In this document: positions 1-47,065 of the stretch, piece after piece
Layout: every line of letters begins with the position of its first letter
Position numbering within the stretch: the stretch's first letter is position 1
Assembly: GCA_021108435.1 (NCBI GenBank)
Contig: JAIOQY010000069.1
Coordinates: forward strand, 1-47,065
DNA from: Candidatus Aegiribacteria sp.
Lineage (GTDB): Bacteria; Fermentibacterota; Fermentibacteria; Fermentibacterales; JCC-6
DNA: 47,065 nucleotides
Direction of reading: 5' to 3'
The notes under the pieces: model-generated
Databases searched by the model: none
Told to the model about the DNA's origin: nothing
The model's input: only the letters and a program-made list of their open reading frames with translations
Translations under genes and position numbers: made by a program

Positions 1-126
1 GAAACAATCTCAATGGAGTGCTAGATGAAAGTCACAGAAAATTCGGGACTTGATCATACTTTTCTGATTCTTTCGATTGTTTCATTATCAAGCTTAAGCT
101 TAAGTTTCTGCATGATACTCCGTTCT
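1..126. other. Window-edge stretch without a confident gene
   Basis: This edge lies downstream of the minus-strand gene that ends at 127. On the plus strand, bases 1-24 read as the last codons of an open frame closing with TAG at 22-24. A GGAG at 15-18 lies seven bases before an ATG at 25. That ATG opens a 40-residue frame to 147 with one hydrophobic stretch, overlapping the tail of the minus-strand gene. AAGCTTAAGCTTAAG at about 93-107 is a short self-complementary run. Nothing else is recognisable. Confidence 0.4.
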
Positions 127-147
127 CTATATTTTCACATTGAATAG
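25..147 (+). CDS. Possible 40-residue single-helix peptide
   Basis: A short plus-strand frame starts at ATG 25, directly after a TAG stop at 22-24 in the same frame, with GGAG at 15-18 as a well-placed ribosome binding site. The peptide has about eight polar residues, then a hydrophobic Leu/Ser/Ile-rich stretch that could be one membrane helix. It ends at TAG 145-147, overlapping the convergent minus-strand gene by about 20 bases. No family is recognised. The Shine-Dalgarno and abutting stop favour translation, but the length, low complexity and overlap make it doubtful. It may be a decayed gene start. Confidence 0.2.
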   Translation: MKVTENSGLDHTFLILSIVSLSSLSLSFCMILRSLYFHIE

Positions 148-948
148 TTTTGCGCCTGCAATTGCAGAAACAGAAGAGAATACCAGAAATACCGCCAGCC
201 AGGACCAGTGTCCTCCAAGAACAGCGTAGCGGACTGCTTTAAGAGAATACCATCCTGAAACCGGTCCGTCATCTTCAAGTACTGCTCGGTCTATCCAGGG
301 GCAGAAAAGGCGTTTCAGAGCGTTATTTCCATCAAATCCTCTAAGAATTATCGCTCCATTCCATAAACCGGTTGCGCCCATAGTGTATGGTGTTCCGTTA
401 ATATCGAGACTGCCGATCATATCATCCTCGAATATTATCCTGAAACTGAACTGACTGAGAGTATCAACCATGACAACAGGTGGCATTATCTCAATGTTCG
501 TGCCGACCATATCTATTTCATCTCTCTCCGAAAGAGAATTCCCGTATTCGACAGTAACTGTGACATGTGTATTCCGATCAGCGATTTCAGCTCCGTATCT
601 GGCATCAAGCTGTCCCCAGATCAGCATGAAAGGTATAGCTATAACGAGAAGGGGTTTAAAAATATACAGAAGATACAGTGTGTTGCTGCGTATAAGTCTT
701 CCGGCAAATCCTATAACTGTTTTTGGGCTGCTGACATGAAGAAGTATGCCGAATACTTCCCCAAGCATTCTTTTTCTGAGACTTGAAATCTTTTCCTGGT
801 TTGATGTTAACCTGAAAATGCTGATCATACCGAGACCTGCAAGCATAGAAATGAATAGAAGTCCCCATATGGAAGGGAGGGATCGAAATGGAAGGAGTAC
901 AGTATCCATAACCAGAGTCAGAACGCTTCCGATAATATTGAAAATCAC
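127..948 (-). CDS. Small integral membrane protein, unknown function
   Basis: This is a 273-residue protein with a GTG start that directly abuts the TAA of the upstream hydrolase gene (TAAGTG), so it is the last gene of a three-gene operon. Visible features are hydrophobic segments at about residues 5-45, a basic segment containing TSNQEKISSLRKR, membrane segments at about 90-112, an extracytoplasmic beta-rich stretch of about 130 residues, and a C-terminal helix at about 248-268. The order helix pair, TSNQ-type basic loop, then P-L-x-V with a Q-L-x-x-x-Y ending resembles, from memory, an unnamed membrane family found beside phosphatase-superfamily genes. A distant link to the Oxa1/EMC3-type fold is possible but unproven. 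Its context suggests a partner of the two hydrolases at the membrane. Confidence 0.75.
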   Translation of the reverse strand: MIFNIIGSVLTLVMDTVLLPFRSLPSIWGLLFISMLAGLGMISIFRLTSNQEKISSLRKRMLGEVFGILLHVSSPKTVIGFAGRLIRSNTLYLLYIFKPLLVIAIPFMLIWGQLDARYGAEIADRNTHVTVTVEYGNSLSERDEIDMVGTNIEIMPPVVMVDTLSQFSFRIIFEDDMIGSLDINGTPYTMGATGLWNGAIILRGFDGNNALKRLFCPWIDRAVLEDDGPVSGWYSLKAVRYAVLGGHWSWLAVFLVFSSVSAIAGAKLFNVKI

Positions 949-2919
949 TTAAGAACCGTTTCCACTGAAAATATCCCTTCCACCGGGCGGAAGAACAGGG
1001 ATATCAAAAAGTCCCGCAATGCTTCTCCCCATATCCATAAGATTCGGGTTCTCAACACCGGGTTTTTGTGTGGATAACAGAACTCCCGGAACAGCTGCGG
1101 GATCAATGCAGTGTGTTCCGCTCCATGGATCAAGATTATCGGTGATAACTTCTTCCGGAAAGCTGCCAAGAGTAGTCTCCCACGAAGAACGATAACACCT
1201 TGCGTAGCCGATAATCATGTCAGGAGCGTATGGAGGGAGCTGGCCGGGATAAATCTCGGAAGTGATATGTGCGTTATCTATAACTCTCCTTCCGCTGGCG
1301 GGATCCGTAACTGATTCAAGATCACGCTTTAATCGTATTAGCAGATCCTGAACCTGTTCAGGTGAAACTGCTCCGTTGTCCTCTCGCCCAGCTCTGTTGA
1401 TGAAAAGAGAATTCAGACCAAGCCCATAAGCCCCTGTAGATGCCCAGTCTATTGCCGCAAACATGTCCTGGTTCCTTGCATTTGGCGAAGTGATTGTCGC
1501 GTAGCCTTCTGAAGCAAGCCATGTATTCAGATTGAACGACCTATTGAATGGTGCAAACCCATGATCGGAGAGTACGATTACTTCGGTATTCGCATCTCTT
1601 GCCTCAAGTGCATGGCCAATTACAGAGTCAATCTGCATATACAACTCTCGAATTGCACCCTTGAAACGGGGGCTTGTTGTTGCGTGAAGCGGTGAGTTCG
1701 GATCGAGTACTCTGTAGAACATATGCAAATTCAGATCAAGAGAACTGAAGTAGAAGAAGAAAAGACCATCACGGAACCTGCTCAACTCATGGTGAAAGAG
1801 CTCCAGCCGCTCCTGAAGAACTATCCACGCCTGCTGGAGGTATTCTTCATCTGAAAGAATGCCCCTTGAAAGAGCCTTTGTATCCTCGGGGAAACCCTGG
1901 GTATAGAATCCGCCAAGATTCCTTGCAAGATCGCTGCTGTATCCAGCCGGTGATGAAATCGGTAATGCTGGATCAAGAGGATCTATATTTAGAGGAGACA
2001 TGTAGAGTTTCAGCTTCGGAGTAATCTCTTTCATGTAGAATTTGCCAATTGCGCTGACGCTGGATATATGCGGAATGGCATCAAAACGCATCCTTATCCA
2101 TGGGCTCCACTCACCTGCTGCAAGAACGTAACTGTTGCCCTGAATATCAATTCTTGCCGCATTCGAGATTCTGTCAACACGAACCTCGGCTTCAATCTCC
2201 ATTTCCGGATTTCCAGCGCGCATCGAGTTCTCCGGACCTTTTATCGAACACCTGTAGCAGTTATCACCATAATCTCTAACCGCTACTACAATGCCTCCGG
2301 AAGTACTGTTTGATATTGATCTTGCATCATCCGTGAAGAATGTGAAGCTGCCCTGGCTTCCCCGCATATCCGGTGTGCCAAGACCGGATAGTATGGTCGC
2401 TTTACCTTTATCGGGAGGGAAATCGACCGGCAGTTTGACAAGCTTCACAGGGATACCCTCATCCGTCAACTTTTTCCAGAACGGCTCTCCTTTACGGAGC
2501 AATTCGACTTTTGCTCCGGTTAATGGTAATCTCCAATCGCTTATACTTATTGTTCTGCCGGGTCCGATAACTCGAGAAGTGGACAGATAAGGATCTCTTG
2601 TAGTTGGTTTTCTGTGAATGAAATCGAAAATCCCATGAACATCAGGACCGTATCCGGTTATGAAATTCGACCAGGCAACAGGACTCTGTGGGGGATTGCT
2701 TGTTCCAAGGTTGTTCAACCCTCCATAATCTGCCATTCTGGCAGCGTTAGGCATAACCCCTTCATGAATGAAAGTCCTGAGAAGAAATGGATCTAATCCA
2801 TCGATTCCGAGTACAATTACCCGCTTTGCGGATGAATTCGATTTTGCGCAACCGGTTTTCAATGCCAGAAGCGCTGCTGGAGAAAGAGCCGCCAGCTTAA
2901 GAAATTCACGCCGTTTCAT
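949..2919 (-). CDS. Alkaline-phosphatase-superfamily hydrolase, exported
   Basis: This 656-residue metal-dependent hydrolase belongs to the type I phosphodiesterase/nucleotide pyrophosphatase branch. Its N-terminus reads MKRREFLKLAALSPAALLAL, a twin-arginine signal, followed by TGC, where Cys could be a lipoprotein anchor although the Lys at -3 is unusual. Conserved superfamily blocks are present: VLGIDGLDP (first metal Asp), SPVAWSNFITG (probable nucleophile region), SDHGF at D452-H453 (metal ligands), and GTHCID near the C-terminus (last metal His). The ATG shares one base with the stop of the upstream paralogue, so the two are translationally coupled. The substrate cannot be read from sequence. 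A periplasmic phosphodiester or pyrophosphate cleaver is the likely role. Confidence 0.9.
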   Translation of the reverse strand: MKRREFLKLAALSPAALLALKTGCAKSNSSAKRVIVLGIDGLDPFLLRTFIHEGVMPNAARMADYGGLNNLGTSNPPQSPVAWSNFITGYGPDVHGIFDFIHRKPTTRDPYLSTSRVIGPGRTISISDWRLPLTGAKVELLRKGEPFWKKLTDEGIPVKLVKLPVDFPPDKGKATILSGLGTPDMRGSQGSFTFFTDDARSISNSTSGGIVVAVRDYGDNCYRCSIKGPENSMRAGNPEMEIEAEVRVDRISNAARIDIQGNSYVLAAGEWSPWIRMRFDAIPHISSVSAIGKFYMKEITPKLKLYMSPLNIDPLDPALPISSPAGYSSDLARNLGGFYTQGFPEDTKALSRGILSDEEYLQQAWIVLQERLELFHHELSRFRDGLFFFYFSSLDLNLHMFYRVLDPNSPLHATTSPRFKGAIRELYMQIDSVIGHALEARDANTEVIVLSDHGFAPFNRSFNLNTWLASEGYATITSPNARNQDMFAAIDWASTGAYGLGLNSLFINRAGREDNGAVSPEQVQDLLIRLKRDLESVTDPASGRRVIDNAHITSEIYPGQLPPYAPDMIIGYARCYRSSWETTLGSFPEEVITDNLDPWSGTHCIDPAAVPGVLLSTQKPGVENPNLMDMGRSIAGLFDIPVLPPGGRDIFSGNGS

Positions 2920-4979
2920 TATCTGTTTTCATTTCCAGTGAGTATTTTTCCATCCATGTATGAAGGCGGTCTGATTCCAAGAACTCTAAGGATTGTCGGA
3001 GCAATATCAAGAATGGAAGCATTGAACGAGTCAAGTTTCATATTTGATGCCAGAGTTCCGGGAACAAGTTTGTGATCATGACAGTGATCTCCGTTCCAAC
3101 GTCTGGTGTTGGGATATATCACTTTACTTCCAACCCCGCCGGTGACACAACCCCAGCCGGCCCTGAATCCTGTTTTCGTACCTACTACAAGATCGGGAGA
3201 TCCGGTGACGTAGGGACCATGATATATGTCCGATGCGGAATATACAGCGTTAATCACACGTTCTCCTTCGTCTGTTTCAAGAATAAGCAGTTTATCAGCA
3301 ATCTCAGTCAGAAGCTCTTCAGCATCTATGCCAGGTTCGACAATCCCATTTCCTTCACGACCTTTAATGTTCAGCATAATTCCTGCGAGCCCCATGGACC
3401 AGGCTCTTGTTTTTGACCAGTCAACACCTTTAAAAGATGTGTCAACTGTTTCCACGCCGTCTTTCAGAAAAAGGTATCCATTGGACAGCAGCCACCTGTT
3501 GAAATCAATACAGGTATGGAAGGATGTAAAGCCATGATCGGACATGACAATGAGCATATCGTCTTTCCGCAGTTCAGAGAGGGTTCTGCCTATCAGCTCA
3601 TCCATTCTTAAGTACATGTTATGAATCGGAGTATCAGGAGTTGTTCCCTGACCCCAGAACATATGCTGTATCCTGTCTGAAGTATCAAATACACATACGA
3701 CAAGGCCCCTGCCAGTGTGAGAGAGAGCATCAAAATACATTTTCTCTCTCTCCTCGAAGATGGACCAGGACTGATCCAGAAAGATATTTTCAGAAACAGC
3801 ATCATTGTTCAGAGCCCAGGTATCCTCGGCAAGGCCAAGTGTAGCAAAAGGTCCATAAAGTCCAGCCAGATATTTCGAGTAATAAACGGGATGTGAAATG
3901 GGCAGAGAAGGAGAGAAAGGATCGATATGCAGCGCTGTGGAATAAACGGAGGGACAGCTGTTCTCCATAGTCAGACAGAATCTTGATATAGCCTTGATTT
4001 TCTTTCTGCCTGATTTGAAAGTAAGTTCAACCCATTCGGAAAGAACTCCTTGCGAGATGGATATTTTCCTGTCTCCAATTATAAGAGTAATACGTTCTCC
4101 GGAAATTTCCAGTTCAAGCGGGATAGTCGCGCATATGCCATCATTTTTCATTGGACCTGGAAATATTCCTGTCCAGAGATGTTCGTTAACCTTCGATAGT
4201 TCCCGCCGGATACCTCCCGCATATGAGTCTCCGGAATCCTTTTCAGAAAACACGGTATAGCTTCCCTGAGTTCCTCTGAGATCAGGTACGCACATTCCGC
4301 TCAGAAGCTGTCCATCCAGTGATTCAGGGGGATAGGTTATGGGTACTCTAAGAACTGTAGATTTGATGCCATACTTTCTCAGAAGAATCCAGAAGGGTTT
4401 GCTTTTACGGAGAAGTCTGACAAATGATTTTGATACATTGAAACCGAAGGCGCCAAAACCCACTCTGGAAGTTGTTGATCCTGTTTTCACTGAAGAAAGT
4501 GTAGGAAGGTAACGCTCCCGGTCCGGTGCGAGGAAATCGAAAATATCATGTTTTCCAGGATTAACACCTGTTTGAAAAGAAGACCATGCAACAGGAGATA
4601 TCCCCGGACATGTTGTCTGTAAATCACAGAATGTGCCGTTCTTACGCATGCTGTCAAGATATGGTAATTGACCGGAATCCATCATCTGTCCGGCAATACG
4701 TGGTGAAAACCCATCGAGTCCCAGAACGACCACTCTTTTCGAGATTTGCTTATACTGCCGTCTTCTTCGCTTGATGAATCTTATAATCAGAGTTACCGGC
4801 CATATAAGAGCAGACAGCATCGAAGCGAATAGCGCATTAAGAATGACGAGAAATGATGTTACTATTCCAAATCCCGCGCCTGGTCCCACATATGCGGATA
4901 CCGCAGTGACAAATAGCAACAGAATAATGATGAGAAAGGGAATCCGACATTTGTCGTTTCCCTGAAACCTGTCAATAAT
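2919..4979 (-). CDS. Second alkaline-phosphatase-superfamily hydrolase, secreted or membrane-anchored
   Basis: This is a paralogue of the next gene with the same blocks: VLGLDGFSP, SPVAWSSFQTG, SDHGF and GDHCHDHKLVPG. A TTG at 4919 would be a conventional start but has no Shine-Dalgarno and would begin inside a hydrophobic core. Reading in frame to an ATT at 4979 puts GGGAGG exactly six bases upstream. It also adds a charged n-region, a hydrophobic LIIILLLF core and a signal peptidase-like AVSA site before YVGPGAG. I therefore prefer ATT (686 residues; metal-binding Asp at about 481). Further hydrophobic segments follow before a polybasic RRRRQ stretch, so the hydrolase domain may be membrane-tethered. 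It is the first gene of the three-gene operon. Function is certain at superfamily level only. Confidence 0.87.
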   Translation of the reverse strand: MIDRFQGNDKCRIPFLIIILLLFVTAVSAYVGPGAGFGIVTSFLVILNALFASMLSALIWPVTLIIRFIKRRRRQYKQISKRVVVLGLDGFSPRIAGQMMDSGQLPYLDSMRKNGTFCDLQTTCPGISPVAWSSFQTGVNPGKHDIFDFLAPDRERYLPTLSSVKTGSTTSRVGFGAFGFNVSKSFVRLLRKSKPFWILLRKYGIKSTVLRVPITYPPESLDGQLLSGMCVPDLRGTQGSYTVFSEKDSGDSYAGGIRRELSKVNEHLWTGIFPGPMKNDGICATIPLELEISGERITLIIGDRKISISQGVLSEWVELTFKSGRKKIKAISRFCLTMENSCPSVYSTALHIDPFSPSLPISHPVYYSKYLAGLYGPFATLGLAEDTWALNNDAVSENIFLDQSWSIFEEREKMYFDALSHTGRGLVVCVFDTSDRIQHMFWGQGTTPDTPIHNMYLRMDELIGRTLSELRKDDMLIVMSDHGFTSFHTCIDFNRWLLSNGYLFLKDGVETVDTSFKGVDWSKTRAWSMGLAGIMLNIKGREGNGIVEPGIDAEELLTEIADKLLILETDEGERVINAVYSASDIYHGPYVTGSPDLVVGTKTGFRAGWGCVTGGVGSKVIYPNTRRWNGDHCHDHKLVPGTLASNMKLDSFNASILDIAPTILRVLGIRPPSYMDGKILTGNENR

Positions 4980-5162
4980 GATTTTCCTCCCTTTGAAATA
5001 TCCACCGGAAAGAAGTGCTCGTCAAACAGTAAACTACCATATCAGGTAGAATTTGTTTATCTTTCGCTTTCCTGCAGACAGTACTTTTTATTAAATACAG
5101 AAGTGTTTTTTGAGAGTTCTGTTTACTGAATAACAACACCTGTTTCACGGAGGATCAACTGG
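4920..5162. other. Divergent intergenic control region
   Basis: This region separates the minus-strand hydrolase operon from the plus-strand activase gene. It holds the ribosome binding site of the hydrolase gene (GGGAGG on the minus strand, 4986-4991), the probable beginning of that gene, and a strong GGAGG at 5150-5154 for the ATG at 5163. The AT-rich segment at about 5050-5130 presumably carries both promoters, but I cannot identify convincing -35/-10 pairs. Confidence 0.5.
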
Positions 5163-8100
5163 ATGAGCGCCAGAATCGGTATCGATATGGGATCTGTAAG
5201 CGTTAAAGTTGTACAAATGGATGGGAATCGTATTTCCAGAGCAGTATACAGGCGCCACCACGGTAATCCGGTTGACAGTCTTGTTTCTATTCTATCTGAT
5301 CTTGATGGGTGGGAGGGAATTCCCACGGCATTCACAGGCAGTTGCTCCAGAACAGCCGCTTTCGTTGCTGGAAGTAAGCCTGTAAATGAAGTTGTGGCTC
5401 TCGCAGGAGCGATACCTCAATGCTGTCCTGAGGTTTATTCGGTTATCGAGATGGGTGGACAGGATTCAAAACTTCTTCTGTTCAGAAATACTATTGAAGG
5501 AATCGCTTTCGATGATTTTTCAATGAATTCCGTCTGTGCCGCCGGCACAGGATCATTTCTTGATCAGCAGGCATCAAGGCTCGGACTGAAACCCGAAGAA
5601 CTCGGAGAACTTGCCCTTCAGTGCAAAAATCCTCCAAGAATTGCCGGCAGATGCAGTGTATTCGCGAAGACAGACATGATTCATCTACAGCAGATAGGAA
5701 CACCTGTAGCACATATTGTCGCAGGGCTCTGCTTCGCAGTTGCACGGAATTTCAAAAGTTCCATCGCCTCAGGAAAGGATTTTCGCCCTCCTGTCGCATT
5801 TGTGGGAGGAGTTGCAGCCAATCCAGGTATGGTTCAAGCATTCAGGGAAGTACTCGGTCATGAGTATTCTGATCTTATTGTACCCGAGCATTTCAGGTGT
5901 CTAGTAGCTGCTGGAGCCGCAATTGTATCCCGGGATAGTGATCTTTCAGTTCTTCAGAACAAATACATCGATAGTCTTCTGGATTCATCCGGGAGTAAAA
6001 TGACGGTGAAATCACTTGAACCTCTCAAACAGTTTTCCATTCATCATCCAGGCGTTGCATCAGCTCCCGTCATCACCACTGAGGCTGTCTACATAGGCAT
6101 TGATGTAGGTTCAATCAGCACAAATCTTGTGGCTATAGGAGCTCAAACCAGAGAGCTTCACGCATCTGAATATCTCATGACAGCCGGGAAACCACTTGAA
6201 GCTGTAAAGGAAGGACTTTCCAGACTGTTTCACACACTTGGTGCTGAAAGGGAAGTTCTCGGTCTTGGAACAACCGGTTCAGGCAGATATATGATAGGTG
6301 ATTTCACAGGAGCGGATGTTGTCAGGAATGAAATTACAGCTCAGGCAAGAGCTGCTGTTGAAATAGACCCTGGGGTAGACACTATTTTCGAGATTGGCGG
6401 GCAGGACTCCAAATACATTTCACTCGAGAATGGAAGAGTTGTCGATTTTGAGATGAACAAGGTTTGTGCCGCAGGAACAGGCTCATTTCTTGAGGAACAG
6501 GCCGAGAAGCTTGGACTCAGCATAAAGGATTTTGGACCATGTGCCATTAATGCCCCTGAGCCATGCGGTCTCGGTGAAAGATGCACCGTATTCATGGAAA
6601 GTGATGTATTTTCTCATCAGGCAGATGGCGCATCAGTTGAGAATCTTGTCTCCGGTCTATCATATTCAATTGTTAAGAATTATCTGCACAGAGTCGTAGG
6701 CGAGAAGAAAATCGGCAAGCATATTTTCTTTCAAGGCGGAACGGCATTCAATGAAGGTGTTGCAGCTGCTTTCAACGCGGTTCTCACTGATGGTAATATC
6801 ACAATACCCTCCAACCATCATGTAACAGGAGCAATAGGAGTCGCTCTGCTTGCAATGGAAGAAAAACAACCAGGGCCATCCTCATTCAAGGGATTCCGTC
6901 TGGCTTCCGAAAAATACAGACAGGATTCATTCGTATGCAAAAGCTGCTCCAATAATTGCGAAATCCACCGCGTAACTCTCCAGGATGGAAGAAAGCTTTA
7001 TTACGGAGGAAGATGTGAAAAGTATGAAACAGGAAAATCTTCAATAGAAGCGGATAATGAAGGACAAAACCTCTTTATTTACAGAGAAAAGCTACTTCTG
7101 GGTAATTTCAATGAAGAAGTATCAGGAACTAAACCAAAAATGGGAATCCCAAGAGCGCTCTGGTTCTGGGAGTTCTTTCCATTCTTCAGAACTTTCTTTG
7201 AAGAATGCGGTTTTGATGTTGTTCTTTCGGGAACTTCTACAAGTAATCTGATCCATTCCGGTGTTGAAAGCGTAGCAGCGGAAACCTGCTTTCCAGTGAA
7301 ACTTGCTCACGGACATGTTCTAGATCTGCTTGAAAAGGATGTGGACTACATATTTCTTCCTTCAATTCTAAGATCCTTCCCGCAGGGTAATTTTTCTGAA
7401 TCGTATAATTGTCCCTATATCGAAGGATCACCTCATATTATAGATTCCAGCCTCGGACTCTCAACCGAGGAAAATGTTAAAACACTCAGTCCGGTACTTG
7501 ATTTCTCTTTATCCGGTAAAGACTGGATGAATGGTCTTCTCAAAATGGCTGAGGGATTGAACATTAATAGAAAATCCGCAGTCAAAGCTTGTATGAATGC
7601 AAGGAAGAAGCAGACTGCTTTTGCGGATTCGTTATTGGAACTCGGTCGAGAAGCTCTCGCAAAAGTGAAAGATAATCAACCTGTATTCGTCATAATAAGC
7701 AGACCGTACAACGGTTCGGATCCTGCGGTTAATGTTGAACTTCCAGGTAAACTTGCGAAAATGGGAGCTATAGTCATACCTACCGATTGTCTTGAGCTTC
7801 CAATGGAGCGAATATCTGAAATGCACCCGAACATGTACTGGCAATATGGTCAGCGAATCATTGCAGCGGCACTTGCAATAAGAGAAAACAAGTTGCTTAA
7901 CGGTGTTTACATCACTAACTTCGGTTGCGGTCCTGATTCATTTATTCAACATGAAGTAGCAAGGATAATGGGCGAAAAACCTATGCTTACGATAGAAATC
8001 GATGAACATGCTGCTGACGCAGGTGTCATTACCCGTTGCGAAGCATTCATGGACGCTATTGCAGGCAGAAGAGAGAACGGAACATCTTCATTCCAGGAAA

Positions 8101-9347
8101 TGCTCGGCAACAGAAATATGGAAATCAAAGACAGACAGGTATGGATTCCATGGCTGGGTGAAGCTACGGGAATTGCGGTTGCGGCAGCCCGGAAGCATGG
8201 CGTTAATGCCGTCCGCATCCCGCCAACCACGAAGGAATCTGTTGCATTAGGCCGTTCGGTGACCACCGGAAAAGAATGCTATCCCGCTATTATCACAATA
8301 GGAAATATGCTGTCGATTCTAAAGGAGAATAATCCATCCGATACAGCCTTTTTCATGGGAACAGCCTCCGGACCGTGCCGATTCGGTCAGTACTGCAGCT
8401 ACCACAGGATACTACTTGATCGTCACGGATTTGAGGATGTACCCATCATAACGGCCACTTCCAGCGATTCGTACACAAGCGTAAAGGAGCTGTCATCACT
8501 CGCATTTCAAATTGATATGCTCAAAGCAGCGATAGCCGGAGATATCCTGAAAAGCGCTCTCTACCGCGTACGGCCATATGAAATCGAGAGCGGCAGAGCC
8601 GATGAGGTAATGAATACTTCGCTCACTGCAGCCGCTGAAGCGATGGAAAAAGGGAAATCATTAATCCCTGTACTTGCACAATCAGCTGAGGAATACTTGA
8701 AAATACCCAGAAAAGATGTTCCAAAACCTCTTGTACTTATGTTCGGTGAAATTTATGTACGTAATGACTCCTTTGCTCACTCTTTCACTGATCTGCGAAT
8801 TGAAGCACTGGGAGGAGAGGTCTTTAATACACCTCTTATGGAATGGTTTGAATTCGTCAACTACTCCTTCATACAGAAATCGAAAGATCGAAAAAGGATT
8901 CCTGATCTTGTCAGGGGATATTCAAGAATGAAACTTATGTCGAAACTTAGAAAACAGATGGAAGCCCCTTTTGCTTCACTTCTTGCAGATCGTCCTGAAC
9001 CGGAACCTTTCGAGATTCTGAATACCGCAAAACCCTACATGGAAGAAAACGTAGGCGGTGAGGCTATTCTTTGTGTTGGAGCACCCCTTTCCCTCGCTGA
9101 AAAAGGAATAATAGACGGTGCTGTGAATATATTCCCATTTACATGCCTTCCCGGAACGATTGTAACTGCTATCAGCAAGAGAATACGTAAGGAACATCGG
9201 GATCTTCCATGGCTCAATTTAGCCTTTGACGGTCAGGAAGATACAGATAATGAAGCAAGACTTGAAGCGTTCATGTATCAGGTCACTCAAACCTTCATGG
9301 AGAAATCCGGGAAAAAGGCTGATCTTTCATTGATAACAATGAAGTAA
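5163..9347 (+). CDS. Double acyl-CoA dehydratase activase / DUF2229 fusion (BadF/HgdC type)
   Basis: This 1394-residue protein has two tandem ASKHA ATPase domains of the BadF/BadG/BcrA/HgdC activase type. Domain 1 (about 5-260) shows GIDMGS, GGQDSK at 98-103, Cys125 in CAAGTG, Cys164 in GRCSVF and GGVAANPG. Domain 2 (about 310-570) repeats this with GIDVGS, GGQDSK, Cys435, Cys474 and GGTAFNEG. In single-domain activases the two Cys of a dimer hold a [4Fe-4S] cluster; here both halves lie in one chain. A Cys cluster C592-x2-C-x3-C599 and then a DUF2229/HgdB-like region (from about 659, GIPRALWFWEFFPF) follow. Classical activases inject electrons into 2-hydroxyacyl-CoA dehydratases by ATP hydrolysis. 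The role of the long fused form is not established, and no dehydratase genes are next to it. GGAGG precedes the ATG by eight bases. Confidence 0.93.
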   Translation: MSARIGIDMGSVSVKVVQMDGNRISRAVYRRHHGNPVDSLVSILSDLDGWEGIPTAFTGSCSRTAAFVAGSKPVNEVVALAGAIPQCCPEVYSVIEMGGQDSKLLLFRNTIEGIAFDDFSMNSVCAAGTGSFLDQQASRLGLKPEELGELALQCKNPPRIAGRCSVFAKTDMIHLQQIGTPVAHIVAGLCFAVARNFKSSIASGKDFRPPVAFVGGVAANPGMVQAFREVLGHEYSDLIVPEHFRCLVAAGAAIVSRDSDLSVLQNKYIDSLLDSSGSKMTVKSLEPLKQFSIHHPGVASAPVITTEAVYIGIDVGSISTNLVAIGAQTRELHASEYLMTAGKPLEAVKEGLSRLFHTLGAEREVLGLGTTGSGRYMIGDFTGADVVRNEITAQARAAVEIDPGVDTIFEIGGQDSKYISLENGRVVDFEMNKVCAAGTGSFLEEQAEKLGLSIKDFGPCAINAPEPCGLGERCTVFMESDVFSHQADGASVENLVSGLSYSIVKNYLHRVVGEKKIGKHIFFQGGTAFNEGVAAAFNAVLTDGNITIPSNHHVTGAIGVALLAMEEKQPGPSSFKGFRLASEKYRQDSFVCKSCSNNCEIHRVTLQDGRKLYYGGRCEKYETGKSSIEADNEGQNLFIYREKLLLGNFNEEVSGTKPKMGIPRALWFWEFFPFFRTFFEECGFDVVLSGTSTSNLIHSGVESVAAETCFPVKLAHGHVLDLLEKDVDYIFLPSILRSFPQGNFSESYNCPYIEGSPHIIDSSLGLSTEENVKTLSPVLDFSLSGKDWMNGLLKMAEGLNINRKSAVKACMNARKKQTAFADSLLELGREALAKVKDNQPVFVIISRPYNGSDPAVNVELPGKLAKMGAIVIPTDCLELPMERISEMHPNMYWQYGQRIIAAALAIRENKLLNGVYITNFGCGPDSFIQHEVARIMGEKPMLTIEIDEHAADAGVITRCEAFMDAIAGRRENGTSSFQEMLGNRNMEIKDRQVWIPWLGEATGIAVAAARKHGVNAVRIPPTTKESVALGRSVTTGKECYPAIITIGNMLSILKENNPSDTAFFMGTASGPCRFGQYCSYHRILLDRHGFEDVPIITATSSDSYTSVKELSSLAFQIDMLKAAIAGDILKSALYRVRPYEIESGRADEVMNTSLTAAAEAMEKGKSLIPVLAQSAEEYLKIPRKDVPKPLVLMFGEIYVRNDSFAHSFTDLRIEALGGEVFNTPLMEWFEFVNYSFIQKSKDRKRIPDLVRGYSRMKLMSKLRKQMEAPFASLLADRPEPEPFEILNTAKPYMEENVGGEAILCVGAPLSLAEKGIIDGAVNIFPFTCLPGTIVTAISKRIRKEHRDLPWLNLAFDGQEDTDNEARLEAFMYQVTQTFMEKSGKKADLSLITMK

Positions 9348-9371
9348 TTCAATTTGAAAGCGCAGGAAATA

Positions 9372-10661
9372 ATGAATACCGAGAATTCTGTTTCTGATTT
9401 ACTGTCGTTTCTTGATAAAAGCCCTACTGCTTCCTGGGCTGTATCCGGTCTTGCATCCAAATTGGAGGAGAACGATTTCAGGAGACTGCATGAGAAGGAC
9501 ATATGGAACCTTTCGATAAATGAAAAATTCTATATTGTTCGATCGTCGTCCGCTATAATTGCAGGAATATCGGGTTCTCAATCCTGCGGAGAGGCCGGCT
9601 GCAGAATAACAGGGGCGCATACTGATTCACCCGGTTTCAGAGTAAAACCAATACCTCAACGGTCTAAAGACGGTATGATTACTCTTGGAGTGGAGGTATA
9701 TGGAAGTCCAATACTTGCGACATGGTTCGATCGTGATCTCTCCATTTCAGGCACCCTTGTATTTCAGGAAGATAACCTTCTTAAACAGAAACTGTTCATT
9801 TTGAGGAAACCTGTTTGCAGGATTGCTTCTCCAGCTATTCATCTTGAACGCAATATCAATAAAGATGGATTCAAGATCAATCCGGAAGATAATACTCCAT
9901 TGCTTTTGTCTACTTCCGGCTCAGGTTTTCAGGAACTGCTTGATCTTGCCTGTAATTCAGCCGGCCTGAGAAAAGAAGATGTCTCCGGATGGTCGATGGA
10001 AGTCTGGGATCCTCAGCCAGCAGTCACAGGGGGTATCGATGATGACTTCATTTTTTCCGGCAGGCTGGACAATCTGACTATGTGTCATGCCGCAGTAGAA
10101 GCAATTCTTAGAACAGAGGAAACACCCCACACACGGATGATAAGTCTATTCAACAGTGAAGAAGTTGGTTCGAAAACCCTTAACGGAGCCAATTCATCTT
10201 TTCTCGATTCAGTGATAGAGAGATTGTCGGGAAGCAGGAAAGAGTACTTCAGATGCCTTTCAAACAGTGTGTTTGTGTCCGCTGATGGCGCTCATGGTGT
10301 ACATCCCAATTACGCGGGCAAGCATGATTCCGAATGCCGTCCCGTACTGAACGGTGGTCCTGTTATTAAGGTAAACGCCAGTAACAAATACACATCCTCT
10401 GATATTTCTTCTTCCTATTTCTCCCACTGCGCGAAAGAAGCAGGCGTAAATGTTCAGTATTATGTGAGCAGGAACGATATACTCTGTGGAAGCACTATCG
10501 GACCAATAACATCATCCAGAACAGGAATTAAAAGCGTGGATGTCGGTAACGCAATGCTGTCGATGCATTCAATCAGGGAAGTGGCAGGTACATCTGATCA
10601 CGAAGATATGATCAAGGTTTTTGTTGAACACATGATGGGTACGGTCAGTATTTCTGATTAA
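9372..10661 (+). CDS. M18 family aminopeptidase (aspartyl aminopeptidase type)
   Basis: This 429-residue cytosolic zinc aminopeptidase removes N-terminal, usually acidic, residues from peptides. M18 motifs appear in order: GAHTDSPGFRVKP (first metal His), SGRLDNL (bridging Asp), FNSEEVGS (catalytic and metal Glu), SADGAHGVHPNY (metal Asp), and SMHSIREVAG close to the C-terminus (last metal His). The length fits the family. I chose ATG 9372, which has AGGA five bases upstream, over an in-frame TTG at 9354 with no clear ribosome binding site. It follows the activase gene by 24 bases, so co-transcription is likely. The 3' end is only two bases from the convergent VOC gene, with no terminator visible between them. 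Confidence 0.93.
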   Translation: MNTENSVSDLLSFLDKSPTASWAVSGLASKLEENDFRRLHEKDIWNLSINEKFYIVRSSSAIIAGISGSQSCGEAGCRITGAHTDSPGFRVKPIPQRSKDGMITLGVEVYGSPILATWFDRDLSISGTLVFQEDNLLKQKLFILRKPVCRIASPAIHLERNINKDGFKINPEDNTPLLLSTSGSGFQELLDLACNSAGLRKEDVSGWSMEVWDPQPAVTGGIDDDFIFSGRLDNLTMCHAAVEAILRTEETPHTRMISLFNSEEVGSKTLNGANSSFLDSVIERLSGSRKEYFRCLSNSVFVSADGAHGVHPNYAGKHDSECRPVLNGGPVIKVNASNKYTSSDISSSYFSHCAKEAGVNVQYYVSRNDILCGSTIGPITSSRTGIKSVDVGNAMLSMHSIREVAGTSDHEDMIKVFVEHMMGTVSISD

Positions 10662-10663
10662 CC

Positions 10664-11020
10664 CTAATTCCCGAACTCAACAAGGCAGATGGTGTTTCTG
10701 TCAGGATCCTGGCAATAAAGATATGTGTTCCCGAAAGCATGTATTTTGTCATGCATTATTTTTCCGCCAGCTTCGAGAATTCGATCTGCTGTTTCTGCAA
10801 TTGAAGAAACAGATATTGCTATAGAAAGATGCTTATCAAGGGGTGAGTCTTCACTTCTGTAAACAGTGCAATTTACTCCAAATCCTTTGCCTGAATCCAT
10901 TTTCCAGCCATCCGGCGGGTCCGGAAACTTCTCGATTTTCCAGTTGAATGCTTTCCCATAGAATTCTGCTATCTCTTCAGGATCATCTGATGTGATCTTT
11001 ACATGGATAATTCTATTCAT
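10664..11020 (-). CDS. VOC (glyoxalase/bleomycin resistance) family protein
   Basis: This is a roughly 118-residue single-unit VOC protein with the expected beta-alpha-beta-beta-beta pattern. It starts IIHVKITSDDPEEIAEFYGK, then WKMDSGKGFG, and the second half ends with a D-P-D-R-N-T-I-C-L-V-E strand carrying the usual metal-binding Glu position. Members include glyoxalase I, dioxygenases and antibiotic-binding proteins, and the substrate cannot be told here. A GTG at 11029 is an alternative start but sits only three bases from the AAAGG, so I favour ATG 11020. It is transcribed against the aminopeptidase gene and has its own upstream region at 11030-11145. Confidence 0.85.
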   Translation of the reverse strand: MNRIIHVKITSDDPEEIAEFYGKAFNWKIEKFPDPPDGWKMDSGKGFGVNCTVYRSEDSPLDKHLSIAISVSSIAETADRILEAGGKIMHDKIHAFGNTYLYCQDPDRNTICLVEFGN

Positions 11021-11145
11021 TTCTGCCACAATCCTTTCGTAGTGGTACTCATCTTCGGATTTTCATTCATGAATAGAATAACCAATGAACAATATTCGAG
11101 TCAAGCTAAATGAATGTATGATAGTAAACTTAATGGGAGAAGATT

Positions 11146-12000
11146 TCAGAAATCCATACTCCTGAACTTCCAGTAACCCAATCCCATTAATACAATGCTC
11201 CAGCATACAGCGTAGATGAGATGAGCAGGGGGGACGTTCGCGGTTACTCCGAAAAAAGCTAGATTCTCGGTAATGACAGCATCCTTGGGAATCAGTCCGT
11301 ATATGACCCCTCTGTAGCCCCTGTCGGCGGGAAACACAAACATGATAACTCTGGTGACTGTCACAAGAGCGTCAGGCGCATCTCCAGGGAACATCTGCAT
11401 CATTTCATAAATTCCCCCGAACATCGAAGCAACAGCAGCCAGGAAGAAAGTAATAAGCATTGAAGCTACTTTTTTTACGATGAGGGAGAGGAGTGTCACG
11501 GAAGCCCACACTGCAGCAAGCCAGATGAGCATGGATAAAAGAACCAGTGTAATACTGCGAGGAGAAAACGGAAAATATATCCGAGTGATTACAAATATTC
11601 CCGTAAAAAGTATCAGCGATAGAACAAAAGATACCGCCAGGGGAGCAAGACTTGTTGAAAGAAATACTCTCAGCCTGGATTGGGGCAATGATAACCAGAA
11701 TGGCATTCGCCCCTGTCCGATCTCCTCCGGAAGCATTGTTGAACCAATCACAATTATCAATGCCGTAATCAGAGTTGCAGCGAGAGGACCGGCTGTGATT
11801 ATCGCTGCAAGAGCAGCATCAGCCGGCCCCAGTATACTCATAACCTGATCATCCGAATCGTTTCCCGGATTGAATTCAATTGATGAAGCTGCAGAAACAC
11901 CCCACCAGTAAAAGCCAAGGAAAACAACTGTAGCGATTAATGCAGTAAGAACGATTTTTCTTCTCAGCAGCTGCTCTACAAAGTTAAGAAACAATGTCAT
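11146..12000 (-). CDS. ABC-2 type transporter permease
   Basis: This membrane protein of about 284 residues has roughly six hydrophobic segments: an N-terminal helix, then four to five clustered helices, and a final one just before the C-terminus (SIVLMGLGYWKF). It contains the typical ABC-2 sequence MLPEEIGQGRMPFWLSLPQS, the region between helix 2 and 3 that contacts the ATPase. The start is uncertain. ATG 12000 sits directly behind GGAGG, a TTG at 11994 would be better spaced, and upstream TTG/ATG codons at 12045/12039 would overlap the ATPase gene further. All choices overlap the 3' end of the ATPase gene, showing coupling. Together they form an exporter of unknown substrate. Confidence 0.88.
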   Translation of the reverse strand: MTLFLNFVEQLLRRKIVLTALIATVVFLGFYWWGVSAASSIEFNPGNDSDDQVMSILGPADAALAAIITAGPLAATLITALIIVIGSTMLPEEIGQGRMPFWLSLPQSRLRVFLSTSLAPLAVSFVLSLILFTGIFVITRIYFPFSPRSITLVLLSMLIWLAAVWASVTLLSLIVKKVASMLITFFLAAVASMFGGIYEMMQMFPGDAPDALVTVTRVIMFVFPADRGYRGVIYGLIPKDAVITENLAFFGVTANVPPAHLIYAVCWSIVLMGLGYWKFRSMDF

Positions 12001-12907
12001 CCTCCAGATTCGAGTGATCCATGATTCTGAGAAAGACATCCTCAAGACTTTCTCTCTTCAGAGTGAGAGCTGTGAAGATAATCCCCGTCGTTAGTACTAT
12101 CTCGGTGAATTTCCTGAAGGCAGATGGGGAAGTGAGCTGCACGAGTATACCTTTATTCTCGGTCCGGCAGGAGTAACCGGCATTCTCAAGAGCTATGTGC
12201 ATTTCAGATGTCTGTTCTGTCTCAACAAAAGCAAGTCCGGTCTGCTTTGAAAGAGAGTCAATTCCACCTTCCGCGATTAGAAAACCTTTATTGATGAATG
12301 CCGCTGTATCGCAAACCCGTTCGACCTCACCCAGCAGGTGAGAGTTAATCAATACCGTTGATCCGTTTGAAGCAAGGGTTTTTATCAGTTTTCGAACCAT
12401 TATCCGTCCAGCGGGATCAAGACCTGTAGAAGGCTCATCAAGAAGAACAAGGGTTGGCTGCCCCGTCGTAACAAGAGAGAGAGCAACCCTCTGCTTCTGT
12501 CCTCTGGACATCTTACCCATCGGTCTGTTCATCAGGTCAACACAGTCAAGTTCTGTACAGCGATTAATGAAATCGTGCATGCTGGATTCATGCCTTATGC
12601 GCTCCAACTGCCGCATCAGCACTTTAGGAGTGGCCCAGGACGGGAAAGTCAAATATTCGGGAAGAAACCTTACGCTTCGTCTGGATAGAGGTGAGGATAC
12701 CGGAAGATTTAAAATATGGACAGTTCCAGAGTCGTACTTAACAATTCCAAGGAGTATTTTCATCAGGGTGGTTTTTCCGGCACCATTGGGACCAAGGAGA
12801 GAAAATATCATGCCGGGATCAATGAAAAGGCTGAATTCTCGAAGAGCCTGTACTTTGCGATAGGATTTGAATAATTTGCTGACCTGAACAAGCGGTTCTT
12901 TATTCAC
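11984..12907 (-). CDS. ABC transporter ATP-binding protein
   Basis: This is a 307-residue nucleotide-binding subunit. Walker A is GPNGAGKTT at about residue 39. The signature is MSRGQKQR (a variant of LSGGQ), followed directly by Walker B LVLLDEPSTGLDP and the switch His in INSHLLGEVE. A C-terminal extension of about 80 residues follows, as in CcmA/drug-exporter-type ATPases. The GTG start has AGGAAAG seven bases upstream. It partners the permease that overlaps its 3' end. It is divergent from the flippase-like gene at 12968 across only 60 bases. Drug, lipid or polysaccharide export are all possible. Confidence 0.93.
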   Translation of the reverse strand: MNKEPLVQVSKLFKSYRKVQALREFSLFIDPGMIFSLLGPNGAGKTTLMKILLGIVKYDSGTVHILNLPVSSPLSRRSVRFLPEYLTFPSWATPKVLMRQLERIRHESSMHDFINRCTELDCVDLMNRPMGKMSRGQKQRVALSLVTTGQPTLVLLDEPSTGLDPAGRIMVRKLIKTLASNGSTVLINSHLLGEVERVCDTAAFINKGFLIAEGGIDSLSKQTGLAFVETEQTSEMHIALENAGYSCRTENKGILVQLTSPSAFRKFTEIVLTTGIIFTALTLKRESLEDVFLRIMDHSNLEDDIVS

Positions 12908-12967
12908 TGAGTCTTTCCTTTTAGTATAATAGTCCCTTATTCATGAACATAACATAACAGGAGACTA
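12908..12967 (+). promoter_or_regulatory. Compact divergent promoter region with a TATAAT box
   Basis: The 60 bases between the divergent ABC ATPase and flippase-like genes contain a perfect TATAAT at 12925-12930 on the plus strand. AGGAG at 12959-12963 precedes the TTG start at 12968. No good -35 is visible at 17 bases, where the sequence is ATTCAC. The same bases would have to serve the minus-strand gene. Confidence 0.4.
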
Positions 12968-14002
12968 TTGAAACTCAATAAGAAATTCGCAAGCGCAGCC
13001 TTTGGGATAGTACTCGGATTATCCCTATCCTGGTTTCTTCTAAGAACTTCAGGTGGACACGATGGCATCGTCTCGGCACTGAACAATATCTTCAACAGAG
13101 TTGCGGATGCTGATACAGGCCTCCTTCTCGGAGCCTTTGCTCTATTTCTTCTAAGTCAGATTCTCAGAGCATTCAGATGGATGATTCTAAGCTTCGGAAA
13201 GAAAGTACCCTTTTCTCTATCAATGCCTGTTACATCCATCCATGTAGGGCTTGGGCATCTTCTTCCAGTAAGACTCTCAGATGTTGCTTTCGTAGGGCTT
13301 TTCAAACACTTCGGCTCAATTCCAGTAGGATACGGAACCGCGACTGTTGTACTCGCGAAACTGCTCGATCTTGTCGCTATGGGAATCATTATCGGATCCG
13401 CGGTTGCTGCAGGAGTTGGAGAGATGGCTTATGTAGCACCCATTCTGGTATTAATAGGATCCCTCGGGATAATCTTCATAGTACCCCTCTTGAGAGCCAT
13501 CAGAAAGCCTTCAGTATGGGTCCTTCAGAAATTAATGCCGGGAGAGATAACCCACTGGTTCGATGATCTTCTTGAGGCATCTTCCGTCAAGGGAAAGAAA
13601 GGGAAATTAGCATCTGCATTCCTTGTTTCACTTATAGCCTGGATTAGCAAACTTCTTATGTTCTGTCTGCTGCTCGAATCCCTCGGAATTACTGGAATAC
13701 CTCTATGGAAAATCTTCTTCGCAAGCGGAGTTACGGATCTTACAATGGCATTGCCTGTGCACGGGCTGTTAAGTCTGGGAACCGTTGAAGCCGGATGGGC
13801 TGCAGGATTTGCCATGGTTGGTATTGAGGGTATTGTTGCTTCTGGTACAAACATTATTGAACTGGGTTTCAGTGTGCATCTTCTCTGGATGTTCATGGCT
13901 GTATTTCTGATGATTCTTGCCATTCCATGGCTCTGGTTCATATTACTTAATAAACACAGACATCGTGTTTCTATGAATTCAACTTATAAGGATTCAAATT
14001 GA
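12968..14002 (+). CDS. Flippase-like lysylphosphatidylglycerol synthase TM-domain protein
   Basis: This 344-residue protein has about eight membrane segments and matches the layout of the UPF0104/LPG_synthase_TM (YbhN-like) family. Typical features are ILRAFRWMIL after the second helix and the LLPVRLSDVAF motif (compare the family P-x-R-x-G/S-D/E motif). MALPVHGLLSLGTVEAGW appears late in the protein, where the family usually has P-x-x-P-G-x-x-G-x-x-E. The TTG start at 12968 has AGGAG five bases upstream, so it is well supported. Its stop overlaps the TTG of the next gene (TTGA). Relatives move or modify membrane lipids or lipid-linked sugars. Pairing with a UDP-galactopyranose-mutase-like enzyme suggests envelope glycolipid work, which is inference. 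Confidence 0.85.
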   Translation: MKLNKKFASAAFGIVLGLSLSWFLLRTSGGHDGIVSALNNIFNRVADADTGLLLGAFALFLLSQILRAFRWMILSFGKKVPFSLSMPVTSIHVGLGHLLPVRLSDVAFVGLFKHFGSIPVGYGTATVVLAKLLDLVAMGIIIGSAVAAGVGEMAYVAPILVLIGSLGIIFIVPLLRAIRKPSVWVLQKLMPGEITHWFDDLLEASSVKGKKGKLASAFLVSLIAWISKLLMFCLLLESLGITGIPLWKIFFASGVTDLTMALPVHGLLSLGTVEAGWAAGFAMVGIEGIVASGTNIIELGFSVHLLWMFMAVFLMILAIPWLWFILLNKHRHRVSMNSTYKDSN

Positions 14003-15309
14003 ACAGAAGTACCATCATAGTTGGAGCAGGAATAGCGGGTCTCACACTCGCTGAACGTCTGACTGCAAGTTGTGAAAACAGCCACATTACCGTTGTAGAG
14101 CGGAACAGCACTCCGGGAGGATTAGCACGAACCTTCAAAAGAGATGGTTATCTTTTTGACATTGGTCCTCATCGTTTCCATACATCTGATACAATAGTAG
14201 AGAAATATCTCCTTGATATCCTGGGCGATGAGCACATAGCTATAAAGAGAGAAAGCAGTGTCTATATAGAGGGCAATTACAAGCACTGGCCCCTGACTCT
14301 TGGAGCAGTTATCGGTCTGCCATTTCCTGTACTCTTCAGAAGTTGTCTCGATCTTTTTCGTCGATCAGAAGATGACAGCATTCATAATTTTGCTGAGTTC
14401 ATCATAGCGAAGTATGGGAAAAACCTCTACGATTTCTTTTTCAGCGGATATACCAGAAAATTCACCGGAATCGATTCTGACAGACTTCATCCGGATTGGG
14501 CTGCTGCTGGAGTGAACCGGGCGGTAATTGATAAAAAAGTTAAGGCTGATAACCTTTCCTCACTTTTAAAAGGTTTGCTGCTGCCGAAACCTGTTGCGAC
14601 TACTTTCTACTATCCTTCCAGAGGTGGAATACAGACATTCTGTGACAGGCAGGTCACGAAGATCCGGGAAAACGGTGGAGAAGTCCGATTCAATTCAACT
14701 GCTTCAGGAATAGTAACATCTGAAGGAAGAGTGACAGGTGTTGAATTGAGTAATGGAGAAGTGATTTCAGTGGATAAGGTCTTCTGGTCGGCTCCGATTT
14801 CTATTCTGTATCCTGAATCAGGTTTTCGCTTCATGAACACACTCATCTGCAATATCGCTCTCTCGAAAAGACAACCGAATACATACCAGTGGTGTTACTT
14901 CGGTCAGGAAGATGTCATTTTCAGCAGGCTTTCCGTTCCGCGGAATTTCAGAGAAAACACTGTACCTGAAGGATATGACAGCCTTATCGCAGAAATAACA
15001 GTATCAAGAGACAGCGAACTCTGGAGGAATCCTGACTCATGCAGGGATACACTGGTGTCCGATCTCGAAAAGGTTCACGCTTTGAATCCTGAGGATATAA
15101 TCTTCCTTGACTGGCAGAGAATTCCCGAGACTTACCCTCTATACGATCTTGAATACAGGAAACGTCTTTCGAGTATTGAACTCCCTGAAGGTCTGGAACT
15201 GCTTGGTCGATGCGGTTCATTCTGGTACAATAATATGGATCACTCAATCGCTCAAGCTCTTGCCATTGCAGGAGGAGAACCCTTCGAAAAGGATTTCTGG
15301 AAGAATTGA
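13999..15309 (+). CDS. FAD-dependent oxidoreductase / UDP-galactopyranose mutase-like protein
   Basis: This 436-residue flavoprotein has an N-terminal dinucleotide fold IIVGAGIAGLTLAERL, then VVERNSTPGGLARTF and FDIGPHRFHT, the pattern of NAD(P)-binding-8 amine oxidase/UDP-galactopyranose mutase relatives. Near the C-terminus LLGRCGSFWYNNMDHSIAQA matches the second FAD-binding block (G-R-x-G-x-x-x-Y-x-N-M-D-x-x-I). The YNNMD piece is characteristic of the mutase/protoporphyrinogen-oxidase-like group used in surface polysaccharide pathways. The TTG start overlaps the stop of the flippase-like gene. It probably acts in the cytosol on a nucleotide sugar. A desaturase or porphyrin oxidase role cannot be excluded. 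Confidence 0.85.
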   Translation: MNRSTIIVGAGIAGLTLAERLTASCENSHITVVERNSTPGGLARTFKRDGYLFDIGPHRFHTSDTIVEKYLLDILGDEHIAIKRESSVYIEGNYKHWPLTLGAVIGLPFPVLFRSCLDLFRRSEDDSIHNFAEFIIAKYGKNLYDFFFSGYTRKFTGIDSDRLHPDWAAAGVNRAVIDKKVKADNLSSLLKGLLLPKPVATTFYYPSRGGIQTFCDRQVTKIRENGGEVRFNSTASGIVTSEGRVTGVELSNGEVISVDKVFWSAPISILYPESGFRFMNTLICNIALSKRQPNTYQWCYFGQEDVIFSRLSVPRNFRENTVPEGYDSLIAEITVSRDSELWRNPDSCRDTLVSDLEKVHALNPEDIIFLDWQRIPETYPLYDLEYRKRLSSIELPEGLELLGRCGSFWYNNMDHSIAQALAIAGGEPFEKDFWKN

Positions 15310-15322
15310 TACCGGTTGTCAA

Positions 15323-15352
15323 TTGACTTCTGAAAGTGCATTCAAAATATAT
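15323..15352 (+). promoter_or_regulatory. Possible promoter for the small membrane protein
   Basis: TTGACT at 15323-15328 is followed after 18 bases by ATATAT at 15347-15352, in an AT-rich stretch upstream of the ATG at 15437. The -10 is low-complexity, so this is only a candidate. Confidence 0.3.
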
Positions 15353-15436
15353 ATATGATTACGGTGCAATAGCATATAGTACTATTTAGTATTGATATTC
15401 TTTATATATTGTTCTGTTAGAGTATTGGGCCACATT

Positions 15437-15863
15437 ATGACAAAATTACAGTGTACAAATCGCATCATTCTCTGCGAATCACTTGGATTTCTTCTTGTTA
15501 TTGTTCTTATCTGGCTGGATGAAATACTTGATCTGCCTCACTTGATATTCGGAGCTGCTGTCACCCCCATTAACTATAAGGAAAGCATTTTTGAAACATT
15601 CATGATTCTGATTCTTGCAGGCTTGATCATTTTCCTTACACTGGAATTACTGAAAAGAATCAAAATTCTGTTCTTTCTGCAGAAAGATCCGGATTAACGG
15701 GGAATGGATCGTTCTTGACAGTTATGTAAGAAAACATTCAGAGGCCGATTTTTCTCATTCCGTATGTCCTTCGTGCATGAAAACACACTACAGTGAATTT
15801 ATTGATTACAATGAATCCGGAAAGAAAGATGACCATTGTATTGCGGACGATTCTGTCCCGTAG
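15437..15863 (+). pseudogene. Small two-helix membrane protein with Cys-rich tail, frameshifted
   Basis: The upstream frame from ATG 15437 encodes two membrane helices (about residues 10-28 and 52-72) separated by WLDEILDLPHLIFGA, then LKRIKIL, and closes at TAA 15697. The next frame (+1) is open from 15654 to TAG 15863. It reads CSFCRKIR, then NGEWIVLDSYVRKHSEADFS and HSVCPSCMK. From memory this is the C-terminal module (C-x2-C-K-K-I-R ... G-x-W ... H-S-x-x-x-F-S-H-G-x-C-P-x-C) found on small membrane proteins and signalling proteins of many anaerobes. The two halves belong together, and a net frameshift with perhaps a few lost codons lies between 15654 and 15694. Alternatives are a sequencing error or an unusual recoding event. 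The Cys pairs suggest metal or redox sensing. Confidence 0.6.
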
Positions 15864-15869
15864 TATAGT
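15841..15869 (+). promoter_or_regulatory. Candidate promoter of the B12 uptake operon
   Basis: TTGCGG at 15841-15846, a 17-base spacer, and TATAGT at 15864-15869 would start transcription near 15876, just before the first paired bases of the cobalamin riboswitch at 15884. The -35 overlaps the last codons of the frameshifted gene. Confidence 0.45.
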
Positions 15870-15883
15870 CGTTCTAAATAATT

Positions 15884-16064
15884 GGTCGCGGGGTGCAGGA
15901 AGGCGGTGAGAATCCGCCACGGTAGCGCCACTGTAACCGGGAACCGACCTCCACTAGGAGGTTGTCCGACAATGCTTCATTATCGGACAGCCTTTTAGCC
16001 ACTGCCGAAAGGCGGGAAGGCGGGGGAAGGGCTGATCCGGAAGTCAGGATATTGCACCGCGGCC
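15884..16064 (+). promoter_or_regulatory. Cobalamin (B12) riboswitch
   Basis: The conserved core is present in order: GTGAGAATCCGCCACGG, then GCGCCACTGTAACCGGGAA, a peripheral hairpin at about 15957-15992, GCCACTGCCGAAAGGCGGGA, and the B12-box-like AAGTCAGGATATTGCACCGC. Bases 15884-15891 (GGTCGCGG) can pair with 16057-16064 (CCGCGGCC) as P1, which sets the limits. The element lies upstream of a TonB-dependent receptor and a beta-propeller lipoprotein, as expected for B12 uptake genes that are shut down when adenosyl- or other cobalamin is plentiful. Confidence 0.95.
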
Positions 16065-16106
16065 TGGAGCTTTAATCCCCGCTTGAGGGAGCTAGTTCCG
16101 GCCAGA

Positions 16107-16136
16107 GCCTCCGCGGCTTCATCAGTCGCAGGAGGT
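16107..16136 (+). promoter_or_regulatory. Possible Shine-Dalgarno-sequestering hairpin (riboswitch expression platform)
   Basis: GCCTCC at 16107-16112 is complementary to GGAGGT at 16131-16136, which is the ribosome binding site of the receptor gene (TTG at 16141). Closing this helix would hide the site, suggesting translational control by the riboswitch. I see no U-run terminator between the aptamer and the start codon. This is inferred from base pairing only. Confidence 0.4.
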
Positions 16137-16140
16137 ATTT

Positions 16141-18084
16141 TTGTTTCATGTTCTTCTTTTAATTTCTGCTGTCTCTCAGACTACTCTGTCGATCAGCGAT
16201 ACCGCCGGTTTTCCGGTAATTGCAGCATCCGTCTGCTCAGACAGCACAATCATAGGTATAACTGACTCTGAAGGCGCGGTTCTAATCACATCTGAACCTG
16301 ATTCGATTGAAATACATTCTATAGGGTATAACACATGGCGGGGATCTGTACCGACATCCGGACATGTAATACTTGTACCCGTGCCTGTTCCTTCTGGAAT
16401 GGTACTTTCGGTAATCGCATCACGTAGAGGATTCAGAAACCAGTTTCCATCGACTACAGTGCTTGATCGGGATGACATCGAATTCATTGCCAGGACCGGT
16501 TTTCGGAGCCTGAACAGCCGCTGCAGCGGTATTTACGTAAGGGAATATGGCGGCGCTATGCCTGTGATATCTGTTTCACTTAGAGGAAGTGATCCGGGAC
16601 ATTCAGGATATTACGTGGATGGTCATGATATTGGCAGTTCGCTTGATGGCCTTCCCGGCCTGACGCTTGATCCAATTGTGTTCAGCGGAGTTGAAATAGC
16701 CAGGGGAGGAGGGTCCGGCTTCCTGAAGGGTGGAATGGCGGGATCGTTGAATTTTCTGCCCGAATCACCCGGATTACCTTCAAGAGCAGCTGTTTCCATA
16801 AGTGATAATGGCGCATTGAGTTTATCCTGCGGAGTCTCGACAGGCAGAAATCGACTGGCTCTGAGTATCAGGAGGCTTGTTGGAATAGAAAGCACCGTAG
16901 CGCACGACGGGGTAGTACTCTTCATCGGGAACACGGATGGATTCAGATATGGTTTTATGGCAGCTGCTTCAGGGGGAGAAACCGAGAGCCCGGACTGGAG
17001 CCCTCCAACTGACGGAAGAAGACAGAGGTACTCTTTTGACGGGTGGGTACGATGGATACTGAGTGATTACACTCTTTCCACCGACTTCAGAACGGGAAGA
17101 CATATCTACAGATCTGCAACTCCGACAGTCATTGATGATACTCACGACGAATTAAGAGGATCACTTACTCTTGAGTACGATTTATCATTCCTGTGTCTTG
17201 AAACGCATATTGCAGGGAGGAGCATATTTGAGCAGGTATGGAGTACTTCTCTAGGAGAGAGAGACAGGCTGACAGGTGATCTATCGTTTTCATCCGGATA
17301 TACTGACGATTTATCAATAACAGTATCGACAAGATTGAACTGTATATCGAACGGAGATACAAGGTTTGGAGCAGTACTCTCCACTGGTGTACCTGTATTT
17401 GATTCTCTTTTCATTTGTCATATAAGCGGATCCAGGGGATTCAGAAGACCAACCATCAACGATCTGTACTGGCCTGAGGACACTTTCGCGAGAGGGAATC
17501 CCGATCTGAAATCGGAAAACTCTCTGGAAACTGAGATCGGAGTATCACTCATCGGATGCGAGTTGATAAAAGTGTCAACAACCGGTTTCCTGGCAATGAC
17601 TGATGATCTCATAAGATGGGAACCCGGAAGTGACGGACTATGGTCACCTGTTAATATCTCAAAAGCATTAAGAAAAGGTATTGAAACCGAGGTTCTGTTC
17701 AGGTACAGATCACTGACAGTCAGAGTCAGTTTCACTCTTCTTAGCGTTACCGATGACTCGCCGGAATCAACAAATTACGGCAGTGTTCTTCCGTATACAC
17801 CTGATTATACATTCGGTCTTGAAACCGGTCTTGATATCTTCAGCGGAATTCACTGTTCGGTGTCTCTAGGCGGGATGGGCATAAGGTTCAAGAATTACAG
17901 CGAAACTTCCTGGCTTCCTGCTTATTCAATCGTTTCAGCCGGACTGGATATGCCTATACCATTTACAGGTAATTTCTCTATAGGAACATCGGTCGAAAAT
18001 ATGTTCGACGAAGAATACCAGGAAACAAGCGGATTCAGAGGAAAACCAAGAACTTTCACCTTCAGCATCAAATGGAGCAATTGA
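16141..18084 (+). CDS. btuB: TonB-dependent cobalamin receptor, BtuB-like
   Basis: This 647-residue outer-membrane receptor begins with a short signal peptide (hydrophobic FHVLLLISAVS). A carboxypeptidase-regulatory-like beta domain follows (about 18-80; GFPVIAASV, IGITDSEGAVLI). Next comes a plug domain (about 90-205) with VYVREY-like and VSLRGSDPGHSGYYVDG segments plus VEIARGGGSGFLKGGMAGSL. The beta-barrel is rich in alternating aromatic strands and has YQETSGFRGKPRTFTFSI at the C-terminus, a typical last strand. The start is TTG 16141, with AGGAGG five bases upstream. The upstream cobalamin riboswitch makes corrinoid import, powered by TonB, the likely function. No TonB/ExbBD or BtuCDF genes are in the window. 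The family call is firm and the substrate follows from the riboswitch. Confidence 0.92.
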   Translation: MFHVLLLISAVSQTTLSISDTAGFPVIAASVCSDSTIIGITDSEGAVLITSEPDSIEIHSIGYNTWRGSVPTSGHVILVPVPVPSGMVLSVIASRRGFRNQFPSTTVLDRDDIEFIARTGFRSLNSRCSGIYVREYGGAMPVISVSLRGSDPGHSGYYVDGHDIGSSLDGLPGLTLDPIVFSGVEIARGGGSGFLKGGMAGSLNFLPESPGLPSRAAVSISDNGALSLSCGVSTGRNRLALSIRRLVGIESTVAHDGVVLFIGNTDGFRYGFMAAASGGETESPDWSPPTDGRRQRYSFDGWVRWILSDYTLSTDFRTGRHIYRSATPTVIDDTHDELRGSLTLEYDLSFLCLETHIAGRSIFEQVWSTSLGERDRLTGDLSFSSGYTDDLSITVSTRLNCISNGDTRFGAVLSTGVPVFDSLFICHISGSRGFRRPTINDLYWPEDTFARGNPDLKSENSLETEIGVSLIGCELIKVSTTGFLAMTDDLIRWEPGSDGLWSPVNISKALRKGIETEVLFRYRSLTVRVSFTLLSVTDDSPESTNYGSVLPYTPDYTFGLETGLDIFSGIHCSVSLGGMGIRFKNYSETSWLPAYSIVSAGLDMPIPFTGNFSIGTSVENMFDEEYQETSGFRGKPRTFTFSIKWSN

Positions 18085-18186
18085 GGGACATGCACGCTCT
18101 GGTGCGTGTCCCGGAAAATAAGACATGCACGCTCTGGTGCGTGTCCCGGAAAATAAGACATGCACGCTCTGGTGCGTGTCCCGGAG
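18085..18186 (+). repeat. Three tandem 35-bp palindromic (REP-like) repeats
   Basis: Starting one base after the receptor stop codon, a 35-base unit is repeated three times (period starts at 18087, 18122 and 18157). Each unit contains GACATGCAC and GTGCGTGTC around the loop GCTCTG. The first can form an 11-bp stem (18085-18095 with 18102-18112) with one G-U pair. Units are separated by CGGAAAATAA. The array fills the gap between the receptor and lipoprotein genes, ending just before the ribosome binding site of the latter. Confidence 0.9.
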
Positions 18187-18200
18187 ACAAGGAAGGAAAC

Positions 18201-19217
18201 ATGATGCGAAAAGAACATCTCAATGTTCTCACTCTCACCAGTATTACACTGATACTGTTTCTAGCGGTATCCTGCAATTCCCCTGTTGAACCAGATCCTG
18301 GAACTAATCCCAGCGGTAATGTGGTTGCATGGTTCAACGGACTGGCTAATACCGTTGATCTATACTTCCCCGAAAGTGATTTGCTGGTATCGACGGCCTA
18401 CATTACCGGTGATGCACCAAATGATTTCTTCTACCTGGGTTCTGACAAGCTGGCAGTTCTGAGCTCCCTTTCCTCTGTGCTCCATGTCGTCGATCTGTCA
18501 GTATCGGGATCATTACTGCACGAGATTACCTTTCCAGGGGGCAGCAATCCCTGGGCCATGGCTTATGACAACGGCAAAATCTGGGTTACTTTTCTGCTTA
18601 CCGGCCAGATAGCAGCCGTGTCAACTGATAGCTGGACACTTGGTGAAACAGTGGATGTTACCGAATATCCTTACGGAATTACAATTGCATCAGGTAGCAT
18701 ATTCGTTAGCCACGGGGACTATACAGAACCCAATCCTCCCGGCGGAGTAACTGTATTAGATGCGGTGACTCTCGAGGAAACTGGATGGATCGATACGGGG
18801 CAGAACACAATCGATCTGTGGTATTGCAGTGAAACGGGGAACATCCATGCATTCTCTTACACCTACACGGATAACGATGACGGTGTTGTTTCCATCATCG
18901 ATCCTGTTACTGCAACAATTAAAGCTCAGGTGCAGACCGGAGGTACCCCGCATTCACCTGTTAGAGTGGGTAGCTCTTTCGCCTGCTGTGACTGGGGCTC
19001 TTCGATTTTCTTCTACAGCGAATCCGGATCACTTCTTTCAACATGGGTGCTTGATACATCGATTACGCTTGCAGGTCTTGCCGTCAGCGGGGATACTCTC
19101 TATATGACCGACTTTGATGGAGATAAGGTCTATCGTGCTCTCTGGCAGTCTCAGGTCCTTCTGGGCTCTCTCACCGCCGGAGACGGCCCTCAGGGAATAA
19201 TAGCAATAGAACGATAA
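18201..19217 (+). CDS. Beta-propeller lipoprotein, probable BtuG-like cobalamin-binding surface protein
   Basis: This is a roughly 338-residue lipoprotein. The signal peptide ends in FLAVSC, so Cys25 would be lipidated. The mature part has repeated four-strand blades of the YVTN/YncE type (for example AYDNGKIWVTFLLTGQIAAV, then ITIASGSIFVSHGD, GLAVSGDTLYMTDFDGDKVY), ending GDGPQGIIAIER. In Bacteroides, BtuG is a seven-bladed YncE-like (DUF5074) lipoprotein that binds B12 and hands it to BtuB. The same fold type placed directly after a BtuB-like gene under a B12 riboswitch supports that role here. Starts at 18201 or 18204 both fit the GGAAGG at 18191. Upstream in-frame codons run through the hairpin repeats and are not credible. 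Confidence 0.85.
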   Translation: MMRKEHLNVLTLTSITLILFLAVSCNSPVEPDPGTNPSGNVVAWFNGLANTVDLYFPESDLLVSTAYITGDAPNDFFYLGSDKLAVLSSLSSVLHVVDLSVSGSLLHEITFPGGSNPWAMAYDNGKIWVTFLLTGQIAAVSTDSWTLGETVDVTEYPYGITIASGSIFVSHGDYTEPNPPGGVTVLDAVTLEETGWIDTGQNTIDLWYCSETGNIHAFSYTYTDNDDGVVSIIDPVTATIKAQVQTGGTPHSPVRVGSSFACCDWGSSIFFYSESGSLLSTWVLDTSITLAGLAVSGDTLYMTDFDGDKVYRALWQSQVLLGSLTAGDGPQGIIAIER

Positions 19218-19274
19218 AGAATTTGCCTGTATATGAGTTTCTTATGATATTTACCTGTTTCAACAGGAGGTATC

Positions 19275-21668
19275 ATGTCCGCTTCTTCATGTGATCTGCA
19301 CGTACATTCGAAGTATTCAAAAGAATCGGGAAGATGGATTCTCAGAGCGCTCAAAGCACCTGAGAGTTTTACTCCGCCTGAATTGATCTATGAACTCGCT
19401 AAGAAACGCGGGATGGATTTCGTTACCATTACCGATATCAACACGATTGATGGCTGTCTGAGCATTTCTCACCATCCTGATACTTTCCTGAGCGAGGAAG
19501 TAAGAACTTTTCTGCCCGGCAGAAGAGCTGCTTTGCATATCCTTGTATTCAATCTGACTCCGGAGCAGCACGAAGAAATGATTCCTTTGAGAGACTCTTT
19601 TCCGGCACTTATGGAATATTTTGCCGATCAGCAGCTTTCTCATTCGCTGGCGCACCCATTCTATTTCCCGGGAACAGACCTTACTCCGGAAGAATTCAAA
19701 ATGGTCATTAATAATGTCGATCTTGTGGAATCTCTCAACGGCGTAAGATCACGGGATGAAAACATCTCCGTAATTCCAATTGTCAGATCGATCAGAGAAG
19801 ATCCTGACTTTAATGGATTTACAGGCGGATCAGACGATCACTGCGGAAGATTCATGGGACTTACATATACTGAAGTAAGAGACGCGAATAATCTTGAAGA
19901 ATACCTTGATGGCGTGAGAAATGGAAAAGGTATCCCGAAGGGTGAACACGGCAGCGCGATTCGCTCCGCTTACTCTGTTTACTCTATCGCATATTCATTC
20001 TATCGTGACCGTCTTACAGCACAGAAAATGCCGACTATTGCCACTCTTGCCGCAGACAGATTCTTTCGGCCCTCGATAACCTCAGCTGAACCAACTGTCT
20101 GGCATAAGGCAGATTTTCTTTTTCATCAATTGATCAAAAAAGGTAAGAAGTCAGGAGAATCGGATTTTGAAACTATTTTCGCTGACCAGCTGATAGAAAT
20201 AGGAAAAGATCTGAATCTGAGATCGGGCAGTCCTGAACTTGAAGCGGAAGGAATAGACGAAAGAACTTTCGAAATCCTTAACAGGCTCAGCAACAGCCTT
20301 CTTAAGCATTATTCCTCTCTTCTTATCAAGAGGATTTCGGATGGCAGACTCCTCGATGCTCTTGAAGCATTTACCGCGCTTATTCCAGTTGTACTGCTTA
20401 ATATCCCTTATCCTCTGGCCTATCTAAACAGAAAGAAGGGCAGAGAGGCTGTTGAGACCGTTTCAGCAGAATTATCTCCTGAGATATTCAGCAGTCTGCG
20501 AAATCCCTGCAAAAGAGTCTGGTTCACCGATACAATCGATGACCTTAACGGAGTCTCACGCACAATTCAGAAATACAGCAGGCTGGCGATCGATACAGGA
20601 AGGGAAATGGCGGTAATCGCCTCACAGAGCAGACCGCTCTCTTTCCCCGGATGGGTTGTGAATTTTCCTCCGCTTCGCGAGTTTCCGGTTCCTGATTACC
20701 ACTCAAAACTTCTTTCTGTTCCTCCTTTTCTTGAAGTGCTTCGATTTGTTGAGGAGGAAGGCTTCGGGATGATGTACATTTCTACGCCGGGTCCGGTAGG
20801 ATTTGCCGCTCTGGGCATATCTCGACTCCTTGGTATCCCTGCGGCAGGTATATATCACACAGATTACCCCAGACATGTTAATCATATTGTTCAGGACGGT
20901 AAAATGGGAGAATTCGCTGGAACAGCCGCTGCATGGTTTTATAACAGTGTTGATACAGTACTTGTCCCCAGCAGATTCTATATGAACGATCTTGAGGCTA
21001 TGGGCATTCCAAGAGAGAGGATGGAGCTGTTTCCAAGAGGAACTGACTGCGACCTTTTCTCACCTGTATGGAGATCCGATGAATTCGTGCGGAAATACGG
21101 TGGTAATCCCGGATCCATCCGCCTTGTATACGCAGGCAGAGTTTCCAGAGAAAAAGACCTTGATATACTGGCCAGCGCATTCATTACAGCAAAGGATTCA
21201 CTACCTTCTCTTGAACTCTACATATTGGGGGATGGCCCTTACCTTGGAGAACTTGTTAACGAACTCAGCGGCATGGGCTGTTACTTCTGCGGAGAACTGC
21301 ACGGAGAGGATTTGTCCATAGCTTACGCCTCGGGAGATATCTTTGTATTTCCAAGTTCCACAGATACTTTTGGTAATTCGGTTCTGGAAGCCCAGGCTTC
21401 AGGTCTTCCTGCAATAGTAAGCGACAGGGGAGGACCACAGGAGATCATTGAACCCGGAAAGACCGGTCTTGTTTTTGAAAGTCATAATCCGGAATCACTT
21501 GCTTCCGTTATATTGCGCATTGCGAGGAATGAAGAAATGATGAAATCCATGAGCGCGAGAGCAAGAAAAATGGCAATGGCCAGAACCTGGGATAAGGCAT
21601 TCGATGAATTGTGGAACATATCACCTTCAAAACCCAGTGCGAAGAACAGAAATGGATCATGTAAATAA
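19275..21668 (+). CDS. PHP-domain / GT-B glycosyltransferase fusion
   Basis: This 797-residue protein begins with a PHP metallophosphoesterase domain (about 5-240): DLHVHSKYS, FVTITDINTIDG, LAHPFYFPG and FTGGSDDHCG supply the metal-binding His/Asp set. A linker of about 150 residues follows. A GT4-type GT-B glycosyltransferase covers about 410-790: RLVYAGRVSREKDLDIL, LYILGDGPY, then DIFVFPSSTDTFGNSVLEA with the E-x7-E type acceptor/donor motif and SDRGGPQEII. The start ATG has AGGAGG five bases upstream. It acts in the cytosol, probably on a nucleotide sugar and an envelope lipid or glycan. What the PHP half hydrolyses is unknown. A four-base gap follows before the potassium channel gene. Confidence 0.9.
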   Translation: MSASSCDLHVHSKYSKESGRWILRALKAPESFTPPELIYELAKKRGMDFVTITDINTIDGCLSISHHPDTFLSEEVRTFLPGRRAALHILVFNLTPEQHEEMIPLRDSFPALMEYFADQQLSHSLAHPFYFPGTDLTPEEFKMVINNVDLVESLNGVRSRDENISVIPIVRSIREDPDFNGFTGGSDDHCGRFMGLTYTEVRDANNLEEYLDGVRNGKGIPKGEHGSAIRSAYSVYSIAYSFYRDRLTAQKMPTIATLAADRFFRPSITSAEPTVWHKADFLFHQLIKKGKKSGESDFETIFADQLIEIGKDLNLRSGSPELEAEGIDERTFEILNRLSNSLLKHYSSLLIKRISDGRLLDALEAFTALIPVVLLNIPYPLAYLNRKKGREAVETVSAELSPEIFSSLRNPCKRVWFTDTIDDLNGVSRTIQKYSRLAIDTGREMAVIASQSRPLSFPGWVVNFPPLREFPVPDYHSKLLSVPPFLEVLRFVEEEGFGMMYISTPGPVGFAALGISRLLGIPAAGIYHTDYPRHVNHIVQDGKMGEFAGTAAAWFYNSVDTVLVPSRFYMNDLEAMGIPRERMELFPRGTDCDLFSPVWRSDEFVRKYGGNPGSIRLVYAGRVSREKDLDILASAFITAKDSLPSLELYILGDGPYLGELVNELSGMGCYFCGELHGEDLSIAYASGDIFVFPSSTDTFGNSVLEAQASGLPAIVSDRGGPQEIIEPGKTGLVFESHNPESLASVILRIARNEEMMKSMSARARKMAMARTWDKAFDELWNISPSKPSAKNRNGSCK

Positions 21669-21671
21669 CCA

Positions 21672-22946
21672 ATGTCCATCTGGAAAAAGCGTAACAAATC
21701 ACATATACTGATAAGAAAACTGACCAGGGGTGGCGGTCTTGCTGTATTCTTCTCAAGCAAAATTGCTGTTGCTCTTACTCTTTTTGTTCTGGTTATGGGT
21801 ATTGGTATAACCGGTTTTATGGTTTTCACTTCACATAAAACTTCCATAGAAAAGACTAATCTGTCACAACGCCTTGAAGAACTGCTGAGTGTAAATAATC
21901 CTTCAGCCGAACAGCTTACCGAAAAAGCTCGGATCGAAATGATGCTTGATGAGAACACTTTCTTCGGTCAGGTGCTGCTGGCTGGATACATGACCTCCAT
22001 TACTATCACAACGGTCGGATACGATGATGTTATTCGCGATTATGCCTACGAATTCATGGATGATAAATGGAGAAAAGCATATAACATATGGGTAACCCTT
22101 TTCGTAATTATCGCGTATATGGTTATCCTGTATGTGAATGCGAATTTCGTAGCCTATCTGGTAGGTTCCCGCCTTGCTGAAACCATGAAACGACGATCGC
22201 TTCTCAAGAGGGTAGCAATGCTGAACGAACATTACATTGTATGCGGCTGTACTGGAGCAGGTGCTGTTGTTATCGACGAACTCCTTCGCGTGAATCTATC
22301 GGTTGTAGGAATTGGCTCTGATGACAATCCTCCTCCTGATTTAAGAAAAAGGAGAGGGTTCTACTACTTTCCACAGGATCGTTCAGACGAAATTATGCTT
22401 AACGATGCCGGAATCCATCGTGCAAAGGGATTTGTTTCTGTACTTCCTGACGAGACTTCAAATCTTTTCCTTACTCTCTCAGCACATCTTCTTAATGATG
22501 ATCTTACAATTTTCAGCAGGGCGGCAGGAAGTGAAAGTGAGGAAAAACTTGCTCTTGTTGGCGCGAGTTCTTCATTCACGCCTTCCATTGCTGTTGGAAG
22601 AAATCTTGTAGCTGATCTTCTTAATCAGGACACAATGGATTTCCTTGACAAAATGATCGGGGATCCTGAGCATGACTGCAGGATGGAGGAATACATTATT
22701 GAAAAAGGATGTTCATCCATCGGAGCAACTTTAGGTGAACTCGATCTTGGACGGATCTCCGGAGCCAGAATTTTCGCAATTATGAAAGCTGATAAAAGTA
22801 TCATCTGCAATCCGGGATACGAATACGCTCTGGAAGAGGGAGATATCCTGCTTACAATCGAGTCCCCCGAGCAGCTTCAGGCACTTGCTCGAGTGCTGGA
22901 ACGCGGCAAGCGTAGAAGAGGGAGAAAAAAACGTGACCGCAACTAA
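21672..22946 (+). CDS. Two-helix potassium channel with RCK (TrkA-N/TrkA-C) domains
   Basis: This 424-residue inner-membrane channel subunit has a first helix at about 30-50 and a pore loop with filter T114-V-G-Y-D-D119. The second helix at about 138-165 is followed by an RCK N domain from about 187 (HYIVCGCTGAGAVVIDELL, Rossmann-like) and an RCK C domain at about 335-415 (EEGDILLTIESPEQL). The order is that of MthK-type channels. The filter reads GYDD rather than the common GYGD, and about 60 residues lie between helix 1 and the filter, longer than usual. It overlaps the following RCK gene by 14 bases. Confidence 0.9.
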   Translation: MSIWKKRNKSHILIRKLTRGGGLAVFFSSKIAVALTLFVLVMGIGITGFMVFTSHKTSIEKTNLSQRLEELLSVNNPSAEQLTEKARIEMMLDENTFFGQVLLAGYMTSITITTVGYDDVIRDYAYEFMDDKWRKAYNIWVTLFVIIAYMVILYVNANFVAYLVGSRLAETMKRRSLLKRVAMLNEHYIVCGCTGAGAVVIDELLRVNLSVVGIGSDDNPPPDLRKRRGFYYFPQDRSDEIMLNDAGIHRAKGFVSVLPDETSNLFLTLSAHLLNDDLTIFSRAAGSESEEKLALVGASSSFTPSIAVGRNLVADLLNQDTMDFLDKMIGDPEHDCRMEEYIIEKGCSSIGATLGELDLGRISGARIFAIMKADKSIICNPGYEYALEEGDILLTIESPEQLQALARVLERGKRRRGRKKRDRN

Positions 22947-23691
22947 TCACGGTAAGACGAAGTGCATCGTATGCGGTCTTGGCGAAACAGGAATCTGTGT
23001 AGTAAAAGAACTGCTTAATCATGAATTCAATGTATCGGTTATTGACCGGGATCCGGAAGCTCTCAAGAGATTGCAGGAACTGAATATGGACGTTACTGCA
23101 ACAGAAGGTAATTGTCTGTTAGATATTACATTGAAGGATGCCGGCGTTCCGGATGCTGATGTTCTTTATTCCATACTGCCCGATGACAGAAGCAATGTCT
23201 TCCTTTGTCTTTCAGCCAGAAGAATTAATCCGAGGCTTAATATCTATTCAATCGCCTCTGATCTTTCCGCGGAAAAAAAATTGGAACTTGTGGGTGCTAA
23301 AAGAACGGTCAACCCGAGTAATGCCGAAGGATTCAGAATATCAAACGAATTACTCAGGCCTTATGTTGTAGCTTTCCTTGATCAAATTGTTTACGCCCGC
23401 GGAAAAACTGCCGGATATCTGAGCATCACCGTGCATGAGGGAAGCCCATCTGCTGGATTATCACTCTCAAAACTTGAAATACAGAAGAATACCGGAGTTG
23501 TGATTATTGCTGTGAGCCGTAAAGATAGAAGCATGATCTACAGCCCCTCGGGAGACTTTCGAACGGGTGAGGGAGACACCCTCATTGCTTTTGGAACGAA
23601 GGAAGACGAAGATGCTGTTCGAAAACTGCTTTCCACTGCACAGGACAGAAAGCACAGGTGGATGGGTGTCAGAAATCTTCTCCGGAAGTAG
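22933..23691 (+). CDS. TrkA-type RCK regulatory protein
   Basis: This is a roughly 252-residue soluble protein. The N-terminal TrkA-N/RCK domain has CIVCGLGETGICVVKELL (NAD/nucleotide-binding GxGxxG type) and the acidic strand end VIDRDPEALKRL. The C-terminal TrkA-C domain spans about 165-235 (FRTGEGDTLIAFG). The best start is GTG 22933, with GGAG eight bases upstream, giving a 14-base overlap with the channel gene. A longer frame from 22885 has no ribosome binding site. It probably forms the gating ring together with, or modulates, the channel made by the preceding gene. It could alternatively serve a Trk transporter elsewhere. The tRNA-Pro gene lies on the other strand four bases downstream. 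Confidence 0.88.
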   Translation: MTATNHGKTKCIVCGLGETGICVVKELLNHEFNVSVIDRDPEALKRLQELNMDVTATEGNCLLDITLKDAGVPDADVLYSILPDDRSNVFLCLSARRINPRLNIYSIASDLSAEKKLELVGAKRTVNPSNAEGFRISNELLRPYVVAFLDQIVYARGKTAGYLSITVHEGSPSAGLSLSKLEIQKNTGVVIIAVSRKDRSMIYSPSGDFRTGEGDTLIAFGTKEDEDAVRKLLSTAQDRKHRWMGVRNLLRK

Positions 23692-23694
23692 GAA

Positions 23695-23771
23695 TGGTCG
23701 GGGCGGCCGGATTTGAACCGGCGACCCCCTGCTCCCAAAGCAGGTGCGCTACCGAACTGCGCCACGCCCCG
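23695..23771 (-). tRNA. tRNA-Pro (anticodon TGG)
   Basis: On the minus strand this 77-base gene folds as a complete cloverleaf. The acceptor is CGGGGCG/CGCCCCG, the anticodon loop is TTTGGGA giving TGG, and the T-loop is TTCAAAT. The 3' CCA is encoded (TGGT at 23695-23698 on the plus strand includes the discriminator A). It sits between convergent and divergent neighbours with no other tRNA next to it. Confidence 0.97.
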
Positions 23772-23929
23772 ATTTACCGAAGGCAATATACTACAAATCC
23801 AAAGTACAATACCGCAAGAGGTGAATTCCGGAAACAGACTTGACTCATATAGCCTTATTGTAGCATACTATATAGTCTAAATTAGTATATTACTGCATAT
23901 TAGTGAATTTCCAAATATCTTGAAATGAG
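23772..23929 (+). promoter_or_regulatory. AT-rich intergenic region with candidate promoter
   Basis: This gap separates the minus-strand tRNA from the carboxypeptidase gene. TTGACT at 23840-23845 and CATACT at 23864-23869 (18-base spacing) form a plausible plus-strand promoter for the downstream operon. The remaining sequence is AT-rich with no recognisable gene. The tRNA promoter must also lie in the left part of this gap. Confidence 0.35.
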
Positions 23930-25615
23930 ATGAGTATCATGTTAAAATTTTCTATTATCATTCCACTGATTATTATGGGTGTATCCTCTGCTGGAAACAC
24001 AATGAATTCTGACGACTTCAGTTATTCTATTCCCTATTACTCCGTAAGAATTGAAAACATAAGCCAGACTGACATAAAAGTGCTTGAGGATCAGGGTTTT
24101 CTTATCGAATGGGCTCACGGAGATAAAGCCACCGTTTATGTGAATGCCGATCAGGAGGAGTTGCTGCGGCACCTTGGTTTCAAGCCTATGCATATCCCGG
24201 TTCCCGAACCGCTCATCCCTTATCCTTCACTTCTTGATATTTACGATTCAGCTGCTTTAATAGCTTCAAACCATTCTGATATCTGTGTTCTTGACACAAT
24301 AGGTTATAGCGTGCAGGTCAGACCAATTCTGGCTGTAATCGTGTCGGATAATCCTGGCGTAGAGGAAATTGAACCGGAGTTGAGAATCCACGGAGGTATT
24401 CACGGTAATGAGAAAATTGCATCCACAGTTACATTATGCTATCTGAACAAACTCACTGAAGGCTACGCAGATGATCCTGCCTGCCAATACATTATCAACA
24501 ACAGCGAAACCTGGATAATCCCGGTACTCAATCCTGACGGATACTACAGCAGCAACAGATACAACGCGAACGGTATCGATCTGAACAGAAACTGCAGTTA
24601 TATGGGACCAGGCGGCGGCGGGGGCTCAACAGCATTTTCCGAACCGGAAACGGCTGCTCTTCGTGACCTTACCATGCAGAACTGGCCGGATATTGAAAAC
24701 TTCATAAATCCCTTCTCTACCGGTCTTTCACTTCACAGTGGAGCACAATGCATCAACACTGTCTGGAATTACACAGTTAGCCCTCTGCCTGAGGATTATG
24801 ATCTGCTCGATGCCCAGTGTAATAGCTATGTCAATGATCCCGGAATTATCGACTATTTTGGGAGCGGCGGAGCTTTCTGGATTGCTCTTCCTGGTGCAAG
24901 CTGGTATGCAATAAATGGAGACGTTAACGACTGGAGCTACGGTGAGTGCGGCACTGTTGATTATACAATCGAGACACATGATACTTTCGCGCCATCTGAC
25001 TGGCCCGACATAAATATGGCTCATTATCATGCAACACTGGACTTCTTCACAACCAGTATCTACGGTATCTGGGGAACGGTAACGAATGCTTCCGGAGACC
25101 CGCTCGATGCCATGATATCCATGGGTATATCCGATGGAACGGATTCCACACCACTGCGCTTCTGCCGCACCGATGTGACTCTCGGAGATTATCATAAAAC
25201 CCTGGTGCCGGGCACATACGATGTAGAGGTCAGCGCTGATGGATATGTTCCCCAGATTATTACTGATGTTGCAGTAGGCCCAGAGGAACGAGTAGAAGTC
25301 AGTTTTGTTCTATACAATGTAGGTATAGAAGATTCCGAAACAGGGAGTATTGGAACAGGAAGGCTCTGTGTTTACCCAAATCCTGCGAATGGATCTCTTA
25401 ATATTTCATTGCCTGTTACAGGGGTTGGAGGAATCGTTGCAATTTACGATATTACAGGCCGTTCTGTGTATTCACAGGAAATGACCACCGAAATGGAAAC
25501 ATTTGTATGGAACTGCGCGGAACACAACGGTTCGGAAGTACCTTCCGGTATGTATACTGTACGATTCAACAGCGGAAATTCTTCCTGGACTACAAGATTC
25601 ATAGTAAACAGATAA
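23930..25615 (+). CDS. Secreted M14 zinc carboxypeptidase with type IX secretion tail
   Basis: This 561-residue protein has a signal peptide (hydrophobic FSIIIPLIIMGVSSA) and a propeptide-like region. The M14 catalytic domain (about 100-380) has metal ligands His158 and Glu161 in HGNE, NPDGYYSSNRYN and GIDLNRN for substrate binding, His269 in LSLHSG, and catalytic Glu348 in TIETHD. A carboxypeptidase-regulatory-like beta domain follows (about 383-455; IWGTVTNASGDPLDA). The C-terminal roughly 80 residues form a Por-type sorting domain (VYPNPANGSLNIS, YDITGRSVYS, PSGMYTVRF, TTRFIVNR). Such tails send proteins through the type IX system and out of the cell, so this is probably an extracellular peptidase feeding on protein. 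ATG 23930 and 23939 are both possible. Confidence 0.93.
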   Translation: MSIMLKFSIIIPLIIMGVSSAGNTMNSDDFSYSIPYYSVRIENISQTDIKVLEDQGFLIEWAHGDKATVYVNADQEELLRHLGFKPMHIPVPEPLIPYPSLLDIYDSAALIASNHSDICVLDTIGYSVQVRPILAVIVSDNPGVEEIEPELRIHGGIHGNEKIASTVTLCYLNKLTEGYADDPACQYIINNSETWIIPVLNPDGYYSSNRYNANGIDLNRNCSYMGPGGGGGSTAFSEPETAALRDLTMQNWPDIENFINPFSTGLSLHSGAQCINTVWNYTVSPLPEDYDLLDAQCNSYVNDPGIIDYFGSGGAFWIALPGASWYAINGDVNDWSYGECGTVDYTIETHDTFAPSDWPDINMAHYHATLDFFTTSIYGIWGTVTNASGDPLDAMISMGISDGTDSTPLRFCRTDVTLGDYHKTLVPGTYDVEVSADGYVPQIITDVAVGPEERVEVSFVLYNVGIEDSETGSIGTGRLCVYPNPANGSLNISLPVTGVGGIVAIYDITGRSVYSQEMTTEMETFVWNCAEHNGSEVPSGMYTVRFNSGNSSWTTRFIVNR

Positions 25616-25643
25616 ATCGAAAAATTGAAAGGTTCTTATAATA

Positions 25644-25901
25644 ATGGCACATAAGAAATCATCAAGCAGTTCTCGTAATGGCCGGGACAGTGCCGGAAGA
25701 CGGCTTGGAGTTAAAGCTGCCGCCGGTTCGCTGGTGTCGGCTGGAACTATCATTATAAGGCAGCGCGGAACAAGGATACATGCCGGTGTTAACGTCGGAA
25801 GAGGTAATGACGATACTCTATTCGCTAAAATAGACGGCAGGTTGAAGTTCCACAGCATGGGCGGCAGAAAGGTTGCCTCTATAATCACTGAACAGGCTTA
25901 A
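25644..25901 (+). CDS. rpmA: 50S ribosomal protein L27
   Basis: This 85-residue protein has the conserved L27 N-terminus [16 protein letters not shown], then [24 protein letters not shown] and [16 protein letters not shown]. The N-terminal arm reaches the peptidyl-transferase centre of the ribosome. The usual partner rplU (L21) and the GTPase gene obgE are not adjacent. Instead it sits between a secreted carboxypeptidase and hutI, which is unusual. The family FHPG position reads IHAG here. No N-terminal cleavable extension is present. Confidence 0.96.
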
Positions 25902-25911
25902 CAATTCCTTG

Positions 25912-27180
25912 ATGAAGATTCCATCTGACTTGCTTATACGAAATGTCGGGGAGCTGGTTACAATGACCGGCTCCCCATGTTTGCGCAGGGGAGAGGATGC
26001 ATCAAAACTATCCATCATCCACGGTGGAGCAATTGCTGCGCAGAATGGCAGAGTAGTCTGGACCGGCACTTCTTCTGATATCTCAGCCAACATCGAGCTG
26101 AACCGGGATGCTCTTGAGATCGATGCGACCGGCAGAGTTGTCACACCTGGTTTTGTGGATTCACATACTCATCCGCTATATGCCGGAACAAGACAGGCTG
26201 AGTTTGCTCTCAGAGCGTCCGGTGCGGATTACGAGGAAATCGCAAGGGCAGGGGGAGGAATACTTAACAGCGTTGCAAGAACAAGGACTGCCACTTCTGC
26301 TCAGATTGAGGAGACACTCGTAAAGCATCTCAGAACCATGCTTCATTTTGGAACAACATCCGTTGAGGTGAAGAGTGGTTACGGACTTGACGCTGATACC
26401 GAGCTGAGATGCCTCCAGATCGCTTCAGATGCCGCTGATAACTGTCCTCAGACTATATTGATGACTTTTCTGGGAGCACATGAAGTACCGCTGGAATTCA
26501 CCGATCATCCCGATCAGTACCTTGATTATCTGATTAAAGAAGTCCTGCCTGTAATCAGAGAAAGAAAATTAGCCGATTTTGTCGATATTTTCTGTGAAAA
26601 AGGTGTTTTCACAGCCGAGCAATCAGCTCGATATCTCAGAGCCGCAGCCGAAATGGGTTTCAAGCTTAAGATTCATGCAGATGAATTCCATGATACAGGC
26701 GGCGCAGCTGTAGCAGTCGAAAACGATGCCGTAAGCGCAGATCACCTTCTATCAATTTCAAAAGAGAACATAGAACGGATTGCTGCCAGCAATACAGTGG
26801 CAACCCTTCTTCCCGGAACGGCACTCTTTCTCGGAAAACCATTCCCGCGTGGCAGAGAACTGCTTGATGCTGGAGCATGTGTTGCCATTGCAACAGATTT
26901 CAACCCTGGCAGCTGTTTTTGTGAATCAATGCCTTTCATGATCAACCTTGCGGTATGTCAGTGCGGCTTTACAATAGAAGAAGCGGTAACCGCCGCCACA
27001 ATCAACGGAGCAGCTGCCTTGGGTATCGCTGATCGCAAGGGTGCACTTGCTCCTGGAATGGATGCGGATATGATACTATGGGATCTTGATGATTACCGTG
27101 GTATTGCTTATCACTTGGCTGTGCCAGATATTGCAGGGGTTATTGTTAATGGACATCTGGCTTCCACCATGTTCGATTGA
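25912..27180 (+). CDS. hutI: Imidazolonepropionase
   Basis: This 422-residue amidohydrolase-fold enzyme opens the imidazolone ring to give N-formimino-L-glutamate, the third step of histidine breakdown. Metal and substrate motifs are DSHTHPLYAG (His-x-His), EVKSGYGLD, FLGAHEVP, KIHADEF (metal His), SADHL and ATDFNPGS (metal Asp). The length fits the family. ATG 25912 is directly preceded by a TTG that could also be used, and the ribosome binding site is weak. No hutH, hutU or formiminoglutamate-processing genes are in the window, so the rest of the pathway must lie elsewhere. The gene follows rpmA by ten bases, suggesting co-transcription. Confidence 0.95.
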   Translation: MKIPSDLLIRNVGELVTMTGSPCLRRGEDASKLSIIHGGAIAAQNGRVVWTGTSSDISANIELNRDALEIDATGRVVTPGFVDSHTHPLYAGTRQAEFALRASGADYEEIARAGGGILNSVARTRTATSAQIEETLVKHLRTMLHFGTTSVEVKSGYGLDADTELRCLQIASDAADNCPQTILMTFLGAHEVPLEFTDHPDQYLDYLIKEVLPVIRERKLADFVDIFCEKGVFTAEQSARYLRAAAEMGFKLKIHADEFHDTGGAAVAVENDAVSADHLLSISKENIERIAASNTVATLLPGTALFLGKPFPRGRELLDAGACVAIATDFNPGSCFCESMPFMINLAVCQCGFTIEEAVTAATINGAAALGIADRKGALAPGMDADMILWDLDDYRGIAYHLAVPDIAGVIVNGHLASTMFD

Positions 27181-27216
27181 TGCATTTAATGTATAATGTA
27201 TTCAAAAGGATGAGAC

Positions 27217-29043
27217 ATGATTGATATAGAACAGCGACGCAAAGCACAGGAATTGATTCAAAAGGGAAAGTACGACAGTGCAGAGAAAGTACTGAATCAT
27301 ATGATGAATCAGTATCCGGAAGAACCTTCAATTCACAATTCTCTCGGTGATGTTCTCATAAAACTTAATCAGCTTGACAAGGCTCTCGAACAATTCTGCA
27401 TAGCAGGAGAACTATACTGCAATAACGGTCTTCATTCAGCTTCGTTATCAGTTGCAAGAAAAGCCCTGCGAATCGACGATAGCTTTGCAATGTCTCACTA
27501 CCTGAAAGCTATTAACCTTGATAAACAGGATAAACCTGATGAAGCAGAAAAGGAATTCATTCTGTATCTCAAATCAAAGCCTGCCATAAAAGACCCGGCA
27601 GTCCTGCGTTCCTGCATGGCCATGACAAGGCTTCAACCGGAGGATGATAAGTGGGTAATCCGACTTGCCAAGATTGCAGCATCACTTGAGGATCTCGAAA
27701 GCCTGGAGAATTCTATTCAGCTTGCACGTGACAGAGGCATTAACCAACTCAATCAGCTCGAACTCAAACTTGAACAATTGAATAGGAAACTTGGATTAGC
27801 TGAACCTCCACCGCCGCCACCACCTGAAAAGATTGAACCTGAAAAGCCCATCTTACCGCCCTCAATTGAAGAGGTCGAATTCGTAGAAGATTCTTTATCA
27901 TCCTCGCCTGAAGAAATCGAATACGATGAATCCGGTTTCTTTGAACAAGCCCAGGATTATGAAGGAGATGTTCTATCAAAAAGAAAGCGTATCGGTGAAT
28001 ATTTCGTAGCCGAGGGATTACTTGAGGCCGATGATGTTCTTGATGCACTGCAGATCCAGAGAGAATCGGAAGACGATCGCAAGCTCGGAGACATACTCGT
28101 AAGTCTGAGCCTTGTCTCAAAAAGACAGCTTCAGGAAGCTCTATCTCTCCAGGTTGATGATATGAGAGATAATCTCGATCGATCTCGTGGAGATGGCCTC
28201 GGATTTGTAGAACTCGGAAACCTCCTTCTTGAAGTAGGTGATTTCTACGGATCAATTGATGCATATCTGAGAGCCTGCACGATCTACCGCGCTAATGAGC
28301 GGGAGTATATGGTTTTCGAACTGCTTGAGGGTGTGCTTGATATCTGTCCTGAATCACTGAGTGCGGCTAAAGAGGTTGTTAGAATCAGGAAATCGATGAA
28401 TACTGAAGGGCAGGCCAGAGCATTCTACAGACTGGCAGTAGCATACCTTCTAAACGACAGCCCTCACGAAGCCCTTGCTGCTCTGGAAAAATCTGTTGCT
28501 GTCGACTCAAATTTTGAAATGGCAAGAACACTGATGGACGGAATTCGTCCGGGACTTGTCGACAGTGATGACTACGCTGATATCGCAATGATACTGGCAG
28601 ACATAGATCGCAGATTTGACAGGAATACAGCTACCGCGCTGGCAGGCATAATCCGTGAATTCCAGGATGGTATTGATTCAGCTGTTTCAAAGGATGATTA
28701 CTCCACGCATTACGATCTTGGAATAGCATACATGGAGATGGGACTTTATCGTGAAGCTCACTTCGAATTTGAACAGGTTCTTAAAAGCCCTGACTATCGA
28801 ATGAAAGCAAGAGAAATGCTTGGCAGATGCTGCCTTCTACTCGAGAGATACGATGAAGCTGAAGACAATTTCAGAAAGGGACTCACTATTACGGCTGGAA
28901 ATATGAAAGCAGCGGTTGGTTTTCATCTCGCTATAGCGGATGTCTATGAAGCAACAGGTAGAAATTCTCAGGCAAAGCGCGAACTCAAGATTGCATCCAA
29001 ACTTGATTCAGATTTAGTCAAGATGCGGCACACGCTGGACTGA
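27217..29043 (+). CDS. TPR protein with MshEN-like middle domain
   Basis: This 608-residue soluble protein has TPR-like helical repeats at about 5-185 and 320-600 (for example AEKVLNHMMNQYPEEPSIHN, and AYMEMGLYREAHFEFEQVL). A Pro/Glu-rich linker covers about 195-255. Between them, residues 258-312 carry two copies of a pattern seen in the N-terminal MshEN/T2SSE_N domain of PilB/GspE-type ATPases: RIGEYFVAEGLLEADDVLDA and LGDILVSLSLVSKRQLQEAL. In MshE this domain binds cyclic di-GMP. Whether these residues do so here is unproven. It is likely a scaffold protein. AAGGA lies seven bases before the ATG. The next gene starts three bases after its stop. Confidence 0.8.
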   Translation: MIDIEQRRKAQELIQKGKYDSAEKVLNHMMNQYPEEPSIHNSLGDVLIKLNQLDKALEQFCIAGELYCNNGLHSASLSVARKALRIDDSFAMSHYLKAINLDKQDKPDEAEKEFILYLKSKPAIKDPAVLRSCMAMTRLQPEDDKWVIRLAKIAASLEDLESLENSIQLARDRGINQLNQLELKLEQLNRKLGLAEPPPPPPPEKIEPEKPILPPSIEEVEFVEDSLSSSPEEIEYDESGFFEQAQDYEGDVLSKRKRIGEYFVAEGLLEADDVLDALQIQRESEDDRKLGDILVSLSLVSKRQLQEALSLQVDDMRDNLDRSRGDGLGFVELGNLLLEVGDFYGSIDAYLRACTIYRANEREYMVFELLEGVLDICPESLSAAKEVVRIRKSMNTEGQARAFYRLAVAYLLNDSPHEALAALEKSVAVDSNFEMARTLMDGIRPGLVDSDDYADIAMILADIDRRFDRNTATALAGIIREFQDGIDSAVSKDDYSTHYDLGIAYMEMGLYREAHFEFEQVLKSPDYRMKAREMLGRCCLLLERYDEAEDNFRKGLTITAGNMKAAVGFHLAIADVYEATGRNSQAKRELKIASKLDSDLVKMRHTLD

Positions 29044-29046
29044 CTC

Positions 29047-30258
29047 TTGCTCAGAATCCGTTCCATTCACCCAGGCTCTCCTGCCTCAAGAACAGGTTTG
29101 AAAAAGACTGATATTCTAGTTACATGTAATGGTGAAATACTGGATGACTGGTTTGATTTCATGTACAACGCAAATGGAACATTGATCAATATCAAATACA
29201 GACGGGGAATTCAGACAAAGAACATTATCATTCGGAGAATCCCTGGAATAGAATGGGGATTTGAATTTGAAGGACAATCACCAAGAATCTGCAGGCGAAA
29301 ATGCATCTTTTGTTTCATTGATCAACTTCCTCCAGGTATCAGGTCTTCTCTTCTTGTTAAGGATGATGATATCCGATATTCCTTCCTTCATGGAACTTAC
29401 GTCACACTCGATCGAAATGATGTTAGTATCGCTATTAAGAAGAATCTATCATCAGTCCATGTTTCAGTTCATGCGTCTGATCCTGTTCAAAGAGGAAGAT
29501 TGCTTGGAACTGGAAAAGAAGAACCAATCATCCCTCTACTGAAAATCCTGTCCAATGCCGGTATTTCAGTAGAAACTCAGATCGTTATTGTGCCTGAGTG
29601 GAATAACGGGATAGTTCTTGAACGTACCCTCAGGGATCTGATAAATATCCCTTCTGTAACATCTGTTGGTGTTGTACCGGTGGGAATCACATCATTCAGA
29701 GACGGGCTGGAGGATATAAGACGACCGACACCGTCAGAAGCTGCCGAAATAATTCATCAATGTGATAGCTGGAGAAGTATAGCTCTGAGAAGAAGAGGAA
29801 CGCCCTGGGTCTATCCCGCGGATGAGTTATTCTCTCTCTCTGGAAAGGATGTTCCGGATTCTGCATATTATAAGGAATGTACACTGAGGGAGAATGGAAT
29901 TGGACTGCTTTCAAACCTCCTTGAGTATGAAAACAGAAATTTCTCTGGCAGGGGACTGATATGCACCGGAACTCTTGCAGCACCATTCATGAAACGAGTT
30001 CTGGCAGGATCAGAATATCAGATTCTGTCTGTAAACAACACATTCTTCGGTCCTGAAGTGGGAGTTTCAGGATTGCTGGCAGGGAATGATATCGTTAAAT
30101 CAATCAGGGCGGAAAATGTCACCGGCGATTCTGTCTTTTTACCTCGCTCCATGTTCAACCATGATATGTTAACACTTGATGATATGACACCGTGGAATAT
30201 CGAACAGCTGACAGGTCGCAAAATAATAATCGCGCGAGGGTTGGAGGATCTGATCTGA
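29047..30258 (+). CDS. PDZ-radical SAM protein (DUF512 family)
   Basis: This 403-residue protein begins with a PDZ-like domain (IHPGSPASRTGLKKTDILV). A radical SAM core follows with the cluster motif C-R-R-K-C-I-F-C-F (C-x3-C-x2-C) at about residue 82 and FIDQLPPGIRSSL, then KDDDIRYSFLHGTYVTL. Members of this family start in exactly this way and end in a DUF512 domain (about 210-400). The radical SAM cluster makes a 5'-deoxyadenosyl radical. The product and substrate of the family are not known to me. The start is TTG 29047, directly after the stop of the TPR gene; the ribosome binding site is weak but the PDZ motif begins right after it. Confidence 0.92.
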   Translation: MLRIRSIHPGSPASRTGLKKTDILVTCNGEILDDWFDFMYNANGTLINIKYRRGIQTKNIIIRRIPGIEWGFEFEGQSPRICRRKCIFCFIDQLPPGIRSSLLVKDDDIRYSFLHGTYVTLDRNDVSIAIKKNLSSVHVSVHASDPVQRGRLLGTGKEEPIIPLLKILSNAGISVETQIVIVPEWNNGIVLERTLRDLINIPSVTSVGVVPVGITSFRDGLEDIRRPTPSEAAEIIHQCDSWRSIALRRRGTPWVYPADELFSLSGKDVPDSAYYKECTLRENGIGLLSNLLEYENRNFSGRGLICTGTLAAPFMKRVLAGSEYQILSVNNTFFGPEVGVSGLLAGNDIVKSIRAENVTGDSVFLPRSMFNHDMLTLDDMTPWNIEQLTGRKIIIARGLEDLI

Positions 30259-30262
30259 AATC

Positions 30263-31069
30263 ATGAATTTACCAGTATCTGTCATATTTCTGTCTTTTCT
30301 TTGTCTGTTTCTGATTCTGGAAATGAACAGAAGAAAAAACGTTGCGTTAATGAGAAAGAACAAACTCCTCTCGAATAAACTCAAGGCACTGACTAAAGAA
30401 CTGGATGAGTTGGGAAAGCTTAAATCCGATATGCTGTCCAGGATAGGAATCTCCTTGAGAGAGCCTCTTGAATCACTCCGAGAAACAGCTATTGAGCTTT
30501 CGCAACCACCTGACAGATCACCCGGTGTAAAAGAGCATCTCACAAGACTTACGAATGAGATTACTGAAATTGAGAACTTCCTTGATGTAATGAAAGAACT
30601 CGCCTTTCTTGAAAGGATGGATCTATCAGGCACTTCACAATTTCCCGATGAAGCTGAATCTTCTTCAGTTTCTCTTGACAATTTGCTTTTTGATACTCTT
30701 AACGAGTGGAATGATGAGTTTTCATCCAAAGGCGTTTCCCTTGCGATGTCCATTGATGAGAATGTCATGGTTACCGGAAGCAGGCATTACCTCAAGCATG
30801 CGCTAGAGAATATTCTATCAGAGATTTCACGCATAATGGTGTCCGGATCTCTGGTTCATATCGTACTCTTCAATGACGAAGTATCTGTAAGAATGAAAAT
30901 CGCATACAAGGGTGAATCTGCAAAGACTGTTAAACAATCAGCTTTCGGTGTAGAACTGGCACGACAAATTGTAAGCATCCACGATGGATGGCTCACAAGC
31001 GATTCGAAAATCGGGCAATACGTGATGGAATTACCCGCGCTGAATCAGAAAATGGAGCGTCAGACATAG
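30263..31069 (+). CDS. Degenerate membrane histidine kinase (pseudokinase)
   Basis: This 268-residue protein has one N-terminal membrane helix (VSVIFLSFLCLFLILEM), a basic coiled segment, and a dimerisation-like helix pair LKSDMLSRIGISLREPLESL. This aligns with the HisKA motif, but the phospho-accepting His is replaced by Ile (IGIS-L-R-E-P-L against S-H-E-L-R-T-P-L). The ATPase-like part keeps an N-box Asn (ALENILSEI) and a FGVELARQIVSIHDGWL block like the last kinase helix, but lacks a D-x-G-x-G box. It is therefore probably not a working kinase. A signal-transmitting or scaffolding role is more likely. It shares one base with the phosphomutase start (TAGTG). Its ribosome binding site is poor, so translation may depend on coupling to the upstream gene. 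Confidence 0.75.
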   Translation: MNLPVSVIFLSFLCLFLILEMNRRKNVALMRKNKLLSNKLKALTKELDELGKLKSDMLSRIGISLREPLESLRETAIELSQPPDRSPGVKEHLTRLTNEITEIENFLDVMKELAFLERMDLSGTSQFPDEAESSSVSLDNLLFDTLNEWNDEFSSKGVSLAMSIDENVMVTGSRHYLKHALENILSEISRIMVSGSLVHIVLFNDEVSVRMKIAYKGESAKTVKQSAFGVELARQIVSIHDGWLTSDSKIGQYVMELPALNQKMERQT

Positions 31070-32439
31070 TGAAGAACCGTGTATTCAGAAAATACGACAT
31101 AAGAGGAATATTTCCCTCAGATCTTGATGAGCATCTCGTATTAAACCTGGGCAGAGTTCTTGGAGGAATAGCTGGAAATGTTGTAGCTGTCGGAAGAGAT
31201 TGCAGACCGTCAGGCACTACTCTCTGCCGCTGGCTGACAGATGGAATTATCACTTCAGGGTCAGATGTTATTGATCTTGGAGTGCAGACAACACCAATGA
31301 CTTATTTTGCTGCGTATACTTTAAATCCGGATGTTACAGTGATGATTACAGGCAGTCATAATCCCCCGGAATACAATGGGTTCAAAATCTTGTTCGGACA
31401 TGAAACTATATGGGGTGAGGGTATCCAGAAACTCCGAAAATTAATGGAGGATATATCATCAGTGCCTCCTGTTGCATCAAAAGCAACAGCAATAAGTAAA
31501 TCCATTACGAAATCATATACGAACAGGCTTCTTTCTGAATTCTGTTTTGATCGTTCCCTGAAAATTGCTATAGATGCGGGAAATGGCACTGGCGGCACGA
31601 TTGCGATTGATGTCCTCAAAAACCTTGGATGCAGAGTTATTCCTATTTACTGCGAAATGGATGGCACTTTCCCGAATCATCATCCTGACCCAACCGTAGA
31701 AGAAAACCTGCAAGATCTTCGAAAAACAGTTCTTAGAGAAGGAGCTGACATCGGTCTTGCATTTGATGGTGACGCTGATAGACTTGGAATACTTGATGAA
31801 GAGGGAAACGTTGTCCGGGGTGACAGAATCCTCATAATTCTGGCTAAATCACTTCTAAAGGTTAATCCTGGAGCAACAATTATTTCTGAAGTCAAGGCTT
31901 CAGAACTGTTTTTCTCTGAAATCGAAAAGGCGGGTGGACGTGCTGTGATGTCACCAACAGGGCACTCTCTTATCAAGAAAGCCATGGCTGAGGAGAATGC
32001 TCTACTTGCGGGGGAAATGAGCGGACATATCTTTTTCAGGGACAGATATTACGGATACGATGACGCACTCTATGCTGCAATGCGGTTGCTTGAGATAATT
32101 GCGTCAGATGATGCTCCTCTGAGTTCTTACCTGGCAGATCTTCCTGAAGTATTCTCTACTCCCGAAATAAGGGAAGAATGCTCTGATGAAAGCAAATTCA
32201 TCGTTGTCGATACAGTAACAGATATGCTGGAAAAGGCTGGATATTCAGTGGATACCACTGATGGTGCAAGAGTCTCATTCCCCGATGGATGGGGACTTAT
32301 TCGCGCATCCAACACTCAGCCTGTGCTTGTCATGAGGTTTGAGGCTGGAACTTCTCAGCAGCTGGCTGAATATGAATATTTATTGCGTGAATACATTGAA
32401 AAAGCCGGGAGGAAACTGGATGTCAAGACAGCTGATTGA
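31069..32439 (+). CDS. Phosphomannomutase/phosphoglucomutase
   Basis: This 456-residue alpha-D-phosphohexomutase interconverts sugar 1- and 6-phosphates for glycan and nucleotide-sugar synthesis. It shows FRKYDIRG at the N-terminus, the catalytic phosphoserine loop TGSHNPPEYNG, the magnesium loop DGDADRLG, the sugar-binding loop GEMSGHIFF, and the phosphate-binding RASNTQPVLVMRFE near the end. The GTG start overlaps the stop of the pseudokinase gene by one base. Longer in-frame extension back to 30988 lies inside that gene and is unlikely. Whether mannose or glucose is preferred cannot be read. It overlaps the MoxR gene by 20 bases. Confidence 0.95.
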   Translation: MKNRVFRKYDIRGIFPSDLDEHLVLNLGRVLGGIAGNVVAVGRDCRPSGTTLCRWLTDGIITSGSDVIDLGVQTTPMTYFAAYTLNPDVTVMITGSHNPPEYNGFKILFGHETIWGEGIQKLRKLMEDISSVPPVASKATAISKSITKSYTNRLLSEFCFDRSLKIAIDAGNGTGGTIAIDVLKNLGCRVIPIYCEMDGTFPNHHPDPTVEENLQDLRKTVLREGADIGLAFDGDADRLGILDEEGNVVRGDRILIILAKSLLKVNPGATIISEVKASELFFSEIEKAGGRAVMSPTGHSLIKKAMAEENALLAGEMSGHIFFRDRYYGYDDALYAAMRLLEIIASDDAPLSSYLADLPEVFSTPEIREECSDESKFIVVDTVTDMLEKAGYSVDTTDGARVSFPDGWGLIRASNTQPVLVMRFEAGTSQQLAEYEYLLREYIEKAGRKLDVKTAD

Positions 32440-33412
32440 AGAACTCGAGAAACAGATTGAATCGGAAAAACCTCTGCTGGATAAACTGGAGTCTGTTTTT
32501 TCCAGTGTTATCGTTGGGCAGGATGAATTCCGTCAGGGATTAATGACTGCGCTTCTCTGTGATGGTCATGTTCTTATCGAAGGTGTGCCAGGACTGGCAA
32601 AAACGCTTGCTGCCAGAACTCTTTCCAGGTGCGTAATGGCATCATTCTCAAGATTGCAGTTCACGCCTGATCTTCTGCCTGCGGATCTGACAGGCACAAT
32701 GATATTTCAACCGGAAACAAGTACATTCACCGCAAGAAAAGGACCTCTTTTCGCGCAGTTCATACTTGCTGATGAAATTAACAGAGCTCCGGCCAAGGTT
32801 CAGAGCGCTCTGCTAGAGGCAATGCAGGAGCGACAGGTTACATTCGGCGGCAAGACATATCCTCTGCCGTCTCCATTCTTCGTTATGGCCACACAGAATC
32901 CGATTGAACAGGAGGGCACTTATCCGTTGCCTGAAGCTCAGGTGGACAGATTTATAATGAAACTGAAAATCGACTACCCAACAGCTGTTGAGGAAGTTGA
33001 AATATTACGAAGGACAGGAGGCAAACCTCTTCCGGATATTGAACCGGTGATATCAACTGAAAAGGTTATAGAACTTCAGAAACTCTCCTCCAGCGTAATC
33101 GTTGAAGATGGAGTACTTGACTATATGGTCAGGCTGGTTTCCGCCACACGGCACCCGAGACAGGCTGGATTGAAGGATATTGATGATCTCATCACCGTTG
33201 GAGCCAGTCCAAGAGGCTCACTTGGTCTTCTTGCAGCATCAAGAGCGAGGGCATTCCTCCACGGATCATCATTTGTTTCACCTTCAACAGTAAAAGAAGT
33301 TGCTCATGATGTTCTCAGACACAGAATAATTCTCTCATTCGAAGCTGAAGCGGAAGAAGTGGGTGTAGAGGAGATAATAGACAGAATACTAAACAGGATT
33401 CCGGTCAAGTAA
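32420..33412 (+). CDS. MoxR family AAA+ ATPase
   Basis: This 330-residue chaperone-like ATPase has Walker A GVPGLAKT at about 55-62, Walker B FILADEINRAP, sensor-type FVMATQNPIEQEGTYPLPEA, and a C-terminal AAA lid. MoxR proteins work with von Willebrand A-domain partners, here the DUF58 and Bat proteins encoded directly downstream, in maturation or stress tolerance. The ATG at 32420 has GGGAGG seven bases upstream, so the 20-base overlap with the mutase gene is real. Confidence 0.95.
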   Translation: MSRQLIEELEKQIESEKPLLDKLESVFSSVIVGQDEFRQGLMTALLCDGHVLIEGVPGLAKTLAARTLSRCVMASFSRLQFTPDLLPADLTGTMIFQPETSTFTARKGPLFAQFILADEINRAPAKVQSALLEAMQERQVTFGGKTYPLPSPFFVMATQNPIEQEGTYPLPEAQVDRFIMKLKIDYPTAVEEVEILRRTGGKPLPDIEPVISTEKVIELQKLSSSVIVEDGVLDYMVRLVSATRHPRQAGLKDIDDLITVGASPRGSLGLLAASRARAFLHGSSFVSPSTVKEVAHDVLRHRIILSFEAEAEEVGVEEIIDRILNRIPVK

Positions 33413-33426
33413 CAGAGATTATTTTC

Positions 33427-34311
33427 ATGGAAAATGTACACTCACTGTTCAAACGCGTCAGAAGGATTGAACTCCAGACAAGGAAACTTGTAGCACAGCT
33501 TGTCGGGGGAGATTACTCATCAATCTTCCGAGGCCAGGGAATGGAGTTCTCTGATCTCAGAGAATATTCAGAAGGAGATGACCCGAAACTCATCGATTGG
33601 AATGTCTATGCAAGAACCAGGATTCCATATGTAAAAATATTCAGGGAGGAACGTGAGTTACTGGTTCTTCTTGCTGTCGATCTCTCAGGCAGTCTTCGAT
33701 TTGGATCACTTAATCTTACAAAAGCAGAACGTGTTGCTGAAGTAGCAGCTGTACTGGCACTTTCAGCATCTCAAAGTAATGATCGAGTCGGAATGCTGAC
33801 TTTTTCCGACCAGGTTCATGAATATGTCCCGCCGGACAAGGGGAGGAAACACGCTCTTGGTCTTGTACGGCGAATCCTTCAGGTTCCTGACAGACAGGCA
33901 CCGGCAGACCTTGATAAAGCTCTGAAGTACATGGGTCGCGTACTCAACAGAAGGGCTCTCGTATTCATCATCAGTGATTTCAGAATACCGGGGGGCAGCA
34001 AACTTCTTCATGCAACTGTACAGAAGCATGATGTTGTAGGAATACATGTCTTTGACCCCAGAGAAATTCACCTGCCGCCTATGGGACACGTTCGATTCCG
34101 CTATCCGGAAACAGGGAAAGAACAGGTTGTGAATACAAGTTCCCGAACCTGGAGAGATAAATTCGCCTATCAGGTACGTCTTGTTCAGGCTGAAAGAGAG
34201 AAACTATGCAAAGACAACAGACTTGACCTGATAAGTATTTCAACGGCCGATAATCTTGTGCTGCCCCTTAGAAGATTCTTCGAACTCAGGAAAAAGCGGA
34301 GACGCCATTGA
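33427..34311 (+). CDS. DUF58 domain protein
   Basis: This is a 294-residue cytosolic protein. The DUF58 signature GDYSSIFRGQGMEFSDLREY is followed by GDDPKLIDWNVYART, and then by a vWA-like domain with the metal-site motif DLSGS and VFIISDFRIP. It is the standard partner of MoxR ATPases. Its stop overlaps the candidate starts of the next gene. Confidence 0.94.
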   Translation: MENVHSLFKRVRRIELQTRKLVAQLVGGDYSSIFRGQGMEFSDLREYSEGDDPKLIDWNVYARTRIPYVKIFREERELLVLLAVDLSGSLRFGSLNLTKAERVAEVAAVLALSASQSNDRVGMLTFSDQVHEYVPPDKGRKHALGLVRRILQVPDRQAPADLDKALKYMGRVLNRRALVFIISDFRIPGGSKLLHATVQKHDVVGIHVFDPREIHLPPMGHVRFRYPETGKEQVVNTSSRTWRDKFAYQVRLVQAEREKLCKDNRLDLISISTADNLVLPLRRFFELRKKRRRH

Positions 34312-35168
34312 TGATAGATTTTCTTATAATGATTTCGCTTGTCTCCGGAAGCGAAGCAGTTTCATGTTCTCTCGGGATTCCCGTAACAGTCGAATACCCT
34401 GTACCGGATGGCTGGACAGTTGAATTGCTTGAATCTTCAGAGAACTGGCATGTGCTTGAGCAGGATGCCGGCATTGTGACACTTGTCCCGCTTTCCCTTG
34501 ACACACTCGATCTTCCTATGCTCGGAGCTCACTCGGACTCTCTTGAGGAACTCTTTGCTCCGCCTGTTCTTCTGGTGCAGCGAACCATGCCGGATTCGGT
34601 CTGGATGGTTTCGGTTTTCCCATCTCCCCTTGGAATTGATATTCCTCCTGGATTTCCAGAAAACTACCTGAATCAGCATAGATTCTGGGAGGAATGGAAA
34701 AAGGCTCCTCCAACTTCATGGCTGTTTCCAATGCTGCTTATCGGTGTTATCACCATTATTGCTGTATTATCGTGGCTGTACTACAGAAAAAAGAAAAAAC
34801 TGTCAGGCACAGAAGATATTCATGCGGGAGAAAAGAAACTTCTATCTCCTCTGGATGAAGTAAAAGCGCTTATTGATTCACCAGCGTTCGCTAACGGTGA
34901 TTGGATCACCTATTACAGAGATGTGGACAAATTGCTCAGAGACACAGTATTTTTCCGCTTCAAAATATCCAACCGCGCCCTTACATGGCGTCAAATTATC
35001 AGACTTACCCATTCGGAAAAGGACGGCAGGAAATTCACCGAGGATTCTACCGAACTCATAGAAGAGATTACCCTTCAGAGATACGCGTCATGGGGTGGTT
35101 CAAGAGAAAGAGCTGAGAGATTTACATCGAAGCTGTCTTCCATCAGAAGGGACTGGCATCTTCGATGA
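34311..35168 (+). CDS. Membrane-anchored protein of the Bat cluster (DUF4381-like)
   Basis: This 285-residue protein has a short hydrophobic N-terminus (FLIMISLVSG), a periplasmic beta-rich part of about 125 residues, and one membrane helix (SWLFPMLLIGVITIIAVLSW). A cytoplasmic helical tail of about 115 residues contains YYRDVDKLLRDTVFFRFKI and ALTWRQII, in the style of DUF4381 proteins that occupy this slot between DUF58 and BatA genes. The start is ATG 34311 or the TTG just before it; GGAG at 34298 fits either. The stop overlaps the batA start (ATGA). Confidence 0.82.
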   Translation: MIDFLIMISLVSGSEAVSCSLGIPVTVEYPVPDGWTVELLESSENWHVLEQDAGIVTLVPLSLDTLDLPMLGAHSDSLEELFAPPVLLVQRTMPDSVWMVSVFPSPLGIDIPPGFPENYLNQHRFWEEWKKAPPTSWLFPMLLIGVITIIAVLSWLYYRKKKKLSGTEDIHAGEKKLLSPLDEVKALIDSPAFANGDWITYYRDVDKLLRDTVFFRFKISNRALTWRQIIRLTHSEKDGRKFTEDSTELIEEITLQRYASWGGSRERAERFTSKLSSIRRDWHLR

Positions 35169-36103
35169 ATTTCCAGTTTCTGCCGGCTTTATTGGGGTTT
35201 CCATTCCTTTTGATTATTCTGCAGTTTTTCTTCAGAAAGGTTAAGACTCACTCTCAGACATATACCGGACCTTTTTCCTTTCCCTCTGTAAACAGCAATT
35301 CGGGAAATAGAGTATCCAGCCTTCTGCAATGGATCGGGTTCGCACTTCTGTTCATCGCACTCGCACGCCCACAGTACGGCTTTGAGAGACTTCCAGAAGC
35401 TGGTGAGGGACTGGATATCATAATAACTCTGGATGTTTCAGGAAGTATGACTCAAAGTGATTACTATCCAAGCAGACTTGCAGCCGCTAAAAAAGCAGCT
35501 CTGACATTCATAAACGGAAGACCAAACGACAGAATAGGTCTGGTGATCTACGCGGAACAACCTAGAGCCATCTGTCCGCCTACTTTTGATCATTCGACGC
35601 TTGAGAGATTCATTCAGAGCGCTTCAATCGGTACCCTTCAGGATGGAACCGCTATCGGAGCAGGTCTCGCAGTAGCAGCCAGAGGGTTTGACTATTCACA
35701 AACAGCCAGAAGAGTGATCGTCCTCATTTCAGATGGTGAAGACACCTCCTCCCGGATTGATCCCATTACTGTTGCGCAGGCTGTCAATACCATTCATGGG
35801 GACAGCCTGAGAGTATATACCGTTGCCATCGGTACTCCTTCTTCAGAAGAAGGACTTGGAGTTGACAGGGAAACTCTCTCAGCTATCGCCGGATTGAACG
35901 GAGGCAGACTTTTCAATGTTGAATCGCCGCAGGAGCTTGATGAGGTTTACTGCGCAATTGATTCGCTTGAAGCTTCTACTCTTCCTCCAGAAGGTCTTTT
36001 CGTATACAGAGATTCTTACATGCAATTTCTTGTGTGGGGACTGATGCTACTTGCGGTTTCAAGTGTTCTTAAATGGCGCGTTTTCAAGGTTGTGGGTGAC
36101 TGA
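35165..36103 (+). CDS. batA: BatA-like vWA membrane protein
   Basis: This 312-residue inner-membrane protein has two N-terminal helices (about 5-22 and 52-70) flanking a basic loop, then a vWA domain with complete metal-ion site D90-V-S-G-S and VLISDGEDTSS. A C-terminal helix spans about 285-305 (FLVWGLMLLAVSSVL). BatA/BatB pairs were first described as aerotolerance proteins in Bacteroides. They probably present metal-dependent ligand-binding domains to the periplasm. It shares one base with the next gene (TGATG). Confidence 0.93.
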   Translation: MNFQFLPALLGFPFLLIILQFFFRKVKTHSQTYTGPFSFPSVNSNSGNRVSSLLQWIGFALLFIALARPQYGFERLPEAGEGLDIIITLDVSGSMTQSDYYPSRLAAAKKAALTFINGRPNDRIGLVIYAEQPRAICPPTFDHSTLERFIQSASIGTLQDGTAIGAGLAVAARGFDYSQTARRVIVLISDGEDTSSRIDPITVAQAVNTIHGDSLRVYTVAIGTPSSEEGLGVDRETLSAIAGLNGGRLFNVESPQELDEVYCAIDSLEASTLPPEGLFVYRDSYMQFLVWGLMLLAVSSVLKWRVFKVVGD

Positions 36104-37089
36104 TGGGATTCCAGCACCCTTTCCTGCTTCTCCTGCTCCTTCTGGCACCTGTTTACTGGTGGTTGAGGAAAAAGTGGCTTAATTCTGAAATGAAACTGTT
36201 AAGAGTATTTGTCAGACCTGTTCTCTGGGACAAAGTCAGAATTCATCCTCCACCGGAGAGATCATTCTCAATTACCCTCTGGGTGACCGGTTTGATTCTT
36301 TCAGTAATAGCTCTGAGTGGTCCAACCTGGGGTCGATCATCTGCCATAGTTTCAACAGGAGGGAAGAACCTCGTAATAGCTCTGGATATCTCTCAATCCA
36401 TGTCATCTCTGGATGAAGCCCCATCCAGAATTGTCAGGGCTAATGCGGAGATAAGAAGGCTGATAGAAGAACTTGACGATGTACGAATAGCACTCGTGAT
36501 ATTCTCAGGAAGTTCCAGACTTGCATCTCCTCTGACCCTGGACAGGAAATTTCTCCTGAGCAGACTACCTGATGATACATGGAGCAACACCGATATTGTC
36601 CGCGGAACACAACTTGGAAATCTTGTGGATATAATGGTGTCTGCGCTACCTGAAATGGATCTTGAAGCCCGTCTTGGAATAGTATTCAGTGATGGAGGGT
36701 TTCATGATTACGCGACTGCAAGCGCGATAGAAACCGCGAAAGCAAACAATATGCGTCTTTTGACAGTGGGAGTCGGAGGACCTGTTGAAATGACGATACC
36801 TCTTGAAAATGGAGGCATTCTCCTTGATACGGCAGGAGATACAGTGAGAACAGTTCTTGAGGAAGAATCTCTCATGAAACTGGCTTCTGAAACAGGGGGG
36901 GTATATCTACCACTGTCTCAGACTGATGATCTCTCGTCCATTGTTCAGGTATTTCTGGAACATATTTCCGATGAAAACAGTGAGTTTGCATCAGGCGGTT
37001 CCACTTCTACCAGGAGATACCAGTACTTCCTTGGAGCTGCTCTGATACTCTTTTCTCTTGCGATTGCTGTTGAGAGGAAGGGCAAATGA
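36103..37089 (+). CDS. batB: BatB-like vWA membrane protein
   Basis: This 328-residue paralogue of the preceding protein has N-terminal helices at about 3-17 and 58-75, a vWA domain with metal-ion site D95-I-S-Q-S, and a terminal helix (YFLGAALILFSLAIAV) followed by a basic end. The start follows TGATG overlap and the stop is in ATGA overlap with the next gene. It likely forms a complex with BatA and the TPR protein. Confidence 0.92.
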   Translation: MGFQHPFLLLLLLLAPVYWWLRKKWLNSEMKLLRVFVRPVLWDKVRIHPPPERSFSITLWVTGLILSVIALSGPTWGRSSAIVSTGGKNLVIALDISQSMSSLDEAPSRIVRANAEIRRLIEELDDVRIALVIFSGSSRLASPLTLDRKFLLSRLPDDTWSNTDIVRGTQLGNLVDIMVSALPEMDLEARLGIVFSDGGFHDYATASAIETAKANNMRLLTVGVGGPVEMTIPLENGGILLDTAGDTVRTVLEEESLMKLASETGGVYLPLSQTDDLSSIVQVFLEHISDENSEFASGGSTSTRRYQYFLGAALILFSLAIAVERKGK

Positions 37090-37775
37090 TTTTCCTTCTC
37101 ATGATACTTCAGCTTCAAAGTAACCTCGCGCCTGCTGAACTCGCGGAGATCGCGGCACAGTACTTTCTTGATGAACAATATTCGAGCGCGATCGGAGCCT
37201 TGTCGGAACTCTTTTCAAGGATGCCCGAAAGGGGAAGAATACTCTATAATCTTGCTTCATCTCAATTCATGGCGGATTCTCTGTCGGTTGCCGATTCAAT
37301 TCTTTCCATGGATATCACTGATGTGGGAGATGATACACTCATGCTTGCAAGGGATCTTACTTCTCTCGCACTTGCCATCAAGGAAAACGATTACGCCGGA
37401 GTAGAGTCATCAGTACACTTTCTTCGAACTGCTGTATCAGATGGTCTCTCTCTGAAATGCGAGAATACCGGACTTGAGGCTGGACTTAACTGGCTTGACA
37501 ATCACGAACCCCCTGAGGATCAACAGGATCAGAGCGAAGATCAGCAGGATCAGAACGAAGATCAGCAGGATCAGAGCGAAGACCAGCAGGATCAGAGCGA
37601 AGACCAGCAGGATCAGAGCGAAGACCAGCAGGATGAGCAACAGCCTCCGCCGCAGATCACTGAAATGACACCTGAACAGGCACAGGCCATTCTGGATCTC
37701 GTGGAAGACAGCAATCAGGCGGAGGATTCAACCGGGGCGAAGAAAATGGGTTATCCAGCGGGACCAATATGGTAA
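37086..37775 (+). CDS. batC: BatC-like TPR protein with DQQDQSE repeats
   Basis: This 229-residue protein has a short hydrophobic N-terminus and a TPR-like helical region at about 15-140 (IAAQYFLDEQYSSAIGALSE, ILYNLASSQFMADSLSVADS). A highly acidic, Gln-rich run of five complete DQQDQ(S/N)E heptads and a partial sixth follows (about 145-186). The tail is MTPEQAQAILDLVEDSNQAE, the ending typical of BatC/BatE-like proteins. The heptads are exact DNA repeats (see separate entry) and probably form a flexible acidic linker. It overlaps batB by four bases and the BatD-like gene by seven. Confidence 0.88.
   Translation: MIFLLMILQLQSNLAPAELAEIAAQYFLDEQYSSAIGALSELFSRMPERGRILYNLASSQFMADSLSVADSILSMDITDVGDDTLMLARDLTSLALAIKENDYAGVESSVHFLRTAVSDGLSLKCENTGLEAGLNWLDNHEPPEDQQDQSEDQQDQNEDQQDQSEDQQDQSEDQQDQSEDQQDEQQPPPQITEMTPEQAQAILDLVEDSNQAEDSTGAKKMGYPAGPIW
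37518..37640 (+). repeat. 21-bp coding minisatellite in the BatC-like gene
   Basis: Five complete copies and one partial copy of a 21-base unit (GATCAGCAGGATCAGAGCGAA and close variants) are in frame, each coding for seven residues. Changes between copies are single-base (GAT/GAC, CAA/CAG, AGC/AAC), indicating recent expansion. Copy number can change by whole units without breaking the frame. Confidence 0.95.
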
Positions 37776-39340
37776 TTCTGCTGTGGTTTCTGTCTCTTTT
37801 CACCTTACTTCCTGATATTGAAGTCTCTTTGCCGGATTCTGTACGAACCGGCAATCCCTTCTCTGTTGATATCACTCTCACCGGTATGGATATCAGAAAT
37901 GTTGAATGCGCCCCTCTTTGTTCTGATGGACTGAGATTCCAGGGCAGCAATACGATGCATTCATTTTCCAGTATAACCACATCATCAGGAAGTTCGATAA
38001 ACTCGGAAACTATTCTATCGATTAACTTCATGTCGATTGAAGATGGAATCCACACGGTTGGACCATTCAGAATAACTTCCTATGGAACATTAATCTGTGA
38101 AATCCCTGCTGATTCGATTATTTCATCCGGTCATACTCCTGATACAGGAAGCACACCGAGCAGTACCGAATCTGAAGTACTTGCATGGATTGAAATCGAG
38201 ATTGATACTGCCGGTCGAGTATATCCAGGACAGTCTTTCCAGATCGATTACTATATATATAAAACCCAGAGAAACGCTGAAATTGTTGACCTCTATCTCG
38301 ATGCAGCCGAGTACGCTTCTTCCGGTCTTATTGAGGACGCAAATGAACTTACATGGGTAAGATGCAAGAACGGTCATTTCAAGACATGGCTTGCCACATT
38401 GGAAATAACTCCAGCTTTTGCCTGCAGCCTTGAGCTGCCCGTCCTGCGGGGCAGGATCGGCATCCCTGGAGGATTCTTACATAGATCACTTGAACAGCAA
38501 ATATCCTCTGAAGGTTCATGGCTGGCAGTATATCCATTTCCCGAAGAAGAACAGCCTGCTGATTTCACGGGAATAACAGAAGAGATCTTCTTCAGTCTGG
38601 ATGAAATTCTGAGTGGTTACAGTCAGTCAGGAGAGAAATGTATTCAGCTCTCCGCAACCGGTCCTGGAGCATCACAGCTCGAGTCTTTGCCTTCTCTGAC
38701 AATCAGCGGTCCGGCATCAATGCTTTCCGGTCCATTACTCAGCGAACCTGATGGGGGAGAGGTCACATGCCGGATTGTTATTGAACCGAGTGATACCGGC
38801 ATCGTTGTCATTGGTCCGGACAGTCTTGCATGGTTCGACACCGACTCAGAGCTTTACCATCAGGCTATCATTCCATCCTGTACGCTTTCGGTGCATGTCA
38901 CCTGTCATACGACTTCTGTTGAAACTGATTTCAGCGATGATAATCGAAATTCCTCCTTATTACTGATTCTTTCTTCTTTTCTACTTGTATCTCTGGTCGT
39001 ATTCCTTGTAATGAGGAAAAGAATCAGCCGAAACAGTTCGAAGGAGAATATCAACGATGCGCAAGATCCGGAAGAACTGCTCACCGCGCTTGAATACGAA
39101 CTTTCTGAACTTCTGACGGGTTCTCCATGCTACATGGGTTCTGAAGAGCTTGATGAAGCGCTTGATGCCAGAGATACTGACAGTATTTTAAAAGGCAGAC
39201 TTCTTCGTCAATGGAAAGATATTGAACTCATGCTGTCTGGAAGAAAGATATCCGGCGAACAGCTTGATCGTCTGAAGCGAACATGTATCGAACTAGTTCA
39301 GGAGCTGTCCACTGATCTGGATCACGATGTTTCCCGCTGA
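37769..39340 (+). CDS. batD: BatD-like protein (oxygen-tolerance family)
   Basis: This 523-residue protein has a signal peptide (VILLWFLSLFTLLP). An extracytoplasmic region of beta-sandwich domains begins IEVSLPDSVRTGNPFSVDIT, the usual BatD opening, with VYPGQSFQIDYYIYKTQ in the second domain. One membrane helix spans about 393-410 (SLLLILSSFLLVSLVVFLVM). A cytoplasmic acidic helical tail of about 110 residues follows. It closes the moxR-bat operon. A 77-base gap with no clear terminator separates it from the symporter gene. Confidence 0.9.
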   Translation: MVILLWFLSLFTLLPDIEVSLPDSVRTGNPFSVDITLTGMDIRNVECAPLCSDGLRFQGSNTMHSFSSITTSSGSSINSETILSINFMSIEDGIHTVGPFRITSYGTLICEIPADSIISSGHTPDTGSTPSSTESEVLAWIEIEIDTAGRVYPGQSFQIDYYIYKTQRNAEIVDLYLDAAEYASSGLIEDANELTWVRCKNGHFKTWLATLEITPAFACSLELPVLRGRIGIPGGFLHRSLEQQISSEGSWLAVYPFPEEEQPADFTGITEEIFFSLDEILSGYSQSGEKCIQLSATGPGASQLESLPSLTISGPASMLSGPLLSEPDGGEVTCRIVIEPSDTGIVVIGPDSLAWFDTDSELYHQAIIPSCTLSVHVTCHTTSVETDFSDDNRNSSLLLILSSFLLVSLVVFLVMRKRISRNSSKENINDAQDPEELLTALEYELSELLTGSPCYMGSEELDEALDARDTDSILKGRLLRQWKDIELMLSGRKISGEQLDRLKRTCIELVQELSTDLDHDVSR

Positions 39341-39417
39341 TGGGGGTGTTCCGGTAATTCTTCATGCCTATATTCAGAGATTGAAATAAAATGTCTTAAC
39401 CTTCAGGAGTATGAGGA

Positions 39418-40860
39418 ATGCTTGTTAATTACCTTGCAGTAGGGGCGTATGCGGTTCTTATCATGATAATTGGTCTTTTAGGAATGCGGAAAACCCGTTC
39501 TTACAACGATTTCCTTCTCGGCGGTGGTAAAGTTGGTCCATGGATGACCGCGTTTTCCTACGGCACCGCATACTTCTCAGCTGTACTTTTTATAGGCTTC
39601 GCAGGCAAACTTGGCTGGGGATTCGGTCTCTCCGCTCTCTGGATAGCCCTTGGTAATTCATTAATAGGTGTACTTGGTGTCTGGCTTCTGCTTGGTCACA
39701 GGATAAAATCGGCAACTCATTCCCTCGGCGTCAAAACAATGCCTGAATATCTGGAAGCAAGATTCAACAGTCCATTTCTGAAAGGTTTCACTGCTGTCGC
39801 CATTTTTGTATTCTTCATACCTTATACTGCAGCGGTCTTCATGGGATTGAGCTACCTCTTCGAATCCACATTTCAGCTTCCATATGCATGGATACTGCTT
39901 TTCATGGGGCTGTTTACGGGTGTATACCTTATAATGGGCGGATACAGATCCATGGCAATGATTGATGTTATCTTCGGAATCGTTATGACTATAGGTGTTC
40001 TCGTTCTTTTCCGTTTTACTCTGGAAAAGGGAGGAGGCTTACCGAACATAATCTCAAGTCTTAAAGCGATTGAACCAAAACTTATTGGCTCTGTAGGACC
40101 ACCTGGCATTATTCCACTGCTCTCTCTGGTCTTCCTGACCAGTGTAGCCCCTTTCGCGATGCCTCAGCTCGTTCAGAAATTTTACGCTGTCCGCGACCGG
40201 AAAGCAGTCAGGATAGGTACCGTAGCTTCTACTATTTTTGCTCTTCTTGTAACCGGGATAGCCTACTTCACGGGAGCGCTTACAAGGGTATTCCTTTCTC
40301 CCGCAAACACTCCAGAAGCATTTGGAGAAGGTGGAACACCAATTTTTGACGCTTTAATGCCGGAGCTTCTGACAACAGTGATTCCCGGAGCTCTCTCTGT
40401 TATTATTCTGCTCCTTGTTCTCTCAGCATCGATGTCCACACTTGCAGCTCTTGTTCTGATATCCAGCTCAACTGTTACTAAGGATTTTTATCACGGTTTC
40501 ATCAATAAGAAAGCCTCAGACAGAACACTTACAAAACTGGGCAGGCTGAGCAGCGGATTCTTCATTATTCTGTCAATGATTCTGGCCTGGCAGAAACCCG
40601 CTGTAATAGTAACCATATTGTCAATATCCTGGGGTGCTATAGCTTCGGTGTTCCTCGGACCATTTATCTGGGGACTGTTCTCAAAAATGATCGGGAAAGC
40701 CGGAGCCATAACTGCATCCACTATGGGGCTTTCCGTATGCCTGATACTCTTCATCCTGTGGGGCGCTTCAAAGGTTCCCCAGGCTGCTTCCACAGGTATG
40801 CTTGTATCCCTTATCATCCCTGCTCTGTTTGTCGGTTATCGAAAGCTCAGATCAACATGA
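39418..40860 (+). CDS. Sodium:solute symporter family protein
   Basis: This 480-residue inner-membrane transporter of the SSF/PutP type has about 13 hydrophobic helices. Family hallmarks are SYNDFLLGGGKVGPWMTAFS in the first loop, GLSALWIALGN, the conserved KTMPEYLEARF, and VLSASMSTLAALVLISSSTVTKDFY, which contains the Ser-rich sodium-site helix and the signature (S-T-L-x-S/A...). Substrates in this family include proline, pantothenate, acetate and sugars; none can be assigned. AGGAG at 39404 lies nine bases before the ATG. It is 21 bases upstream of the kinase gene and may be sensed or co-regulated with it. Confidence 0.93.
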   Translation: MLVNYLAVGAYAVLIMIIGLLGMRKTRSYNDFLLGGGKVGPWMTAFSYGTAYFSAVLFIGFAGKLGWGFGLSALWIALGNSLIGVLGVWLLLGHRIKSATHSLGVKTMPEYLEARFNSPFLKGFTAVAIFVFFIPYTAAVFMGLSYLFESTFQLPYAWILLFMGLFTGVYLIMGGYRSMAMIDVIFGIVMTIGVLVLFRFTLEKGGGLPNIISSLKAIEPKLIGSVGPPGIIPLLSLVFLTSVAPFAMPQLVQKFYAVRDRKAVRIGTVASTIFALLVTGIAYFTGALTRVFLSPANTPEAFGEGGTPIFDALMPELLTTVIPGALSVIILLLVLSASMSTLAALVLISSSTVTKDFYHGFINKKASDRTLTKLGRLSSGFFIILSMILAWQKPAVIVTILSISWGAIASVFLGPFIWGLFSKMIGKAGAITASTMGLSVCLILFILWGASKVPQAASTGMLVSLIIPALFVGYRKLRST

Positions 40861-40881
40861 TAATATTTGAGAGGATGTGTC

Positions 40882-43800
40882 ATGAAAAAGGATAATCTGA
40901 ATACAGACAAAGATACTATCACTCGTCCAGAGAATTCTTCAAGGGATGATGATATGCATATGGAAATTCTGAATTCTGTCATGGAGAGCATTCTGATTGT
41001 CAGTAACGATAATGTCATCTTATTCTGTAATCCGGTCCTTTACGAACTCTTCGAGGTCGAGATGACTGAAAATCTTATCGGAAGATCTTTCCTGGATTTT
41101 GTCTCCAGCGACCAACGGAATATCGTGTCCAGCCAGACTGATAGAAGAAAAGATGGTGAATCTTCAAGGTACGAGCTTTCGATTGTCACGGAGAAGAATA
41201 ACAGGAAAACAGTATCACTTTCAGTCGTTCCGAGAAAAGACAAAGAGGGTAGAATAACAGGTTCTTTTGCCACAATATCAGACATCACAGAACGAAAGCG
41301 GATCGAACTTGAACTTGCCGAGAGTGAAAATCGCTTCAGAGATATTGCGCTTTGCAGCGCGGACTGGGTATGGGAGATAGACGCATCCAGCAGGTATACG
41401 TTCTGCTCTGATAACGTAATAAGCCTTATCGGATGCACAGCTTCTGAAGTACTTGGGAAAACACCGTTTGATTTCATGACAGCTGAGGATTCCAGTAGTA
41501 TCTCAAAGATTTTCCAACTGATTGCTTTGAAGAAAATGAATATCGTCGATATGGAAAACAGAATTCTTGATAAAGATGGAAATATCCATATCTTACTGAC
41601 AAATGGAGTTCCTATCCTCGATGAAAACGGCGATCTTCTTGGCTATCGTGGGGTAGACAGAGACATTACTGAACAGAGAAAATCCGAAGATGAACTGAAT
41701 GAAGCGCTGAAGACAAATGAAACCATTCTGGAATCCGTGCCTTTCGGAATAATGATAATCGGCAGAGACAAGAGAATAATCAGCGCAAACAGAATTGCGA
41801 GAAATATTCTTGGAAGAAAACCAGAAGAGTTAGAAGGAAATATCTGCCATGATTTCATATGTCCGACAGAGATTGGAAGATGTCCTATTCTTGACCTTGG
41901 CGAAAAGGTTGACGATTCCGAGAGAATTCTGCTGACCAGAGATAAAAAGAGAATACCTATAATTAAATCAGTCGTTCCGATTGAACTTAACGGTGAAAAC
42001 GTTCTTCTTGAAGCTTTCGTCGATATATCCAGTCAGAAAAGAGCCGAGGAGGAAGCAAAAAAGGCCAGCAGTATTAAAAGCGCGTTCCTCGCGAATATGA
42101 GTCATGAAATCAGAACACCTATGAACGGCGTCATAGGCATGACAGGACTCCTGCTCGAAACTGATCTGAATCCTGAACAGAGGGATTTCACTGAGACGAT
42201 ACAGGAAAGCGCTGAATCACTCATGTCAATTATCAATGATATCCTGGATTTCTCTAAAATGGAAGTCGGTAAACTTGAACTGGAAGAAATAGATTTTGAT
42301 CTTCGCACAATGCTCGGAAGTATTGCTGATCTTGCAGCCGTCCGCTTATGTGAGAAAAATATTGAATTAATGATGAATATAGATTCTGAAGTCCCATCAC
42401 TTCTTAAAGGTGACCCCGGCAGGTTGAGGCAGATAATCATCAATCTTCTTGGAAATGCGATTAAATTCACTTCGGAAGGCGAGATAGTCCTAACCGTAGA
42501 TATAGTACAAGAAGCTGAGAAGAGGGTTCTTCTTAAATTCTCTGTTACCGATACAGGAGTCGGTATTTCACAGGACAAACTCCGGAATCTGTTCGATCCT
42601 TTTACCCAGGCGGATTCTTCAACAACCCGAAGATATGGAGGCACGGGGCTTGGCCTGACCATTTCCAGACAGATCGCAGATCTGCTTGGAGGCGAAATAG
42701 GCGTTGAGAGTACACCTGGAAAGGGTTCAACCTTCTGGTTCACAGCTGATATGATAATCAGGAAACCCGCACAGGTTTCCAGGAAAATAAAGACTGATGA
42801 ATCCACTCTTCTCAACTCACTGAAAATTCTTATTGTGGATGATAATCATACAAACAGAATTATTCTTGCAGGTATGATGAAAAAATGGGGCTGCAGGTAC
42901 CAGGAAGCAGACTCAGGCAAGTCCGCGCTGAATATTCTGAGAGATGCCCTTTTAAATGATGATCCATTCGATATAGCTGTTCTGGATATGCAGATGCCGG
43001 ACATGGACGGTGAAACCCTTGGAAGGAAGATCAAGAGTGACCCTAACCTGAAAGATACATTGCTTTTAATCATGTATACATCCATAGCAGCGCGTGGAGA
43101 TGCCTCCAGGATGATGCAGGCAGGCTTTTCCGCCTATCTGACCAAACCTGTGAAGATATCCCAGTTTCGGGATTGCTTAATAAGCATGAACGTGATGGAT
43201 GGCCAGTGTAGTACACGAATTGAGAGCAGAGGTATCATCACAAAACACTCTTTAGCGGAACTAAGAAAGGAAGAATTCAGAATCCTTCTTGCAGAAGATA
43301 ATCCGGTAAATCAGAAAGTAGCCCTGAAAATGCTCGAGAAACTCGGATATTCCGCAGTCCCCGTTGAGAACGGTATGGAAGCCGTTCGTGAGCTTAAAGA
43401 AAATGTTTACGATCTTGTGTTGATGGATATTCAGATGCCGGAAATGGATGGATTTGAGGCAACATACATCATCAGAGATCCGCAGTCATCTGTTCTGAAT
43501 CATGAAGTGCCTGTTATAGCCATGACTGCTCACGCCATGGATGGTGACAGGGAGAAATGCATTCAGGCCGGAATGGATGATTATATTTCCAAACCAGTTA
43601 AACCAGAAACACTAACCAGGATGATTCAGAAAGTCCGCTCCAGAGAATTCATTTCTGAAGCAAAACGGAAGACCGGGAAAGAGAAAAAGGAATTTGCCGT
43701 ATTTGACAGATCAGTTCTCAGGGAATCACTCGGAGATGATGATGAACTTGTCAAAGAGATTCTTGATCTTTTCAAGAGCAATGCTGATGAAATCATGACA

Positions 43801-44016
43801 TCATTGAAGAATGCAGCTTCAGTGAATGATATTGAATCAGTCAGAAAATACGCACATTCATTAAAGGGTTCATCCGGTAATATTGGAGCAAAAGCCCTGC
43901 TGGAAATAATGAAAAGCATTGAGAAAGCTTGCTCTGATGGTGATTTGAATGCAGTTGAAAACATGATCAGACAATCAGAAGAAGATTATACTGACCTTAT
44001 GGAGGAACTTGAATAG
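40882..44016 (+). CDS. Hybrid histidine kinase: PAS-PAS-PAS-HisKA-HATPase-REC-REC-HPt
   Basis: This 1044-residue protein has no membrane helix, so it is probably a cytosolic sensor. Three PAS domains lie at about 15-135, 145-275 and 285-390. The HisKA helix has phospho-acceptor His408 in MSHEIRTPMNGV. The ATPase domain (about 450-620) has an N-box (LLGNAIKFT), DTGVGIS and GTGLGLTIS. REC1 phospho-acceptor is Asp702 in VLDMQMPDMDG. REC2 phospho-acceptor is Asp849 in LMDIQMPEMDG, with KP at the end. The HPt domain has His992 in AHSLKGSSGNIGA. All phosphorelay residues are present (BarA/ArcB-like logic). ATG 40882 has GAGG seven bases upstream. The following gene, 38 bases on, encodes a receiver-bearing motor ATPase and is an obvious candidate output. 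Confidence 0.95.
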   Translation: MKKDNLNTDKDTITRPENSSRDDDMHMEILNSVMESILIVSNDNVILFCNPVLYELFEVEMTENLIGRSFLDFVSSDQRNIVSSQTDRRKDGESSRYELSIVTEKNNRKTVSLSVVPRKDKEGRITGSFATISDITERKRIELELAESENRFRDIALCSADWVWEIDASSRYTFCSDNVISLIGCTASEVLGKTPFDFMTAEDSSSISKIFQLIALKKMNIVDMENRILDKDGNIHILLTNGVPILDENGDLLGYRGVDRDITEQRKSEDELNEALKTNETILESVPFGIMIIGRDKRIISANRIARNILGRKPEELEGNICHDFICPTEIGRCPILDLGEKVDDSERILLTRDKKRIPIIKSVVPIELNGENVLLEAFVDISSQKRAEEEAKKASSIKSAFLANMSHEIRTPMNGVIGMTGLLLETDLNPEQRDFTETIQESAESLMSIINDILDFSKMEVGKLELEEIDFDLRTMLGSIADLAAVRLCEKNIELMMNIDSEVPSLLKGDPGRLRQIIINLLGNAIKFTSEGEIVLTVDIVQEAEKRVLLKFSVTDTGVGISQDKLRNLFDPFTQADSSTTRRYGGTGLGLTISRQIADLLGGEIGVESTPGKGSTFWFTADMIIRKPAQVSRKIKTDESTLLNSLKILIVDDNHTNRIILAGMMKKWGCRYQEADSGKSALNILRDALLNDDPFDIAVLDMQMPDMDGETLGRKIKSDPNLKDTLLLIMYTSIAARGDASRMMQAGFSAYLTKPVKISQFRDCLISMNVMDGQCSTRIESRGIITKHSLAELRKEEFRILLAEDNPVNQKVALKMLEKLGYSAVPVENGMEAVRELKENVYDLVLMDIQMPEMDGFEATYIIRDPQSSVLNHEVPVIAMTAHAMDGDREKCIQAGMDDYISKPVKPETLTRMIQKVRSREFISEAKRKTGKEKKEFAVFDRSVLRESLGDDDELVKEILDLFKSNADEIMTSLKNAASVNDIESVRKYAHSLKGSSGNIGAKALLEIMKSIEKACSDGDLNAVENMIRQSEEDYTDLMEELE

Positions 44017-44054
44017 TAAATCACTCTTTCATTCAATGAATGCTGTAATGTAAG

Positions 44055-46787
44055 ATGAAACAGAAGATGCTGCCACTTGTACTGATTGTTGATGATAACG
44101 AATCCAGGAAAAATCAGCTGTTTGAATTGCTGCAGGGCAGTTGTGATTGCAGAGTAATCGAGTCTGCAGGAGGCCGAACAGGTCTTGAAATAGCTGCAAT
44201 TGATCAACCGGATCTGATTGTTGTTCCTTACCATATGTCCGGGATGGGTGTATCTCAATTCAGTTCCATACTGCAGAATAATCCTGAGACAGCCTGTATT
44301 CCCACAATAGTAACATTCGAGACAGATGATCTGATTAATTCAAAAATTCCATCCAAACCTGTAGGTGTTGTAGACAGTGTTGTCTGTCCTCTTGCTAACG
44401 TACATAAATTCCTTGATAAGATAACTCTTCACCTTAAAACAAAAGCTCACTGGTCTAAAGTTTACGCACCTGGAAAACATACCACTCCGGATCAGGCTCC
44501 ATCAGATTACGTTGATTTCATTCAATACCTTGAAAATGCTCTGAATCTCGATGAAGAAGCTGCCGGCAGGATGAAGTTGCTTGATCGATTGTCTCTATAC
44601 GATTCCGCAAAGGATATTGGAGTTGATGCGGAGGCTCTAGCTCGAAATATTGCTGAATATTTCCAATTTGCTTATCTCCCGTATATTGATCCTGATAGTA
44701 TACTTACAGATGTATTTCCGGCTCCTTTCAGCAGATCAAAACTCGTTCTAGCCATACGGGATTCTGATGGAGAAACCACATATGTTCTGAGCAACCCTTT
44801 CAATCTTGAACTCAGAGATACAATTGACATGGTTTCTCAGGGGAAAGAACCCCGACTTGGAATTTCTCAGCCAGAAAGCATTCTCGCTCTCTTAAAAACA
44901 TATGTTCCGAAAGAACAGGAAGTTAAGATTGTATCCTCAAGACTTGAAGATGGGGACGAATCAGATGATGGAAAAGATATTGCGTCTGAAACCAGACACG
45001 GCAGCGTACTGGAAATAGAGCATGAACCGGATAAGGATGATATTAACACTTCTCCCATCAAATATATAGCGGATAAAATCATTTTCACTGCTGTCGCTGA
45101 TACCGCAAGTGACATTCATATGGAACCGAAAGCCGATAAAGTAGTTGTCAGGTTTCGAATCGATGGTGATATGTATGACAAATTCACTCTCAAACCAAAA
45201 ACAGGTAAAACTCTTCTCAGTCGATTTAAGGTCCTGGCAGATATGGATATCGCTGAAAGACGGAAACCCCAGGACGGAGCTCTGGAAGCAAGGATCGGAG
45301 GCAAGTTCTTCAAAATGCGGCTTGCAACCACATCCACACCTTATGGGGAAAGTATCATCATTCGTCTTCTGGACATGGATTCCAGGCCAATGGAACTGGC
45401 TGAGCTTGGTATGACAGAGACTCAAGCTGAGACGCTGTATGAGGTTTCTCAGCAGCATTCGGGAGCGATAATTGTCGTAGGTCCAACAGGTTCTGGTAAA
45501 AGCACAACTCTTTACAGTCTTATATCGAATATCGATATCAAGAACCGAAGCCTGATGACCATTGAAGACCCCGTTGAATACACTATCTCGTATGCCAACC
45601 AGCAGGAAGTTAATGAGAAAGCCGGTGTAACCTTCGAAGCGCTTCTCAGATCAGCAGTAAGACAGGATCCAGACATCATCTTTCTTGGTGAGATCAGAGA
45701 TCCATTTACAGCAAAAACAGTGATGGACCTTACGAGTACCGGACATATGACATTCGGCACACTTCATTCTGCCAATACGACAACTTCAATAGGAAGACTT
45801 GAACGTCTTGGCGTTACAAGAGCTGACCTGGCAGACTCTATTCTTCTCATTTCAGCCCAGCGGCTCCTTAAACGTCTATGTCCTTATTGCAGAAACGAGA
45901 GACCAATTAATCCTGAGGAATCGGAAATGCTCGGTCTTTTCACGGAAAATATTCCCGATATAATAGCCGATCCCGTCGGATGCCCGAAGTGCAAGAACAG
46001 AGGTTATAAAGGTCGTCAGGGAATATACGAACTGCTCCGATTCAATCCTGAAGTTATCGAAATTGTCAGAAGCGGTGAATCAGTATCGGTCATGAGGCAG
46101 CGCTTTCATGATATCGGGCAATATCTTATGAGCGATCATGCTATTGATAAACTGAGAGATTTCACTGTCTGCTACAATGATATATATCATTCCATTCTTC
46201 TCGAGGAGAAAAGGCTTACAGGTTCTATCAGGAAGAACAGTACAACAGCATCTTTTCAGGTTCACAAAACTGATAAATCATTTTACGAGACAAGTACACC
46301 GGATGCTCTTGAATACTCAAAAGAATTCAAACCCGCTGAATCAGTCTCCACAACTGAATCCAGACCGTTCGAGAAACAAGAAAAAGCTGTTATTGAGAAT
46401 CAAACAGGAGGGAAGGCTCATACTGGAGCCAGAATCCTGGTTGTTGATGATGATCCTGATCTTCGCGAATTCATATCATTCATCCTGTCTTCCAACGGAT
46501 ACGATGTAACTTCAACAGGTGACGGGATTGATGCAATCGTAACACTCAGTAAGGAAAGTTTTGATCTGATACTCTCAGATGTCGATATGCCCAATCTGGA
46601 TGGATTCAAACTGCTTGAAACTATTACAAACAAAGGAATCGAAACTCCGGTTGTATTCCTCACAGCAAGGGATAATACACAGGATGAAGTCAAAGGTTAC
46701 GAATTAGGAGCTGAGGATTACATCAGAAAACCCATTCATAAGAATACATTACTTCTTAGAATCAAGAAAATACTAAAACGTATTTAA
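44055..46787 (+). CDS. PilB/GspE-type ATPase flanked by receiver domains
   Basis: This is a 910-residue protein. Residues 5-125 form a receiver-like domain that keeps the acidic pair D13-D14 but has Pro58 where the phospho-Asp should be (LIVVPYHMSG). Residues about 165-285 resemble the T2SSE N-terminal (MshEN) domain. Residues about 330-730 form the motor ATPase: Walker A GPTGSGKST from 476, an Asp box (SLMTIEDPVEY), Walker B DPDIIFLGEIRD, a His box (GHMTFGTLHSANT), and the zinc tetracysteine C609-x2-C612 and C643-x2-C646. After an acidic linker, residues about 792-908 form a second receiver with Asp842 in LILSDVDMPNLDG, DD near its start, and Lys in YIRKP. Usual PilB/GspE length is 500-600, so both ends are additions. 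No other pilus or secretion genes are in the window. It probably powers pilus or secretion assembly under phosphorelay control. Confidence 0.93.
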   Translation: MKQKMLPLVLIVDDNESRKNQLFELLQGSCDCRVIESAGGRTGLEIAAIDQPDLIVVPYHMSGMGVSQFSSILQNNPETACIPTIVTFETDDLINSKIPSKPVGVVDSVVCPLANVHKFLDKITLHLKTKAHWSKVYAPGKHTTPDQAPSDYVDFIQYLENALNLDEEAAGRMKLLDRLSLYDSAKDIGVDAEALARNIAEYFQFAYLPYIDPDSILTDVFPAPFSRSKLVLAIRDSDGETTYVLSNPFNLELRDTIDMVSQGKEPRLGISQPESILALLKTYVPKEQEVKIVSSRLEDGDESDDGKDIASETRHGSVLEIEHEPDKDDINTSPIKYIADKIIFTAVADTASDIHMEPKADKVVVRFRIDGDMYDKFTLKPKTGKTLLSRFKVLADMDIAERRKPQDGALEARIGGKFFKMRLATTSTPYGESIIIRLLDMDSRPMELAELGMTETQAETLYEVSQQHSGAIIVVGPTGSGKSTTLYSLISNIDIKNRSLMTIEDPVEYTISYANQQEVNEKAGVTFEALLRSAVRQDPDIIFLGEIRDPFTAKTVMDLTSTGHMTFGTLHSANTTTSIGRLERLGVTRADLADSILLISAQRLLKRLCPYCRNERPINPEESEMLGLFTENIPDIIADPVGCPKCKNRGYKGRQGIYELLRFNPEVIEIVRSGESVSVMRQRFHDIGQYLMSDHAIDKLRDFTVCYNDIYHSILLEEKRLTGSIRKNSTTASFQVHKTDKSFYETSTPDALEYSKEFKPAESVSTTESRPFEKQEKAVIENQTGGKAHTGARILVVDDDPDLREFISFILSSNGYDVTSTGDGIDAIVTLSKESFDLILSDVDMPNLDGFKLLETITNKGIETPVVFLTARDNTQDEVKGYELGAEDYIRKPIHKNTLLLRIKKILKRI

Positions 46788-46807
46788 ATAGTGACAGGGA
46801 CTATTTA
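46785..46807 (+). terminator. Weak AT-rich hairpin at the end of the ATPase gene
   Basis: TAAATAGT at 46785-46792, which begins with the stop codon, can pair with ACTATTTA at 46800-46807 around a seven-base loop. The stem is AT-rich and no T-run follows, so it is at best a weak or factor-dependent end. Confidence 0.25.
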
Positions 46808-46915
46808 TTCAAAACAAGCTGCCAGTACGGGGTTTGGCGTAATTCAGTGAATATATGACGTCCGATAAGGGATATTATGTAAAGTCATATGTATTGATAC
46901 CGCACAAATCTCTTA
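46808..46915. other. Non-coding stretch before the terminal repeats
   Basis: I find no gene here. It contains GATATTATGTAAAGTCA at 46871-46887, which is the inverted partner (16 of 17) of the start of the 69-bp repeats at 46916. The two could form a long hairpin with a 28-base loop. Confidence 0.5.
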
Positions 46916-47065
46916 TGACTGTACATAATATCATCAATATCCTTTATCCCCTTCTGGACAGATCAGCACAGAACAAGCTACTTTTGACTGTACATAATAT
47001 CATCAATATACTTTATCCCCTTCTGGACAGATCAGCACAGAACAAGCTACTTTTGACTGTACATA
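46916..47065. repeat. 69-bp direct tandem repeat, cut by window end
   Basis: Units begin with TGACTGTACATAATATCATC at 46916 and 46985, and a third starts at 47054 and runs off the window. The two complete units are identical except for one base (C or A in the CAATAT-C/A-CTTTATCC part). Because the entire 69 bases repeat, including any would-be spacer, this is a tandem satellite rather than a CRISPR array on present evidence. No open frame crosses it. Confidence 0.9.

Follow-up and report, generated by a model that had tools for sequence, protein, structure and literature searches.

Does an organism outside the Bacteroidetes take up vitamin B12 with the two-part device known from Bacteroides, in which BtuG, a propeller lipoprotein that binds B12 with high affinity, caps the receptor BtuB? 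The question was raised by a window of 47,065 nucleotides (the whole stretch of DNA analysed, contig C69 of a 2.92-Mb Candidatus Aegiribacteria genome that is 95.6% complete), for which a first, sequence-only reading had proposed a cobalamin riboswitch, a TonB-dependent receptor and a lipobox protein with propeller blades, all in one transcription direction, and had suspected a host outside the Bacteroidetes. Our analysis favors a riboswitch-controlled outer-membrane pair for the capture and import of B12 (corrinoids), working like BtuB-BtuG of Bacteroides, a reading to which we assign a probability of roughly 85%. Riboswitch, receptor and propeller do all lie on the + strand, and the host belongs to the Fermentibacterota; relatives in GTDB genomes, where named, were all Candidatus Fermentibacteria, Aegiribacteria or Sabulitectum.

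The full cobalamin aptamer read from the sequence was recovered by cmscan over the whole length of Rfam model RF00174 (1-189), scoring 65.7 bits where the gathering score is 31.5 (E 3.9e-14), but its boundary at 15884 had to be moved, the aptamer extending from 15873 to 16074 (+ strand). Consensus folding of 13 Fermentibacterota leaders with RNAalifold retained two hairpins behind it, with two-sided changes at six pairs in total. The first (16061..16103, + strand) overlaps the 3' end of the aptamer, has two-sided changes at four pairs and may, from its position, correspond to P13 of the cobalamin riboswitch. The second (16107..16136, + strand) hides the SD sequence of the receptor gene by pairing CCTCC (16108-16112) with AGGAGG (16130-16135), and was kept across the 13 leaders with 11 pairs, two of which show two-sided changes; it is the putative translational expression platform of that gene. 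The sequence CCGCGGC occurs both in its anti-SD arm and as the 3' strand of aptamer helix P1, making strand exchange a plausible switch. When B12 is scarce, the riboswitch would leave AGGAGG free, while with B12 bound the conserved hairpin would form and translation would drop.

The gene under this presumed control (16141..18084, + strand) starts at a TTG codon at 16141, directly behind the hairpin and its AGGAGG, and specifies a BtuB-type receptor with signal peptide, plug and barrel. Both the Plug (E 4.1e-6) and the TonB_dep_Rec_b-barrel (E 1.4e-19) models of Pfam exceeded their cut-offs, in agreement with the TonB-dependent receptor first proposed. Searched against the PDB, the receptor profile (A2) matched BtuB2 (9e-32), BtuB3 (5e-29) and BtuB1 (4e-22), followed by E. 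coli BtuB (2e-16), and BtuB made up 10 of the 11 PDB sequences at E<=1e-12; the single sequence returned identical top matches. The NCBIfam equivalog model for classic BtuB, TIGR01779, gave 68.3 bits and so did not reach its cut-off of 599.7, but was nonetheless the top-scoring NCBIfam model. In the published mechanism, B12 is pushed out of the BtuG lid by loop EL8 of BtuB; at the position of Tyr538 of BtuB3, BtuB2 has Phe and BtuB1 has Trp (PMC10404256). In the window receptor, Trp501 (codon 17641..17643, + strand), invariant in an alignment of 17 Fermentibacterota receptors, falls in this same column, at which E. coli BtuB carries Leu in a shorter loop. The EL8 tip given for BtuB3, Ser524-Leu531 (PMC10404256), disagreed with the residue count of the PDB sequence, and Tyr538 alone was used as landmark. 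Judged from the alignment, Trp501 is the predicted EL8 aromatic of the BtuG-partnered BtuB type, which suggests that the pair keeps a feature of lid-bearing BtuBs.

The propeller gene (18201..19217, + strand) begins at ATG 18201 (or 18204); the ORF caller set the start too early, at 18072, so that its opening 43 codons traverse a hairpin repeat. The lipobox is LAVSC, with Cys25 invariant in 22 orthologues, and an AlphaFold2 (AF2) model confidently reproduced the propeller (pLDDT 91, pTM 0.86), with seven blades, so that both the lipobox and the blades of the first reading were borne out. No Pfam family was matched, and NCBIfam gave generic beta-propeller repeats only, among them a weak match to the YVTN repeat TIGR02276 (E 7.9e-5, under cut-off). 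A phmmer search of the PDB returned just three matches at E<10, all of them BtuG chains (8blw, 8ptd, 8ptf; best 7e-9). A lack of structural likeness to BtuG beyond the generic YVTN fold would have spoken against the pair, but Foldseek placed BtuG1, BtuG2 and BtuG3 at PDB ranks 1-12 (E 4e-18 to 6.5e-15), ahead of the archaeal YVTN protein 1l0q at rank 13 (E 1e-14) and E. coli YncE at rank 45 (E 2e-11). The margin is small in TM-score (0.71-0.76 for BtuG, 0.73 for 1l0q) and larger in E-value, and identity to BtuG in the structural alignments was 13-20%. When a profile of the 22 orthologues was searched against the PDB, BtuG1 had the top single-domain score and 1l0q the higher total, owing to its many repeats. 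Aromatic positions are conserved in several propeller loops, although their alignment to the BtuG2 pocket (W194, W272, Y316, Y335) is unreliable; a PDB search with L150, a relative whose genome carries SusD, made for the same mapping, found 1l0q only.

Within the Fermentibacterota, the order riboswitch, receptor, propeller was kept in families f1 and f3, and in f2 riboswitch and receptor are present at the point where the contig ends. Open frames of 1026-1036 aa in f3 genomes, which gave the appearance of a propeller fused to a further domain, proved to be read-through of GC-rich upstream sequence. Between the receptor and propeller genes lie three tandem copies of a REP-like 35-bp hairpin repeat (18086..18190, + strand); the genome holds 27 dispersed copies at <=3 mismatches (none for the reversed control), which rules out an operon-specific regulatory element, and the repeats are probably outside the mechanism. 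Downstream, a gene fusing PHP and GT4 glycosyltransferase domains by Pfam (19275..21668, + strand) is a conserved neighbor of the pair, found in most named loci where the contig extends far enough, but this does not imply a role in B12 uptake.

Wexler et al., who searched 313 human gut genomes, described BtuG homologues as exclusive to Bacteroidetes (PMC6143338), and BtuG has been explained by competition in the gut; no revision of the statement was found in the part of the literature covered by our search. From a search of 385 genomes with the propeller profile, 30 strong loci outside the phylum, in 22 families (genome-level E 1e-40 to 1e-15), were selected, together with 10 weak loci of generic propellers as a control (E around 1e-6 to 1e-8). 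A cobalamin riboswitch was present at 24 of the 30 strong loci, in 18 families, versus none of the 10 weak ones (Fisher p 9e-6), and a receptor matching the A2 profile lay near the propeller at 23 of 30 versus 0 of 10 (Fisher p 2e-5). SusD, taken as a stand-in for membership of the Bacteroidota, was absent from 27 of the 30 strong-locus genomes, so the arrangement is widespread and probably lies mostly outside that phylum. The search for the pair beside cobalamin riboswitches elsewhere thus added about 18 families, most of their genomes without SusD, and upholds the wider spread of the BtuG strategy that had been surmised. The viral contigs held no relatives, and the plasmid collection no match to the propeller of the window, a relative drawing only generic lactonase-like matches (E 1e-6). 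The receptor-linked propeller of Fermentibacterota bears a lipobox. In 9 of the first 20 loci outside the Fermentibacterota the propeller is a lipoprotein (judged by eye), and other receptor-linked propellers terminate in a tail that is FlgD-like or of the type IX sorting kind. As proteins with a type IX tail are directed to the cell surface, the exchange of anchors would support a surface location for the group as a whole.

Such a distribution could also have arisen by convergence, with a common YVTN lipoprotein giving rise to BtuG-type lids separately in Fermentibacterota, to give a BtuG-like function in a non-homologous system. Low identity leaves room for this, as does a 56-row propeller tree in which many forks are unresolved and Bacteroides BtuG is not included. 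In that tree, however, the weak generic propellers form one clade (support 99/92) apart from the riboswitch-linked ones, the receptor-then-propeller gene order is the same as in Bacteroides, and the receptor is closest to Bacteroides BtuBs, so independent origin is considered unlikely. It is quite improbable that the receptor is a genuine BtuB sharing its operon by chance with a generic YVTN/lactonase-like lipoprotein employed elsewhere, as an enzyme, scaffold or part of a surface layer. The low identity to BtuG, the TM-scores of other propellers and the generic NCBIfam repeats would all be expected of such a protein, but linkage to riboswitch and receptor holds across about 18 families and is absent from generic propellers, and BtuG structures outrank all other propellers in Foldseek.

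The remainder of the genome, searched family by family, fits the B12 capture-and-import pair. BtuF, BtuD and BtuC are clustered at C170:16619-19211, 17 B12-binding domains scored above cut-off, and CbiC was not found, although this is a single marker in a genome that is 95.6% complete. Together these features make the organism a likely salvager of B12, and dependence on scavenging is the most likely condition. Cobalamin riboswitches elsewhere also govern cobalt transport. Import of a related substrate under riboswitch regulation in place of cobalamin, such as cobalt chelates or only incomplete corrinoids, gains something from this and from the binding of cobinamide as well as cobalamins by BtuG2 (PMC10404256), but is highly improbable given that the top matches of the receptor are the BtuBs of B12 importers and that BtuFDC and corrinoid-binding enzymes are encoded in the genome without CbiC.

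For the capture-and-import pair, the following sequence of events may be proposed. The propeller would be lipid-anchored at Cys25, presumably on the cell surface, and from its fold and context would capture corrinoids via one propeller face while forming a lid on the BtuB-type barrel. An EL8-type loop carrying Trp501, the conserved aromatic, could then help release the vitamin into the barrel, with TonB-dependent passage to the periplasm and, presumably, onward transport by the BtuF-BtuD-BtuC system encoded elsewhere in the genome. Surface exposure is proposed by analogy, since the sequence from Cys25, CNSPVEPDPG, is without the canonical lipoprotein export signal; the motif has been described as a Bacteroidetes feature (PMC6143338) and may not apply to this host. 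The BtuG fold ranks, the non-Bacteroidota host and the recurrence of the pair support the operation of the same device in this organism that had first been suggested, with corrinoid binding as a prediction.

The other cobalamin riboswitch of the genome (C153:14137-14301, 100.8 bits) is followed by the genes of another propeller and of a 271-aa protein, each with a Por_Secre_tail domain; SprA of the type IX system is encoded in the genome, and this second set is present throughout the phylum. The N-terminal domain of the 271-aa protein carries the motif DPWAD...GPPDPD...FDLDAVVAVN and matched NCBIfam LIC_13355 weakly but consistently (14 of 14 members, up to 3e-10). A domain of this type is fused behind the receptor-linked propeller at loci L139, L144 and L148, and is encoded next to it at L147. 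LIC_13355 itself is a Leptospira lipoprotein so far studied for host binding only, and its functional paper does not mention B12 (PMC11891782). A model of the domain (pLDDT 68) had as its top Foldseek match the BtuG1 chain of 8blw (E 0.011), and otherwise F5/8-type C domains. In the BtuGH fusion of B. thetaiotaomicron both halves bind B12 (PMC12751083); since no sequence match of the LIC_13355-type domain to BtuH was found and the model is poor, a shared role is offered as conjecture. We tentatively suggest, at somewhat less than even odds, that Fermentibacterota run a second, type IX-secreted set for scavenging corrinoids, that the LIC_13355-type protein represents a new class of B12-binding domain, and that BtuG-type capture is an old strategy of several phyla. 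If so, this kind of capture would use interchangeable surface anchors, either a lipid or a type IX tail.

A two-part B12 trap reported as exclusive to Bacteroidetes is thus encountered, in all probability, in a candidate phylum far from gut Bacteroides. A conserved operon there, together with similar ones in about 18 further families, implies that the strategy of using a lid goes further back or moves more readily between lineages, and is not bound to the gut. The divergent propeller sequences should be useful for mapping corrinoid-binding versus barrel-binding residues, and the LIC_13355-type domain adds a further candidate for B12 binding.

The relationship to known systems can be followed at several levels. 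The propellers of L139, L144 and L148 resemble BtuGH (BT_1490; PMC12751083, PMC8941943) in carrying a second, C-terminal domain, but it is of the LIC_13355 type, unlike BtuH, and its binding of B12 is hypothetical. BtuB of E. coli (1nqe) is likewise a B12-type TonB-dependent receptor, but it has no propeller partner and its shorter loop is without the aromatic. With BtuB2, BtuB3 and BtuB1 of B. thetaiotaomicron (8bmx, 8p97, 8blw) the window receptor shares plug and barrel, the EL8 aromatic and a propeller partner gene, while identity is low, the match lies mostly in the barrel's C-terminal half, and a Fermentibacterota-type N-terminal extension precedes the plug. The propeller differs from BtuG1, BtuG2 and BtuG3 of the same species (PDB 8blw, 8bmy, 8bmz, 8okv; PMC6143338, PMC10404256) in its divergent sequence, its Fermentibacterota host, the missing canonical export signal and a ligand that is predicted only, but shares with them the seven-bladed lipoprotein architecture, a gene that adjoins btuB and control by a cobalamin riboswitch, and has in them its closest structural matches.

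The anti-SD arm, the strand of hairpin 16107-16136 that pairs with the AGGAGG ahead of the receptor start, contains the motif CCGCGGC, a repeat of the 3' strand of the aptamer helix P1 (window 16108-16119 and 16058-16065) that is also present in most relatives. This shared sequence suggests that the window riboswitch may act as a strand-exchange switch.

Between the receptor and propeller genes lie three tandem copies (window 18086-18190) of the hairpin GACATGCACGCTCTGGTGCGTGTC, which belongs to a REP-like family of 27 copies across the genome; in a major variant, GCAGGCTCTGCTGC, a stem C-G pair is replaced by a G-C pair. Downstream of the pair, a gene for a fused PHP-domain and GT4 glycosyltransferase protein (window 19275-21668) is retained in this position across Fermentibacterota.

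The source genome carries a second cobalamin riboswitch, followed by a propeller and then a LIC_13355-type protein, both with a type IX tail; this set (G000:C153:14137-16404; loci L001 and L092) was found throughout the phylum. In two other genomes, divergent cobalamin riboswitches lie back to back, about 100 bases or less apart (G023:C8:7599-7796 (-) and 7825-8016 (+); G038:C19:15160-15324 (-) and 15420-15614 (+)). In other lineages, receptor-linked propellers are fused to a LIC_13355-type domain (L139:5543-7441; L148:336-2240; L144:4437-6245), an arrangement paralleling BtuGH, the BtuG-BtuH fusion of Bacteroides thetaiotaomicron.
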